Below, one piece after another: positions 1 through 51,193 of a DNA stretch of 51,193 nucleotides. Position 1 is the stretch's first letter. The number at the start of each line of letters is the position of its first letter. The notes beneath the pieces are model-generated. The model did no database searches. It worked only from the letters and a program-made list of their open reading frames with translations, and was not told where the DNA came from. Location: positions 1 through 51,193 of the IMG/VR virus record IMGVR_UViG_3300049846_000503. One strand, given 5' to 3'. Source of the stretch: a virus. The translations under genes were made by a program, and so were the position numbers.

Positions 1-187
1 CCTCATCGAAGAGGCTGTTCTCTTCATCGAGAAGTTCGAGTGCGCGCATGATGCAATGCACGGGATTGCACTCATAGTGGCAGTTATCGTCGCCACAAAC
101 GGTACCAGCGACACACTCGAAGATATGCGCGTCGTCTTCGAGGACGAAGATGTCGTTTTCGAGAAGAAGCGCGGTCCTGTTATTCAC
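1..187 (-). CDS. Partial hypothetical protein, C-terminus beyond the left edge
   Basis: The frame is open from a GTG at 187 to the window edge with no stop, giving at least 62 residues. The start is preceded by AGGAG at good spacing, the same leader type used by the other leftward genes here. The peptide (VNNRTALLLENDIFVLEDD...) is acidic, with four Cys and three His in its middle (ECVAGTVCGDDNCHYECNPVHC), so it may bind a metal. No family recognised. Confidence 0.6.
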   Translation of the reverse strand, partial: MNNRTALLLENDIFVLEDDAHIFECVAGTVCGDDNCHYECNPVHCIMRALELLDEENSLFDE

Positions 188-216
188 GAAGATGCTCCTA
201 AAGTTAGAGATTGATG

Positions 217-540
217 TTAGAGGGTAACGCAGCGGCGCACTGCAGGCTGAGTATCGGTCGAGAAGTATTGCGGCGCGAAGGGCTGAGTAGAGCGGCGGAA
301 CATGAAAGTAACGACCGAGCGACCACGAATAATCGCAATCAGCGTATCGCCATTGCTGTAGTTAGACCATGCTTCACCGACCATGAAGTTGAAAGTTCGA
401 AGACGAAGCGCGACACTATCATTGTCGCTGCACTTAGCAGCGAATGCGTCCGCAGTATTCACGATATCGTTGATAGTTTCACTATCGAGGACGACACCGA
501 GACGATTAGTTGCACGCTGCAGAGCGTGAATAGTGGCCAC
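217..540 (-). CDS. Hypothetical protein, 107 aa
   Basis: GTG start at 540, preceded by AAAGGAG seven bases upstream, which decides the start. The product (MATIHALQRATNRLGVVLDSETINDIVNTADAF...) shows no signal peptide, membrane segment or motif I recognise. It belongs to the leftward string of small genes separated by short repeats. The 119 aa frame on the opposite strand is taken to be its shadow because it lacks a ribosome site. Confidence 0.6.
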   Translation of the reverse strand: MATIHALQRATNRLGVVLDSETINDIVNTADAFAAKCSDNDSVALRLRTFNFMVGEAWSNYSNGDTLIAIIRGRSVVTFMFRRSTQPFAPQYFSTDTQPAVRRCVTL

Positions 541-554
541 GATGATACTCCTTT

Positions 555-582
555 AGAAGTTAGAAGTTAGAAGTTAGAAGTT
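555..582. repeat. Heptanucleotide tandem repeat (AGAAGTT)x4
   Basis: Four perfect copies of AGAAGTT lie between two leftward genes. The last copy runs into the stop codon of the downstream-numbered gene. Probably slippage-generated spacer DNA. Confidence 0.9.
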
Positions 583-721
583 AGTTCTTGTCAGCGTGAT
601 AGCCGCCTTTATGCGTCCCGTCGCCAGACTTGTAGAACTCGCAGACCTTGCACTTTGAGGCGCGCTTAGCGACAGCACGATAGCAGCGAACATAACCGTG
701 CTCACAAGTGCAGCGATACAT
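581..721 (-). CDS. Small Cys-rich zinc-ribbon-like protein, 46 aa
   Basis: ATG at 721 with AGGAG upstream, stop TAA at 581-583. The product starts MYRCTCEHGYVRCYRAVAKR and has a second cluster CKVC, so two Cys pairs (CTC near residue 4 and CKVC near residue 25) could form a small zinc ribbon. It is basic, and nucleic-acid or protein binding is possible. It shares the GGAG-type leader of its neighbours, which supports it being real despite its size. Confidence 0.6.
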   Translation of the reverse strand: MYRCTCEHGYVRCYRAVAKRASKCKVCEFYKSGDGTHKGGYHADKN

Positions 722-776
722 TGTAGATGCTCCTAGTTATATGTGTGGAAGTTAGATAATGGGACGCTAGAGTTAG

Positions 777-1325
777 TTAGTTAGCGCTACCGCGCATAAC
801 GACCCATGTAATCGCCTGCATAGCAGCGGGAGTGACACCGCGCATTGCAGCAGCAGTGCGGTATGCATCGGCAATCTCATTGTAGAGTTTGCCGGTCGGG
901 ACATTCGACTTTTCGCCGTTCGTCGCCACACGATGTGCCCAACGGTCAACAGTAACCGCGTCGAAGTCACCGCTGAGATTGCGGTAGAAGTTCTTCAACT
1001 TAAGATTGTTCTTGTCCTTCGACAGCGTGCTATCAATGTCGCTACCCTGCAGAATGGCGTTGACCTTGCGAATGACCATTCCGAGCGTACCGTTAGACAT
1101 TCCGCGATTGTCGATTGCACTAGCAGCGAGTGCAAGATTACGCGTCCATGGCGTATTGATGGAGTTAGCAGCGTACACTGCGGCGCACTGCGCGACAGAG
1201 TAACCGGACAGACGCGAATGCTCACGCATGATAACCGCCATTGCGGAATACCATTCGGTACCTTCACGAACGGCCTGCTCATCGGCACTATCGAAAACCG
1301 CGAGGATGTTATCGATGTACGACAC
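777..1325 (-). CDS. Conserved-looking phage protein, 182 aa, unknown function
   Basis: GTG start at 1325 preceded by AGGGAG. The product (MSYIDNILAVFDSADEQAVREG...) is mostly helical by composition and ends MQAITWVVMRGSAN. The blocks 'AAVYAANSINTPWTRNLALAASAI', 'VTVDRWAHRVA' and 'IADAYRTAAAMRG' look like a family common in actinophages (I associate it with DUF7178, from memory, not checked). The stop is followed by tandem TTAG units that give stops in several frames. Confidence 0.65.
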   Translation of the reverse strand: MSYIDNILAVFDSADEQAVREGTEWYSAMAVIMREHSRLSGYSVAQCAAVYAANSINTPWTRNLALAASAIDNRGMSNGTLGMVIRKVNAILQGSDIDSTLSKDKNNLKLKNFYRNLSGDFDAVTVDRWAHRVATNGEKSNVPTGKLYNEIADAYRTAAAMRGVTPAAMQAITWVVMRGSAN

Positions 1326-1345
1326 TTTAGATACTCCCTAGTTTA

Positions 1346-1564
<219 letters not shown>

Positions 1565-1565
1565 T

Positions 1566-1643
1566 TTAGATACTCCCGATGTCACTTGTCAGTGCAAGGG
1601 CACACATTGCGCTAAACGCAATCATGATAACTAGCAGCAGCAT
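1566..1643 (-). CDS. 25-residue hydrophobic peptide, single membrane segment
   Basis: ATG at 1643 preceded by GGAG at five bases, stop TAA at 1566-1568. The product MLLLVIMIAFSAMCALALTS + DIGSI is one continuous hydrophobic helix. Its stop lies inside the leader of the next gene. Small size makes this tentative; the matching ribosome site is the main support. Confidence 0.45.
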   Translation of the reverse strand: MLLLVIMIAFSAMCALALTSDIGSI

Positions 1644-1726
1644 TGATACTCCGCACGGTTTCGATTGTTACTGCAATCTCTTCAGCGGTGCGCTAACTTT
1701 TACTAGCACCGTACCGTGCCGGTTTT

Positions 1727-1771
1727 CGCATTATCGATAAACGATGTTTCATCGTTTCGCATTATCGATAA
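1727..1771. repeat. Direct repeat CGCATTATCGATAA x2 flanking a perfect hairpin
   Basis: Copies lie at 1727-1740 and 1758-1771, 31 bases apart. Between them AAACGATG (1739-1746), TTT, CATCGTTT (1750-1757) is a perfect 8-bp inverted repeat. A similar CATCGTT...AACGATG hairpin follows near 1964-1988. This resembles protein-binding iterons. Confidence 0.75.
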
Positions 1772-2162
1772 AACCGGTGGAGCGTAGATACATCGTACCT
1801 ACGCTCGGCCCATGGTACCTATTCGTGACCATGCGTCTCGGGATTACATCGATTGATTGCGAGTCTGTATCACCTTTCATTGATTGCACATAATCAATGA
1901 CAGGAACTTGTCATTACATTATCGATGTAATCGGATACTGCGCTTTTCATACTGTCGCTGCGGCATCGTTAGGTTTTTCCTAAACGATGGGCATAAACGC
2001 ATGGCCCGTATCTAGGTTTTCGTCGGGCCGCTCTTCGATTGTTAAGGGTCCGGCCTAGGCCTACTGTCGGGCCGCTCGGCGGGGCTATCTCGGCCTATCG
2101 GCCGTCCCGCGTCACCGGAACAGGCCGAACGGTACGGCCCGCTCGGGACGCCCTGCAAACTA

Positions 2163-2268
2163 CGAACTTCGCACTTTGCGGGAGTATTCCGGGCCGAGAC
2201 TCGCAGCGAAACCGCCTTTCGTCTTCGAACTTCGCACCCTAGAGGCGGTTTTCGTGCGAACTTCGCAC
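2163..2268. repeat. Three copies of CGAACTTCGCAC
   Basis: Exact copies at 2163-2174, 2226-2237 and 2257-2268. The last sits in a perfect palindrome, GTGCGAA-C-TTCGCAC (2254-2268). They are likely binding sites for a phage or host protein; which one is unknown. Confidence 0.7.
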
Positions 2269-3235
2269 TCCGGCCCGCCGCTTCACGCTTTTTTCGGGCC
2301 GATACCCTAGGGGAGTATCCCGACCTACCCTGCGCGTCTATAGGAATAACGCGCGCGTAAAGGAACCTAGGTAAACCTAGGTACAGGCGGGCCGCTATGC
2401 CGACGATACCGATGCATATATGCATTGCGGAATGGAAACCGAACATGCGTTCGAGAACATGCGTTCGGTTTCTGGCGTCTAATCTAAACTTGCAAAGGTT
2501 TGCGCAAAACCTTGCATGCGCTCGGCAGTGCCGACCGTTTATGCAGCATGCATGCGGATACACTGCATAGAGCCGGTTTTATGCAGCATACACGGTCGAA
2601 CGGATGTTCTTTTCGTACTTAAAACGGCCGTAGTGACCGGATATTGCTCCGAGGATACCTAGGACATGTTTTCGAAAAAACGGGCCGTCCTAGGCCGTTT
2701 TAAACCGGTTTAGCGTTAATGACACTGCCACGGTAGGCGTTTACTAGAACGGATGTTCGATGCATACTGCATGTTTATGCGTTTATGCAATGCATAGGCC
2801 GAAACTAGGTAAAACTAGGTAGTCGCACGCATTCGAACGCGCGTTCGAAAAGGGCCGCAAGAACGACCGAACGAAACGCGCAAACTTTCGCACAATCTTT
2901 GCCGAAACGACATGCGCTTCGATTGTGACAAGACTGCTGCAAAGACTTGCACAATCCCGCCGCACTGATAGTGACTGCTAGCGGTACGCATGCATCCCCT
3001 TTTCGACGCTCCGAACGACTAAACCCACGCCACCCCAAGCAGCCCTTGAAAATACATGCATTTTTCAAACTTCGCCGGAACAGCCGACAGGAGCCAAGAT
3101 GATGCATAATCTGACATTATGCAGGATTTTATGCATACTATGCATGGTTATGCATGAGGACTGCATAAAGATGCAGACCAGCCGGAACGAACGAGCCGGG
3201 TGCTCTCCTTTAGAAGCCTCTAGAGCATCTAGGAA

Positions 3236-3256
3236 CTTTCACCTTTCACCTTTCAC
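3236..3256. repeat. (CTTTCAC)x3 tandem repeat
   Basis: Three perfect 7-base copies about 225 bases upstream of the first rightward gene. Confidence 0.85.
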
Positions 3257-3340
3257 CTACTACTCATCATCCTAGATACCTACTTCTGATATGGGTGTTA
3301 TCCTAGATACACTCCTTGGCATCCTCCTTGTCTCTACTCT

Positions 3341-3358
3341 ATACATATACATATACAT
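3341..3358. repeat. (ATACAT)x3 tandem repeat, AT-rich
   Basis: Three perfect ATACAT copies, followed by ATAGGGG, upstream of the rightward early operon. The run contains TATACAT and could supply a -10 element, but I cannot place a matching -35 with confidence. Confidence 0.6.
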
Positions 3359-3479
3359 ATAGGGGTCTATAGGCTCTAGGAGGAGGGCATCAAGTTCGTC
3401 TCGTATAGGGTTTGCAGCGGGCCGGGAAGATGCGGTATCATGGCCCATGTTGATTGAAAACCGCTAGATGAGGCTCTCT

Positions 3480-3668
3480 ATGACTCAGGAGCAGTTGGCT
3501 GCCGTCTTCACCGAATGGGATAGGCGGTACCGTGCTAACCCCGAAGAGTTCTGGTCTGTCGTGCGTCACCTGACGCAGGAGACAGCAGACACCTACGGGG
3601 AGGCTGCATCCCGCTACTTCCTCTGGCTTGCAGCGGAGATGGGCTATGGCTCGACCGAAGAAGGTTGA
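3480..3668 (+). CDS. Small phage protein, 62 aa
   Basis: The ATG at 3480 is preferred to the ATG at 3468 because GAGG lies six bases upstream of it. The product MTQEQLAAVFTEWDRRYRANPEEFW...ASRYFLWLAAEMG resembles a small helical protein seen in many phages; function unknown. First gene of the rightward early operon, overlapping the next start by 23 bases. Confidence 0.65.
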   Translation: MTQEQLAAVFTEWDRRYRANPEEFWSVVRHLTQETADTYGEAASRYFLWLAAEMGYGSTEEG

Positions 3669-3903
3669 GTCTTCTGAACGACAGACGGTGACCATCCGTT
3701 ACAGGGTGGTCCCGTATTTTGCTGTCGCTTCCGACGAACTCCCCGGCATCCGTGGCATCGGTGCAACCGCCAAGGAAGCGCTGGCCAACATGCGTTCTGA
3801 GGTACGCAGGCGTTACCCTGTTTCCCAATACGACCTAGAAGAGAAGTCATCGGACATCGGCCTGTTCGCGGCGACATCATGGAAGGAGCCTGTATATGGC
3901 TGA
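3646..3903 (+). CDS. HicB-like small protein, 85 aa
   Basis: I start it at ATG 3646 (GGAG about eight bases upstream), not 3628. After a basic N-terminus (MARPKKVESS) it reads YRVVPYFAVASDELPGIRGIGATAKEALANMRSEVRRRYP. That has the pattern of the HicB antitoxin partial RNase-H-like fold: strand, 'LPG...G.GAT.KEALANMR', helix. No HicA toxin gene is adjacent, so an antitoxin role is not supported by context. Overlaps the next gene by 8 bases. Confidence 0.55.
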   Translation: MARPKKVESSERQTVTIRYRVVPYFAVASDELPGIRGIGATAKEALANMRSEVRRRYPVSQYDLEEKSSDIGLFAATSWKEPVYG

Positions 3904-4201
3904 GTACACCATCAACTCGTTCTACGACGAGGGCTTCCCGAAGGACTGGAAGCAAATCGCCTCAGTCGATGAGTCCGAGCCGTATGAGATTGACCAGACG
4001 ACCATCTGGCAGACCCCGACCGGCTACGCCCTCGCGGTAGCCTCTGGTTGCTCGTGTTGGGACGGCGAGTGGAGCGTCACGGAGTTCGCCACCCTTGACG
4101 ACATCTTCGACTCGTTCGATACGACCGACTACGCATACAACCCGTCGCTCAAGGGCATCGAAGCGCTCAAGGAGCAGATTGTGGACTACCTCGGTGGCTG
4201 A
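3896..4201 (+). CDS. Hypothetical acidic protein, 101 aa
   Basis: ATG at 3896 inside the end of the preceding gene (ATGGCTGA overlap). The product MAEYTINSFYDEGFPKDWKQIASV... is acidic and has a Cys pair 'SGCSCWDGEW'. No family recognised. The tight overlaps before and after support a real gene in an operon. Confidence 0.65.
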   Translation: MAEYTINSFYDEGFPKDWKQIASVDESEPYEIDQTTIWQTPTGYALAVASGCSCWDGEWSVTEFATLDDIFDSFDTTDYAYNPSLKGIEALKEQIVDYLGG

Positions 4202-4430
4202 GTCGTATATTCCCGAGGCCAGTCGTGATGCCGTGCCCCGAAAGGTCACGACCACCGTCTACGGCGACGAAGTGGTCTGCATCATCAGCCGACAACTCAT
4301 CGAACAGTTCAAGATGCGCACGCATGACGGCTACCTCGTCACCGCGAGTGTCTACCCGGAGAACCCGGATGGTACACACACCCTCCGGTTCGATGTCCAC
4401 TACGACGACTACTTTGGGCCGGAAATGTGA
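4194..4430 (+). CDS. Hypothetical protein, 78 aa
   Basis: The GTG at 4194 sits in GTGGCTGA, overlapping the upstream stop by 8 bases. The longer upstream extension (Thr/Ser/Arg-rich) is a shadow of the preceding gene. Product VAESYIPEASRDAVPRKVTTTVYGDEVVCIISRQ... then FDVHYDDYFGPEM. No family recognised. Confidence 0.6.
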   Translation: MAESYIPEASRDAVPRKVTTTVYGDEVVCIISRQLIEQFKMRTHDGYLVTASVYPENPDGTHTLRFDVHYDDYFGPEM

Positions 4431-4648
4431 CCGCTAACGAATATGTCTGCCCGCACGGGTCAAGCCGGAGCACGGCCACCCACGCGGGAGCGATGTATGC
4501 ACCCTTCTTCTACTGCTCCTGCTGCGGCAAGGTGCAGTTCTATGTCGATACCGGTGGTTGGTCGAGCGGCGGTGCCCTCAATGGCCAGCACTGGTACCCG
4601 AAATACCTCTGTGCCGCGTGTGGCGGCAAGTATGTGGAGACACGATGA
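4427..4648 (+). CDS. Zinc-ribbon-like small protein, 73 aa
   Basis: GTG start at 4427 overlaps the previous stop. The Cys residues are paired: CPHG near residue 8, CSCC near residue 30 and CAAC near residue 62, the last two typical of a zinc ribbon. The C-terminus overlaps the ribonucleotide reductase start by 4 bases. Its role is unknown; adjacency to nucleotide metabolism is only suggestive. Confidence 0.65.
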   Translation: MTANEYVCPHGSSRSTATHAGAMYAPFFYCSCCGKVQFYVDTGGWSSGGALNGQHWYPKYLCAACGGKYVETR

Positions 4649-7017
4649 ACGAGCAGCGAACCAAGGTTTTCCTCGACCGGTATGCCCGCAAGGGTCCTGA
4701 TGGCACGCCCATCGAGACTGACCCTAGCCAGATGTGGGAGCGGGTGGCCCTTGCCATCGCGGACACCCCGACCGAGTACGACGACTTCTACGGCATCCTC
4801 GACAACTTCAAGTTCGTCCCCGGTGGCCGCATCCTTTCTGGTGCTGGCACCGAGTCCGAAGTCACCTTCTACAACTGCTATGTCATCCCGGTAGAGACGC
4901 GCAAGCGCCGGGACCTTCGTAAGCGCAAGGCTACTCCGCTGGAAATCGAGCGGAACCGCGACCGTGGCTGCGACTCCCGCGAGGCCATCTTCGACACCAT
5001 CGGCACCATGGTTGACATCATGAGCCGTGGCGGTGGCGTCGGCATCAACTGGTCCGTGCTCCGGCCAAAGGGTGCCTACCTCAAGCGCATCAACGGAACG
5101 ACCTCCGGCCCCGTCAGTTGGATGGATGTCGCTTCCAAGGCTGTCGGTGTTGTCGAGCAGGGCGGAAGCCGCCGTGGTGCGGCCATGTTCATGCTGGACG
5201 ACTGGCACCCGGACCTCATGGAGTTCATCAGGGCTAAGGAGGACATGAATGTCATCACCAACGCAAATGTTTCTGTCGCTGTTTCTGACGCATTCATGGA
5301 GGCCGTTGCGAACGACCGTGAGTGGGAGTTCGTATTCCCCGACACATCTGACCCTCGATATGACGCTGACTGGACTGGCGACCTCGCCGGATGGAAGGAC
5401 TCAGGAGGTCGAGTTCTCGTTTACGGCTCTCTGCCCGCACGAGAAGTCTGGCGAGGCTTGGCGCAATCCGCTTGGGCTTCTGGCGAACCCGGAGTTGTAT
5501 TCCTTGACCGCTACGACAATCTGTCTACGGCAGCCGGTGTGGAGCGCATCATTTGCGTGAACCCGTGTGGCGAGCAGGGGCTTGGAGCCTACTCCGTCTG
5601 CAACCTCGGCGCGATGAACCTCGATGCCTATGTCCGCAGGGACGACGACGGCTACCACTCCTTCAAGTGGTCCGCGTTCGGGCGTGATGTTCGCACGGCA
5701 GTCCGGTTCCTCGACAATGTGATTGACAAGAACTTCTACTTCATCCCCGAGAACGAGCAGGCGCAGAAGGACTTGCGGCGCATCGGTCTTGGCGTCATGG
5801 GCTTGGCTGATGCTCTCATCGGCCTTGGCCTGCGCTACGGCTCGCCCGAGGCGGTGGACTTCACGGAGCGCGTGTTCAGCGAACTCAAGTACAACGCTGT
5901 CGAGGCTTCGGTCGAACTTGCCAAGGAGAAGGGCGCTGCTCCGGCATGGGGCAAGGAAATGGCCGACAGGCCGTACCTTGTCGGCTACCGTGGCTCGCTG
6001 CTTGGCGAGGAAATCTACGCCTACGGTCTCCGCAACCTGTTCCTGCTCACGCAGGCACCGACCGGGACCACCAGCATCCTCGCTGGCGTGAACAGCGGTA
6101 TCGAGCCGTACTTCGCATTCAAGTACATCCGCAAGGACCGAACCGGCGAACACACGGTATACGCCCCCGCCATCGAGAAGTACATCCCCGAGGGCGAGTG
6201 GGCTGATTACCTCGTCACCAGCAACGATGTGACCGTTGAGGAACACATCGCTATGCAGGCTGCTGCGCAGGCACACATCGACTCGTCCGTCAGCAAGACC
6301 ATCAACGGCCCAAACAGCCACACGGTCGATGATGTCGAGAAGGCGTACACGCTCGCGTACAAGTCTGGACTCAAGGGTCTGGCCTACTTCCGTGACGGCA
6401 GTGGCCGCGACCAAGTTCTCTACAAGGACGAGCCGAAGAAGGCCGACCCCGTAGAGTCAGTAGAAATCGAAGAACTGCAGAGGCAGTTGGAGGAACTTCA
6501 TGAACTCGTCCCGTATGCCACGGACTTCACCCGGCCTGCGGTCCTCAGTGGCACTACCCACCGTGTCCCAACTCGCGCGGGCACGGCGTATGTCACAGTC
6601 AATCGAACTGAGGACTCCCGACCAGTCGAGGTCTTCTTCAATGTCGGCAAGGCTGGCAGCGATGTCGCAGCCATGGCTGAGGCTCTTGGTCGTGTTGCTT
6701 CGCTTGCCCTTCGACATGGTGCTACTCTTGGTGGCGTTGCGAACCAGTTGGAAGGCGTCGGCGGGGCCAGCCAGTTCAACAAGGCCATCCCACACGCCAT
6801 CGGTGAAGCACTTTCGCTGGCCAACCTATCGGTAGAGAAGTACATCCCGACCAAGATTGAGGCAGTGACCGCCATGGGTCCAGACTTTGCCCGGACCTAT
6901 GACGACACCCCTCGCCGCCCGAAGGACATGGACATCTGCCCCGAGTGCGACAATGTAAGTCTCGTCCGTGAGGAAGGGTGCTCCAAGTGCCTTTCCTGCG
7001 GCTTCTCAGCCTGCTAG
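4645..7017 (+). CDS. nrdJ: Adenosylcobalamin-dependent (class II) ribonucleotide reductase, 790 aa
   Basis: Reduces ribonucleotides to deoxyribonucleotides for phage DNA synthesis. ATG at 4645 (MNEQRTKVFLDRYARKG); the longer upstream frame overlaps the preceding gene. Visible hallmarks: N-terminal 'DPSQMWERVA' and 'FVPGGRILSGAGT', the redox Cys in 'TFYNCYVIP' (about residue 80), 'GGGVGINWS', the radical-site block 'NPCGEQGLGAYSVCNLGAMNL' (about residue 306), and 'QAPTGTTSILAGVNSGIEPYFAFKYIRKDRTG'. A C-terminal Cys-rich ribbon (CPEC...CSKCLSCGF) fits NrdJ-type enzymes. No class I small subunit or class III activase is nearby. The thioredoxin gene directly downstream can supply electrons. Host must supply or take up B12. 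Confidence 0.93.
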   Translation: MNEQRTKVFLDRYARKGPDGTPIETDPSQMWERVALAIADTPTEYDDFYGILDNFKFVPGGRILSGAGTESEVTFYNCYVIPVETRKRRDLRKRKATPLEIERNRDRGCDSREAIFDTIGTMVDIMSRGGGVGINWSVLRPKGAYLKRINGTTSGPVSWMDVASKAVGVVEQGGSRRGAAMFMLDDWHPDLMEFIRAKEDMNVITNANVSVAVSDAFMEAVANDREWEFVFPDTSDPRYDADWTGDLAGWKDSGGRVLVYGSLPAREVWRGLAQSAWASGEPGVVFLDRYDNLSTAAGVERIICVNPCGEQGLGAYSVCNLGAMNLDAYVRRDDDGYHSFKWSAFGRDVRTAVRFLDNVIDKNFYFIPENEQAQKDLRRIGLGVMGLADALIGLGLRYGSPEAVDFTERVFSELKYNAVEASVELAKEKGAAPAWGKEMADRPYLVGYRGSLLGEEIYAYGLRNLFLLTQAPTGTTSILAGVNSGIEPYFAFKYIRKDRTGEHTVYAPAIEKYIPEGEWADYLVTSNDVTVEEHIAMQAAAQAHIDSSVSKTINGPNSHTVDDVEKAYTLAYKSGLKGLAYFRDGSGRDQVLYKDEPKKADPVESVEIEELQRQLEELHELVPYATDFTRPAVLSGTTHRVPTRAGTAYVTVNRTEDSRPVEVFFNVGKAGSDVAAMAEALGRVASLALRHGATLGGVANQLEGVGGASQFNKAIPHAIGEALSLANLSVEKYIPTKIEAVTAMGPDFARTYDDTPRRPKDMDICPECDNVSLVREEGCSKCLSCGFSAC

Positions 7018-7025
7018 GAGCAGAC

Positions 7026-7280
7026 ATGACCATTCTCTACTTCACCGCCTCGTGGTGCATTCCGTGCAAGACCTTCGGCCCGGTCATGGACGACATCAAG
7101 GAACAACTCGATATCCCAGTCATCAAGGTTGATGTGGACACCAATCTCGGCCTCACGCAAAAGTATGAGGTTCGCTCAGTGCCGTCCGTGGTCTTGTGCC
7201 ACTTGGACGGAAGGGAAGTCAAGCGCTTCTCGGGCGCTAAGGACTTCAACTTCGTCAAGTCGTTCATCCAGTCAGCATAA
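7026..7280 (+). CDS. Thioredoxin/glutaredoxin-like redox protein, 84 aa
   Basis: ATG at 7026 with AGGAG five bases upstream. The product MTILYFTASWCIPCKTFGP... carries a WCxxC active site (WCIPCK, residues 9-14) and the cis-Pro segment 'RSVPSVVL'. It is shorter than host thioredoxins, as phage versions often are. Its place eight bases after the reductase strongly suggests it re-reduces that enzyme. Confidence 0.9.
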   Translation: MTILYFTASWCIPCKTFGPVMDDIKEQLDIPVIKVDVDTNLGLTQKYEVRSVPSVVLCHLDGREVKRFSGAKDFNFVKSFIQSA

Positions 7281-7289
7281 GGGGAACCC

Positions 7290-7487
7290 ATGGCAATCAC
7301 GCTCGACTACTCCGACCCGGTGTTCTTCGCCATCTGTGGCGGAGAATGCTCTCGACACCGCCCCGGCCAGAATGTCAGCAAGTATTTCGCCAAGGCGTAC
7401 AATGTCCGTGAGTGGAAGCGGAAGCCGAAGTGCGATAACTGCGACACGCCCATGCGCCTTCTGTATGAGGTAAAGCGCGATGCTTAA
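7290..7487 (+). CDS. Small Cys-rich protein, 65 aa
   Basis: ATG at 7290 with AAGGGG upstream. MAITLDYSDPVFFAICGGECSRHRPGQN... has CGGEC near residue 16 and CDNC near residue 49, so a four-Cys zinc site is plausible. Function unknown. Lies between thioredoxin and ThyX in the nucleotide-metabolism operon and overlaps the next gene by 8 bases. Confidence 0.65.
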   Translation: MAITLDYSDPVFFAICGGECSRHRPGQNVSKYFAKAYNVREWKRKPKCDNCDTPMRLLYEVKRDA

Positions 7488-7647
7488 TCTTCTCAGCGTC
7501 ATGTTCTTCCCGTTCTGGCTAGTCGGCTTCGCCGTCTGGTCTGCGCTCGGGGCTGGCATCCTGTCGGCCATCGGCCTGCCGGATTTCATCGCCGTCATCG
7601 GTGGCGTCCTCATCGGCGCTAAGGTGATGGGCGGGCCGAACGCATGA
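7480..7647 (+). CDS. Small integral membrane protein, 55 aa
   Basis: ATG at 7480 overlaps the previous stop, and TGA at 7645-7647 overlaps the ThyX start (ATGA). The product MLNLLSVMFFPFWLVGFAVW... has two hydrophobic segments, residues about 4-22 and 28-48, and a short Gly/Pro-rich tail. Holin-like topology is possible, but a better holin lies at 40596. Confidence 0.6.
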   Translation: MLNLLSVMFFPFWLVGFAVWSALGAGILSAIGLPDFIAVIGGVLIGAKVMGGPNA

Positions 7648-8315
7648 GTCTTGCCGAAGAGTTGGAGTTCATTCAGCCGACCGTAGAACTACTCGCCGTG
7701 ACCGCCTCTGCCACCGACCGACTCGACGGGCCGGTCGAACTCATCGAGTATGCTGGCCGGGTCGATTACGGCGATAAGTCCCTGCAGAAGATGGGCGACT
7801 CCGAAATCATCGGTCGGTGGATTAAGTCTGGCCACGAGTCCATGGTGGAAATGGCCGACGCTACCTTCCAGATTACCTGCAGCCGCGTAGTGAGCCACGA
7901 ACTCGTGCGTCACCGCATCGCGTCCTACCAGCAGGAAAGCCAGAGGTATGTGAAGTACGACGAGGAAGAGCCGGAAGACCTCTTCCTGCTCCCTGTCGGA
8001 CTGTCGGCCACCGAGAACTTCATCATCCAGCAGGCGTACTACGACGCTCTCGTGGCGTACAAGAAGTTGCGCTTGCTTGGCGTGAAGAGCCAGTTGGCCC
8101 GTTATGTCCTGCCGAATGGCACTAGGACCCGCATCATCATGAAGGCCAACCTTCGTGAGTGGCGGCACTTCCTGCGCCTGCGCTGCCATCCCTCGGCTCA
8201 GCCGGAAATGCAGGTGGTGGCGAACCAAATCCTGACTATCCTTTTCGACCTGTACCCGGAGGTATTCGCTGATGTCAAAGAAGACATCGAGAACGAAGTC
8301 CGCGCAGCCCGCTAA
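7644..8315 (+). CDS. thyX: Flavin-dependent thymidylate synthase ThyX, 223 aa
   Basis: Makes dTMP from dUMP using FAD and methylenetetrahydrofolate. The ThyX signature RHRxxSxQxxSQRY appears as RHRIASYQQESQRY (about residues 91-104). Further support: 'GHESMVEMADATFQITCSRVVSHELVRHR' before it and 'NGTRTRIIMKANLREWRHFLRLRCHPSAQPEMQ' after it, the nucleotide-binding part. Length is normal for the family. Four-base overlap with the upstream membrane-protein gene places it in the reductase operon. Confidence 0.97.
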   Translation: MSLAEELEFIQPTVELLAVTASATDRLDGPVELIEYAGRVDYGDKSLQKMGDSEIIGRWIKSGHESMVEMADATFQITCSRVVSHELVRHRIASYQQESQRYVKYDEEEPEDLFLLPVGLSATENFIIQQAYYDALVAYKKLRLLGVKSQLARYVLPNGTRTRIIMKANLREWRHFLRLRCHPSAQPEMQVVANQILTILFDLYPEVFADVKEDIENEVRAAR

Positions 8316-8457
8316 CGCGCATGTGGTAGACTACTTGACGGTCAGCCTCGACCGCCTAGGCTACCCTGAGCGCTGCGGCGGGCTCTGCGTGCCGCCACAA
8401 TACCGTCCTTGGCTCCAAGAACCCGAAAAACTCGCTCCAACTCGCCTAAGTAAATAG
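8272..8457 (+). CDS. Small protein overlapping the thyX 3' end, 61 aa
   Basis: ATG at 8272 has GGAGGT eight bases upstream, inside thyX, and overlaps thyX by 44 bases. Product MSKKTSRTKSAQPANAHVVDYLTVSLDRLGY... then a Cys pair (CGGLC) and a Pro-rich tail. The good ribosome site favours a real gene; the long overlap argues for caution. No family recognised. Confidence 0.45.
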   Translation: MSKKTSRTKSAQPANAHVVDYLTVSLDRLGYPERCGGLCVPPQYRPWLQEPEKLAPTRLSK

Positions 8458-8491
8458 AGGGGTGTATTTCGCGCCCAGTAGTGAACGGTCG

Positions 8492-8517
8492 GGAACCCCA
8501 CCGTTCTTCGGGGTTCC
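8492..8517 (+). promoter_or_regulatory. Hairpin covering the ribosome site of the next gene
   Basis: Perfect 8-bp inverted repeat GGAACCCC (8492-8499) / GGGGTTCC (8510-8517) with a 10-base loop. It ends two bases before the ATG at 8520, so the GGGG ribosome site is paired. It may delay translation or act as a weak terminator; no T-run follows. Confidence 0.6.
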
Positions 8518-8519
8518 AG

Positions 8520-8852
8520 ATGGTCGAAGTTGTGGCATCAGAAGTATTGCTGCGTTTCATCGCGGCTCTTGGCATGTTCGCCGCCTGCGTCTTCATCTTT
8601 CGAGGACTCTTCATTCGGAAGGCGCTGCGCCCAAGGGTAGTCTGGCTGCATGTCCTCATCGTCACCAGCCTGACCTTCCTCTGGCGGCTCCTAGTGCTAC
8701 TCGTAGCCTCACCGGACCTGTTCCCCGACGAGTTCATCCCGACATTTCTCGCTTGGGTGCAGCCGTTCAATCAGGTCGTCTACGCGCTCAACGCGGTTTC
8801 GCTCATCCTGCTGGCTGTCGTAAGCCAGCGCCGGAGGAACGGGGATGGGTGA
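8520..8852 (+). CDS. Membrane protein, 110 aa, about three transmembrane segments
   Basis: The start is uncertain: ATG 8520 (GGGG upstream, inside a hairpin) or GTG 8481. From 8520 the product MVEVVASEVLLRFIAALGMF... has hydrophobic segments near residues 8-28, 40-60 and 84-104 and a basic tail (RRRNGDG). It overlaps the next gene by 8 bases. No family recognised; it could be an accessory membrane protein of an early operon. Confidence 0.6.
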   Translation: MVEVVASEVLLRFIAALGMFAACVFIFRGLFIRKALRPRVVWLHVLIVTSLTFLWRLLVLLVASPDLFPDEFIPTFLAWVQPFNQVVYALNAVSLILLAVVSQRRRNGDG

Positions 8853-9219
8853 GACATCGATTGCTAACCTCGTCGCGCTAATCGTCGCGGTTCTCGGTGC
8901 CCTAGGTGGCCTCGCTGCCTTCCTCAAGGTCACTTCCGACAATGCTAGGTCGGTCGGTGAGGGAGCGAAGTCCGTCAGTGACGGAGCGAAGACGGTCGTT
9001 GACCTGATGAACGAGCGCATCACGAGCAATGAAGGAAGACTTGACAGCCTCGAAGACTATGTAGTACACTTCGATGTGTGGGCGGACAGGCTGCTTGACA
9101 TCCTCGACCGAGCCATTACAATGTTGCCTGACGCGCTGAGGACCCAGTTCGAGTCCGAGGCGACCAAAATCAAGACCACGAGGCCAAAGCGACCTCATCT
9201 AGGAAAGGGGGCGGAATGA
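8845..9219 (+). CDS. Membrane-anchored coiled-coil protein, 124 aa
   Basis: ATG at 8845 overlaps the previous stop. One N-terminal membrane segment (IANLVALIVAVLGALGGLAAFL, residues 6-27) is followed by a long helical, charged region (SVGEGAKSVSDGAKTVVDLMNERITSNEGRLDSLEDY) and a basic C-terminus. The topology resembles phage membrane-anchored spanin- or holin-associated proteins, but it is far from the lysis genes at 39650-41009. Confidence 0.6.
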   Translation: MGETSIANLVALIVAVLGALGGLAAFLKVTSDNARSVGEGAKSVSDGAKTVVDLMNERITSNEGRLDSLEDYVVHFDVWADRLLDILDRAITMLPDALRTQFESEATKIKTTRPKRPHLGKGAE

Positions 9220-9245
9220 TGATACTTCTCTAGAAAGGAGGTATC

Positions 9246-9410
9246 ATGCAGTCTGCAAAGGATGCCCTCGCCGCTCTTCCCAAGCCGAAGAAGCGACAGA
9301 AGGGCAAGTCCAACCGCAAGCACGGACGCAACTACCGATGGGATGGGCAGACCCACTCCACGACCAAGTACCGCGCCCGACACGGCATTCCGAACGGTCC
9401 CCGAAAATAG
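9246..9410 (+). CDS. Small very basic protein, 54 aa
   Basis: ATG at 9246 follows an excellent ribosome site (AAAGGAGGT). Product MQSAKDALAALPKPKKRQKG... is rich in Lys/Arg/His, ending RARHGIPNGPRK, so nucleic-acid binding is likely. It is the last protein gene before the tRNA array, only four bases before that array's promoter. Confidence 0.65.
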   Translation: MQSAKDALAALPKPKKRQKGKSNRKHGRNYRWDGQTHSTTKYRARHGIPNGPRK

Positions 9411-9413
9411 CAT

Positions 9414-9442
9414 TTGCAAATGTCGGGCACCTGTGGTAGATT
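9414..9442 (+). promoter_or_regulatory. Sigma70-type promoter of the tRNA array
   Basis: TTGCAA (9414-9419), 17-base spacer, TAGATT (9437-9442), with an extended -10 context TGTGG. The same TTGCAA...TGTGGTA pattern occurs on the minus strand at 48102-48131. Transcription should start near 9449, about 98 bases before the first tRNA. Confidence 0.7.
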
Positions 9443-9546
9443 TCATTCACTGACCTCGCTGGACCGGCTACGCCGGTTGGGGAAGCCCACCCGCAGTGAG
9501 GGTACGACAACGGGAGCGCTCCGAGCCTGACCCAACAGGAGCCAAT
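9443..9546 (+). other. Leader of the tRNA transcript
   Basis: About 100 bases without a gene between promoter and first tRNA. It contains a short hairpin (ACCGGC-TAC-GCCGGT, about 9462-9476). Nothing else recognised. Confidence 0.5.
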
Positions 9547-9631
9547 GGAAGCACCTACTGGTGCAGTAAGCGACTTGGAAAGTCGTGATTGCCGAAAGGC
9601 AGTACAGGTTCGAGTCCTGTTGCTTCCGCCA
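9547..9631 (+). tRNA. tRNA-Ser(GGA)
   Basis: Acceptor GGAAGCA/TGCTTCC, anticodon loop TTGGAAA, long variable arm (class II), T-loop TTCGAGT, encoded CCA. Reads UCC/UCU. Confidence 0.93.
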
Positions 9632-9633
9632 AT

Positions 9634-9706
9634 GCGTATGTGGTGTAGTGGTAGCACGCGGGGCACTGCCCCGAGGCCGGGGTTCGAGTCCGACTGCAGC
9701 GCACCA
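9634..9706 (+). pseudogene. Degenerate tRNA
   Basis: The D-arm (GTGTAGTGGTAGCAC), T-loop (GGTTCGAGTCC) and CCA end are intact. The acceptor stem has mismatches in its last three pairs, the T stem is largely unpaired, and the GC-rich anticodon arm gives no loop with T33. No anticodon can be assigned. Probably a decayed tRNA. Confidence 0.6.
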
Positions 9707-9708
9707 AT

Positions 9709-9793
9709 GGATGCTCGTATAGGAGCACTACGCCGCCTCGAAAGCGGTGAGAACCGAAAGGTTGTAGGGGTTCGAGTCCCTTAGCATCCGCCA
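9709..9793 (+). tRNA. tRNA-Ser(CGA)
   Basis: Acceptor GGATGCT/AGCATCC, loop CTCGAAA, long variable arm, encoded CCA. Reads UCG. Confidence 0.93.
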
Positions 9794-9795
9794 AT

Positions 9796-9880
9796 GGAAG
9801 CACCTATGGGTGCAGTACGCCTCGTGCTAAGGGGTGAGGGCCGAAAGGCCGTGTGCGTTCGAGTCGCACTGCTTCCGCCA
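9796..9880 (+). tRNA. tRNA-Ser(GCT)
   Basis: Acceptor GGAAGCA/TGCTTCC, loop GTGCTAA, long variable arm, encoded CCA. Reads AGC/AGU. Confidence 0.9.
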
Positions 9881-9882
9881 AT

Positions 9883-9969
9883 GGATGCTCCCACCGGAGC
9901 GGTTAGCCGTCTTGAAAACGGCGAGGGCTGTCAAAGGCCGTACAGGTTCGAGTCCTGTAGCATCCGCCA
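9883..9969 (+). tRNA. tRNA-Ser(TGA)
   Basis: Acceptor GGATGCT/AGCATCC, loop CTTGAAA, long variable arm, encoded CCA. Fourth serine tRNA in a row; with the others it covers all six Ser codons. Confidence 0.93.
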
Positions 9970-10019
9970 ACTACATGCGTGCCGTCCTGCATAACGACAT
10001 CAACTTCTGGTACCGGGGG

Positions 10020-10049
10020 TTGACAGTATGGGCCGACTTGTGCTACGAT
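10020..10049 (+). promoter_or_regulatory. Internal promoter within the tRNA array
   Basis: TTGACA (10020-10025), 18-base spacer, TACGAT (10044-10049). It lies in the 94-base gap after the serine cluster, 15 bases upstream of tRNA-Pro, and should restart transcription of the array. Confidence 0.7.
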
Positions 10050-10063
10050 AAGGCACTGACAAT

Positions 10064-10137
10064 CAGAGTGTGGCGTAGAGGCTGCGCACGCGGTTTGGGG
10101 CCGTGAGACGGGGGTTCGAGTCCCTCTACTCTGACCA
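10064..10137 (+). tRNA. tRNA-Pro(TGG)
   Basis: Acceptor CAGAGTG/TACTCTG, loop TTTGGGG, T-loop TTCGAGT, encoded CCA. The only proline tRNA; a U34 anticodon can read all CCN. Confidence 0.88.
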
Positions 10138-10139
10138 AT

Positions 10140-10214
10140 GGGGGTGTGGCGCAACGGGAGCGCAGGTGCTTTGCAAGCACAAGGTTCAGGGTTCGAGTCC
10201 CTGTATCTCCACCA
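10140..10214 (+). tRNA. tRNA-Ala(TGC)
   Basis: Acceptor GGGGGTG/TATCTCC with several G-U pairs, loop TTTGCAA, encoded CCA, two bases after the previous tRNA. Confidence 0.9.
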
Positions 10215-10216
10215 AT

Positions 10217-10298
10217 GGGTCGGATGGGTGCTGGATTACCCAAGGGTCTGTAAAACCCCCGTTTCGACATGCAGGTTCGAGTCCTGCTCGGCCCACCA
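10217..10298 (+). tRNA. tRNA-Tyr(GTA)
   Basis: Acceptor GGGTCGG/TCGGCCC, loop CTGTAAA, long variable arm as normal for bacterial Tyr, encoded CCA. Confidence 0.9.
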
Positions 10299-10300
10299 AT

Positions 10301-10381
10301 AGACCACGCACTAACCGAACGGGAGTTCGGAGCCGCCTCCAAAGCGGCCAGTCAGGGGTTCGAGTCCTCCGGGGTCTGCCA
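10301..10381 (+). tRNA. tRNA-Trp(CCA)
   Basis: Acceptor AGACCAC/GGGGTCT (one mismatch), loop CTCCAAA, discriminator G, encoded CCA. The D region is longer than usual and can fold as CCGAAC/GTTCGG. Confidence 0.82.
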
Positions 10382-10382
10382 T

Positions 10383-10458
10383 GCCTTGCAAGCACATTTG
10401 GCTGTGCAACTGTTTCGTAAACAGTAGGTAAAGGGTTCGAGTCCCTTGCTTGGCTCCA
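10383..10458 (+). tRNA. tRNA-Thr(CGT)
   Basis: Loop TTCGTAA, encoded CCA. Acceptor GCCTTGC/GCTTGGC has tandem T-T mismatches at pairs 4 and 5, shared with tRNA-Thr(GGT). Confidence 0.85.
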
Positions 10459-10459
10459 T

Positions 10460-10535
10460 GCCCGGTTAGTTTAGCGGCGAAAACAGTAGTTTTACACACT
10501 ACTTACCGAAGGTTCGAGTCCTTCATCGGGTACCA
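10460..10535 (+). tRNA. tRNA-Val(TAC)
   Basis: Acceptor GCCCGGT/ATCGGGT, anticodon stem GTAGT/ACTAC, loop TTTACAC, encoded CCA. Confidence 0.88.
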
Positions 10536-10536
10536 T

Positions 10537-10612
10537 GCCTTGATAGCACAATCGGCGGTGCGCGTCCTTGGTAAGGACGAGGCTCCGGGTTCGAGTCCCG
10601 GTCTTGGCTCCA
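10537..10612 (+). tRNA. tRNA-Thr(GGT)
   Basis: Loop TTGGTAA, encoded CCA. Acceptor GCCTTGA/TCTTGGC keeps the tandem T-T mismatch seen in tRNA-Thr(CGT). Confidence 0.88.
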
Positions 10613-10613
10613 T

Positions 10614-10689
10614 AGCAGGCGGCTAGGTCGGTATCTGGCAGGGCTCATAACCCTTGCAATCTCGGTTCGACTCCGAGGCACTGCAACCA
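10614..10689 (+). tRNA. Initiator-like tRNA-Met(CAT)
   Basis: Anticodon arm GGG-CTCATAA-CCC carries the three G-C pairs typical of initiator tRNA, the 3' end is GCAACCA, and pair 1-72 is an A-A mismatch, another initiator trait. Two other acceptor pairs are weak. A second CAT tRNA at 13483 lacks these traits. Confidence 0.75.
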
Positions 10690-10690
10690 T

Positions 10691-10767
10691 GTCACCTTGG
10701 CCAAGTCGGTTAAGGCACCTGCCTCTCAAGCAGGAAATCGAGGGTTCGAGTCCCTTAGGTGATACCA
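10691..10767 (+). tRNA. tRNA-Glu(CTC)
   Basis: Acceptor GTCACCT/AGGTGAT, anticodon stem CCTGC/GCAGG, loop CTCTCAA, encoded CCA. Confidence 0.9.
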
Positions 10768-10769
10768 AT

Positions 10770-10844
10770 GCAACATTGACATAGAGGCTGTGTCTCTGCC
10801 TTCCAAGCAGGTGAACGAGGGTTCGAGTCCCTCATGTTGCTCCA
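10770..10844 (+). tRNA. tRNA-Gly(TCC)
   Basis: Acceptor GCAACAT/ATGTTGC, loop CTTCCAA, encoded CCA. Confidence 0.92.
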
Positions 10845-10845
10845 A

Positions 10846-10920
10846 GGTTCTTTAGCCAAGAGGCAAGGCGGGTGCCTGCAAAGCACTCCATCGTGGGTTC
10901 GAGTCCCACAGGAACCTCCA
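10846..10920 (+). tRNA. tRNA-Cys(GCA)
   Basis: Acceptor GGTTCTT/AGGAACC, loop CTGCAAA, discriminator T, encoded CCA; one base after the previous tRNA. Confidence 0.92.
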
Positions 10921-10922
10921 AT

Positions 10923-10998
10923 ACCTTCGTAGTTCAGTGGATGAACAGCGGTCTTCTAAGCCGCGTGTACGCTGGTTCGAGTCCAGTCGAAGGTGCCA
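10923..10998 (+). tRNA. tRNA-Arg(TCT)
   Basis: Acceptor ACCTTCG/CGAAGGT, loop CTTCTAA, D-arm with TAGTTCAG, encoded CCA. Confidence 0.93.
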
Positions 10999-11002
10999 TG
11001 TT

Positions 11003-11031
11003 GGTGCAACCGGCCCTAATCCGGTTGCACC
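11003..11031 (+). other. Perfect 11-bp hairpin between tRNA-Arg and the HNH gene
   Basis: GGTGCAACCGG (11003-11013) pairs with CCGGTTGCACC (11021-11031) over a 7-base loop. No T-run follows. It may mark RNA processing or be part of the HNH element's left boundary. Confidence 0.7.
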
Positions 11032-11054
11032 GGCTGCTTATTAGGGAGGCAGCG

Positions 11055-11375
11055 ATGTACCACAACAAGAAGCACTACGAGGCAAACAAGGAATACTACT
11101 TCGCAAGAAATGAAGCGAAGCGCCGCGAAATGCAGGTATGGATGCGAGGTCTAAAGTCCGCTCCGTGTACTGACTGCGGGAATACATTTCCTTGGTATGT
11201 CATGGATTTTGACCATGTTACCGGCGATAAGGTCGGAGACATCAGCAGACTGATGCGCCGACACGCTTGGCAAAAGGTCCGAGAAGAACTCCTAAAGTGC
11301 GAACTTGTTTGTGCGAACTGCCATAGGGAAAGAACATACCAGCGTAGCGCAATGGACAGCGCAGAGGCTTCCTAA
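11055..11375 (+). CDS. HNH-type endonuclease inside the tRNA array, 106 aa
   Basis: ATG at 11055 with AGGGAGG upstream. MYHNKKHYEANKEYYFARNE... is a basic N-terminal helix, then CTDCGNTFP, 'MDFDHVTGDK' (catalytic-type DH) and 'CELVCANCHRERTY' (second Cys pair and His): the HNH/zinc-finger layout common in phage free-standing homing endonucleases. Its last 38 bases are also the first 38 bases of tRNA-Arg(CCT), so gene and tRNA are fused in sequence. This is the only protein gene in the array and looks like an insertion. Confidence 0.82.
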   Translation: MYHNKKHYEANKEYYFARNEAKRREMQVWMRGLKSAPCTDCGNTFPWYVMDFDHVTGDKVGDISRLMRRHAWQKVREELLKCELVCANCHRERTYQRSAMDSAEAS

Positions 11376-11414
11376 GCCTAAGATTTGCAGGTTCGAGTCC
11401 TGTCGTTGGTGCCA
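11338..11414 (+). tRNA. tRNA-Arg(CCT), overlapping the HNH gene
   Basis: Acceptor ACCAGCG/CGTTGGT, loop TTCCTAA, T-loop TTCGAGT, encoded CCA. The 5' half doubles as the HNH coding end including its stop. Confidence 0.9.
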
Positions 11415-11416
11415 AT

Positions 11417-11491
11417 GGTGTTACAAGCCTTGTAGCGAGGCAGTGGCCTGTGAAGCCGCCAAGCAGAGTGCGACTCTCTGGTATCACCCCA
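11417..11491 (+). tRNA. tRNA-His(GTG)
   Basis: Acceptor GGTGTTA/TATCACC (one mismatch), loop CTGTGAA, discriminator C73 as expected for His, encoded CCA. T-loop TGCGACT is atypical. No genomic G at position -1. Confidence 0.85.
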
Positions 11492-11493
11492 AT

Positions 11494-11568
11494 GTCCGTT
11501 TAGCGCAGCGGTAGCGCACCACCCCGACATGGTGGGGGTCAGAGGTCCGAACCCTCTAATGGACACCA
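11494..11568 (+). tRNA. tRNA-Val(GAC) with C33
   Basis: Acceptor GTCCGTT/AATGGAC, stem CCACC/GGTGG. The loop is CCGACAT, so position 33 is C, not the near-universal T. T-loop TCCGAAC is also unusual. Encoded CCA. Confidence 0.85.
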
Positions 11569-11569
11569 A

Positions 11570-11646
11570 CGCTCTGTACCCCAAATGGCAGAGGGAACCG
11601 GCTCAAACCCGGTGTAGTGGGAGTTCGAGTCTCCCGAGAGCGACCA
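11570..11646 (+). tRNA. tRNA-Leu(CAA), class I size
   Basis: Acceptor CGCTCTG/GAGAGCG, stem ACCGG/CCGGT, loop CTCAAAC, discriminator A, encoded CCA. The variable region is only five bases (GTAGT), whereas bacterial Leu tRNAs normally have a long arm. G7-G66 mismatch. Confidence 0.82.
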
Positions 11647-11667
11647 AACGAGCCGCACGATTAGGTG

Positions 11668-11696
11668 TTGACAGGTGGTTCAGCACCTGCTATACT
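11668..11696 (+). promoter_or_regulatory. Strong sigma70 promoter of the RNase P RNA
   Basis: TTGACA (11668-11673), 17-base spacer, TATACT (11691-11696). Start expected near 11703, exactly where the RNase P RNA's closing stem begins. Confidence 0.88.
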
Positions 11697-11703
11697 GCAC
11701 AGC

Positions 11704-12027
11704 AGAAGGACGGACTGACGCGCAAATCCGGTGACTTGTTCCCGGTGAGTGAGGAAAGTCTCCGCTCTTGGTGACAGCGTAGGGGCTAACGGCCCTCCAC
11801 CGAAAGGTGCGGATTAGAGCAACAGTGACGATGCCGCGCAAGCGGAGTGAAACGGGCAATCTCTACGCGGAGAAAGTCAGGACCCTATCGGGGAGTCACA
11901 CCACGGGTCCGGGTGACGAAAAGAGTCGGCTGGCAACAGACGACCAAGTTGGATGTCAGTCTTCTGTCGTGGGAGCCTTCGGGCGTTCGGACCACGGGAT
12001 AACAGAACGGGGCTTACAGTCCTTCTA
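11704..12027 (+). ncRNA. rnpB: RNase P RNA, bacterial A-type, compact
   Basis: Catalytic RNA that removes tRNA 5' leaders. Closing stem P1: AGAAGGAC (11704-11711) with GTCCTTCT (12019-12026). Universal core: GAGGAAAGTC (11751-11760) and ACAGAACGGGGCTTA (12002-12016). Between them the order matches E. coli RnpB: a P8-like hairpin with a TAAC loop (11781-11796), a P9-like hairpin CACC-GAAA-GGTG (11798-11809), then TAGAGCAACAGTGA, CCGCGCAAGCGG, and GCAATCTCTACGCGGAGAAAG, which aligns with GTAAACTCCACCCGGAGCAAG. At about 324 nt it is shorter than the 377 nt E. coli RNA; the P13/P14 part seems absent. Own promoter upstream; flanked on both sides by tRNAs. No RNase P protein gene was seen, so it would need the host protein. 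Confidence 0.93.
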
Positions 12028-12033
12028 ACACAT

Positions 12034-12108
12034 TGCTTCTTGGCCAAATGGTAAGGCAGGTGGTTCTGAGCCATCAGAGTCAAGGTTCGAGTCCTTGAGA
12101 AGCAGCCA
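12034..12108 (+). tRNA. tRNA-Gln(CTG)
   Basis: Acceptor TGCTTCT/AGAAGCA, loop TTCTGAG, discriminator G, encoded CCA. First tRNA after the RNase P RNA, only seven bases away. Confidence 0.9.
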
Positions 12109-12110
12109 TG

Positions 12111-12160
12111 GGTCTGTTAGTTCGACTACGGAGCGGTGATTAGCCCGCGCAGGCCACAAC
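12111..12160 (+). pseudogene. Likely 5' remnant of a tRNA
   Basis: GGGTCTGTTAGTTCGACTACGG... resembles an acceptor strand, D-arm and part of an anticodon arm, but there is no T-arm or matching 3' strand before the next tRNA begins at 12161. Confidence 0.4.
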
Positions 12161-12236
12161 GGGGACATAGCACAATCGGGAGTGCAAGACGCTGGCAGTG
12201 TCTAGGTTGCAGGTTCGAGTCCTGTTGTTTCCACCA
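12161..12236 (+). tRNA. tRNA-Ala(GGC)
   Basis: Acceptor GGGGACA/TGTTTCC with G-T pairs, anticodon stem AGACG/TGTCT, loop CTGGCAG, encoded CCA. Confidence 0.88.
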
Positions 12237-12238
12237 AT

Positions 12239-12316
12239 GCCGTCTTAGCCAAACAGGACTAAGGCACCTGCCTTTCAAGCAGGAGAATACGGGTTCGAGC
12301 CCCGTAGACGGTACCA
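12239..12316 (+). tRNA. tRNA-Glu(TTC)
   Basis: Acceptor GCCGTCT/AGACGGT, stem CCTGC/GCAGG, loop CTTTCAA, encoded CCA. Confidence 0.92.
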
Positions 12317-12318
12317 AT

Positions 12319-12394
12319 CTCTCTTTAACTCAGTGGACAGAGTACGGCGCTTCGAACGCTGTAGTCGCGGGTTCGAGTCCTGCAAGAGAGGCCA
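12319..12394 (+). tRNA. tRNA-Arg(TCG)
   Basis: Acceptor CTCTCTT/AAGAGAG, loop CTTCGAA, discriminator G, encoded CCA. Confidence 0.9.
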
Positions 12395-12395
12395 T

Positions 12396-12473
12396 ACCTA
12401 CTTGGCGCAGTTGGATTAGCGCACAGCCCTGCGAAGGCTGAGGTCGTCCGTTCGAGTCGGATAGTAGGTGCCA
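12396..12473 (+). tRNA. tRNA-Arg(GCG)
   Basis: Acceptor ACCTACT/AGTAGGT, stem CAGCC/GGCTG, loop CTGCGAA, encoded CCA. GCG replaces the usual bacterial ACG anticodon for CGU/CGC. Confidence 0.92.
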
Positions 12474-12475
12474 AT

Positions 12476-12552
12476 GCTGTTGTACCCCAATAGGCAGAGG
12501 GAGCAGGTCGAGAGCCTGTTCAGTGTGGGTTCGAGTCCCACGGGCAGCACCA
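12476..12552 (+). tRNA. tRNA-Leu(GAG), class I size, C33
   Basis: Acceptor GCTGTTG/GGGCAGC with G7-G66 mismatch, stem GCAGG/CCTGT, loop TCGAGAG with C at position 33, short variable region, discriminator A, encoded CCA. Confidence 0.82.
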
Positions 12553-12554
12553 AA

Positions 12555-12632
12555 CACACCGTACCCCAATCTGGCAGAGGGAGCGCGTTCAGACCGCGTA
12601 CAGTGCGAGTTCGAGTCTCGCGGGTGTGACCA
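12555..12632 (+). tRNA. tRNA-Leu(CAG), class I size
   Basis: Acceptor CACACCG/GGGTGTG with G7-G66 mismatch, stem GCGCG/CGCGT, loop TTCAGAC, short variable region, discriminator A, encoded CCA. Same D-arm block (TACCCCAA...GGCAGAGGGA) as the other two Leu tRNAs. Confidence 0.85.
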
Positions 12633-12633
12633 T

Positions 12634-12726
12634 GACCTTTCCCTACCTGAGCCGAGGGGCTGCTGCAGCGCCCGCTAGGGTATAACTGGGGTGAGAGTCC
12701 GTCTGGCGCGCGGGCAAGGGTCTTCA
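12634..12726 (+). ncRNA. Unassigned tRNA-like RNA
   Basis: The ends pair like an acceptor stem: GACCTTT (12634-12640) with AAGGGTC (12716-12722), followed by TTCA in place of N-CCA. The interior is GC-rich with stems (GGGC...GCCC) but has no TTCGA T-loop and no readable anticodon. Its spacing in the array fits a tRNA slot. Could be a degenerate class II tRNA. Confidence 0.4.
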
Positions 12727-12728
12727 AT

Positions 12729-12804
12729 GGGCGGGTAGTTCAACGGATGAACGGTGGTCCCTTAAACCATACGCATGAGGGTTCGAGTCCCTTTCCGCTC
12801 TCCA
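12729..12804 (+). tRNA. tRNA-Lys(CTT) with C33
   Basis: Acceptor GGGCGGG/TCCGCTC, stem GTGGT/ACCAT, loop CCCTTAA, so position 33 is C. Encoded CCA. Confidence 0.83.
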
Positions 12805-12805
12805 T

Positions 12806-12881
12806 TCTTGTGTAGGACAATCGGTAGTCCGCGCGGCTGTTAACCGTACCGTTGGTGGTTCGAGTCCACCCGCAAGAGCCA
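12806..12881 (+). tRNA. tRNA-Asn(GTT)
   Basis: Acceptor TCTTGTG/CGCAAGA, loop CTGTTAA, discriminator G, encoded CCA. Confidence 0.9.
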
Positions 12882-12883
12882 AT

Positions 12884-12959
12884 ACTGTAGTAGCACAATG
12901 GCTAGTGCGTCGGCTTGCCAAGTCGAAGGCTACGGGTTCGAGTCCCGTTTACAGTACCA
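12884..12959 (+). tRNA. tRNA-Gly(GCC)
   Basis: Acceptor ACTGTAG/TTACAGT, loop TTGCCAA, encoded CCA. Confidence 0.9.
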
Positions 12960-12961
12960 AA

Positions 12962-13040
12962 CCTCTCTGAGCACGGTAGGTATGCGTGCAGCCGTCTGAT
13001 AAGCGGCAGGCCGCTGGTTCGAGTCCAGCAGTGAGGACCA
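12962..13040 (+). tRNA. tRNA-Ile(GAT)
   Basis: Acceptor CCTCTCT/AGTGAGG (one mismatch), stem GCCGT/GCGGC, loop CTGATAA, encoded CCA. Confidence 0.9.
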
Positions 13041-13042
13041 AT

Positions 13043-13118
13043 GCTCTCGCAGTCTGCGGGTAGGGATGCTGGCTTGTCACGCCAGCGGCAGTGGGTTCGA
13101 GTCCCATGGAGAGCGCCA
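13043..13118 (+). tRNA. tRNA-Asp(GTC)
   Basis: Acceptor GCTCTCG/GGAGAGC (last pair G-G), stem CTGGC/GCCAG, loop TTGTCAC, discriminator G, encoded CCA. Confidence 0.9.
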
Positions 13119-13119
13119 A

Positions 13120-13193
13120 GCCTCTATCGTTTAACGGTAGGACAGTTGCCTTGTAAACAACTGGTTCCGGTTCGAGTCCGGGTGGAGGCTCCA
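13120..13193 (+). tRNA. tRNA-Thr(TGT)
   Basis: Acceptor GCCTCTA/TGGAGGC fully paired, unlike the other two Thr tRNAs. Loop CTTGTAA, encoded CCA. Confidence 0.9.
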
Positions 13194-13403
13194 ATAATGT
13201 TCGGTGGCCCGCTGGTGCCTGCAAGCATGTCAGCGCCGCATTGCAGTGCGGAAAGTTCGGCCTCGTCGGAGAGCGTACCCGACGATTAATACGGCTAAGG
13301 CGTGTGGAAACTCGAACCCACGCTACGCCCAAGGGGTTGACCGAAAGGTCGATGGGTGGTCTGGAAACGGAACCACGGCGTAACTCTCCTACGCGCCGAC
13401 AAT
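13194..13403 (+). ncRNA. Unknown structured RNA between tRNA-Thr and tRNA-Phe
   Basis: A 210-base gap in an array whose other spacers are 1-3 bases. It is full of hairpins: CCGCA/TGCGG (about 13235), GTCGG...CCGAC, GCGTG...CACGC (about 13300), GACC-GAAA-GGTC (about 13339) and TGGT..CTGGAAACGG..ACCA (about 13357). No protein frame with a ribosome site. I cannot match it to tmRNA, SRP RNA or 6S RNA. Confidence 0.55.
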
Positions 13404-13480
13404 GCCACTGTAACTCAGTTCGGTAGAGTGCAGGATTGAAACCCCTGTGGTCGTCGGTTCGAGGCCGACTGGTGGCACCA
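13404..13480 (+). tRNA. tRNA-Phe(GAA)
   Basis: Acceptor GCCACTG/TGGTGGC, stem CAGGA/CCCTG, loop TTGAAAC, encoded CCA. Confidence 0.87.
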
Positions 13481-13482
13481 AT

Positions 13483-13556
13483 CGCAAGTTCGTTCAATGG
13501 TAGGACGGGTGTCTCATAAGCACCGAACGATGGTTCGACTCCATCACTGGCGACCA
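13483..13556 (+). tRNA. tRNA-Met(CAT), elongator (or Ile2)
   Basis: Acceptor CGCAAGT/ACTGGCG (one mismatch), stem GGTGT/GCACC, loop CTCATAA, encoded CCA. No initiator traits. A lysidine-modified Ile role cannot be excluded from sequence. Confidence 0.85.
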
Positions 13557-13558
13557 AT

Positions 13559-13633
13559 GGGTCCGTAGCACGACGGTTGTGCAGAGGTCTTTTAAGCCAA
13601 CGGGTGTGGGTTCAAGTCCCACCGGACTCTCCA
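13559..13633 (+). tRNA. tRNA-Lys(TTT)
   Basis: Acceptor GGGTCCG/CGGACTC, loop CTTTTAA, encoded CCA. The anticodon stem is weak, with two mismatches at its outer end. Confidence 0.82.
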
Positions 13634-13634
13634 T

Positions 13635-13708
13635 CGGCCTGTCGTTTAATGGCAGGACAGCGGGCTTTGACCCCGCTGGTACCAGTTCGAGTCTGGTCGG
13701 GCCTACCA
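13635..13708 (+). tRNA. tRNA-Gln(TTG)
   Basis: Stem GCGGG/CCCGC, loop CTTTGAC, encoded CCA. Acceptor CGGCCTG/CGGGCCT has an open 1-72 pair, which suits Gln. Last tRNA of the array. Confidence 0.87.
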
Positions 13709-13717
13709 AATCTGTCC

Positions 13718-13749
13718 TTGGCATGACGGTAAACTGCCCACCATATAAT
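13718..13749 (+). promoter_or_regulatory. Possible promoter after the tRNA array (perfect -10)
   Basis: TATAAT at 13744-13749 is a perfect -10 box. The best -35 (TTGGCA, 13718-13723) is 20 bases away, too far for a classical promoter, so -35 recognition is uncertain. It would drive the leader and perhaps the virion operon. Confidence 0.45.
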
Positions 13750-14109
13750 GACGGGGCTTAGCGGTTCCGTCAGGAGCGTGCCCGAATACTCCCTCCTGCT
13801 CGGTGGGGAGGCAAGGGGACTGCGGTGCTAGAGGGCTTCATCGGGCTATCGCCAGCACGGGCCGACGCGATGAGCGGGTCCGGTTGGGCCGGGGTTACGG
13901 TGCGGCAAGGCTTGCCAGAGCCGAACGCATGTCGGGAGACTAACGCAGGGTAGAGTCGTTATGATTGTGCTTAATCAACCAATCGAGCCGTCTCTTGTGG
14001 GTAGGCAATCCCACCACTCAGCACACAGCACTGTGCTAAAACAGGCTACTACTACTCGGCCCCCTCCCGGCAACGGTCGCAGGGGGCCAATCCATTCCCA
14101 AGAGGAACC
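13750..14109 (+). ncRNA. Structured leader or ncRNA before the terminase operon
   Basis: About 360 bases with no gene but many hairpins: GACGG near 13750 can pair with CCGTC near 13988; CAGGAG/CTCCTG; GTGCT/AGCAC; GGCAA-GGC-TTGCC; TGGG/CCCA near 14000; AGCACA/TGTGCT (14020-14037); GGCCCCCT/AGGGGGCC (14058-14088). The last two sit 22-90 bases before the terminase start. Could be a discrete ncRNA, an antitermination leader or the packaging site; sequence alone does not decide. Confidence 0.5.
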
Positions 14110-14787
14110 ATGATTGACACCGAAGCCCGCCATTCCAACAGTCGAACTGGCCTAAGAAGTACAGAAGGCTCGCGGAAGACCGGCGCTGTCTCGCGCACTC
14201 GCAACACTGGTGGCGAGAGGCTCGCAGAGAAGCGCGGTCGAGGGCGTCCGCCCGGTTCCAAGAACAAGTCTAAGTCGCTTGTTCCGACAGAACTTGCAGA
14301 GCAGATGCTCATTCGCTTCGAGGGTCAAATCCCACCGGAGCACTACGAATACCTCAGGAAGGTCGTCAAGGGTGGAGAGGCCGTCTCGACAGAGAGGGAA
14401 CTCGACATCCTCATTCTGCTGCTCGGGCGCAACTTGCACCCGGCGCTGATTGAAGAAATGAACGGCCAGACCGAGATTGACCTTGACCCTGACACGGGCG
14501 AGGTTTTGGGGACGGTCAACAAGGTCGTCTTCCGCAAAGATGTCACAGAGCGCCTAAAGGTGCTGAACTCTCTCCTTGGACTTCGACATCAAGTTGAAAA
14601 GACCAAGGATGATGGGAAGGACGGCGAGCAGCCGCTTTTGAAGATTGTCGCAGACCGCAACCTCCTTGAAGGTGGAAGATTGGGCATCCTTGTTGGCGGC
14701 GTATCCGGCCCTATGGCTGGAAACCTTGACAACCTTGGACGGAGCGCCCTTCCGCCTAGAGCCGTATCAAGTCCGCTACCTGAATGA
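14110..14787 (+). CDS. Probable terminase small subunit, 225 aa
   Basis: ATG at 14110 with AGAGGA upstream. An AT-hook-like basic motif (KRGRGRPPGSKNKSK, about residues 41-55) is followed by helical, charged sequence (ELAEQMLIRFEGQIPPEHYEYLRKVVKGG). Position directly before the large subunit supports a DNA-recognition role in packaging. The last 48 codons overlap the large-subunit frame by 143 bases, which is unusual; the C-terminus could be overextended or a frameshift may be present. Confidence 0.6.
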   Translation: MIDTEARHSNSRTGLRSTEGSRKTGAVSRTRNTGGERLAEKRGRGRPPGSKNKSKSLVPTELAEQMLIRFEGQIPPEHYEYLRKVVKGGEAVSTERELDILILLLGRNLHPALIEEMNGQTEIDLDPDTGEVLGTVNKVVFRKDVTERLKVLNSLLGLRHQVEKTKDDGKDGEQPLLKIVADRNLLEGGRLGILVGGVSGPMAGNLDNLGRSALPPRAVSSPLPE

Positions 14788-16087
14788 CAATGCGTTCTTC
14801 CGCATCGTAAACAAGTCTCGGCAGATTGGCTTCTCGACCATCCTCTCTGGCGAAGTCGTCCACAAGGCGTGCGTCAGCGAGGCGTACAAGGCCAACATCA
14901 TTTCCATCAACCAGAAGGAAGCCTCGGACAAGATTGAGATTGCTCGCAATCTGTACCACAGCATTCCCGACGAGTTCAAGGAAATGCAGCCGTCGCTCAA
15001 GCCTATCCTCTGGACCGACGCTGACACTGAGATTTCGTTTCACCGCCCGCCGTTCACATCGGTCGTCATCAGCCAGCCCGCTTCGTCCGCTGTCCGTGGT
15101 GGACGCAAGGATGTCTACTTTGACGAGTTCGCGCACATCCGCGATGCCGAGAAGTTGTATCGGGCAGCGATGCCAGCCATTACCCGTGGCAACAGCCGCC
15201 TGACCATCATCAGCACTCCGCTCGGTCAGTCTGGCCTGTTCTACGATATCATGACGAACACGCAGGCTTACCCTCAGTACAGCCGCCACAGCGTTCCTTG
15301 GTGGGAGTGCTCAGCGATGGTTAGGCCGGAACTGTATGAAGAGGCTCTTGCCCTCGCCGCAGCCATCGAAGGCTCGGAAGAGCGCATCCTCAAGTACGGC
15401 ACCGACAAGATGCGGATTATCTACAACCAGTTCGGCGGCGACCTTATCGGCTTCCAGACTGAGTATGAAGCATCATTTGCAGATGAGGCGACAGCCTACT
15501 ACACTTGGGACTTGATTGTCAACTGCACCGACAATGAGCGAGCAGTTTGGCGCGAGTGGCATCCGTCGTATACGCCTGAGGGCTACATCAGCATCGGCGT
15601 AGACCTAGCCAAGGAGCGCGACCAGACCGTCTTCACGGTGGTCGAGCACATCGAGGACACCAAGAAGGTTCTGTTCACTCGGGCCACCCAAGACCCGTAC
15701 AACGAGCAGTTCGAATACATGAGCCGCCTCATCGAGGCGACGAAGGCAAACCGGGTCACAATCGACCAGACGGGTGTCGGCCAGAAGTTCGTGGAAGACG
15801 CGAAGAGACTTCTGCCTTACACCAACATCGAAGGTGTCGTCTTCACGAACGCCAAGAAGGAACAGTGGGCAACCACCCTTAAGGGCGACATGCAGACGGG
15901 GCGCGTCAGTTGGCCGAACATCGGTGACCTGAGGCGTCAAATCCACGGCATCCGCCGCACCAAGACGGAAGCCAACTTCTATAAGTTCGCTGGACAAGGG
16001 ATTGGCGACGACTACTTCTGGTCGCTCGTCCTTGCGTGCTACGGTCAGGGAAGAGTCCCGCCGCGCATGTCCTTCCTCGGCGGATAG
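14645..16087 (+). CDS. Terminase large subunit, about 480 aa
   Basis: Packaging ATPase-nuclease. The frame opens with TTG at 14645; a GTG at 14672 is an alternative. Adenine motif 'LEPYQVRYLND', Walker A-like 'NKSRQIGFST' (about residue 57), Walker B 'DVYFDEFAHI' (about 157), coupling 'TIISTP', and RNase-H-like nuclease acids in 'ISIGVDLAKERD', 'VTIDQTGVG' and 'GDDYFWSLVLA'. Length is normal for a two-domain large terminase. Confidence 0.9.
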   Translation: MSQTATSLKVEDWASLLAAYPALWLETLTTLDGAPFRLEPYQVRYLNDNAFFRIVNKSRQIGFSTILSGEVVHKACVSEAYKANIISINQKEASDKIEIARNLYHSIPDEFKEMQPSLKPILWTDADTEISFHRPPFTSVVISQPASSAVRGGRKDVYFDEFAHIRDAEKLYRAAMPAITRGNSRLTIISTPLGQSGLFYDIMTNTQAYPQYSRHSVPWWECSAMVRPELYEEALALAAAIEGSEERILKYGTDKMRIIYNQFGGDLIGFQTEYEASFADEATAYYTWDLIVNCTDNERAVWREWHPSYTPEGYISIGVDLAKERDQTVFTVVEHIEDTKKVLFTRATQDPYNEQFEYMSRLIEATKANRVTIDQTGVGQKFVEDAKRLLPYTNIEGVVFTNAKKEQWATTLKGDMQTGRVSWPNIGDLRRQIHGIRRTKTEANFYKFAGQGIGDDYFWSLVLACYGQGRVPPRMSFLGG

Positions 16088-16102
16088 TGAGGGCCAAGAG
16101 CC

Positions 16103-16294
16103 ATGGCTGGTAGACCAGTTCCGGTACGGTGCAACTGCGGTACCCTCTTCGGGTACGCAGACCAGAGCGGTGAGCGCATCGCCATCAAGCACCGAGACTT
16201 GTATCGCCTCATCCGAGGTTCCGTCGAGGGTCCGTGCCGCAAGTGCGGAGCCACCGTCAAGTGGCAGGCCACCGAAGGAAAGGATGTGGCATGA
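16103..16294 (+). CDS. Small Com-like zinc protein, 63 aa
   Basis: MAGRPVPVRCNCGTLFGYAD... has CNCG near residue 10 and CRKC near residue 45, a four-Cys layout like the Mu Com translational activator and other short zinc ribbons. It overlaps the next gene by 4 bases between terminase and portal. Function not demonstrated. Confidence 0.6.
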   Translation: MAGRPVPVRCNCGTLFGYADQSGERIAIKHRDLYRLIRGSVEGPCRKCGATVKWQATEGKDVA

Positions 16295-16512
16295 ACATCC
16301 GCGACCTAGACCGTCTTGTCACGAAGACTGAACTCAACCCGCTGGTGAAGTTGGCACTTCGTCGTGTTCGCCGTGCTATCGAGGCAGGCAGCGTCGAAGG
16401 CTTCTCAATCAGCAAGAACTCTTGGAGCGCCCGAGTCAAGGACCCCGCAGGGCTTTCGGTGACTTGGACATTCTACATGCGTAAGGACGACAATGGCAAC
16501 ACGAAGGGCTAA
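16291..16512 (+). CDS. Hypothetical protein, 73 aa
   Basis: ATG at 16291 overlaps the previous stop (ATGA). MNIRDLDRLVTKTELNPLVKLALRRVRRAIEAG... is a basic helical N-terminus followed by strands. No family recognised. Overlaps the portal start by 20 bases. Confidence 0.6.
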   Translation: MNIRDLDRLVTKTELNPLVKLALRRVRRAIEAGSVEGFSISKNSWSARVKDPAGLSVTWTFYMRKDDNGNTKG

Positions 16513-17884
16513 GACGGTCGAAAAGGCACAGGTGGCTGTCCCCGTTCCGGGCGTCCGACCTAACTTCACCATCCTAGGTCTGACCAAGACTGGCGAAGGG
16601 TATGTCATTGACCGTGGCCGCAAGGCGCGCTACAAGACCTATTACGAAATGTACAAGCAGCACCCAACAGTGCGTGCTGGTATCGAGAAGATTGCGAAGG
16701 TCGCCGTGGCCAACGGCTACCGTTTCGTTCCTGCCATTCCCGACGAGCCGATGGCCGACCCGGACGCCAAGGCTCTCCGGCAGTTTTTCCGTGACTCCAA
16801 CGGAAGCCAGTTGCTTCGCCTGACCTACAAGGATTTGCTCATCTACGGCGAGGCGTTCTGGCTCATCATCCGCAACGGTAAGTTGCAGCCCATCAAGGCG
16901 ATGCGGCTTCATCCTGAGTATATCGACCATACCTCCGCTCGCGGTATGCTCACTGGCTGGCGCTACGGCCCCATCGGTGAGAGCGACGAGGCCATCGAGT
17001 ACAAGGAAGAGGAAGTCGTCCACTTCTCGTTCAGCGACCCGGACAATGATATCCGTGGCCTGAGCCTCCTGTCAAGCCTTGAACTGACCGTCGCCTCCGA
17101 CCTGTTTGCGATGAAGTTCAACGAGAGTTTCTTCGAGAACTCTGCCAACACCGGCATCATTTTCTCGATGAAGAACTCGAACAAGGAAGAGGTTGACCGC
17201 AACCGCGAGTGGATGGAGCAGAACTATGTGGGCACCGCGAACGCCCACAAGCCGATGCTTCTCGAAGGCGACATCGAGGTAACCAAGTCCGTTACTTCCC
17301 GCGCCGAAATGCAGTTCATCGAAGGCCGAAAGTTCAACCGCGAGGAAATCCTCTCGGTCCTCGACATCGACCCTTCGAAGTTGGGCATCACCGAGAACTC
17401 CAACCGCTCTACCTCCAAGGAAGCCGATAACACCTTCCGACAGGAGAATGTCGCGCCGCTGCAGTTGGTCGTTGAGGAAGAAATCAACAACCACCTGCTC
17501 ATGCGCCTCTTCAATGTTTCTGACACTCTGTTCCGCCAGAACGAGTCCAGCCGTCGTGACGAACTGGACATGATGAAGTTGTACGGCGAGGCAGAGCGAT
17601 TGGGCGTAATGTCCATCAACCAAATCAAGGGCGAACTCGGCCTGCCGAAGATTACAGGTGGAGATGTACACTTCGTTCAGACCGCTGCCGGGGCTATCCC
17701 GGTCGAGTGGCTCGATGATGTGGCCGCAAGGCTCATCACGCCCACTGGCGCTCCACTCAGCGGCGTAGGCACGGCCAACCAGCCGACCGGCGCTACTGGC
17801 GTACCAACGGGAACCGAAGCGCCCGCAGGTACTACATCTTCCCCTACCAACGCAGGTAGTGGGGTTGACCAAACTGACGGGTAA
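16493..17884 (+). CDS. Portal protein (HK97-type), 463 aa
   Basis: Forms the dodecameric DNA gate at the capsid vertex. AAGGA precedes ATG 16493. Portal features: 'RARYKTYYEMYKQHPTVRAGIEKIAKVAV' near the N-terminus, 'LLIYGEAFWLIIRNGK', 'EEEVVHFSFSDPDNDIRGLSLLSSLELTVASDLFAMKFNESFFENSANTGIIFS' and 'FIEGRKFNREEILSVLDIDPSKLGI', all typical of phage_portal (HK97 gp3) proteins. The Gly/Thr/Pro-rich tail (last 45 residues) is low complexity. Confidence 0.92.
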   Translation: MATRRAKTVEKAQVAVPVPGVRPNFTILGLTKTGEGYVIDRGRKARYKTYYEMYKQHPTVRAGIEKIAKVAVANGYRFVPAIPDEPMADPDAKALRQFFRDSNGSQLLRLTYKDLLIYGEAFWLIIRNGKLQPIKAMRLHPEYIDHTSARGMLTGWRYGPIGESDEAIEYKEEEVVHFSFSDPDNDIRGLSLLSSLELTVASDLFAMKFNESFFENSANTGIIFSMKNSNKEEVDRNREWMEQNYVGTANAHKPMLLEGDIEVTKSVTSRAEMQFIEGRKFNREEILSVLDIDPSKLGITENSNRSTSKEADNTFRQENVAPLQLVVEEEINNHLLMRLFNVSDTLFRQNESSRRDELDMMKLYGEAERLGVMSINQIKGELGLPKITGGDVHFVQTAAGAIPVEWLDDVAARLITPTGAPLSGVGTANQPTGATGVPTGTEAPAGTTSSPTNAGSGVDQTDG

Positions 17885-17887
17885 GAC

Positions 17888-19000
17888 ATGACTCTTGCGG
17901 CTGTATTCAAGTACACCTTCCCAATCACCAAGAGCGAACAGCGCGCCGATGGCCGATATATCATGGGCTATGCCTCTGGTCCCGAGGTTGACCTCGAAGG
18001 CGAGAGGATGGCTCCTGAGGCTATCAATCGGTTCGCTGAGCAGATTAACTCTGGTGGCTCGGAACTCATTTACCGGGACGCTCATGCCCCGGATGGTGTT
18101 CTGCGCGACCTTGGTGTCATCACGAAGGCTTGGGTAAATGAACACTTCCACCTTGGCATCGAAGTCAAGTTGGATGAGGACAACCCTGCATCCGATTTCC
18201 TCTGGAAGTCGGTGAACAAGGGCAAGCAGTACGGCATGTCGGTCAGTGGTCGAGTGCTGGACTATGCAGACGAATACTTGAGCGAGGCGGCTAAGGTCGT
18301 TCGCACTTACAAGAATGTCGTTCTGGATGAAATCTCGAACACGACCCGGCCTGCATGGTACCCATCCTTCGGGACGGTACTGTCGAAGTCTATCAAGGAC
18401 GCGGCGCAGACTGCCGGGTCTACAGGAGAAAACACCTTGGAGAAGGACGAACTCCTTGACACGACTGTCGAGGACGCCACCAAGTCGGAAGAGACTGTAG
18501 TCTCCGACGACACGACCGAGAAGGCCGTCGATGAGACGACCGACGAGGCAGTAGACGAGGCTACCGAGAAGTCGGAAGTCGAGGCTACGGACGAGGGCGA
18601 GGTTGACAAGGCTGGTCGCAGTATCTCTGCCACCAACGGCCAGAAGTTGCTCGCACTCTATAACGAAATGACCACAACCCTGACTGACCTCGGTCTGTTG
18701 GGAAGTGAGGAAGCCGATAAGACGGACTCCACCGACGAGGAAGCCACCCTCGACAAGTCTACAGAGGCCACCGCTGACGACGGTCGTGCGGCTCTTGAGG
18801 CTCAGGTCGCGGAACTTGCCAAGACGGTGACGGAGCAAGCCGCTCGCATCGAGGAACTGCAAAACGCACCGAAGACGGTCCTCCCGACCCCTGTGTCGGA
18901 TGAGACGAAGAAGTCGGAAGACTTCGCCGCCATCCTGTCCAAGGCATCCCCGGCTGACCGTATTCGTCTGGCAATGGCTCTGCATACGCAGGGTCGGTAA
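17888..19000 (+). CDS. Capsid maturation protease fused to scaffold, 370 aa
   Basis: N-terminal half (about residues 1-165) resembles XkdF/S78-type prohead proteases: 'YIMGYASGPEVDLEGERMAPEAINRFAEQ', 'YRDAHAPDGVLRDLG' and 'LWKSVNKGKQYGMSVSGRVLDY'. The rest is acidic, Glu/Thr/Asp-rich and coiled-coil forming ('ALEAQVAELAKTVTEQAARIEELQN'), as expected for a scaffold or delta domain. Sits between portal and capsid genes, the usual place. Confidence 0.8.
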   Translation: MTLAAVFKYTFPITKSEQRADGRYIMGYASGPEVDLEGERMAPEAINRFAEQINSGGSELIYRDAHAPDGVLRDLGVITKAWVNEHFHLGIEVKLDEDNPASDFLWKSVNKGKQYGMSVSGRVLDYADEYLSEAAKVVRTYKNVVLDEISNTTRPAWYPSFGTVLSKSIKDAAQTAGSTGENTLEKDELLDTTVEDATKSEETVVSDDTTEKAVDETTDEAVDEATEKSEVEATDEGEVDKAGRSISATNGQKLLALYNEMTTTLTDLGLLGSEEADKTDSTDEEATLDKSTEATADDGRAALEAQVAELAKTVTEQAARIEELQNAPKTVLPTPVSDETKKSEDFAAILSKASPADRIRLAMALHTQGR

Positions 19001-19018
19001 CTCTTCAAAGGAACCTAA

Positions 19019-19900
19019 ATGGAGCAGTCCATTATTCGTAAGGCACTTACGATTGCGACCTCCGGTGGCTACCTCATTCCTGAGGTAGTTGACGGGGCCA
19101 TCCGCGATTACGCCGCTACTGCGCCTGTTCTCTACAATGTAGTGAACAAGGTGCCGTGGGCAACCAATGTCTACTTCATTCGCCGCCGAGAGTCCCTCCC
19201 GACTGCGACTTGGGGTACTGACGGTGGTTCGCTCCCGTCCGCTACTCAGTCTGGCCACAACAAGGTCAGCAAGACGGTCAAGTACCTCTACACTCGCGGT
19301 GAGGTAACTGGCCCTATGCAGAAGGCCGCTGGCTCTCTGTACAATGCCCTCGCTGACGAGGTTCAGGCTCACTCTCAGGCACTTGTCGAGAAGTTGAGCA
19401 CGGACATCGCCACCGCGACGGGTGGTTCGGACGACATTTCTGGTATCATCGACCAGATTGACACTTCCGACACGATGAACTGGGGTTCTTCGGGCACGGG
19501 CGTCGTTGACGCTTCGAGCGCGTACCTCTCCCTCGGCCTGATTGACCAAGCCATCGACACCGCTCGCGGTGATGTTGACCTTATCATCACAAGCCGCAAG
19601 GTTCGTCGCAAGATTAACGCCCTCCTGCAGGCTCAGCAGCAGTTCGTTGACAGGACCGAGGTTGCCGCTGGCTTCCGCGTTCTGACCTACGACGGCCTGC
19701 CGATTGTCACCGACCTCCATTGGGAGACGGACACTGACATCCTGTTCATCAAGCGCGCAGACGCCAAGTTGCTTGTCCATCAGGACTTCATGTTCGAGGA
19801 ACTCGCCAAGACGAAGGACTCGACTGACTTCATGATTAAGGCATACATGGGCTTCGCTCTTGAGGGTCGCCCGGTCCACCTTAAGAACTTCGTTCTCTAA
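19019..19900 (+). CDS. Major capsid protein (HK97 fold), 293 aa
   Basis: AAAGGAA precedes ATG 19019. MEQSIIRKALTIATSGGYLIPEVVDGAIRDYAATAPVL... followed by 'VDLIITSRKVRRKINALL', 'VLTYDGLPIVTDLHW' and 'FMIKAYMGFALEGRPVHLKNFVL' matches the order of HK97-fold capsid proteins. The short N-terminal region fits a separate scaffold upstream. A strong hairpin follows the gene. Confidence 0.88.
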   Translation: MEQSIIRKALTIATSGGYLIPEVVDGAIRDYAATAPVLYNVVNKVPWATNVYFIRRRESLPTATWGTDGGSLPSATQSGHNKVSKTVKYLYTRGEVTGPMQKAAGSLYNALADEVQAHSQALVEKLSTDIATATGGSDDISGIIDQIDTSDTMNWGSSGTGVVDASSAYLSLGLIDQAIDTARGDVDLIITSRKVRRKINALLQAQQQFVDRTEVAAGFRVLTYDGLPIVTDLHWETDTDILFIKRADAKLLVHQDFMFEELAKTKDSTDFMIKAYMGFALEGRPVHLKNFVL

Positions 19901-19911
19901 GGTAACTAACG

Positions 19912-19941
19912 GGGAGGGGTTTGCAAACGCAGACCCCTCCC
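19912..19941 (+). terminator. GC-rich hairpin after the capsid gene
   Basis: GGGAGGGGT (19912-19920) pairs perfectly with ACCCCTCCC (19933-19941), 12-base loop, no T-run. Probably a partial terminator or RNA-stabilising hairpin that raises capsid mRNA relative to downstream genes. Confidence 0.65.
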
Positions 19942-19966
19942 TGCTAACATAGGAGAGCCGCATAAG

Positions 19967-20203
19967 ATGGCATTCAAGAAGTCACCGCTTCGTTTGAAGC
20001 ACACCCTCCCGAACGAACTCCCTGAGCAGAGGTACTACTTCTATGATGGGGAAGCAATCGTTCACTTCGGGGTAATCGAAATCCCGCGCGACGGTGCGCA
20101 CCAGCATTGGGCGCAGCGTGCATGGATGAAGGGCTACAGGATTGACCCTAAGACGGGTCAAGAACTGTCGCTCGAAGAGGTACTTCGACTTACTGGTAAG
20201 TAG
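19967..20203 (+). CDS. Small protein after capsid, 78 aa
   Basis: AGGAG about ten bases before ATG 19967. MAFKKSPLRLKHTLPNELPE..., with an aromatic 'RYYFYDGEAIVHFG' strand and a helical C-terminus 'SLEEVLRLTGK'. Position suggests a capsid accessory or head-fibre role; no family recognised. Confidence 0.65.
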   Translation: MAFKKSPLRLKHTLPNELPEQRYYFYDGEAIVHFGVIEIPRDGAHQHWAQRAWMKGYRIDPKTGQELSLEEVLRLTGK

Positions 20204-20240
20204 AGCACCTAGAGTGCTAGTAGCGCCGAATGGAGAGCGC

Positions 20241-21473
20241 ATGAAGGTTCTTTTGGTCGGGGATAGCCCGTTTGGAAAGACTGGTTTCGGTCGAGTCAAT
20301 GCCCACGCCGTCGCTGCCTTCATGGAGCGCGGATGGGAAGTCGGCACGGTCACGGGCCTGCAGCACACGAAGACTGAGACTCCGCTTCCAATCGCACAGT
20401 TCAATCCGGCTGAGGGAGACACCCTTGGCCTGATGAAGATTATGGAAGTCCTCGAACAGAAGTTGTTTGAGCCTGACGCCATCTACATGACCGGCGACCC
20501 CGGCAGCGTAACGGCGCTTGCTCAGGTCATCCCGGCTGCCATTCCGTTCTTCGCCTATGTGCCAATCGAGGGCGAGCCTATCATCAACCTCCACTGGCGA
20601 ACGGTCCTCGGCGCAATCGATTTCATCACCTGCTCCGAGTACGGTCAGCAGGTTGCCAAGAAGAACCTTGGTCGGGACATCGAGTTCGTCTACCACGGCG
20701 TAGACAAGGAAGTCTTCCAGCCGCTCACCGACGAAGAGCGCGAAACCTACCGCAAGCGCCTCGGGTGGGACGGCAAGTTCGTCGTCATCTGTGTTGCGCA
20801 GAATGTTCGCCGCAAGCAGTTGACCCGCCTCATCGAGGCGATGCACATTCTCAAGTATCAATACAATCAGAAGGACATCGTTCTCTACCTTCATACCGTT
20901 CCGTTCCAGAACCACTGGCTCGAAGGATGGAACCTGCCCGATGTCGCTCAGGCGTTCGAGGTATCCTCGGATGTCGTCTTCAATCCACTCATGTCCGGGT
21001 TCGGCAAGGCCGTTCCAGAGCGCGGCGACCTTGATGTCCCCGGCCTTCGGGAACTGATGGCTTCTGCAGACTTGTTCGTTCTCCCTAGCCAAGTCGAGGG
21101 GTTCGGACTGCCAATCGCAGAAGCGATGGCGTGCGGGGTGCCGGTCGCCGTTACGAAGTATGCAGCCGGATGGGAAGTGGCCCGTCTCGGCGGCGGTGTG
21201 GGCATCCCGCCCTACGATTGGGAAATCCATAAGAGCGGCACTCGCTATGCGACTGTCAGTTCTCAGGATGTCGCCAAGACCATCCTCGGCCTCAAGCGTG
21301 ACCCTCGCAAGATGGTCCGCATGAGGGAGCAGGGTCTTGAGGCAGTAAAGCAGTTCGACTGGACTGCCTTCGAGGAAACCGTCTGTGCCAAGATTGAGGA
21401 TGTCTGCGCCCGGTATGCGCGGGAGCGCGACGAGAAGCAGGACAATCAAGGGGGGCAGGAGGCCGGGGCGTAG
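20241..21473 (+). CDS. GT4-family (group 1) glycosyltransferase, 410 aa
   Basis: ATG at 20241 with GGAG seven bases upstream. GT-B fold features: N-terminal 'MKVLLVGDSPFGKTGFGRVNAHAVAAFMERGWEVG', linker 'FVYHGVDKEVFQPL' and C-terminal donor site 'LRELMASADLFVLPSQVEGFGLPIAEAMACGVPVAVT' including the E-x7-E motif. It lies within the head genes, between capsid and connector, so the capsid or another virion protein is the likely acceptor; DNA glucosylation is an alternative. Donor sugar unknown. Confidence 0.88.
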   Translation: MKVLLVGDSPFGKTGFGRVNAHAVAAFMERGWEVGTVTGLQHTKTETPLPIAQFNPAEGDTLGLMKIMEVLEQKLFEPDAIYMTGDPGSVTALAQVIPAAIPFFAYVPIEGEPIINLHWRTVLGAIDFITCSEYGQQVAKKNLGRDIEFVYHGVDKEVFQPLTDEERETYRKRLGWDGKFVVICVAQNVRRKQLTRLIEAMHILKYQYNQKDIVLYLHTVPFQNHWLEGWNLPDVAQAFEVSSDVVFNPLMSGFGKAVPERGDLDVPGLRELMASADLFVLPSQVEGFGLPIAEAMACGVPVAVTKYAAGWEVARLGGGVGIPPYDWEIHKSGTRYATVSSQDVAKTILGLKRDPRKMVRMREQGLEAVKQFDWTAFEETVCAKIEDVCARYARERDEKQDNQGGQEAGA

Positions 21474-21642
21474 GCCCGGAGCCTTCGAGCGTATCCGTCT
21501 TGTCCTCGCGGACTCCCGTAGAAATCTTCCTCTCAAATCGAACGCGGCGCTCATCGCCGCTGGTCGTAGGTCTGAAAGTCGCGCCCACACTCTTTTGAGG
21601 CGCAAGCGCCGCAGGCGCAGTAGTCTCCTTAGGAACGCTTAA
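21415..21642 (+). CDS. Doubtful very basic protein, about 75 aa
   Basis: An open frame overlaps the glycosyltransferase end by 59 bases and fills the 169-base gap before the connector. ATG 21415 has no clear ribosome site. The product is Arg/Ser-rich (ending HTLLRRKRRRRSSLLRNA), so it may be DNA-binding or simply a GC-rich artefact. Confidence 0.3.
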   Translation: MRGSATRSRTIKGGRRPGRRPGAFERIRLVLADSRRNLPLKSNAALIAAGRRSESRAHTLLRRKRRRRSSLLRNA

Positions 21643-22191
21643 ATGGCTTACCTCATCACCGCCGAGTACATTCAAGAGCAGATGTCAACCTTGGGGCTTA
21701 AGTCGTCCTTTGCGCCGTCAGCCTACGCGATGACCACGCTCATCACCGAGGCGTCTGATTGGGTCGAGAACTACTGCGACCGAGTATTTGCCAGTTCCTC
21801 GGCGTACACCGAGGGATACGGCACGGGCCGAAACAAGTTCATCCTCGACCAGTTCCCTGTGACAGCAGTCCACAGCATCGGTTGGGTAGATGAGTCTGGA
21901 CAGACCGGCACCCATGACACGACCCTTGTTCGCATCCGACCGGGCGGGCTCATTGAATGGAAGAACCCAATCAACGGCCCTTGGTACGAGGGAAGATACT
22001 ACACTATCAACTACCAGACAGGATACACCACCATCCCGTCGAATGTCCAGCGAGCCGTGGCGCTCAAGGTTGCCAACCTCGTCCAGCCTCAGTATCAGGG
22101 GCCACAGGACCGCGAGGTCTTTATGGTCACGAACCTTGAGCAGATGATTGTTGACTTGCTCGAACCGTACAGGCGCGAGAGGCTCGGCTAA
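21643..22191 (+). CDS. Head-tail connector / adaptor, 182 aa
   Basis: TTAGGAA precedes ATG 21643. 'YIQEQMSTLGLKSSFAPSAYAMTTLITEASDWVENYCDRVF' is the helical start seen in gp6/gp15-like adaptors that sit under the portal, followed by a beta-rich middle and a helical end 'VQRAVALKVANLVQPQYQGP...LLEPYRRERLG'. Gene order supports it. Confidence 0.7.
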   Translation: MAYLITAEYIQEQMSTLGLKSSFAPSAYAMTTLITEASDWVENYCDRVFASSSAYTEGYGTGRNKFILDQFPVTAVHSIGWVDESGQTGTHDTTLVRIRPGGLIEWKNPINGPWYEGRYYTINYQTGYTTIPSNVQRAVALKVANLVQPQYQGPQDREVFMVTNLEQMIVDLLEPYRRERLG

Positions 22192-22728
22192 GTGGGCTAC
22201 ACCATGATTGCCGATGTTGTCGGCATGGAGCGGGCGAATGCCGGTATCCGGCAGTTGAAGAGCATGCTCAACCAGAAGAAGGAAGTCTTTGCTCGCGGAG
22301 CGCTGCATGAAGTTGCAGCAGTTTTCGACAAGAACTTCGCTGCCGAGGGCAAGGCCACTGGCGGATGGGCACCGCTGGCCGAACAGACGCAGCGACGAAG
22401 AGAGGCTCTTGGCTTCGGAGCCAAGCATCCAATCCTCGTTCGGTACGCTGACCTGAGGCAGTTCACGGCCCAAGCGCTAAAGACCGTAGGACCGTCTGCA
22501 TCATTCGCTGGCGGCGGCGCAGGCGGAAGGGACATCAGAGTAGTCGTTTCCTCGGGAAACGGCGCTGTGAATGTTGTAGCGTCTGGTGGACAGGCTGAGA
22601 ACCAGATTGAGGATACCGCAGCCAACCGACCAGCCCGACCATTCTGGTACATCAATCAAACTGTCTTGGCGGCAGTCCGCAGGGGCGGCTCCGACAGTCT
22701 CCACAAGGAAATCCTGAGGCTCAACTAA
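22192..22728 (+). CDS. Virion morphogenesis / tail-completion protein, 178 aa
   Basis: GTG start directly after the previous stop. 'ATGGWAPLAEQTQRRREALGFGAKHPILVRYADLRQFTAQAL' matches the signature of the phage virion morphogenesis (Mu gpG-like / phage_tail_S) family. The C-terminus 'RPARPFWYINQTVLAAV' fits too. Expected at the head-tail joint. Confidence 0.75.
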   Translation: MGYTMIADVVGMERANAGIRQLKSMLNQKKEVFARGALHEVAAVFDKNFAAEGKATGGWAPLAEQTQRRREALGFGAKHPILVRYADLRQFTAQALKTVGPSASFAGGGAGGRDIRVVVSSGNGAVNVVASGGQAENQIEDTAANRPARPFWYINQTVLAAVRRGGSDSLHKEILRLN

Positions 22729-23211
22729 ATGGAAGCAGTCGTTGACGCAATCGTCGCATCGTTGACACAGTTCAAGGATACGCTCTCGGCAGACGGCGGC
22801 TGCTCAGACCTCATGACTATCGAGGCTGTGTATTGGGGTGACCCAATCATCATCCCCGTCAACAGTTACCCGGCGTTCACGGTCCAGCCGGTGCGTGACC
22901 TTCCAGACATGGAAACAACAGGTTACGAAGTCAGGGACCTTGAGGTTCTAGTCACCTTGCTTGTGGACTCTCGTGAGTATTGGGACGCTTCGGTCCTAGA
23001 AGCCACGGGTGACCGCATCATGGTACAAGTCATGGAGCGCGTTCGCAACTGGTTCCGCAGGGACTCCACCCGTTCTCTGAACGGCCTCGCGGGCGTCAGG
23101 GAGGTTTCGGCCTCTGGAACGGACTACATGGTACAAGTGCGAGGCTCGGTGACTGCCAAGTCCGCACAGGTCACGCTCACTGTCAACAAGCAGCGTGAGC
23201 GCGAAGCATAA
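22729..23211 (+). CDS. Probable tail terminator, 160 aa
   Basis: MEAVVDAIVASLTQFKDTLS... with strands 'YPAFTVQPVRDLPDMETTGYEVRDLEVLVTLLVD' and C-terminal 'TDYMVQVRGSVTAKSAQVTLTVNKQRE'. Small alpha/beta protein just before the tail tube gene, the usual place of the terminator that caps the tail. Assignment rests on order and size. Confidence 0.6.
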   Translation: MEAVVDAIVASLTQFKDTLSADGGCSDLMTIEAVYWGDPIIIPVNSYPAFTVQPVRDLPDMETTGYEVRDLEVLVTLLVDSREYWDASVLEATGDRIMVQVMERVRNWFRRDSTRSLNGLAGVREVSASGTDYMVQVRGSVTAKSAQVTLTVNKQREREA

Positions 23212-23226
23212 AGAGGAAAAACCAGT

Positions 23227-24174
23227 ATGAGCCTTGGCGCACTCGGCTATGTAGGTTATGGAGTTGAAGTTACAGAGGGTACTGCGGTCGCTCCGACCAA
23301 GTATCTCCCGGTTTCTTCGTTCTCGTTCGAGGACTCCAATGACTTTATCGTGCCAGACCAGATTAGGCACTCACGAGACAAGTATGTTGCTATGGCGGCA
23401 CCTTACGCTGTCTCGGGCACAATGGAAATGGAACTCGTCCCGCTGGATGTTGCTTCCCTCATCAAGTCGGCATTCGCTGCGACGGTTATCACCAGCGCGT
23501 ATGCAGGCGGCGGCTACCAGCACGCAATGACTCCGGCCAACGCAGAGCCGACCTTCACCTTTGAAGGCAGCGCTGCCGACATCCTCGTCATGCGTTACGC
23601 TGGCGTTCGTGTCAACACCCTCGAAATCAAGGCTGCCTACGGCGAAATCGTCACGGCTTCCTTCGGGCTTGAGGGTCTTAATCGGGCCAAGCAGGGTAGC
23701 GCGGCTACGCCGTCCTACGCCTCTTCGGTTCCGTTCCACTTCTCGGGTGTTGATGTCAAGGTTGCCTCGGGCACGCTCTTGGCCACGGTCAAGGAGTTCA
23801 CCTTCGGCGTCAACAACAACATCGAACGCATCGGCACGCTTCGCAAGACGCGCGCTTGGAAGCGACTCGACTTGGGCATGCGAGAACTCACGCTCTCGAT
23901 GACCTTCGACTTCGCTGACACTGCGGAGTATGACCGCTTCCTCAACGAAACGGTATTCGATGTTGACCTTCACCTGCAGTCTACCACGATTTCAGGCGGA
24001 AGCAACCCATCGTACCTTCGCATCCAAATCCCGAATGTTCGCTGGAACAAGGTGTCCGTACCGCTTTCGGCGGGCGACATGCTTGAGCAGAGCGTCGAAG
24101 CCCTCATCATCACGACCGCAGGGTCGGGTGTATGCACCGTGACGCTCGTCAACAGCGAGTCGGCAGTCTCGTAA
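23227..24174 (+). CDS. Major tail (tube) protein, 315 aa
   Basis: GAGGAAA precedes ATG 23227. 'GYGVEVTEGTAVAPTKYLPVSSFSFEDSN', 'AVSGTMEMELVPLDVASLIKSAFA' and 'TVKEFTFGVNNNIERIGTLRKTRAWKRLDLGMRELTLSMTFDFAD' are typical of siphovirus tube proteins (TP901/phage_tail_2-like). A strong hairpin follows, as with the capsid gene, consistent with high expression. Confidence 0.85.
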   Translation: MSLGALGYVGYGVEVTEGTAVAPTKYLPVSSFSFEDSNDFIVPDQIRHSRDKYVAMAAPYAVSGTMEMELVPLDVASLIKSAFAATVITSAYAGGGYQHAMTPANAEPTFTFEGSAADILVMRYAGVRVNTLEIKAAYGEIVTASFGLEGLNRAKQGSAATPSYASSVPFHFSGVDVKVASGTLLATVKEFTFGVNNNIERIGTLRKTRAWKRLDLGMRELTLSMTFDFADTAEYDRFLNETVFDVDLHLQSTTISGGSNPSYLRIQIPNVRWNKVSVPLSAGDMLEQSVEALIITTAGSGVCTVTLVNSESAVS

Positions 24175-24180
24175 CTCCTA

Positions 24181-24216
24181 GGTTGGTGGGGTCGGCTAGT
24201 GTCGGCCCCGCCAACC
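24181..24216 (+). terminator. Strong hairpin after the tail tube gene
   Basis: 14-bp stem GGTTGGTGGGGTCG (24181-24194) / CGGCCCCGCCAACC (24203-24216) with two G-T pairs and an 8-base loop; no T-run. Likely partial terminator or mRNA stabiliser. Confidence 0.7.
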
Positions 24217-24247
24217 ACATAATCCCCAAGAGGGAAAGGAACAAATC

Positions 24248-24586
24248 GTGAGCATTCTCCGCAAGGCTACTCAGGAAACCAAGACCATTTCGCTTGACGA
24301 AACTGACTACATTGTAGTTCTCGCTGACATCAGCAAGCGAGAGTTTAACGCGCTCGTCGCCTCGATGCCCGCATCCGCTAAGTCGGAAGAGGGTATTACG
24401 ATGGCCGATGCCACGACCTTCCAGCGGGCTCTTTTCGAAATGCTCGTTGTCGGTTGGTCGCTCTCCGATGGCAAGCCAACGGTTGCTGACTACAACGAAC
24501 TCGCAGCCGAGTCCGCTAACGCGGTGGATGCGAAGTTGGCCGACCACTTCTCGTCGCTCCTTCCTTCGAGCGCCGAGGGAAAGTAG
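24248..24586 (+). CDS. Tail assembly chaperone, short form (lambda gpG analogue), 112 aa
   Basis: GTG start with AAAGGAA upstream. MSILRKATQETKTISLDETDYIVVL... 'LFEMLVVGWSLSDGKPTVADYNEL', the typical small acidic chaperone upstream of the tape measure. Its last codons GAG-GGA-AAG-TAG contain the slippery heptamer that gives the long form. Probably binds the tape measure protein during tail assembly. Confidence 0.85.
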   Translation: MSILRKATQETKTISLDETDYIVVLADISKREFNALVASMPASAKSEEGITMADATTFQRALFEMLVVGWSLSDGKPTVADYNELAAESANAVDAKLADHFSSLLPSSAEGK

Positions 24587-24885
24587 CATTTGACCTAGCG
24601 CGCCAGCATGCCGGGGGCTTCAAGACGGACTCGCTCCGAGAGCGAAACCCCCGCATCGCTAGGGCATTTGAGGTCTACTTGTCGTGTAGGACAGTGCAAC
24701 TGTTCCATATGTCGGTAGAAAAAGACAGGGGCAGGCGGGTAGAGCATAAGATGGCAGAGTTTGTCACAGGCTACTCTCAACTCCCTGACGCTGGCGGTAT
24801 TCTCGACCAACCAGTATGGATGATGGCGATTTTCGACCACTTTAGGTCGGGCGAGAACGCAGTCACCGCAAAGACCTTGAGTTAA
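24248..24885 (+). CDS. Tail assembly chaperone, frameshifted long form (gpGT analogue), about 212 aa
   Basis: A -1 shift at GGGAAAG (24577-24583) joins the short chaperone to an overlapping frame that is open through 24885: ...EGKVAFDLARQHAGGF...VEKDRGRRVEHKMAEFVTGYSQ...TAKTLS. The downstream frame has no good start of its own. This reproduces the lambda G-T arrangement, including the same heptamer. Confidence 0.85.
24577..24583 (+). promoter_or_regulatory. Programmed -1 frameshift slippery site GGGAAAG
   Basis: X-XXY-YYZ heptamer in phase with the zero frame (GAG GGA AAG), immediately before the TAG stop. Identical to the lambda G/T site. Confidence 0.9.
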
Positions 24886-24893
24886 GGAAACAC

Positions 24894-24983
24894 ATGGGCC
24901 GTTTCGATACCATCAAATATGATGTTCTCATCACTATTGATAGTAACGGAACGGCCCTTTTCTCTTTTGGTGAACAACAATGA
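24894..24983 (+). CDS. Possible 29-aa peptide before the tape measure
   Basis: ATG 24894 has AAGGAAA upstream and its TGA overlaps the tape-measure ATG (ATGA). Product MGRFDTIKYDVLITIDSNGT + ALFSFGEQQ. The frame coincides with a hairpin plus T-run, so it may be an artefact of that signal or a leader peptide controlling it. Confidence 0.35.
   Translation: MGRFDTIKYDVLITIDSNGTALFSFGEQQ
24896..24968 (+). terminator. Terminator-like hairpin with T-run before the tape measure
   Basis: GGGCCGTT (24896-24903) pairs with AACGGCCC (24950-24957), followed by TTTTCTCTTTT (24958-24968). The 46-base loop is long but can fold internally. It would lower transcription of the tail-fibre genes relative to the head genes. 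Confidence 0.55.
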
Positions 24984-27900
24984 GCGATGCGACTACGGAT
25001 ATCCTTCTCAGGATTAGGGTAGAAGTCAATAACCTGTCATCGATGGCTAACCTTGAGAAGGCCACGCAGTCGCTTGAGCAAGCACGCCTTAAGACGGCCA
25101 AGACCGCTGCCATTACCGCAGCCGCCGAAGAGCGCTTGAACCAGACCAAGGCACGCGGCCAGATTGTCGCAAAGCAGCAGGAAACCGCTGCCAAGATGTT
25201 CGAGCGCGCAGAGAAGGCCGTTGCTACCGCCCTCAAGAATGACGAGGCGGCACAACTCCGTCTGAACAACGCGAAGAAGGCTGGCGATGTTCTGTCCAAG
25301 CGCTACATCGCTGCCGACAACGCCGCCAAGAAGTCTGCGGAGACGCTCGCCACGGCCAAGGAAAATCTCAAGAAGGCCATCATCGCTGTTTCGACCGCAG
25401 AGACGCGGGGCAAGACCGCAGCAGCCCAACTCACGAAGGCCGAGTCTCAGGTTCGCATCGCAGCCACGGGTGAGGCCACCGCTCTCGCTAGGTTGTCTAC
25501 GGCTCAGTCGCAGGCAACCATGGCCGCTGACCGCGCTCGCGCCATGTCTGACCGGCTCCGCGCCGCCAAGGACAAGGAAAGTGCCGCGTGGATGGCCTCT
25601 GCGAGGAAGTTGAACCTGTTTGGCCGTGCCCTCGGCGGTCTGTTCGGAAACCTGACAACCGTCGAACGCAAGTTGGACGCTATCTTCCGTGCCGCCAGCC
25701 ACATGCAGACGATGGGCCGACAGATGATTGGCTTTGCGCAGAGGGTCGGCGCTGCGATTACGGATATGGTCAGCAAGTGGGGCGACTTCGAGTTCATGCT
25801 GAACCGCGCCACCGCCGCGTCCGGTTTGTTCACCGCTGGCGCTCCGCTGTACGACAAGATGAAGCGGGCCATCCTTGACGCTGCGCAGGCTCTTCGCCTG
25901 TTCGACCCCGAGGAAATCGCCAAGGCCACATACTTCTGGCAGTCCACGACCGGTGAGGCGATTAAGACTGAGGCCGACCTTGCTCGCATGATGAAGAATG
26001 TCAGCGCGGCGATGCAGGTCGCCGCCATGACGCAGACTGAATACGAAACCGTCATCAAGGGCGGTTACTCCATCATGAAGCAGTACGGCATGGCCCTCGA
26101 AGACATCCCGACCATCCTACACAGTCTGTTCAAGGAGACGCAGGCCACCGCGCTTGAGTTCCCTGACCTGATTGAGTCCTTCAAGATGACGGGTCCTCTG
26201 GCCCACGCCCTCGGTATTTCGTTCGAGGAAGTCTCCGTAACCCTCGGCCTGCTCGGTGACCTCGGTATCCGTGGCTCACAGGCCGGTCGTGGTCTTGGTA
26301 TGTTCCTGACGCAGATGGTTCGTCCTGCGCCGAAGGGCATCAAGGCCATGAACGCACTGCTCGCGGCCACGATGGGCGTCTCCAACGGCTACAAGAAGTT
26401 GGTCTTCCCGAAGGGCAAGTTCATCGGCATGGAGAAGTTCGTTACCTTGCTCGCTCAGGCGACGAAGGGACTGACTGACCAGCAGAAGTTGAACTATATC
26501 ACCAGCATCGTCGGTACGCAAAACGCTGCTCGTGTCATCATCCCGCTCATCAACGCTCAGATTGAGGCCGTCAAGAAGGGCACAAGCATCTACAAGGACT
26601 CCAAGTATTCCTTTGCGAACGCCACGCAGTCCTTCCAAGACTCTTGGGCGATGCTGGCTGAGTCTTGGAATGGTATCGTCGGCGCTATCAAGCAAACCCT
26701 TCTGCCAATCCTCCTGACTATCGGTGAGGTCATCGCCAAGACCCTCTCGCCCGTTCTCACCGAGTTCACCGGCCTGCTGAACGATATGAGGCCGGTCTTC
26801 GAGGAAGTCGCTGCGACAGTTGCCGATGCCCTGCAGCCGGTCATCAAGTGGTTCCAAAGCATGGTCAGGCAAGTCTCCAACTGGATTAAGAACAATCCTA
26901 AGTTGGTCAAGCAGATTGCTGTTTGGGCCGCATTTGGTTCCGTCATCATCGCGGTAGTCGGCGCTGTCCTGCTCCTGCTCGGCACGCTGGCCTTCCTTGT
27001 CTCCAACCTCATCCTCGTTGGTGCCGGTGTCCTGCCAATCGTCGCCGTTCTCGGAACGATGGCCTATGCGCTCATGTCCAACATGGGCGGCATCACGGAC
27101 GCCTTCTCGAAGATGTGGGACGCCCTTAAGCGGGTCTTCGGTATCATGCTCGGCGGCGGCAAGGACGCTGCAGCCTCATGGGACGACCTTATCACAAAGG
27201 GCAAGGAACTTCTGACTGATGTTCTGACAAAGGTCGCTGATGCTATCTCGGCGGTCGCGGACTGGCTCAACTCTCTGTCGCCAGAGCAAGTGAAAACGCT
27301 TAAGGACATCATCGTTACCCTCATCGGCTTGAAGGTGCTTGACACTGTTCTCGGCCTTGCCATCGCGTTCGTGAGCCTCTTCAAGAACATCGGACTCGTC
27401 CTTGGCTGGCTCGCCACTAGCATTTTCCCGGTCCTTTTCCGCGCAGGCCAGTTGTTGTTTGGCGGGCTGAGGGTTCTGATTGCCGGTCTCATCCCGGTGG
27501 TTCAGGTAGTCATCGGGTTCCTCGTGCTCCTTGCCAGTGCGCTCGGCGTCCCGGTATGGGCTGCGGGGGCGCTCGTCGCAGCCATTGTTGCGGTCATCGC
27601 CGCCATCGTCGCATTCATCTTCAACATCGGCGGGTTCCGCGACTTCGTAATCTCGGTCTTCAATAACATCATGACCTTCATCGGTGAGGCCATCGGCGCT
27701 ATCGGCAGGTGGCTCGGTGAGGTCTTCCAGAACATCGTAGCAGTCCTGACGGATGCCTTCAACGCCTTTGTTGGATGGCTCTCTTCTATCCCCGGCGCGG
27801 TAGCGGAGTTCATCGGCACCATCGTCGCGGCAGTCGGTGGGTTCATCGGGACTATCATCAAGGCGATTGTTGACTTCCTTGTTGACCTTTCTCAGAACTG

Positions 27901-28858
27901 GGGCAAGTACCTCGGTCAGATTGTCGGATTTGTCATCGCATGGATTGTTCGCATCATCGCAGAGGTTGGTATCTTCCTCTACAAACTCGCTAGCAGCATC
28001 CTTGAGTTCCTGACCGCTCTTCCGGGCCATTTCTTGAAGTGGCTGCAGGAAGCCGCCAACAACATCACCAACTGGATTAACGATACGATTGATGCGGTCG
28101 TTAAGTGGGCCGGTGATTTCCTGATGACTGTCGCCAATCTCCTTATCGCACTGCCGGGGCAAGTCGCTGGCTGGCTGAGTGATGTGTTCGATGCTCTTTC
28201 GAAGTGGTTTGTCGATACTGCCATTAGCGTTTCGCAATGGGCAAGTGATATGATTGAAGGCATCCTCAACTGGTTCGCGGGCCTGCCCGCCCGCATCGTA
28301 GATGCCATCCTCGGCCTCGGAAAGATGCTGTCTGACTTCTTCTACGGGCTGCTTGATGGCAGCGGCGACCTCATGAAGTCCCTTGGCGATGTCGCTTGGG
28401 GTATCGTTCAGGGCATTTGGGAAGGCATCAAGAGCCTTGGCGGGTACTTGGCCAAGCAAATCGGTGACTTCTTTAGCGGTATCGTTGACGGAGTGAAGAA
28501 GACGCTTGGCATCCAGTCTCCGTCTAAGGTCTTCGCTGAAATCGGCAAGAACATGATTGCCGGTCTTGCGGTGGGCATTGACAGGTCAGATGCCGCCGTC
28601 ACCGCGATGGCTAAGGCTACGACTGCAGTCCTTGGAGCCGCTCAGACTGGTCTCGCCCCGTTCTCCACTGAAATCGCCTCCCTCTCGGGTGGCTTCAACT
28701 ATACCAAGACTACGGAGTCTACTAAGTCTATCGACCTCAATGTCAATGTAACTTCGGGCGACGGCAGCGTCAACTCTGTTGATATGGCAACGCTCGCTAA
28801 CCTCATCACCGGCTCCGAAATGGTGCGGGCGCTTGAGCAGATGGCAACGGTGAACTAA
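24980..28858 (+). CDS. Tail tape measure protein, 1292 aa
   Basis: Sets tail length and is ejected with the DNA. Long gene right after the chaperones. Residues about 15-210 are Ala/Lys-rich coiled coil ('LEKATQSLEQARLKTAKTAAITAAAEERL...'). The TP901-type core follows: 'FEFMLNRATAASG', 'EEIAKATYFWQSTTGEA', 'ALGISFEEVSVTLGLLGDLGIRGSQAGRGLGMFLTQMV', 'SWNGIVGAIKQTLLPILLTIGEVI'. Several hydrophobic segments lie between residues 650 and 1050. C-terminal 'LGIQSPSKVFAEIGKNMIAGLAVGI' is a well-known tape-measure motif. Predicts a tail of roughly 190 nm by the usual 1.5 angstrom per residue rule. Confidence 0.95.
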   Translation: MSDATTDILLRIRVEVNNLSSMANLEKATQSLEQARLKTAKTAAITAAAEERLNQTKARGQIVAKQQETAAKMFERAEKAVATALKNDEAAQLRLNNAKKAGDVLSKRYIAADNAAKKSAETLATAKENLKKAIIAVSTAETRGKTAAAQLTKAESQVRIAATGEATALARLSTAQSQATMAADRARAMSDRLRAAKDKESAAWMASARKLNLFGRALGGLFGNLTTVERKLDAIFRAASHMQTMGRQMIGFAQRVGAAITDMVSKWGDFEFMLNRATAASGLFTAGAPLYDKMKRAILDAAQALRLFDPEEIAKATYFWQSTTGEAIKTEADLARMMKNVSAAMQVAAMTQTEYETVIKGGYSIMKQYGMALEDIPTILHSLFKETQATALEFPDLIESFKMTGPLAHALGISFEEVSVTLGLLGDLGIRGSQAGRGLGMFLTQMVRPAPKGIKAMNALLAATMGVSNGYKKLVFPKGKFIGMEKFVTLLAQATKGLTDQQKLNYITSIVGTQNAARVIIPLINAQIEAVKKGTSIYKDSKYSFANATQSFQDSWAMLAESWNGIVGAIKQTLLPILLTIGEVIAKTLSPVLTEFTGLLNDMRPVFEEVAATVADALQPVIKWFQSMVRQVSNWIKNNPKLVKQIAVWAAFGSVIIAVVGAVLLLLGTLAFLVSNLILVGAGVLPIVAVLGTMAYALMSNMGGITDAFSKMWDALKRVFGIMLGGGKDAAASWDDLITKGKELLTDVLTKVADAISAVADWLNSLSPEQVKTLKDIIVTLIGLKVLDTVLGLAIAFVSLFKNIGLVLGWLATSIFPVLFRAGQLLFGGLRVLIAGLIPVVQVVIGFLVLLASALGVPVWAAGALVAAIVAVIAAIVAFIFNIGGFRDFVISVFNNIMTFIGEAIGAIGRWLGEVFQNIVAVLTDAFNAFVGWLSSIPGAVAEFIGTIVAAVGGFIGTIIKAIVDFLVDLSQNWGKYLGQIVGFVIAWIVRIIAEVGIFLYKLASSILEFLTALPGHFLKWLQEAANNITNWINDTIDAVVKWAGDFLMTVANLLIALPGQVAGWLSDVFDALSKWFVDTAISVSQWASDMIEGILNWFAGLPARIVDAILGLGKMLSDFFYGLLDGSGDLMKSLGDVAWGIVQGIWEGIKSLGGYLAKQIGDFFSGIVDGVKKTLGIQSPSKVFAEIGKNMIAGLAVGIDRSDAAVTAMAKATTAVLGAAQTGLAPFSTEIASLSGGFNYTKTTESTKSIDLNVNVTSGDGSVNSVDMATLANLITGSEMVRALEQMATVN

Positions 28859-31800
28859 TGGCCACGACTACTTGGAATGTCAGCAAGGACTCGCTTGTAG
28901 CATACAACACATCCTCGGGCTACAACAGTGGCGCAGGCGAGGATGACCACCTGCCTATCGGTTGGAACTCGTGGCTGCCCGGAAACTCGCGGGCCTACCT
29001 CGGGTTCTCCTACTCGTTCTCTGGCATGACCGCCATCACCGCTGCCACGCTGTACTTGAAGACTTCCACCGGATACCACATCGGCTCAGGCAACTGGACC
29101 GACCCGGATGTGTACATCGACCTCATCACTTCGTCGTGGTCTGAGGGTGTCAAGGGCGCAGACGAAGTTTGGTACTCGTCTAACGCTATCGCTTGGAACA
29201 ATGTTCCAAGTGTCGATACCACCAACCGCGTGACTTGGGATGTCAACGGTGCCTCCGACCCCGCCACAAGCACTTGGTACTCCGTCGATGTTACGGCCCT
29301 TGTCCAGCAGGCGTTTACCGCAGGCACCTTCTACGGCTTCAAGATTATGGCCGTGGTCGAGGGCTCCGGTGGTGACCGCGTTGAGTTCCTGACCCGCGAG
29401 GGCGGTGCTGGCGCGTACATCAGCGTCACCTACACGACGAACACCGCGCCCAACGCTCCGACCTCATTGTCTCCTACCGCCGACGCTGTTGTCAACACCC
29501 TGACCCCGACGCTGGCCGGAACCTTCTCCGACCCTGATGCTGGCGATGCCATGACCGCTGCTCAGGTCGTTGTCTACGCCGACGACGGCACGACGCTGAT
29601 TTGGGACTCAGGCTCCTTCTCGGCTACCGGAACATCGTTCTCCAAGGTCTACGCTGGCTCCGCTCTCACCGGAAACACCTTCTACAAGTGGAAGGGCCGA
29701 ACGGCTGACGCCGCTGGCGCGTGGGGCGCATACTCTGCGCTGCAGCGTTTCAAGGTCAACTCGACTCCGAACGCCCCGACAATCAGCCTCACTGAGGCTC
29801 CGACAACGGATGTCAAGACGCTTACGCCGACCTTCAATGTCACGCACAGCGACCCCGACGCCTCCGACACGCAGATGCTCTACTACCGCATCATCCTTGA
29901 GACCTCGGCTGGCGCTGCCGTTTGGGACTCTGGTGACACGAGCACGACCGCTACTGTCACGAAGCAGGTAACCTATGCTGGCCCTGCCCTCTCGTGGCAG
30001 ACGGCCTACCGTTGGCGCGCTCGCACGCAGGACTCCAACGGTGCGTGGTCTGCGTACAGCAGCAACGCCACCTTCACGACCCACACGACGGGCACCCCAA
30101 TCTCGCTGGACCCGACCGGCTCTGCCATTGCAACCTCCCTGACTCCGACCCTGCAGGGCGCTCGCGCCACGAGCGACGACACGCTGGCCAGCGCCCAAAT
30201 CATCGTCTACGAGTCTGACGGAACGACGCAGAAGTGGGACTCCGGCACCTTCACGGTCGGCGTCACATCGACGGCGTTCTCCAAGGTCTATGCTGGTGCC
30301 GCCCTGACTGCGGCCACCACCTACAAGTGGAAGGCCCGCGTCACCGGCTCCATCGGTGGTACCTCGGCCTACAGCGCCCTGCAGACCTTCGTTACCCCGG
30401 ACACGACCACCCCGTCCATCACGGCCCCGCTCGGCACTGCTGTAACTCCGGCTACGAACACGGTCTTCACTTGGACCCGTGGCACGAACTTCAACATCCA
30501 CCAGTTGTATGTCTACTCGGACGCTGCCGGTACTGTCGAGGTCTTCCACGACACTCCTTCCTCGTATGCCGCTACAGGCTCGAAGTCGTACACATACACT
30601 GGTACTTTGTCTTGGAACACGACCTACTACATGAAGGTTCGCGTCTCCGCAGACGGCGGTACGAACTGGTCTCCATGGGCCGGTCTGTCCGCCTTCACGA
30701 TGGACTCCGCTGGTGTACCGACGCTCAACTCACCGACTGCCTCGGCGTTCCTTGGCGCTCCGCGAGTGCTCGACAACTACGACAGCATCACGGTTCCGGG
30801 CGCATGGACGAACGGTGCCAACCTGACGGCTGCGGCAGAAGGTACAGTCTACCAGACTGGCCGTGGCTCTGTCAAGTTCACCGGCACATTCTCCGGCACT
30901 CAGACGGCCTACCGCACGGTAAGCCTCAACCTGTCTGCCTACGGTGGACAGACCCCAATCAAGGTGTACACTCGTATCTCGTCTCTGACGAGCGTTACGG
31001 CCATCCGTATCCGCTTCTCGACGGACGCTACGAACTACGCTGAGTACACGGTCACGCCTTCCATCATCGACACATGGGAGCAGAAGACCGTCACCAAGGG
31101 TTCGCCTACAGCAACCGGTGGTACAATCAACTGGGCCAACATCACCCGCATCGGCGTGGTCGCCATCTACGCTGCGTCAGTCGGGCCGACCATCTATGTT
31201 GACGACTTGCAGTTCGACGCTACCAACCCGTCCTTCGACGGCACGACGGCGGCAGCCGAAGTCATCAGCACCTACCGCATCCGCGTCTACAACGACGCCG
31301 CTGGCACCAGCCTGTTTTGGGACTCCGGCGATGTGGCTGGTTCGTCCACCACATTCTCGAAGTTGTACAACGGCTCGACGGCGTTCACCAAGGGCCAGAC
31401 CTACTACTGGCAGGCACGCTATGTCAAGTCCACCGGTCCTACCGGCTCGTACTCGGCGCTGACTCCGTTCAGCCTGAACACCGACCCGCAGGCACCGTCC
31501 AGCATGACACCGGCCTCCGGCTATGTCCACCCTGACTCGCTCATCCCGACATTCTCGGCTGCGTTCTCCGACGCAGACACCGCCACGCAGGGTGACTCTG
31601 CATCCATGTTCGAGGTTGAGGTTTACCGCAACTCAGACTCCGTGCTCGTCTACTCCCTGCTCAAGGACTCGTCCATGGCGGGAACGAACAGCGTCTACGA
31701 TGGTGCTTCGAATGTCTTGAAGCGCACGGGCGGCGCGAGCCCGATTGTAAACGAAACTCAATACAACTGGCGCGCTCGCTACCGCGACAACTTCGGTGCG

Positions 31801-32820
31801 GTCGGCCCATGGTCTTCCTACAATCTGTGGAAGCCATCGACCTCCCCGACGACGACCATCAACAGCCCGTCTCACCTTGGAACCGTCACTTCTTCGACCC
31901 CGACCTTCACTTGGTCGATGTCTTCGTCCGGTGGCAAGGCGCAGAACTCGTACCGTATCGTCATCACCCGCGTCTCCGACTCGTATGTGGTGTACGACTC
32001 CGGTCAGGTCTACTCGTCCGCGACCAGCCAAGTCATCCCTGCCGGTAAGATTGTCAACTCGACAACCTACGACTTCACGCTGTACGCTTGGGACACTGAC
32101 GGCCTCGTCAGCCCTGCCCCGGATGTAAACCGGTTTAGTACATCGTGGACAGCCCCGGCTGCCATCACGAACTTCACGGGAGCCGATGACACTTCGCTTT
32201 CGAGCGTCGTCCTGCAGTGGACGCAATCAGCACTTGCAGGTTCGGACTTTAGGAAGTACACTATCTACCGTAGGGAAACTGGCGATACGGAGTGGTCTTC
32301 CTATGCCGACATCACTTCCCAGTCCACGGTAATCTACTACGACTATGAGGCTGCGAACAATGTCTCGTATGACTACAAGATTACACAGTGGAAGATTATC
32401 CCCGGCGACAGCGACCTTGAAAGCGCAGACTCCGACATTTCCACTGTCATCCTCGACACGGACTCGTGGCATGTCGTTGGCGCAGACCGGGCACAGTCGC
32501 ACATCTTCGAACTTCCAGTAACTGCGGCACCGTTCTCTGAGCCCGTCCAGCAGGAAATCTTCGAGCCTCTCGGCACGAGCAGGAAGGTGGTCATCCGTGG
32601 CCGCACCCTCGGCGCTGAGGGCAACCTGACATGCCTGTGGGATACCTCGGAGCGACCGGACGCTGTTACCCAAATCGAGTACATCAAGTCTAACCGAGGC
32701 CCGCACATTCTCAAGTCCCCGTTCGGTGACATCTGGCTCGTAGAGTTCAGCGGCCCGACCAAGGATTACGGCGCAGGAGGTAGGATGCAGGCCACGCTGG
32801 TATGGACCGAGGTTGACTAA
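28858..32820 (+). CDS. Large tail/adhesin protein with repeated Fn3-like domains, 1320 aa
   Basis: ATG overlaps the tape-measure stop. Residues about 1-195 look like a DNRLRE/CBM-type beta-sandwich ('AYLGFSYSFSGMTAITAATLYLKTST...VDVTALVQQAF...VEFLTREGGAGAYISVTY'). Then come many units of about 100 residues starting 'NAPTSLSPTADAVVNTLTPTL' and containing 'YKWKGRTADAAGAWGAYSALQRF', typical Fn3-like domains. A carbohydrate-binding-like insert lies near residues 635-800. The C-terminus 'VKQ/VQQEIFEPLGTSRKVVIRGRTLGAEGNLTCLWDT' resembles distal tail proteins. Likely binds host surface polysaccharide. Confidence 0.75.
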   Translation: MATTTWNVSKDSLVAYNTSSGYNSGAGEDDHLPIGWNSWLPGNSRAYLGFSYSFSGMTAITAATLYLKTSTGYHIGSGNWTDPDVYIDLITSSWSEGVKGADEVWYSSNAIAWNNVPSVDTTNRVTWDVNGASDPATSTWYSVDVTALVQQAFTAGTFYGFKIMAVVEGSGGDRVEFLTREGGAGAYISVTYTTNTAPNAPTSLSPTADAVVNTLTPTLAGTFSDPDAGDAMTAAQVVVYADDGTTLIWDSGSFSATGTSFSKVYAGSALTGNTFYKWKGRTADAAGAWGAYSALQRFKVNSTPNAPTISLTEAPTTDVKTLTPTFNVTHSDPDASDTQMLYYRIILETSAGAAVWDSGDTSTTATVTKQVTYAGPALSWQTAYRWRARTQDSNGAWSAYSSNATFTTHTTGTPISLDPTGSAIATSLTPTLQGARATSDDTLASAQIIVYESDGTTQKWDSGTFTVGVTSTAFSKVYAGAALTAATTYKWKARVTGSIGGTSAYSALQTFVTPDTTTPSITAPLGTAVTPATNTVFTWTRGTNFNIHQLYVYSDAAGTVEVFHDTPSSYAATGSKSYTYTGTLSWNTTYYMKVRVSADGGTNWSPWAGLSAFTMDSAGVPTLNSPTASAFLGAPRVLDNYDSITVPGAWTNGANLTAAAEGTVYQTGRGSVKFTGTFSGTQTAYRTVSLNLSAYGGQTPIKVYTRISSLTSVTAIRIRFSTDATNYAEYTVTPSIIDTWEQKTVTKGSPTATGGTINWANITRIGVVAIYAASVGPTIYVDDLQFDATNPSFDGTTAAAEVISTYRIRVYNDAAGTSLFWDSGDVAGSSTTFSKLYNGSTAFTKGQTYYWQARYVKSTGPTGSYSALTPFSLNTDPQAPSSMTPASGYVHPDSLIPTFSAAFSDADTATQGDSASMFEVEVYRNSDSVLVYSLLKDSSMAGTNSVYDGASNVLKRTGGASPIVNETQYNWRARYRDNFGAVGPWSSYNLWKPSTSPTTTINSPSHLGTVTSSTPTFTWSMSSSGGKAQNSYRIVITRVSDSYVVYDSGQVYSSATSQVIPAGKIVNSTTYDFTLYAWDTDGLVSPAPDVNRFSTSWTAPAAITNFTGADDTSLSSVVLQWTQSALAGSDFRKYTIYRRETGDTEWSSYADITSQSTVIYYDYEAANNVSYDYKITQWKIIPGDSDLESADSDISTVILDTDSWHVVGADRAQSHIFELPVTAAPFSEPVQQEIFEPLGTSRKVVIRGRTLGAEGNLTCLWDTSERPDAVTQIEYIKSNRGPHILKSPFGDIWLVEFSGPTKDYGAGGRMQATLVWTEVD

Positions 32821-33977
32821 TGTACCCTGTCTCCGCATCGTTTCTAGAAGCACTCAAGAGCCCGGTACATTCCTTCCGCTCGCGCATGGAGGTTCTCGAC
32901 ACGAACTTCCAGCCGGTAGCCGTCTTCAATGATGCTGGCTCCGTCGAAGACCCGACTCGGGTCCTCGTGGACGGCTCCGTTGATGCCGACACCACCCGGC
33001 TTACCAGAAGGACTTTTACGGCCACCGTCCTGAATGAAGACGGCCAGTGGTCGCCTCAGTCCGATTGGGGCGGGCTGTTCTATGTCAATCGTGTCATCCG
33101 ACTCTACCGTGGCATCGACTACGGTGATGCCACCGAACTCGTGCCTATTGGTACATTCCTCATCGACCACGCCGATGTCACGGTAGAGCGCAACATGAGC
33201 ATGGTCGTCCTGTCTGGCTCCGACCTGTGGAAGAAGTTTGGCAAGGCGATTTTCAGTAAGGCTCAGTCGTGGGCCGCAGGCACCAGCATCAACACGGTAA
33301 TCTCGGCCATCGCCACTGCGTCTGGCGTCACCCGAATGACTCTCGACCCGCTCTCTTCTCGCGCCACGGCAGACACCCAACTCGGGACCATCTTTGCCGT
33401 CGAGCGGGGAGATAACAAGGGCGAGGCTCTCGACCGGCTCTGCAAGGCGTATGGCATCGACATCTACTTCGACCCGACTGGCTACCTCGTAACGGAAGAC
33501 TTCAAGACTCCGGGCAGCACCGCCGTCGTGTACACCTACGACCCGGATGTCAACAATAACCTGTTGGTCGTGAAGTCCAGTTACTCCGACGACAACCTTT
33601 ACAACTCAGTGCTTGTCATCGGGACCAAGGACAAGAACAACATCGTCACTTACCAAATCAGGGACACGAATGCGCTGTCCGTGACAAACATTACGCTTCT
33701 CGGAGAGCGAGTATTGAAGTTCGAGTCTGACCAGATTGGAACGACGGCCCTTGCTCAGGCAACTGCCACCAAGTTGTTTTACAAGAGCGTCCTCGTCAAC
33801 GAGGATATCTCCCTCGAAACAGTATGCAATCCGGCATACGAAGGCAATGATGTCATCAAGGTTGTTGAGACGGACTTTGCGCAACTCAATGACACATACA
33901 GGCTCAAGGCTTTCACTGTGCCTCTTTCTTCCACCCGGCAGACGCTTCGCCTGCTCCGTGAAATCAGGTTGACATAA
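32820..33977 (+). CDS. Baseplate hub-like tail protein, 385 aa
   Basis: TAATG overlap with the previous gene. 'MYPVSASFLEALKSPVHSFRSRMEVLDTNF', 'GTFLIDHADVTVERNMSMVVLSGSDLWKKF' and 'YGIDIYFDPTGYLVTEDF' match the DUF5047/gp27-like hub family found after distal tail proteins in actinophages. It should form the central ring of the tail tip. Confidence 0.7.
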   Translation: MYPVSASFLEALKSPVHSFRSRMEVLDTNFQPVAVFNDAGSVEDPTRVLVDGSVDADTTRLTRRTFTATVLNEDGQWSPQSDWGGLFYVNRVIRLYRGIDYGDATELVPIGTFLIDHADVTVERNMSMVVLSGSDLWKKFGKAIFSKAQSWAAGTSINTVISAIATASGVTRMTLDPLSSRATADTQLGTIFAVERGDNKGEALDRLCKAYGIDIYFDPTGYLVTEDFKTPGSTAVVYTYDPDVNNNLLVVKSSYSDDNLYNSVLVIGTKDKNNIVTYQIRDTNALSVTNITLLGERVLKFESDQIGTTALAQATATKLFYKSVLVNEDISLETVCNPAYEGNDVIKVVETDFAQLNDTYRLKAFTVPLSSTRQTLRLLREIRLT

Positions 33978-35467
33978 TGGTTGCTCCGACGAAGTTCCCG
34001 CAGGGCGATGCCTCTCGCATCGTCAGTGTTATTGATGGGCGCATCAACAAGACTACGCGCTCGGGCTCCAAAATCGAGCACACTTGGGGTGTCATCGCCT
34101 CGGTCGCTGCCGATGGCATGACAGCCGGTGCCTACCTGTACGGCGAGACGGATGGAGCCTACATCAGCCAAGGCTTCCGCGTCAAGCCGCCGATGTACCC
34201 AACGGTGGGCGACAAGGTTCGCGTTGCAATCGACTACGGCAAGGGCGAGCGCTGGATTGAGGAAATCCATCCGACCGGCACCTACCACCGTGTCACCATC
34301 GAGCCTAGCACCGGAGAGGTCGAGTTCGGTTCCGGCTCTGCCGACAAGGACACACGCCTCTACCGGCCGACCACGAAGACCCTGACGATTGACGACCACG
34401 CTGGCGGCGCTGCCACGCTCAATGTCATCGGCAACATCAAGCAGGGCGGCGTTCAGGTCGCCCTGACATCGGATATCCCTGCGGCGTCTGGCACTGTCGC
34501 CAGCGGCACTACTCTCGGAACCGCCTCGAACGCAGGCGCAGCGGCCACATTCTCAAAGGGCGACCACCAGCACGGCACCGTGTCTTCTGGCGCGGTAACC
34601 GCTCAGACCTCTTACGGGCTGTCGTCGTCCAACGGCTCTGCTGGAACCGTCGCCCTCTCCGACCACACGCACGGAACGGTTGCCCTTCCGACATCCTCCG
34701 GCGCTGGTTTCACCGTCCCGACAGGAACGCTTGCCGTTACTGGTGGAACCCTTACTCTGTCCACGGATGCTCGTATCTACCGCTCGGCGGCGACTACGGT
34801 CACTATGGACGACGGGGCCGCTGGCCAGTTGACATGGCTCGAAGTTCTCGGCGGCATTTCGGTCAAGCGAACCACTACCGCAAGCAATGTCATTCGAGGC
34901 ATCGTCTCAGGTGACACCACCGCTGGCTTCCAAGTCAATGTTGCCGGAAAGATGGAGTGGGGACCGGGGGGTTCTACGGCGGTCGATACCAACCTCTACC
35001 GGGACGCGGCCAGCGTGTTGCGGTCAGATGATACGCTGCGCCTTGAAGCCCACGCGCCGACAGGCTATGACAAGGGCGGAACATCGGATAGCACGACTAT
35101 CACGACGGCTGGTACCTACTACGCGCTGACCAACGCTGTCACCGGGGCAATCACGCCAGCATATATTGGCCAGCGCTTCTTGTGCATGTTGACGGGCTTC
35201 TGCAGTCTCAACACTACGACCGCACAGTACGCTCTGGTCAGGCTAGACATCGTGGACGGCTCTGATACACAAATCACAACCCTAGGCTACACTCGCCACG
35301 ACAATCCCGGCGTATCGGGCAGGGGCTCGGTTGTCCAGTTCGCTAAGGTCTGGACTGCGGACGCTACCTCGTCCCGAAAGTTGAAGGCTTACGGAACGAC
35401 TCAGACCACTAATGGCCTTTCGCTGACGCTGGCATACACGCAGATGATTTTCCTTCCTCTGCCGTAA
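33977..35467 (+). CDS. Tail tip / fibre protein, 496 aa
   Basis: TAATG overlap. N-terminal 100 residues look like an OB-fold hub extension ('SRIVSVIDGRINKTTRSGSKIEHTWGVIASV...VGDKVRVAIDYGKGERWIEEI'). The middle is Gly/Ser/Thr-rich with two metal-binding HxH motifs (GDHQHGT, SDHTHGT) common in trimeric phage fibres. The C-terminus is beta-rich. Probable receptor-binding or spike component. Confidence 0.7.
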   Translation: MVAPTKFPQGDASRIVSVIDGRINKTTRSGSKIEHTWGVIASVAADGMTAGAYLYGETDGAYISQGFRVKPPMYPTVGDKVRVAIDYGKGERWIEEIHPTGTYHRVTIEPSTGEVEFGSGSADKDTRLYRPTTKTLTIDDHAGGAATLNVIGNIKQGGVQVALTSDIPAASGTVASGTTLGTASNAGAAATFSKGDHQHGTVSSGAVTAQTSYGLSSSNGSAGTVALSDHTHGTVALPTSSGAGFTVPTGTLAVTGGTLTLSTDARIYRSAATTVTMDDGAAGQLTWLEVLGGISVKRTTTASNVIRGIVSGDTTAGFQVNVAGKMEWGPGGSTAVDTNLYRDAASVLRSDDTLRLEAHAPTGYDKGGTSDSTTITTAGTYYALTNAVTGAITPAYIGQRFLCMLTGFCSLNTTTAQYALVRLDIVDGSDTQITTLGYTRHDNPGVSGRGSVVQFAKVWTADATSSRKLKAYGTTQTTNGLSLTLAYTQMIFLPLP

Positions 35468-35476
35468 AGGAGCACA

Positions 35477-35647
35477 ATGGAAATCTCAATCGACAGTTTG
35501 TTCCAGAAAATCGGTGTCCTCACCGTGGAGAACGACTTGCTCAAGTCTGAACTCAATCAGGCAAAGGCATATATCGAACAGTTGAGGGAGGACGCACGCC
35601 CTCATGATGAACCTCAGCCTGAGGCAAAGAAGGCAAACAAGGAATAG
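35477..35647 (+). CDS. Small coiled-coil protein, 56 aa
   Basis: AAAGGAG four bases before ATG 35477. MEISIDSLFQKIGVLTVEND... 'LLKSELNQAKAYIEQLRED' has clear heptads, then a charged tail. Such small coiled-coil proteins are frequent between tail genes; function unknown. Confidence 0.7.
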   Translation: MEISIDSLFQKIGVLTVENDLLKSELNQAKAYIEQLREDARPHDEPQPEAKKANKE

Positions 35648-35650
35648 CAA

Positions 35651-36160
35651 ATGGCAGCAACGATTGGTGTGTTCGTTTACACCGGCACCAACGCGGCAAC
35701 GGAGTCTACGGTCCAGACGGGTATCTCGTTCTTGTCCATCGACTCTAACGCTACGGACGCTACCACCCGCCAGAACAACCCTGTTCTCGCTGGCACGGTA
35801 TCGTACACGAAGCACATTCGCCTCAAGGCGACTGTCGCTCCCGCAGTCTCGTGGGGCAATGTCAAGTTCTGGACTGACGGCTCCGGTCAGGCCAATGTCG
35901 GCCTTCGGGCTAAGTTGGCTCAGGGTACCGGTGGCGCTACTCCGGGCACGGGCGGCACGACTCCGTACAACACGGCGATGACCGGCGATGCAGATGCCTA
36001 CTCTTACACTTCTGGTGCTAAGGGTACTTGGGATGCTGCTACCTACTCGGCCATCAACACCGTTTCGAAGGAAATGCAGTTGCAGTTGTCTCCGACCGCC
36101 TCGGCAACTCCGGGCGCTTGGACGCAGGAAACCCTCAACTACTCCTACGACGAGGTATAA
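35651..36160 (+). CDS. Minor tail/structural protein, 169 aa
   Basis: MAATIGVFVYTGTNAATEST... is Thr/Ala/Gly-rich and beta-prone without Cys, as expected for a virion protein. Only three bases after the previous stop. No family recognised. Confidence 0.65.
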   Translation: MAATIGVFVYTGTNAATESTVQTGISFLSIDSNATDATTRQNNPVLAGTVSYTKHIRLKATVAPAVSWGNVKFWTDGSGQANVGLRAKLAQGTGGATPGTGGTTPYNTAMTGDADAYSYTSGAKGTWDAATYSAINTVSKEMQLQLSPTASATPGAWTQETLNYSYDEV

Positions 36161-36207
36161 TCCCTAGAGGATAACACAGGCGCATAGACGCCAGAAAGGA
36201 CAACTCA

Positions 36208-36699
36208 ATGTCTGAATACGCATACTTCGCTAACGCTACTCTCAGCGATGGCGAGGAAGTGGTCGTAGACCTTGAACAGCGGGGATGGGCCGACAAGGAA
36301 ATCCTTGCCAAGACTATTCGGTGGGCGCTGGTGCCGAAGGGCACACACATCACCCTCGATGGTCGCCCATACCCGCTGGTACAAATCTCAATCCCCGAAG
36401 GCGCTAAGCCTATCTTCCGCAGCCGGGTCTACCGCGCAATCATCCAGTCGCGCAGCAGCGACCAGATTGAGCGAAAGGTCATCCCCGTTCTGCGCGTGCC
36501 CGAGTTCCGGGCGTACTGCATCGGCTGGAAGAAGGGGCGGACGAAGGTCTGGACTTGGGTCATGCCTGATGGCTCAATCGAAGTCGGGACCGGCGACGAC
36601 TCACATCGCGGCAACATCATCCGAACATATCTGAACACCCTCACCTACGAAATCCCTGAGCCTGAGCCGGAGCCCGCACCGGAGGAACTACAGGCGTAG
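36208..36699 (+). CDS. Hypothetical tail-region protein, 163 aa
   Basis: AAAGGA before ATG 36208. MSEYAYFANATLSDGEEVVV... 'YCIGWKKGRTKVWTWVMPDGSIEVGTGDDSHRG', then a Pro-Glu tail (EIPEPEPEPAPEELQA). No family recognised; position suggests a virion component. Confidence 0.65.
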   Translation: MSEYAYFANATLSDGEEVVVDLEQRGWADKEILAKTIRWALVPKGTHITLDGRPYPLVQISIPEGAKPIFRSRVYRAIIQSRSSDQIERKVIPVLRVPEFRAYCIGWKKGRTKVWTWVMPDGSIEVGTGDDSHRGNIIRTYLNTLTYEIPEPEPEPAPEELQA

Positions 36700-36736
36700 T
36701 CTCGCCCTGACTCAACGGGGCTAAGGACTCAACTCA

Positions 36737-39343
36737 ATGGCTATTGTCGTCACCCAAATCGGAAGCCTTGGCGTCAAGAACGGCTCACCGACCACCAACC
36801 ATGTCGTAACCCTGACGGGCGGCGCTTCGGTTGGCGACCTAGTTCTTGTCGCCATCGCGGTCGATAACTCCGGTACATCCGGCGCTAGCGTCATCAGCGG
36901 CGTGCAGGACATCGTAAGCAACACCTACTCACAGGTCAAGTTGCAGAACCGCACTGCCGGTAGCGCAGCGAACGATGGTCTGACAGTAGCCATCTACAAG
37001 TCTGTTGTTTCGACCGTCCTCGCTACGAACGACACAGTTGAAGTCCTTTTCTCCGCAGGTATCACTTCGTGTACCGCTCAGGTTTTCAAGGTCACGGGAG
37101 CAAACTCTACAGAAGCGTCCACGGACAGCGCATCAGGAACCGGCACAACCTACACATCGAACGCGATGTCCGTTTCGTCCGGTGGCCTTTACTTCGGCGT
37201 TGCCGGTAACGAGTCTAACACTGCTCCTGCCGCCGACTCCGACACCACGAACGGCTCTTGGACAACCACGACCTCAGTCAGCGGCGGAAGCGGCGGTGAC
37301 GCGACCAAGATGTCGCAGCGCGTCCACTACAAGGTAGTCAACGCGACCGGCAACCAGACAATGAACGCCGCCACGGGCGCGAGCACGGATTGGGCGGTCG
37401 CGGCAGCCGTCTTTACCGGAACCACGACCAACAGTGGTTCGTTCACTGCTGACGCCCACATTTCCAAGAACGGCATCGCTGGTTCCTTTACAGCCAACGC
37501 TAACATCAGCAAGAACGGCATCGCCGGTTCGTTTACCGCAGATGCGTACATCAAGAAGACGATTTCAGGGTCTTTCACTGCTGACGCACAGATTAGCGGT
37601 GTCGGTTCGTTCACCGCCGACGCTTACATCCAGAAGATTACCAGCCAGTCGTTTACTGCCGATGCCAACATCAGCAAGAACGACATTGCTGGTTCGTTCA
37701 CCGCTGACGCCAACATCAGCAAGACCATCGGCGGAACATTCACTGCCGATGCGCACATCAGCAAGAATGACATCGGCGGTACATTCTCTGCAGATGCCAA
37801 CATTTCCAAGAACGACATCGCAGGCAACTTCACTGCGGATGCGTACATCCAGAAGACCTTTGCCGGTTCGTTCACTGCCGACAGCCACATCAGCAGGAAT
37901 GACATTGCTGGCTCCTTCACGGCTGATGCTCAACTCTCTGGCGTAGGCTCCTTTACTGCAGACGCCTACATCGCCAAGACATTCTCAGACTCGTTCACTG
38001 CCGACGCCTACATTCAGAAAACCCTCTCGGGCTCGTTCACAGCGGACGCTGAGATTGCGGCTGGCCTCACGACGGTCGAGGGTTCCTTCACGGCTGATGC
38101 GCACATCGCCAAGAATGGTATTGCAGGGTCATTCACTGCCGATGCGCATATCGCCAAGAATGACACTGCGGGGTCCTTCACGGCGGATGCGAACATCAGT
38201 CGGAACGACATTGCAAGTTCCTTCTCGGCAGATGCCAACATCAGCCGGAATGACATTGCAGGTTCATTCACTGCGGATGCGAACATCAGCCGGAATGACA
38301 TTGCCGGAACCTTTACCGCAGATGCATACATTCTGCGAACCTTTGCAGGTTCCTTCTCGGCAGATGCCAACATCAGTCGGAACGACATCGCCGGGTCGTT
38401 CACAGCCGATGCTCAGATTTCTGGTGTAGGCTCGTTCACGGCTGACGCCTACATTCAGCGGACCTTCTCGTCAACCTTCACCGCAGACGCCCACATCGGG
38501 GCAACCCTTGCCTCGACCTTTACGGCGGATGCGTACATTCAGAAGACGCAGGCCGGGTCCTTCACCGCAGATGCCAACCTGTCGAAGAATGACATCGCGG
38601 GAACCTTCACGGCAGACGCCCACATTGCCAAGAATGATATCGGTGGTTCGTTCACAGCGGACGCCTACATCATTCGGACCTTCTCTGGTAGCCTGACGGC
38701 AGACGCTCACATCGCCCGCAATGACATTGCCGGGTCGTTCACCGCTGATGCTGAAATCGCCCTTCCGGGCGTGGTCACTTACAACGGCTCCTTCACGGCG
38801 GATGCCCACATCGCCGGAACTCCGTCCGGGTCGTTCACCGCAGACGCCTACATTCGCTCCACGGCCTCTGGAACATTCACAGCGGACGCTTTCATCCAGA
38901 AGACTACCTCGGGGTCATTCTCTGCGGATGCGAATATTGGAGCCACGATTTCGGGCTCTCTTACTGCAGACGCCTACATCAAGGCCACGCAGTCTGGTTC
39001 CTTCTCGGCAGATGCCTATATCAAGGCTGAACTTCTCGGCTCCCTGACGGCAGATGCCTACATTCGGGCGACAATCGCCTCTTCCTTCACGGCAGACGGC
39101 TACATTCTCGCCACCATCAACGGCTCCTTCACGGCCAGCGCCTTCATCGGCGGCGCTACTAGGGATGCCACTGTAGAGGAAGTCATCGAAGAGGCTGTCC
39201 TCGTAACAACTGATACCTCGGCTGAGGTAGCCGAGGATAGCGATACTGTCGAGTCGGTCGGCGTTGAAATCGAGGCATCCGTAGAGATTGCCGAAGATGG
39301 CGGGGTATCCGACGCGGTAGATGTAGAACTGACGGAGATTTAG
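36737..39343 (+). CDS. Repeat-built tail fibre, 868 aa, about 40 SFTADA repeats
   Basis: N-terminal about 230 residues form a beta-rich head ('VTQIGSLGVKNGSPTTNHVVTLTGGASVGDLVLVAIAVDNSG...'). From residue about 233 to 810 there are about 40 tandem units of 11-18 residues with consensus G-S-F-T-A-D-A-(H/Y/N)-I-x-(K/R)-(N-D-I-A or T-x-x). The C-terminal 55 residues are acidic (Val/Glu/Asp). The regular period suggests a beta-solenoid or fibrous shaft. DNA copies differ at third positions, so the repeat is kept at protein level. Confidence 0.75.
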   Translation: MAIVVTQIGSLGVKNGSPTTNHVVTLTGGASVGDLVLVAIAVDNSGTSGASVISGVQDIVSNTYSQVKLQNRTAGSAANDGLTVAIYKSVVSTVLATNDTVEVLFSAGITSCTAQVFKVTGANSTEASTDSASGTGTTYTSNAMSVSSGGLYFGVAGNESNTAPAADSDTTNGSWTTTTSVSGGSGGDATKMSQRVHYKVVNATGNQTMNAATGASTDWAVAAAVFTGTTTNSGSFTADAHISKNGIAGSFTANANISKNGIAGSFTADAYIKKTISGSFTADAQISGVGSFTADAYIQKITSQSFTADANISKNDIAGSFTADANISKTIGGTFTADAHISKNDIGGTFSADANISKNDIAGNFTADAYIQKTFAGSFTADSHISRNDIAGSFTADAQLSGVGSFTADAYIAKTFSDSFTADAYIQKTLSGSFTADAEIAAGLTTVEGSFTADAHIAKNGIAGSFTADAHIAKNDTAGSFTADANISRNDIASSFSADANISRNDIAGSFTADANISRNDIAGTFTADAYILRTFAGSFSADANISRNDIAGSFTADAQISGVGSFTADAYIQRTFSSTFTADAHIGATLASTFTADAYIQKTQAGSFTADANLSKNDIAGTFTADAHIAKNDIGGSFTADAYIIRTFSGSLTADAHIARNDIAGSFTADAEIALPGVVTYNGSFTADAHIAGTPSGSFTADAYIRSTASGTFTADAFIQKTTSGSFSADANIGATISGSLTADAYIKATQSGSFSADAYIKAELLGSLTADAYIRATIASSFTADGYILATINGSFTASAFIGGATRDATVEEVIEEAVLVTTDTSAEVAEDSDTVESVGVEIEASVEIAEDGGVSDAVDVELTEI

Positions 39344-39344
39344 T

Positions 39345-39650
39345 ATGGCACGAAAGGTATTCGACTACGGGACGACCGTAAGGGCCAAGGTTACATTCAG
39401 GGATATCGACACCAAGGCGGTCATCGACCCGAGTGCCCTTTCTGTCGTCATCCGAAATCCAGACGCGACTACGACCACTTATGTCTACGGAACAGATGAA
39501 GAGTTGGTAAAGTCGTCTACCGGGGTGTATTATGTACTTATCGCACTCAGCGCGACCGGGACATTCAAGTGGCGGTGGCTCGCCACCGTTTCAGACAAGG
39601 CCGTCTCGAAGTTCAGCGAGTGCGACAGCGAGAAGAAGGCAGGGTTCTAA
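39345..39650 (+). CDS. Small tail-associated protein, 101 aa
   Basis: MARKVFDYGTTVRAKVTFRD... 'STGVYYVLIALSATGTFKWRWLATVSDKAVSKFSE' is an immunoglobulin-like strand pattern seen in small phage tail proteins. Stop overlaps the endolysin start (TAATG). Confidence 0.65.
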   Translation: MARKVFDYGTTVRAKVTFRDIDTKAVIDPSALSVVIRNPDATTTTYVYGTDEELVKSSTGVYYVLIALSATGTFKWRWLATVSDKAVSKFSECDSEKKAGF

Positions 39651-40585
39651 TGACCTACATTCCACAGTTTGTCTCTGAGCGTGAGTCGGCCCATACCCTC
39701 AACGGTGAGTACGATGACGCGCTGTGGGAGGACTGCGTTTGGACAAGCGGACTGATGCTGGCCAACGGGCGCGATGGGGGCACCCACCCGGCGACCAGAA
39801 CGGAGGCCGAACTTATCAGGCAAGCCGCGAATAAGCCGCTTTCCGAGAAGGGCTCCACGCTCAACGAGTTCAATATCGGCCTGTTGAGGCGATATGGGTA
39901 CACGCTTCCCGTAGTCACGGGCGTACTGCCGTACCTTCCCGTTGGTTGGGGAGCGGCCATCACTGGCCTCTGCGGTAACTTCCCTGCTGGCCACCGGCTC
40001 CGCATTCTGGCCAACTTCGATGGTGGCCACTGCGTATTCATCGTCCGAAAGGACGACGGAAGTTACTGGTGGATGGACCCGCTTGCGCCGCCGACAGGCT
40101 ATGCTGGCGTTCCGGTAACCATCGCAGAAATCCAGTTGTTCATGAAGGGCAATGCGACCTACATGCAGGCAGCCCTAGTAAAGGAAAGCGACATGCTAAT
40201 CAGCAACATCAAGGGCGAAGACTGGCGAGCCAAGGGCGGCATCCTCAGGACATCGCCCGACTCTAGCCTCCCTGCTTCCGTAACCCTTCCCGCTGGAACC
40301 ATCATTCGGTCTGTTGCCGAAGTAACTGTTCCGGGCTCGGCGTACCTCTGGCGGCTCACAGAGTACGGCAACAAGCCAGCCTACCTTGCCTACAAGCGGC
40401 TCTCTGACGGGGCTATGCCGGATTGGGAGCCCGTCGTTCCGGGTGGCGACCCTGCGGTTGACGCTGGCCTGTCCGCCTACATCGCTCGACAGCCTGACCC
40501 TACACCGTTCTCTCAGGCTGACATCGACAAGAAGGTCAACGAGAACGAGCAGAAGTGGGAGACTTGGGTCGCTACCCATCCCTAA
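39650..40585 (+). CDS. Probable endolysin: cysteine peptidase plus SH3-like domain, 311 aa
   Basis: Expected to cut peptidoglycan peptides for host lysis. Residues 1-180: catalytic-type Cys in 'DDALWEDCVWTSGLMLANG' (about residue 29), His in 'FDGGHCVFIVRKDDGSYWWMDPLAPP' (about residue 125), followed by Asp: a papain/C39-like triad order. Residues about 190-255 ('RTSPDSSLPASVTLPAGTIIRSVAEV...WRLTEYGNKPAYLAYKRL') resemble an SH3b wall-binding domain. The holin gene follows. A structural peptidase role cannot be excluded. Confidence 0.7.
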   Translation: MTYIPQFVSERESAHTLNGEYDDALWEDCVWTSGLMLANGRDGGTHPATRTEAELIRQAANKPLSEKGSTLNEFNIGLLRRYGYTLPVVTGVLPYLPVGWGAAITGLCGNFPAGHRLRILANFDGGHCVFIVRKDDGSYWWMDPLAPPTGYAGVPVTIAEIQLFMKGNATYMQAALVKESDMLISNIKGEDWRAKGGILRTSPDSSLPASVTLPAGTIIRSVAEVTVPGSAYLWRLTEYGNKPAYLAYKRLSDGAMPDWEPVVPGGDPAVDAGLSAYIARQPDPTPFSQADIDKKVNENEQKWETWVATHP

Positions 40586-40595
40586 GGAGTAAGCA

Positions 40596-41009
40596 ATGAC
40601 ATTCGGACAGTTCTTGTCGGGCATCCTTTCGAGCCCGGAGTTCTCGGCGTTCATCATCGCCACGGTCATCGGCTTTGCCGGGTGGCTCGGCAAGCAGTTG
40701 AATGCCCTCATCAACCAGAAGGTCTCTGGCGAGCAGTTGAAGGTGCTCATTTCCATCGCTGAGAATGCGGTGCGGGTGGCAGAGCAGACTGGCGCTTCGA
40801 AGACCGGCGCAGAGAAGAAGGCAGAGGCCGTCAGGGTCGCTCAGTCATTCCTCGATGCCTACGGTATCAAGGTAAGCGCAGCACAGTTGGAAGGCGCAAT
40901 CGAGGCCGCTGTTTATAGCGAGTTGACCGTCTTCAAGCCGCTGCCCGAACCGACTGACGGCCCTTCTGACCCCGGTGCGCCTGAGGCGACAAACGGCGAA
41001 GGCGGCTGA
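40596..41009 (+). CDS. Holin (LLH-like), 137 aa
   Basis: AAGGAG before ATG 40596. One N-terminal membrane segment (FSAFIIATVIGFAGWLG, about residues 17-33), then a helical domain 'KVLISIAENAVRVAEQTGASKTGAEKKAEAVRVAQSFLDAYGIKVSAAQLEGAIEAAV' that matches the phage LL-H holin family. Pro/Gly/Glu-rich tail. Follows the endolysin, completing a lysis cassette. Confidence 0.8.
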   Translation: MTFGQFLSGILSSPEFSAFIIATVIGFAGWLGKQLNALINQKVSGEQLKVLISIAENAVRVAEQTGASKTGAEKKAEAVRVAQSFLDAYGIKVSAAQLEGAIEAAVYSELTVFKPLPEPTDGPSDPGAPEATNGEGG

Positions 41010-41205
41010 GACTCCTGCGACTAGCAGTTTGCTAGCATCGTTATTTACAGTCTAGCCGTTCTTAACACTCTCTGTAAAGAACGCCATTTCTGTGAAGAAC
41101 GAAGGGGGGTGATTGCCGTCTACCCTTGGCCTGTACCGACCACGGTGCCTGAACAACAAAGCCCCGGCAGGACTAACAATCCTGACCGGGGCTTTTTCTG
41201 TTTGC
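41010..41205. other. Convergent intergenic region with repeats
   Basis: Between the rightward virion operon and the leftward replication operon. Besides the terminator it holds a hairpin CTAGCA-GTT-TGCTAG (about 41022-41036) and a CGTTCTT...AAGAACG inverted repeat followed by a second AAGAACG (about 41058-41101). No gene. Confidence 0.6.
41158..41197. terminator. Bidirectional rho-independent terminator
   Basis: AAAGCCCCGG-C-AGGA / TCCT-GA-CCGGGGCTTT stem-loop (41158-41195) flanked by an A-run on the left and TTTTT (41193-41197) on the right, so it works on both strands. It separates convergent operons. Confidence 0.92.
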
Positions 41206-41436
41206 CTAGCGCTTAGGAGCCGACTTGTAATCGTGCTCCCATCGCGGCATCCTTCCGCGAACGATGTCGCCCATGTATGCGTTCTCGCAGGCCCAATACC
41301 TGACCTTGACGGTCTCGTCCCGCTTTCCAGTCTTCGGGTCGTACCTAGTCTCCCCGTCCTTGTGTTGGAACCTGACCCACATTCTCCCACCGCATCGGGT
41401 GCAATATCTATTGACCTTGGCGATGTGCCGATGCAC
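41206..41436 (-). CDS. Zinc-ribbon-like small protein, 76 aa
   Basis: The GTG at 41436 is chosen (GAGG five bases upstream); the longer frame overlaps the upstream gene. 'VHRHIAKVNRYCTRCGGRMWVRFQHKDGETRYD...' has CTRC and one later Cys. Last gene of the leftward operon, just before the shared terminator. Confidence 0.55.
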   Translation of the reverse strand: MHRHIAKVNRYCTRCGGRMWVRFQHKDGETRYDPKTGKRDETVKVRYWACENAYMGDIVRGRMPRWEHDYKSAPKR

Positions 41437-41443
41437 ATTGTCC

Positions 41444-41671
41444 TCACGAATGCTCAACGATAACCTCCACATTGTAGCCCTGACCAAATAGGTTCTGTCC
41501 GGGGAACTTGCACGGCTCGTGTTTGTGCTCCGGGCACATCACCCATCCGCCCTCAATCTCGAAGACGCATCCATGGGCGATTGCTTCCTCGTCCGGGTCT
41601 GGATTGCCGCAATCAAGGCACCACGCACCCGGCCAGCCAGACCAGCGATGTTCGAGTTTAGTCACCGACAT
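41444..41671 (-). CDS. Cys-rich hypothetical protein, 75 aa
   Basis: ATG at 41671, with AGGA just upstream; overlaps the upstream stop. 'GAWCLDCGNPDPDEEAIAHGC...GGWVMCPEHKHEPCKFPG' has five Cys and two His, suggesting a zinc site. Family not recognised. Confidence 0.6.
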   Translation of the reverse strand: MSVTKLEHRWSGWPGAWCLDCGNPDPDEEAIAHGCVFEIEGGWVMCPEHKHEPCKFPGQNLFGQGYNVEVIVEHS

Positions 41672-42011
41672 TCCTGTACTCCCACTTCCATGAGCCTACC
41701 GTCTTCTTGGGATGGTAAATGACCTCCATTGCGCCGATGTCTTCGCCAAGCATCGTCACTGCAAGCGGCTTGAATACCGGCTCATTGAACGCTGGAACAT
41801 TCCAGTAAGAGAACACCTGTCTCCGTTCCCGCGTGTACTCATCGACCTCGGTGTGCTCGTAGTCAAAACCGTGGAGCATACTTCCGCCTACGACGCGAGA
41901 GAACTTCCTTGTGCGCTTACTGTCCGGGTCGGCCTCCCACGGGCCATAGGTGATGCTGTCGGGCTCACGAGACTGCGCGATTTCCCGTGCAGTCATGTGG
42001 TGTTCATTCAT
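41658..42011 (-). CDS. Hypothetical protein, 117 aa
   Basis: ATG 42011 (MNEHHMTAREIAQSREPDS...) overlaps the previous stop by one base, which decides the start over the longer frame. Trp/Tyr/Glu-rich C-terminus 'PKKTVGSWKWEYRNVGD'. No family recognised. Confidence 0.6.
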   Translation of the reverse strand: MNEHHMTAREIAQSREPDSITYGPWEADPDSKRTRKFSRVVGGSMLHGFDYEHTEVDEYTRERRQVFSYWNVPAFNEPVFKPLAVTMLGEDIGAMEVIYHPKKTVGSWKWEYRNVGD

Positions 42012-42232
42012 TACTCGGCCCAAGCCCCACTGACCCAGTATTCATACTCCTGCGGAGCATCCTCGCGCTTGGTGCCCTCGGCGTCAGTCCAAGAGTCGTA
42101 GAACTGGCCATCGGTCCCGTGCGCTTCGTGGTTACCGGTATGACCGTCATCCAGCGAGCAGATGAAGTAATCCCCCGGACCATGCTCACCGACCGGGCCG
42201 ATGAAGTTGCCGGTCATGCACTCATTAGACAT
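42011..42232 (-). CDS. Hypothetical protein, 73 aa
   Basis: Start at ATG 42232, overlapping the upstream gene by 8 bases. 'MSNECMTGNFIGPVGEHGPGDYFICSLDDGHTGNHEAHGTDGQFYDSWTD' has a Cys/His pattern that could hold a metal. No family recognised. Confidence 0.55.
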   Translation of the reverse strand: MSNECMTGNFIGPVGEHGPGDYFICSLDDGHTGNHEAHGTDGQFYDSWTDAEGTKREDAPQEYEYWVSGAWAE

Positions 42233-42680
42233 TCTTCGCGTACCTCGGCTCAGGCTCCGGTCGGTCGTCAAGAGAGGCGGGGAGCCTGCCAGCCTCAATC
42301 TCATTCAGCGTCCAGCGGTAGGAAAACATATTCCATGCCGCAGCAATCGCGTGGTTCTCGGTGTCCTCGCCAGCGACGAGGGCATTGATGTGGCGCATCG
42401 CAGAGTCAACATACCGCATGAGCGGCTGACCCTTCTTCCAGTTGTGGTCGCCATACTTGGCTGCGCCCTGCTCGTAGTGGATGGCAAGTTCGCGCATCGG
42501 GAGTGTCGGCAGAAGGTCGAAACGACCCTTGCCTTCGCGTGTGTCTCGACGGCTGCCGGTCTCGAACTCCTGACGCTTGCCAGAGTCCTTGACGACAAAG
42601 GCGTGGTTGGGGGCTTCGATGATTTCCTTGAGGGTCGGGCCATCCCAAACGGTGTCCGGGTCGTACCCGCTTGCTCCCAT
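42225..42680 (-). CDS. MazZ/DUF5664-like dATP/dGTP diphosphohydrolase, 151 aa
   Basis: ATG 42680 with AGGAAGG upstream. The conserved block 'GKGRFDLLPTLPMRELAIHYEQGAAKYGDHNWKKGQPLMRYVDSAMRHINALVAGEDTENHAIAAAWNMFSYRWTLNEIEAG' matches the family called dATP/dGTP diphosphohydrolase (N-terminal), which includes MazZ of the 2-aminoadenine phage S-2L (family memory). Would trim the dNTP pool. No PurZ is visible in this window, so a Z-genome is not supported by this gene alone. Confidence 0.75.
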   Translation of the reverse strand: MGASGYDPDTVWDGPTLKEIIEAPNHAFVVKDSGKRQEFETGSRRDTREGKGRFDLLPTLPMRELAIHYEQGAAKYGDHNWKKGQPLMRYVDSAMRHINALVAGEDTENHAIAAAWNMFSYRWTLNEIEAGRLPASLDDRPEPEPRYAKNV

Positions 42681-42682
42681 GC

Positions 42683-43099
42683 TCACTTTGCCTTCCTCCT
42701 GAACTTCCGAGCGACCTTCGCCCAATCATTGTACTCGATAGCCTTGTCATCGATGTAGGCGATGGCCGGAACCTTCTCAGCCGTTGCGCCCGCCACATTC
42801 AGGCCGTACCGCTCGCAATACTCCTGCAGGTAGCGGACCTGATGGAAGATGCCGTTGGCCGGGTCGCGGCCCTCGTGCATGTGCCAGTAGGCAGACAGCC
42901 GAGAGGTAAAAATGTAGACGGTGTACCCGGCATCGGTCAGGCCGTTCACGAACTCCACGGCCCCGTCGAGCGGGGCGGGGAACCCGAACAGGTCGCCCCA
43001 AGGGGCGATTGTACCGTCAAAGTCAACGCACACGACTCCATCAGCCGCAGGCGGGTGGCCGTTCGCTAGGGCGAACTGCTCGATTTCGTCAGTCGTCAA
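42683..43099 (-). CDS. HAD-superfamily phosphatase, 138 aa
   Basis: The TTG at 43099 is chosen: GGAGGT lies seven bases upstream and it overlaps the methyltransferase stop. Motif I 'VVCVDFDGTIAP' (DxDGT), motif II 'YTVYIFTSRLS' and motif III/IV 'VPAIAYIDDKAIEYNDW' are clear. Small size without a cap suggests a phosphatase of a nucleotide or polynucleotide end. Substrate unknown. Confidence 0.82.
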   Translation of the reverse strand: MTTDEIEQFALANGHPPAADGVVCVDFDGTIAPWGDLFGFPAPLDGAVEFVNGLTDAGYTVYIFTSRLSAYWHMHEGRDPANGIFHQVRYLQEYCERYGLNVAGATAEKVPAIAYIDDKAIEYNDWAKVARKFRRKAK

Positions 43100-43788
43100 T
43101 ATTGAGACCTCCTGTAGATACGGGTTCGACCATTTTCGGGTGCTGTGGAATATTGCGTGTCCCACCAAGCCCACTGTAGAGTGAAGCCTCGCTGCTCCAT
43201 CGCAGCGTCGATGGTGTCCCATCCGACCTCAAGGATATGACATCCGGGGTATCCTGTCCAGTCCCTTCCGTCCATTTCGAGCGGAGACTGGATGAAGACC
43301 CATTCGATGTCCGGCCCGGAGTCAATCAGGGCGATGAACTGCTCGAATGTCATGTGCTCGATGACATGCTGCATGTAGAGCACATTGAAGCCGCTGTTGT
43401 CTGACTCCCAAGGCCAGACATTCGGGACCATGGCCGCGTAGCGCTCGTCCTCGATTTGCATAGCCTTACCGACCGCCTCGGCGCAAATCTCGATGTTGTA
43501 CCAGCCCTCGATATTCGCATGTGCAGCGAGCATCTTCTTCGCAAGGTCTCCGGTCCAGCCCCCGATTTCCAAAACCGACACGGGCTGGTCGATGAGTTGT
43601 CCGAACATGAACTCGGCAGGCTTGTCGTCGCTGTGCTGGTGAGCGTCAGGCCAGCGCTTCCAGACCTGAGCGTGGAAGTCGATTTGCTCCTGCAGGCTCA
43701 TCGTCGGGTAGGCTGCCCGCCAGTCATCAAACAACTTCCACCCGTTCCAAGGACCGGGCTCCGTTACGAAATCAAACTTCGCGCTCAC
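43096..43788 (-). CDS. SAM-dependent methyltransferase, 230 aa
   Basis: GTG start overlapping the glycosyltransferase stop. Class I methyltransferase motif I 'PVSVLEIGGWTGDLAKKML' (about residues 70-88), acidic motif II 'YNIEICAEAVGKAM', and 'FNVLYMQHVIEHMTFEQFIALI' typical of the Methyltransf_11/12 group that methylates small molecules or sugars. No DNA-methylase DPPY or NPPY motif. Adjacent glycosyltransferase suggests a sugar or glycan substrate. Confidence 0.8.
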   Translation of the reverse strand: MSAKFDFVTEPGPWNGWKLFDDWRAAYPTMSLQEQIDFHAQVWKRWPDAHQHSDDKPAEFMFGQLIDQPVSVLEIGGWTGDLAKKMLAAHANIEGWYNIEICAEAVGKAMQIEDERYAAMVPNVWPWESDNSGFNVLYMQHVIEHMTFEQFIALIDSGPDIEWVFIQSPLEMDGRDWTGYPGCHILEVGWDTIDAAMEQRGFTLQWAWWDTQYSTAPENGRTRIYRRSQY

Positions 43789-44393
43789 ATCGACCTCTCG
43801 CCAAGCGACTCGTAGTACGCTTGGTCAGTGAACAAGACATCGGCTGCCTTGGAGTGAATAAGTGGGGCATCCTTGGGCATCCGCCTGACGGTGATGTCCC
43901 GCGTCATGCTCTCGCTGTTGCCGTCAATCTCCACAAGTTCGTGAACCTTGCGGTAAAACCTTCCGTGGCCAGAGCGCCAGAGACGAATGTGCCAGTGGTA
44001 TTCCTCGGGCGCTCCGAGAAGCCCTCCCCAAAAGTTCAGCGTCCAGAACATATATCCAACGGAAGCGTTGGAGTCGTTGACCTCCATGGTCGCCCAATCG
44101 ATTGCCTTCATCAAGTTGAATGAGGGCAACTCGTCAGGGTCTAGGACGAGCGTCCACGGCCTAGTGACATACGGAAGTCCAGCGTTCCTAGCAGCGGAGA
44201 AGTCGTCTACCCACTCGAACGGGACGAGCACCACGCCGTCCCAAGTCATCATGACCTGAGTGTACTCCGGCTTGGTCTTGCTGTCAACTACGATGACAAA
44301 CTCGTCGCTGATTGGTCGAAGGCACTCAATCAGGGCGGCGAGCCGTTCAAGCGGCGGGTCCTTGACGAGCATCATCGTGGTGACACGCTTCAT
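43785..44393 (-). CDS. GT2-family glycosyltransferase, 202 aa
   Basis: 'MKRVTTMMLVKDPPLERLAALIECLRPISDEFVIVVDSKT' is the GT-A start, and 'WTLVLDPDELPSF' gives the metal-binding DPDE motif (about residue 87). 'NFWGGLLGAPEEYHWHIRLWRSGHGRFYRKVHE' follows. It overlaps the methyltransferase by 4 bases, forming a glycosyltransferase-methyltransferase pair. Target unknown: virion, host envelope or DNA. Confidence 0.85.
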   Translation of the reverse strand: MKRVTTMMLVKDPPLERLAALIECLRPISDEFVIVVDSKTKPEYTQVMMTWDGVVLVPFEWVDDFSAARNAGLPYVTRPWTLVLDPDELPSFNLMKAIDWATMEVNDSNASVGYMFWTLNFWGGLLGAPEEYHWHIRLWRSGHGRFYRKVHELVEIDGNSESMTRDITVRRMPKDAPLIHSKAADVLFTDQAYYESLGERSM

Positions 44394-44394
44394 C

Positions 44395-44601
44395 CTAGTC
44401 CTCCACGACCTCTTCGAGATTGGTCATGAGTCGGTGCTCGGCAAGGAAGCGGACAATCTCATCGCTGACATCATCCGTGCCCGCCCAAAAGAAACTCTCG
44501 CCGCGAAGGATGCAATCAACCATCTGGCTGATGTCATCCATTTCGGCCTTGCTCACGGGACGCGAGACTGCGATTGTGATGTGCTTGTCCTTGTATGCCA
44601 C
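44395..44601 (-). CDS. Hypothetical protein, 68 aa
   Basis: ATG 44601, directly after the upstream stop. MAYKDKHITIAVSRPVSKAE..., helical, acidic end (LEEVVED). No family recognised. Confidence 0.6.
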   Translation of the reverse strand: MAYKDKHITIAVSRPVSKAEMDDISQMVDCILRGESFFWAGTDDVSDEIVRFLAEHRLMTNLEEVVED

Positions 44602-44961
44602 CTACTTGCTCCTTTCGATTTCGTACAGGGTCTTCTCTTCGAGAGACTTGACGATGCTGAACAGGTCGTCTGCCGTGATTTCGTCCATGCCGAATGTCTG
44701 TTCTACATCAAGCGGCTGGCTGCTTACCCGAAGCCAGCGGTCACCGACGCGCTTGACCGTTTCGACCAGAACGATAGGCTTGGCGATTGCCTCTGGCTGC
44801 AGGCCGAGTTCATTCGACCAGTCTAGCGTCACGAACCCGTAATCCGCAAACCGGAACCGCTCCAAGAGTTGCCCGAGAATGACGGCACCCTGCGGTGCGA
44901 AGCGCCGAGAGTTCGTCAACAGGACCGGCCTGTCTCCAACCTCCTGAACCATGACTTCCAT
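44602..44961 (-). CDS. Hypothetical protein, 119 aa
   Basis: MEVMVQEVGDRPVLLTNSRR... with 'YGFVTLDWSNELGLQPEAIAKPIVLVETVKRVGDRWLRV' strands and a helical end. Abuts both neighbours. No family recognised. Confidence 0.6.
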   Translation of the reverse strand: MEVMVQEVGDRPVLLTNSRRFAPQGAVILGQLLERFRFADYGFVTLDWSNELGLQPEAIAKPIVLVETVKRVGDRWLRVSSQPLDVEQTFGMDEITADDLFSIVKSLEEKTLYEIERSK

Positions 44962-45306
44962 TTAGACCTCTACCACCGTTCTGCCAAGCGCCGTCAGGAG
45001 CGAGGCCGTGAAATCGCGGCGCACCGGGTCGAGTTCGACCGCGATGGCCTCGATGAAATCTGTCGGCTGCGAAGGACCCCAAGTGTCCCATTCATACGCA
45101 GCGGATGCGAGATAGCCAGCCGGGACGCTAGAGGCGTCGATGTCGAACCGGACCTGAGTCTTAGGCATCGTCTGGACGCTCCACGGGACTACGCCCACAT
45201 TCTGCAGGAATGCGTACACTCCATGCGCCCACGGTTCGAGGTTCTCTGCCTCACGCCTGAGGTCTGTCAGGGATACCGAATGCTGCTCCCAAGTCTTCGA
45301 AGTCAT
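44962..45306 (-). CDS. Hypothetical protein, 114 aa
   Basis: MTSKTWEQHSVSLTDLRREA... The N-terminal 19 codons overlap the primase 3' end by 56 bases, so a later start is possible, though none is obvious. C-terminal 'FTASLLTALGRTVVEV'. No family recognised. Confidence 0.5.
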   Translation of the reverse strand: MTSKTWEQHSVSLTDLRREAENLEPWAHGVYAFLQNVGVVPWSVQTMPKTQVRFDIDASSVPAGYLASAAYEWDTWGPSQPTDFIEAIAVELDPVRRDFTASLLTALGRTVVEV

Positions 45307-46177
45307 TGAGGCTTCCTCCGTTCATGAAGTGGTCGGTCATATCCTTGCCCTTGGTCGGTCGGAGCCGGATGCCCTTGTCGCCAAGGACTTCGAGCGGGAT
45401 TTCAGAACCCCGGTCACCGGCGTCGTCCGCATCGAAGGCGATGAAGACGCGCTTGGCCCAAAAGAGGTCGAGCGCCCAAGTCTCCCATTGTGACTTGCTG
45501 ACCGAGACACCGGGGATGCCCCCGACTCCGATGGACTCCTTCACCGTATCAGGAAGCGACGAGGCTGTCAAGCGGCTCCACACCGCGAGGGTGTCGGACT
45601 CCCCCTCGCAGAGGATGACGGTCGGGCGGAACGAGACGCCATCCACATTGTAGATGCCCCGCTTGCTCCCCGTCTGGCTGGTCTTATTGCCTAGTCGGTC
45701 CCGGTACTTGATGCCGAAGACAGCATCGTCCCGGTAATACGGAAAGGCGATGCGTTGGCCGTCACGGTCCCACCCAAGCCCGAAGTGCTTGACAACGGCT
45801 GGACGCAGTTCTCGGCTGAGAATGAAATCGATGACTGGCCGAGGCTGGTCTTCGAAGAGTTGCTTTCGCAGGGTTGCTGCCAAGTCCTTGAAATCCGGTA
45901 GGTCTTCCTCGTAGCCAGCGTAGCCGCCAGACGCCTCGATAGACCGGAGCGTGACTTGTACATCATCAATCTCCCTCTCAAGTCTTGTCGCCAAAGAGTG
46001 AAGCCCGCCCTTCAAGCCGCAGCCGAAGCAAATCCACAATCCGTTGTCGAGATTGATGGAAAGCGACGGAAGCCGGTCCTGATGGAACGGGCATCGGATG
46101 TAGGCATTCTGCCCGCGCTCAGGGATAGGATGGCCAACGACCTCGCTGATGATATCCGTGAGCGCGTATCTAGACAC
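45251..46177 (-). CDS. DnaG-type primase, 308 aa
   Basis: Makes RNA primers for phage replication. GTG start with GGAGGT upstream. CHC2 zinc finger: 'YIRCPFHQDRLPSLSINLDNGLWICFGCGLKGG' (residues 27-59). TOPRIM catalytic domain: 'TVILCEGESDTLAV' (about 186) and 'RVFIAFDADDAGDRGSE' (about 243). Shorter than host DnaG, lacking the helicase-binding C-terminus. No helicase gene is visible in this window. Confidence 0.92.
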   Translation of the reverse strand: MSRYALTDIISEVVGHPIPERGQNAYIRCPFHQDRLPSLSINLDNGLWICFGCGLKGGLHSLATRLEREIDDVQVTLRSIEASGGYAGYEEDLPDFKDLAATLRKQLFEDQPRPVIDFILSRELRPAVVKHFGLGWDRDGQRIAFPYYRDDAVFGIKYRDRLGNKTSQTGSKRGIYNVDGVSFRPTVILCEGESDTLAVWSRLTASSLPDTVKESIGVGGIPGVSVSKSQWETWALDLFWAKRVFIAFDADDAGDRGSEIPLEVLGDKGIRLRPTKGKDMTDHFMNGGSLNDFEDLGAAFGIPDRPQA

Positions 46178-46185
46178 CGTACCTC

Positions 46186-46530
46186 CTAGAACTTAATACC
46201 TGCTTGCTTTGCACACCGAGAGCATAGCGGACCCGGAATGTATCCGTCAAGCCCTATGACGACCTCGGGGCGAACGGCCTTGTACTGACGCACCTGACCA
46301 TTGGGTGTCACCCTATCCTTACCCCAATCAAGCCCACCTGTCTTCAACTTGTCAGTCTGACCACAGATGGAGTCACCCCTGTAGGTGACGAACGCTGGCT
46401 TGATGTAGGTAATCTTCAAGGCATTCCAACACTTATCCTCTGTCGAGGCCGGTGTCTCGGTCTTCTCTAGGTTGTTGGTGATATGCCAGACACCGCGATG
46501 GTTCCAACCGTTGTTGTAGATGAAGTCCAT
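46186..46530 (-). CDS. Hypothetical protein, 114 aa
   Basis: ATG 46530 in TGATG overlap with the upstream stop. MDFIYNNGWNHRGVWHITNN..., ending 'PGPLCSRCAKQAGIKF', a CxxC that with an earlier Cys pair could bind zinc. No family recognised. Confidence 0.6.
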   Translation of the reverse strand: MDFIYNNGWNHRGVWHITNNLEKTETPASTEDKCWNALKITYIKPAFVTYRGDSICGQTDKLKTGGLDWGKDRVTPNGQVRQYKAVRPEVVIGLDGYIPGPLCSRCAKQAGIKF

Positions 46531-46733
46531 CACAAATCTCCAAGCCTGTCGAACGCAGCGCGAAGGCGGCGGGCCGTGGCGACTTCCTCATGGCGCACAA
46601 GGAAATCATCAATCTCCGGCAGGAGAAGGATGAGTTTCTCTAGCGCTGCTCGCTGAGAGTGCCAGTTGGCATGCTCGAACAAGTCAAGCATGTCCTGAGC
46701 GGCGTACTTTGTAATCCTCTTATGCTGCGGCAT
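46530..46733 (-). CDS. Hypothetical helical protein, 67 aa
   Basis: The start at ATG 46733 (MPQHKRITKYAAQDMLDLFE...) is preferred over the longer frame, which runs through the neighbour. Predicted all-helical ('LEKLILLLPEIDDFLVRHEEVATARRLRAAFDRLGDL'). No family recognised. Confidence 0.55.
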   Translation of the reverse strand: MPQHKRITKYAAQDMLDLFEHANWHSQRAALEKLILLLPEIDDFLVRHEEVATARRLRAAFDRLGDL

Positions 46734-46902
46734 TCTTCTCGAACCTCTGGTAGCAAGCGACACTATACTTGGCCGCTTCCTCACCTGTCAACTTCTTCGG
46801 CGTCTGGCAGTAGAACAGCCACATGCCGGTCTTGCGGAACCCGACGAAGATGCGGTCAAATGGTCCCTGCGTGTTGCCGCATGTGCCGCACTGCCTAGTC
46901 AT
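46720..46902 (-). CDS. Small zinc-ribbon-like protein, 60 aa
   Basis: ATG 46902 (MTRQCGTCGNTQGPFDRIFV...), overlapping the upstream gene by 8 bases. CGTC near residue 5 and two later Cys ('FYCQTPKK', 'VACYQRF') suggest a zinc ribbon. Confidence 0.55.
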   Translation of the reverse strand: MTRQCGTCGNTQGPFDRIFVGFRKTGMWLFYCQTPKKLTGEEAAKYSVACYQRFEKNAAA

Positions 46903-47113
46903 TCTTTTCGCCCTGTCCGTCAGACAAGGACTGATAGGTAACAGCCTCGACCCGCTCAACATCCAAATAGAGCATCGCTGGCCCCTCGCTCGGGCTCATT
47001 CCAACGAACGATACCTCGACAAGACGGTCGCGCTCCTTGACAATAACCTCGTCGCAATGGACAGCCATGATGCTTCCAGACTTCAAGTGTACGAACGAGA
47101 CAATCTTAGCCAC
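46895..47113 (-). CDS. Hypothetical protein, 72 aa
   Basis: GTG start at 47113, overlapping mazG by 8 bases. MAKIVSFVHLKSGSIMAVHC... is beta-rich with an Asp/Gln tail. No family recognised. Confidence 0.6.
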   Translation of the reverse strand: MAKIVSFVHLKSGSIMAVHCDEVIVKERDRLVEVSFVGMSPSEGPAMLYLDVERVEAVTYQSLSDGQGEKND

Positions 47114-47426
47114 GATTGACGCTCCTTTCGGTGCTGAAACCCTCGGGATACCGGCTCTTCAACTTGGCGATGTTCATGCTGGCCACATCGCTCAGGCTGA
47201 ACCCGTAGGCGTCGGCAAGGGTCGCAACATACCAGAGCACATCGCCAAGTTCCTTGGCTACGCGCTCCGGGTCGGAAATGTGACCGTGGCCGAGTTCCTT
47301 CTTGATAAGGTCGGCAACCTCTCCCGCTTCTCCTGCGATACCAAGGCCGAGGATAGCCTTGTCGGAAGCCCCGAGAGTCCTCAGGGCTTCCAACTGGTAT
47401 CGATTGAGTGTCTCGATGTCACTCAT
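47106..47426 (-). CDS. mazG: MazG-like nucleotide pyrophosphohydrolase, 106 aa
   Basis: Hydrolyses NTPs, dNTPs or ppGpp-type nucleotides. The MazG helical core is clear: 'LGIAGEAGEVADLIKKELGHG' (ExxE) and 'RVAKELGDVLWYVATLADAYG' (ExxD) (about residues 29-75). Single-domain length is normal for phage MazG. Overlaps the SSB-like gene's stop by one base. Confidence 0.88.
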   Translation of the reverse strand: MSDIETLNRYQLEALRTLGASDKAILGLGIAGEAGEVADLIKKELGHGHISDPERVAKELGDVLWYVATLADAYGFSLSDVASMNIAKLKSRYPEGFSTERSVNRG

Positions 47427-48037
47427 TAGAACGGAAGGTCATCCTCGAAGATTTCCTTGGCAGCCTTCTGAACGGTGGCGGCGTCCGCATCGCTCAACTT
47501 GGCAGCCGCAGCAGCCTTCGGGTCTGCGGCGACCTCAGCCGCCTTCTTGTTACCGGGGCGGCGGCGGATGAGGCGGAAGTCGGTGACCTTGTTCTTCTTC
47601 ACGCCCTTGCTGTTCGGCTTGATGATGACCGAAGCGATGAGGCGCTTGCCGAGAAGGTCGTCGTAGGAGTCGAACTCGACGGACTGGCCGACCTCGACGC
47701 CGACAGCCGCAGAGAAGAACTTGCGGGCGAAGGACGGAACGGGCTGCAGGCCAACCTTCGTCGGGTCGATGAAGGCGAAGAACAGGCGCTCGTCGGTGAC
47801 ATCATCGCCGTCCTCGTCCACGAGGGACTCGCCGTTGGCGAATGAAATCACGCGGAGACGAACCTGCAGGGTGTCGCGGACACGCTGCGGGACATTCTTG
47901 TCATAGATGTCCACTTGGTCCTTCTGGATGACGATTTCCTTGACCTCGACCATGTAGTCGTCGGGCGGAAGGAGCGTAAAGTCGCCGCCCTTGGCGGTGT
48001 CGCTGTACTCGGACTCAGAGGGAAGACGAATACCCAA
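47426..48037 (-). CDS. SSB-like DNA-binding protein, 203 aa
   Basis: TTG start at 48037 with AGGAGGT upstream. 'GGDFTLLPPDDYMVEVKEIVIQKDQ...TLQVRLRVISFANGESLVDEDGDDVTDERLFFAFIDPTKVGLQPVPSFARKFFSAAVGVEVG' reads like an OB-fold DUF669-type ssDNA-binding protein. The Ala/Lys linker ends in the acidic-aromatic tip EDDLPF, the hallmark of SSB tails that recruit replication proteins. First gene behind the promoter at 48102. Confidence 0.72.
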   Translation of the reverse strand: MGIRLPSESEYSDTAKGGDFTLLPPDDYMVEVKEIVIQKDQVDIYDKNVPQRVRDTLQVRLRVISFANGESLVDEDGDDVTDERLFFAFIDPTKVGLQPVPSFARKFFSAAVGVEVGQSVEFDSYDDLLGKRLIASVIIKPNSKGVKKNKVTDFRLIRRRPGNKKAAEVAADPKAAAAAKLSDADAATVQKAAKEIFEDDLPF

Positions 48038-48092
48038 TGTAACCTCCTAAGGTTGTTGTGGGGTTCCTAGGCTATGGGGAGCCACCCGTTTG

Positions 48093-48106
48093 ATAGTTGA
48101 AACTAT
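48093..48106. promoter_or_regulatory. Palindromic operator ATAGTT-GA-AACTAT over the -10 box
   Basis: Perfect 6-bp inverted repeat (48093-48098 / 48101-48106) that covers most of the -10 element of the leftward promoter. Typical position for a repressor site; the regulator is unknown. Confidence 0.65.
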
Positions 48107-48131
48107 ACCACAGATAGCCCCCCGATTGCAA
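48102..48131 (-). promoter_or_regulatory. Leftward promoter for the SSB-like gene and downstream operon
   Basis: On the minus strand TTGCAA (48131-48126), 18-base spacer, TATAGT (48107-48102), with TGTGG just before the -10. Shares -35 and extended -10 with the tRNA-array promoter at 9414. Confidence 0.75.
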
Positions 48132-48605
48132 CTACTTCTTGCGCTTGGAGCGGCCCGCTTGCTGCTCCTTTGAATACCCGATGCCCTTCGGCTGCTCGGT
48201 CTGAGAGAGGTACAACCGCTCGTAATCGAGTAGTTCCTTATGCCGGTCCTCGGTAATCAGATGCATCGTCGGGATGCGCCTGCCGCTGATGGTCCGGTCC
48301 TCGTTGGTGGGTTCGATGCGGAGCAGCGGTGTCTTCCGCCACTCGTCCGCTCGCTGGACAATCTTGAGCCAGTATGTCCACCAAGTCGAGGGTACCTTCT
48401 CGTGCTTGTTCTCGGCGGCGTAGTGCAGGCTGATAGCGTCGAACTGTAGAGCCGTAACATGCCCTACCCTACCCGTTTCGCTGACGATGCCGTTACCCGG
48501 CTTCATCACGGGGTCTGGTCCGTCGTTGGCGATAAGCCACTTGGCCAGTTTGCGTTCGCTATCCTTTGCCTGCCTCAGTCGCTTCTGAACCTCGCTACTT
48601 TCCAC
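48132..48605 (-). CDS. PD-(D/E)xK nuclease, Holliday-junction-resolvase-like, 157 aa
   Basis: GTG 48605 is chosen (it overlaps the upstream stop); the longer frame is hydrophobic shadow of the membrane gene. 'SERKLAKWLIANDGPDPVMKPGNGIVSETGRVGHVTALQFDAISLHYAAENKHEKVPSTWWTYWLKIVQRADEW' shows the D...ExK core (FDAIS, AENKHEK) of phage resolvase-like endonucleases. Basic C-terminus (AGRSKRKK). Likely processes replication or recombination intermediates. Confidence 0.72.
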   Translation of the reverse strand: MESSEVQKRLRQAKDSERKLAKWLIANDGPDPVMKPGNGIVSETGRVGHVTALQFDAISLHYAAENKHEKVPSTWWTYWLKIVQRADEWRKTPLLRIEPTNEDRTISGRRIPTMHLITEDRHKELLDYERLYLSQTEQPKGIGYSKEQQAGRSKRKK

Positions 48606-48837
48606 TGGTCGTAACGCTGCTTCGCAGCAGGATGCCGATAACCAAGAGCAGCCCAACACCAGCAGCGGCAGTGTTGAAGTCGAGGACCGGCCCGCCGAGG
48701 GCCACCGGGACAAAGGCGTTCCAGAGCGCCATCGCCAAGAGTGTCCATCCAGTAAAGAACAGCAGCCCCACGATGAGGATGGCGAGGCAGCCGATAAGGA
48801 CGGGAGCCCCGTCTTCGCGGTAATAGGTCTTGCCCAT
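48595..48837 (-). CDS. Membrane protein, 80 aa, two transmembrane segments
   Basis: ATG 48837. MGKTYYREDGAPVLIGCLAI... has hydrophobic segments at about residues 12-40 and 57-70 with a short soluble N-terminus. No family recognised. Confidence 0.65.
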   Translation of the reverse strand: MGKTYYREDGAPVLIGCLAILIVGLLFFTGWTLLAMALWNAFVPVALGGPVLDFNTAAAGVGLLLVIGILLRSSVTTSGK

Positions 48838-48838
48838 A

Positions 48839-49066
48839 TTACTCCTTTTGCAGTTCAGTCACACGGAGCAGAAACTTTCCAGCCTCTCCGACGACTAGGT
48901 TGTTGGTGCAGCCACAAGGACTGACCGTGATGACGCCATCCTCGTCCTGACGGAGCGTGAGGATGATGCAGGACTCGATTGTATCATGCGCCGGGTCGTC
49001 GCACAAGAGGCACCAATCGGCGGGATACAACTCGACTGGAATAACCTTCGGCTTATACTTCATCAT
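48839..49066 (-). CDS. Cys-rich hypothetical protein, about 75 aa
   Basis: Start ATG 49066 or 49063 (ATG-ATG-AAG), overlapping the upstream stop. 'LYPADWCLLCDDPAHDTIESCIILTLRQDEDGVITVSPCGCTNN' has CLLC and CGC clusters, so a zinc fold is likely. Confidence 0.6.
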   Translation of the reverse strand: MMKYKPKVIPVELYPADWCLLCDDPAHDTIESCIILTLRQDEDGVITVSPCGCTNNLVVGEAGKFLLRVTELQKE

Positions 49067-49238
49067 TGCGATTTCGCTTGCGACCGAAGAAGTCTGCGAA
49101 TGCAATCTCTCGCTCTCTCACCGTCCTTTCTCTTCGCTCGTCAATGATACCAGCCTTACGAAGGCTCTGGTGGTGGGAGTGTGCCCATTCCTTGAGGATT
49201 TGGTCGGCCTGCTGCTCAGGCTGCGTTTTCGTTTGCAT
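49053..49238 (-). CDS. Small charged helical protein, 61 aa
   Basis: ATG 49238, overlapping the HTH gene's end. MQTKTQPEQQADQILKEWAH... then 'ERRERTVREREIAFADFFGRKRNRNDEV', very charged. No family recognised. Confidence 0.55.
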   Translation of the reverse strand: MQTKTQPEQQADQILKEWAHSHHQSLRKAGIIDERRERTVREREIAFADFFGRKRNRNDEV

Positions 49239-49662
49239 TTGCGACCTCCGATACCCGCTTCATGTTGTCCTCGACACGACTGTACACAGCGGCGGGCTTG
49301 GAGGACTTCAACTTTCCGCCCTTGATGTTTGCGAAGTGGGACGCTTGGGAGGGAGAGAGACCGTCGCACCATGCGAGCAGTTCGAGGCGGTCGCGCAAGT
49401 CCAGAGTGTTGACTTCCTTTTCCGCTTCGAGAAGGTCTAGATGAAAGTCGTTGCCGATGATTGAGGAATAGGACGGGAGTTCTGCGACATCTGCTGCTTG
49501 GGCTGGCCCTGCAGTGATGATGGAGCCACCCGGATGTTCGAGAGCCGCCCGGATGGAATGTCTTTCAATCAGCAACTTCTTCAAATAGTGGGTAGTCCAG
49601 TAGGCAGAACGCGGGTCCACCCACTCCATGTTTACTTCATAGGTGCGACGAGGACGGGCCAT
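49216..49662 (-). CDS. Helix-turn-helix protein, 148 aa
   Basis: ATG 49662, overlapping the clamp gene by 31 bases. 'TLDLRDRLELLAWCDGLSPSQASHFANIKGGKLKSS' (about residues 85-120) reads as a sigma-region-4-like HTH. The basic N-terminus MARPRRTYEVNMEWVDPRSAYW is compatible with DNA binding. Candidate regulator of the leftward genes or replication accessory. Confidence 0.55.
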   Translation of the reverse strand: MARPRRTYEVNMEWVDPRSAYWTTHYLKKLLIERHSIRAALEHPGGSIITAGPAQAADVAELPSYSSIIGNDFHLDLLEAEKEVNTLDLRDRLELLAWCDGLSPSQASHFANIKGGKLKSSKPAAVYSRVEDNMKRVSEVANANENAA

Positions 49663-50693
49663 GGGTTTGTCTCTCCGGTGATGCGGACCAGCGAGGGCGA
49701 GTCCGCAAACTCAATAGTGGCATTCTTTCCATCCACGGTGTTGAGCACCTTAGCGATGTAGGTCGCGTTGATGGGGATAGTGCCCGTGCCCTCGACCTCC
49801 ACATCAACCTTGACTGCTCCGGTGTCTCCACCCTTGACGGTGAACGCGCCATCAGATGCCTTCATGACGACGCGATTGTATTCGTGGTGCCCCGCGAGAG
49901 CCTTGAATGTCTCGATGAGCGTCTTGCGATTGCCGACGACCTTAGCGGTCATCGTAGGCGTAGCGGGGGTCGGGAACAGCGGGTAATCCGGCAGGAGAAC
50001 CATGACCACCATGTAGCGGCCACTGTAAATCTGCGCCCGGTGAACCTGCTGTTCGTGGCGAGGCGGGAACCAGAACCACCCTGACTGCTCCAATCCCCTG
50101 AGGGCATTGAAGTCCTCGCCGGGGAAGTGAACGCTGAACACATCGATGGTCGTGAGTGGCCCGACCTTTGTGCCGATGTGGTTGTCATTCGCGCTCAGGT
50201 AGAACTCGACGCCGTTCGCCTTGCCGTAAACCTGATTGTACGGCGAGAAGTCTCCGACGCTGCTGGCGAGATACTTACAGGCCGCTGGCAGGAAGCCCGC
50301 CTCGAACGGGACCGTCAGGCTGTCCGCCTCCCACGGCTGCGGGACGGGCCGGAGGTACTTCGCCATGTCCATCGCCGGGAGTTCGACCGACGAGCCGAAG
50401 CCCGTGGTGATGGTCACGCCCCGGTCGGTGACATCGAAGGTGGCCTCGCCCTTCGACTTGAAGGTCTTGAAGGCTCCGAGCAGAAGCCTAGAAGAGACGA
50501 CGGCCCGAGCAGATTGCTCTGTCGGGCCGACCGTTGCGATGATGGTCTTACGGAAGTCGCCCGCGACCAGTTTGAGAGTACCCTTATCCGCCTGCACAAG
50601 GATGCGGTCGGCGGGGGCGTCGGCCTTCTCCCGAGTGGACGCGAAGCGCCCAAGGTTCTCTCCGATTTCTCGAAGGTCAGCAAAGGCTGTCAT
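49632..50693 (-). CDS. dnaN: DNA polymerase sliding clamp (DnaN-like), 353 aa
   Basis: Ring-shaped processivity factor. Three repeated clamp domains are visible: 'ADKGTLKLVAGDFRKTIIATV...ARAVVSSRLLLGAFKTFKSKGEATFDVTDRGVTITTG', a middle domain, and the C-terminal 'KALAGHHEYNRVVMKASDGAFTVKGGDTGAVKVDVEVEG...INATYIAKVLNTVDGKNATIEFADSPSLVRITGETNPWPVLVAPMK', whose end matches the DnaN terminus. Length is near the bacterial norm. No DNA polymerase is inside this window. Confidence 0.85.
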   Translation of the reverse strand: MTAFADLREIGENLGRFASTREKADAPADRILVQADKGTLKLVAGDFRKTIIATVGPTEQSARAVVSSRLLLGAFKTFKSKGEATFDVTDRGVTITTGFGSSVELPAMDMAKYLRPVPQPWEADSLTVPFEAGFLPAACKYLASSVGDFSPYNQVYGKANGVEFYLSANDNHIGTKVGPLTTIDVFSVHFPGEDFNALRGLEQSGWFWFPPRHEQQVHRAQIYSGRYMVVMVLLPDYPLFPTPATPTMTAKVVGNRKTLIETFKALAGHHEYNRVVMKASDGAFTVKGGDTGAVKVDVEVEGTGTIPINATYIAKVLNTVDGKNATIEFADSPSLVRITGETNPWPVLVAPMK

Positions 50694-50935
50694 TACTCAG
50701 CCACCGAGTCACGACCGGCGTACCATCCGTTGTCGTAGCCGTTATCCTCGCCAGCACTATAGCCAGCCCGGTACCCGGCCTCTCGGCCAGTCTCGATGGC
50801 CTGCCTGAACCACTCGGCCAGAGTTGCCTGAGGGGGAAGGGCATCAGGAAAGGTGCGCGCCAGCGCTGCGGCCCAAACGGAACCATCGGTTGAAGAGTGC
50901 AGTTCGATACCGCCGAGAACCACTCCTAATACCAT
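50693..50935 (-). CDS. Hypothetical protein, 80 aa
   Basis: ATG 50935 with AGAAAGG upstream; overlaps the transglycosylase stop. The C-terminal half has a Gly-Tyr/Asp/Asn repeat (GREAGYRAGYSAGEDNGYDNGWYAGRD) of unknown meaning. Stop overlaps the clamp start. Confidence 0.6.
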   Translation of the reverse strand: MVLGVVLGGIELHSSTDGSVWAAALARTFPDALPPQATLAEWFRQAIETGREAGYRAGYSAGEDNGYDNGWYAGRDSVAE

Positions 50936-51193
50936 CCTTTCTTTCTAAAGTGAGCGTAAGCATTGCAGGCAGAACCATACCGCCCGTCGATGTAGTGCAA
51001 TCCCCACTTGACCTGAGTCAGCGGGTTGGTCTTCCAGTCATCGCCAGCCCACGCCATCTTCGTGCCCGGTAGGGCTTGCGGGATGCCATAGGCTCCGCTC
51101 GACTTGTTCTTGGCTAGCGGGTTCCAGCGAGACTCAGCGTACCACAGTTTGTCTAGGCAGTCAAACTGCTTAGCGCCAATGGCCGTTCTTGCG
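50926..51193 (-). CDS. Lytic transglycosylase (SLT), partial: N-terminus beyond the right edge
   Basis: The frame is open from the right edge to TAG at 50926-50928 and gives 88 residues: ...AIGAKQFDCLDKLWYAESRWNPLAKNKSSGAYGIPQALPGTKMA...NPLTQVKWGLHYIDGRYGSACNAYAHFRKKGWY. The catalytic Glu (YAESRWNP), 'GAYGIPQALPG' and 'Q..WGL.YI..RYG' are the SLT signature of actinobacterial and actinophage murein transglycosylases. Encoded with replication genes, so it may act in entry or late lysis. Confidence 0.88.
   Translation of the reverse strand, partial: ARTAIGAKQFDCLDKLWYAESRWNPLAKNKSSGAYGIPQALPGTKMAWAGDDWKTNPLTQVKWGLHYIDGRYGSACNAYAHFRKKGWY

Follow-up and report, generated by a model that had tools for sequence, protein, structure and literature searches.

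Phages often carry tens of tRNA genes, and both the reason for this and the processing of the arrays are open questions. Several structured RNAs have been described beside such genes. RNA C and RNA D of phage T4 (rnaC and rnaD, the species 1 and 2 stable RNAs) are 139 and 119 nt long and are encoded beside the T4 tRNA genes on the tRNA strand. The ROOL and GOLLD RNAs are encoded by phage and prophage genomes, in many cases close to tRNA islands (PMC12286853). Gut phages have HDV-like theta ribozymes, which are pseudoknotted, adjoin phage tRNAs and trim their 3′ ends; they are defined by a cleavage site no more than 5 nt from the tRNA 3′ end (PMC10879173). The manA RNA (RF01745) is also pseudoknotted and known from phage and marine sequences, and has a cis-regulatory position ahead of genes (PMC2864571).

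The window, i.e. the whole stretch of DNA that was analyzed, is a 51-kb IMG/VR viral contig. It displays a tRNA array at positions 9547–13708, after which come the structural genes (terminase, portal and tape measure). Near the end of this array is a real, previously unclassified RNA of 118 nt that is supported by covariation and is termed here the core RNA. Its shape has been kept in two unrelated virus groups while the letters changed; thus it almost certainly has a task, one that probably involves the tRNAs of the virus itself.

The tRNA array and its other elements

ARAGORN predicts 34 tRNAs in the array. The stretch 13194–13403 starts right after tRNA-Thr(tgt) and ends right before tRNA-Phe(gaa). 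Its position between tRNAs is as the preliminary description had it, but the accompanying claim that all other gaps are 1–3 bases is wrong: gaps of 77, 89, 94, 84, 78, 339, 387, 52 and 96 b are also present in the ARAGORN prediction. Four of these (9632–9708, 9794–9882, 10299–10382 and 10613–10690, of 77, 89, 84 and 78 b) look like tRNAs that ARAGORN missed. They display CCA ends and T-arms, with an apparent Ser(gct), an apparent Trp(cca) and a CAT anticodon, and two of the four have weak Rfam matches to tRNA or tRNA-Sec. The array total would thus be about 38 tRNAs.

The 94-b gap (9970–10063) contains one of two promoter-like sites found (Table 1), where 1.3 are expected by chance from shuffles. 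The corresponding gap in the relatives L032, L035 and L036 has a similar sequence with the −10-like TATGATAC. The 339-b gap (10999–11337) opens with a long terminator-like hairpin and contains an HNH endonuclease-like open frame with the pattern CxxC..CxxC; similar DNA is present in L078.

The 387-b gap, between tRNA-Leu(caa) and tRNA-Gln(ctg), is occupied by a phage-encoded RNase P RNA that is preceded by the other promoter-like site. Matches above the gathering score are present in the same gap in L002, L004, L006, L007, L008 and L009, and likewise in L019 (at 3202–3538), while the L010 copy is truncated. No RNase P RNA was detected in the arrays of L027, L050 and L082, which do carry the core RNA. 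No description of a phage-encoded RNase P RNA was found in a literature search that covered few subscription journals.

A match to manA RNA at 13749–14024 closes the array just ahead of a gene at 14110, and is 346 nt beyond the core RNA. The score is below the gathering score (41.2 vs 55.2 bits, E = 2e-9), and the match keeps the conserved GUGGGUA..AAUCCCACC hairpin and the 3′ pseudoknot strand.

Table 1. Positions in the window of the core RNA, its structural elements and neighboring features
Feature	Positions	Strand	Evidence or remark
Promoter-like TTGACA-18-TACGAT, in the 94-b gap	10020–10049	+	10/12 match
Promoter-like TTGACA-17-TATACT, extended −10, before RNase P RNA	11668–11696	+	11/12 match
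Phage-encoded class A RNase P RNA	11702–12032	+	RF00010, 132.7 bits (gathering score 100), full length 1–367
tRNA-Thr(tgt), upstream neighbor	13120–13193	+	ARAGORN; Rfam tRNA 51.7 bits
5′ spacer/leader, lineage-specific, unconserved, 92 nt	13194–13285	+	Fold z = −0.40; relatives differ
Conserved core RNA, 118 nt	13286–13403	+	Covariance models R1 (113.9 bits) and R2 (113.4 bits); covariation
P1, GGC 13293–13295 with GCC 13327–13329	13293–13329	+	Paired in 14/14 sequences
P2 hairpin	13299–13324	+	Loop ACTCGAA 13310–13316, complement of T-loop TTCGAGT
AGG, 5′ strand of probable pseudoknot	13332–13334	+	Pairs with CCT 13388–13390 in P5 loop, 14/14
P3 hairpin, length and loop vary in homologues	13337–13352	+	Compensatory changes; E = 0 for two pairs over 60 simulations of the null
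P4 hairpin, GAAA tetraloop 13364–13367	13356–13376	+	Covarying pairs; loop invariant in all homologues
P5 hairpin, abuts P4 directly, loop AACTCTCCTA	13377–13397	+	Best covarying pair of the whole RNA
tRNA-Phe(gaa), downstream neighbor	13404–13480	+	ARAGORN; Rfam tRNA 55.1 bits

Identification, structure and homologues of the core RNA

A search of 13194–13403 against Rfam (4227 families) gives nothing at the gathering score. This agrees with the preliminary description, which had called the stretch an unidentified structured RNA among tRNAs and had set it apart from tmRNA, SRP RNA and group I introns. With the cut-off relaxed to E ≤ 10, a search of 361 bases shows the flanking tRNAs and chance matches and nothing else; the best non-tRNA match is LOOT (13 bits, E = 5). 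There is no tRNA match to E = 10 between the flanking tRNAs and ARAGORN is negative here; thus the stretch is not the degenerate tRNA pair that had been named as a finding that would overturn the description. BLASTN of the 210 nt in 50,697 cultured phage records shows only chance matches (E 3–9). The literature search mentioned above found theta ribozymes, ROOL and GOLLD described but not this core RNA.

The proposed 210-nt structured RNA stands in part. The 3′ 118 nt are conserved and covary, and the 5′ 92 nt do neither; in relatives, other modules occupy the place of this spacer. The fold energy of the 210 nt has z = −1.78, with 9 of 200 shuffles as good, and the homologue cores have a mean z of −1.25. 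Energy alone thus barely beats chance, and the above-chance evidence is the covariation and not the energy.

The core RNA displays five helices (P1–P5), an invariant GAAA-capped stem (P4) and a probable pseudoknot. The several hairpins and the GNRA cap that had been reported are present, and GAAA caps are found on more than one hairpin, but only the P4 cap is conserved while that of P3 (13343–13346) is not. Two versions of the sequence are seen, ATACGGCTA...GCCCAAGGGG...AACTCTCCTA and ATAAGCCTG...GGTGGAGGSG...CTCCCTA. Both have P1, P2, P3, P4 with its GAAA loop, P5 abutting P4, and an AGG before P3 that can pair with CCU in the P5 loop. The P1 pair itself differs, i.e. GGC/GCC in one version and GCC/GGT in the other. 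The P4–P5 region is of near-constant length and has strong sequence anchors. The AGG/CCU bases of the pseudoknot are invariant and so provide no covariation support; a weaker extension of this pairing is present in 11–13 of the 14 sequences.

Three further features were considered and not kept. A pairing of the GAAA tetraloop with an 11-nt receptor was rejected, as the receptor sequence is not in both versions. A CCCA/UGGG helix that would enclose P3 was dropped because it suits just one of the two versions. The P5 loop as an anti-Shine-Dalgarno (16S complement) sequence was also rejected, since AACUCUCC is unconserved in the second version and only CCU stays.

The preliminary description had staked its reading on covariation in homologues, and this is present. 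Compensatory (double-sided) changes are found in 26 of the 29 modelled pairs in the model-fitted alignment, and the covariation score is 0.772, vs 0.216 for column shuffles and at most 0.134 for slid controls. A tree-based null was also applied, which is R-scape-like and uses a FastTree tree, 60 simulations in which substitutions are redistributed along branches, and a hand alignment that was drawn up with knowledge of the structure. Of 2415 column pairs, the 11 with the best scores all belong to predicted helices, and for four of these no null score is as high. The strong covariation together with the invariant loops across lineages shows selection on structure. With the absence of Rfam and degenerate-tRNA matches, it also bears out the original identification.

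Relatives of the window were gathered by way of the terminase (14645–16087), which gave 23 related loci, and 48 when an alignment of it was used. Homologues of the core RNA are present on 18 viral contigs as 14 distinct sequences; these contigs represent two phage lineages whose terminases are dissimilar. In every relative with the array covered, an insert of 169–331 nt (980 nt in L021) lies between tRNA-Thr(tgt) and tRNA-Phe(gaa) or in the equivalent gap. The inserts are modular. One module is common to all and corresponds to window positions 13286–13403, and others, e.g. TATGAGTCCGTT...GGACG and GCGTCGATGCGG...CTCCCGGCCCCGG, are present in some inserts and absent from others, on one side of it or the other. 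The covariance model R1, built from 12 copies that do not include L050, L078 and L082, recovered all three of these: L050 with 29.4 bits (E = 1.3e-5), L078 with 55.4 bits (E = 5e-13) and L082 with 32.4 bits (E = 8e-7). L078 and L082 belong to the second phage lineage, in which terminase and portal are of different types.

Every copy examined is inside a tRNA array and has the orientation of its tRNAs, which flank it on both sides wherever the contig extends far enough; none of these copies is directly upstream of a protein gene. This placement argues for an independent RNA and not a cis-regulator.

Pattern scans of the viral collection added no further members, and a strict exact pattern on viral contigs found nothing. 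A relaxed pattern gave two chance matches in about 85,000 GTDB bacterial and archaeal genomes, neither of them matched by R1. A scan of 695 genomes of two phyla with R2 found nothing, which is a weak negative given its strict filters and lack of a positive control. Several single candidates were set aside: L075 is a chance match in a coding frame with no R1 match, L106 is probably a chance match too, and the L097 match (13.4 bits, E = 1.3) overlaps a tRNA and is due to chance. Homology to T4 rnaC/rnaD was also rejected, R2 run unfiltered over the T4 locus giving 4.1 bits at best.

Other modules of the inserts were noted. The module TATGAGTCCGTT...GGACGTTAAACC adjoins the core RNA in L002 (4110–4161), in L004 (2968–3013) and in the L021 insert; its sequence is loosely hammerhead-like, and no Rfam ribozyme match with E < 0.5 was found in L002 and L006. 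Another, GCGTCGATGCGG...CTCCCGGCCCCGG...GCGC, of about 105 nt, is 3′ of the core in L004 (3138–3249), L005, L006, L008, L010 and L021. The second-lineage arrays (L081–L100) have many inter-tRNA gaps of 200–1500 nt, in part conserved from contig to contig and for the most part unexplained; these may contain further RNAs or homing endonucleases.

Complementarity of the P2 loop to tRNA T-loops

The P2 loop of the window's lineage reads ACUCGAA, an exact antisense to the T-loop UUCGAGU. The T-loop TTCGAGT is found in 28 of the 34 window tRNAs, which is unusually uniform. It is present in 67–93% of tRNAs in 10 of the 12 arrays that carry ACTCGAA or a near variant, the exceptions being L012 (2 of 4 tRNAs) and L027 (22%). 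Elsewhere the share is 9% in arrays whose RNA is without that loop, 8% in arrays without the RNA and 14–29% in five cultured phages, a difference that was noticed post hoc and amounts in essence to a single phylogenetic contrast. L048 has 47% TTCGAGT tRNAs though no core RNA was found there.

The near variants are ACTCGGA in L041, which is complementary with one G-U, and ACTCGAT in L010. The loop stays ACTCG(A/G)(A/T) while the surrounding P2 stem covaries, and complementarity often extends to 9–11 nt, into the T-stem. L050, L078 and L082 are without the ACTCGAA loop, which excludes T-loop pairing as the core function for the family as a whole.

In a folded tRNA the T-loop is normally buried. 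For the window's lineage only, the complementarity hints at pairing with the T-loop, which is the leading specific hypothesis although a rather doubtful one. The P2 loop might conceivably kiss the homogenised UUCGAGU T-loops and thereby set phage tRNAs or their precursors apart from those of the host, so that they could be chaperoned, selectively processed or protected. The arrays concerned would be those that encode a phage RNase P RNA as well.

Possible function and relation to known RNAs

On balance we favor, with confidence only a little better than even, a stand-alone RNA that acts in trans, is linked to tRNA or translation and is excised by tRNA processing. The core RNA would be a noncoding RNA of about 118 nt with P1–P5, a probable AGG/CCU pseudoknot and P4 stacked on P5, and would not be the leader of a protein gene. 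There is no promoter-like site within 13194–13285 and no terminator-like site adjoins the core RNA. It is plausible that the core RNA is transcribed together with the array tRNAs and released by RNase P at tRNA-Phe, as was originally proposed. Excision would involve 3′-end processing of tRNA-Thr upstream and RNase P cleavage downstream, possibly with the phage's own RNase P RNA; cleavage at the tRNA-Phe start would set the 3′ end of the core RNA. Release at tRNA-Phe is not general, since another RNA module intervenes between the core RNA and tRNA-Phe in several relatives. Once freed, the RNA would act in trans during infection, with tRNA or translation as its most likely target. Its P2 loop could, in the window's lineage, pair with the phage T-loops as a selective antisense, chaperone or tag.

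A protein-binding decoy or anti-defence RNA that is unrelated to the tRNAs and uses the array as a mere expression platform is the rival to be taken most seriously, although it is unlikely. The core is conserved in the three contigs without the T-loop antisense, so its basic function may differ, and T4 RNA C and D, ROOL and GOLLD are orphan RNAs in similar places; yet the decoy comes without a candidate target and leaves the strict link with tRNA arrays in two lineages unexplained. It is improbable that the core RNA is a self-cleaving ribozyme that trims neighboring tRNAs. The theta ribozymes are a precedent for a compact, probably pseudoknotted RNA beside phage tRNAs (PMC10879173), and the L078 and L012 cores begin a few bases past a tRNA 3′ end. 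However, the core in the window begins 93 nt past tRNA-Thr, which is not within the 5 nt that define a theta-ribozyme site. The topology is one of hairpins with a single loop pseudoknot and not the HDV-like nested double pseudoknot, no ribozyme family matches to E = 10, and with one copy per array most tRNAs are without any.

A cis-regulatory element or riboswitch carried with the array would suit the conserved, compact and aptamer-like fold, and the manA-like RNA at the end of the same array is of the cis-regulatory kind. The position of all examined homologues among tRNAs and not in a 5′ UTR, together with the lack of an adjoining terminator-like site, makes this quite improbable. Least credible of all is a degenerate tRNA pair or a functionless structural spacer. 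The RNA does sit in a tRNA position, and several other gaps are tRNAs missed by ARAGORN, but nothing here scores as a tRNA, and covariation and invariant loops contradict this origin.

Compared with the other RNAs of its own array, the core RNA resembles the RNase P RNA (RF00010) in being structured and in its proposed link with tRNA processing. It has no homology to RNase P RNA and is also present in some arrays that gave no RNase P RNA match. It differs from manA RNA in sequence and architecture, as well as in not being placed before genes. The theta ribozymes have a tRNA 3′-end cleavage site, an HDV fold and a catalytic C, none of which is seen in the core RNA.

The core RNA is encoded within a tRNA array on the same strand, and is a new family within a known kind, the orphan structured RNAs of phage tRNA islands. 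Its presence in the arrays of two unrelated lineages, one with an RNase P RNA, suggests that these phages supply RNA factors of tRNA metabolism in addition to tRNAs. A functional T-loop match would give the virus a means of marking and handling the tRNA pool that it encodes. None of the RNAs already known from phage tRNA islands matches the core RNA in sequence, structure or size. T4 rnaC and rnaD are at one edge of the T4 cluster, whereas the core RNA is internal. ROOL and GOLLD are likewise orphan and ornate, but are hundreds of nt long and assemble nanocages, whereas the core RNA has 118 nt and no Rfam match. It thus adds a small and tractable member to the orphan RNAs near phage tRNA islands, i.e. 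T4 RNA C and D, ROOL and GOLLD.
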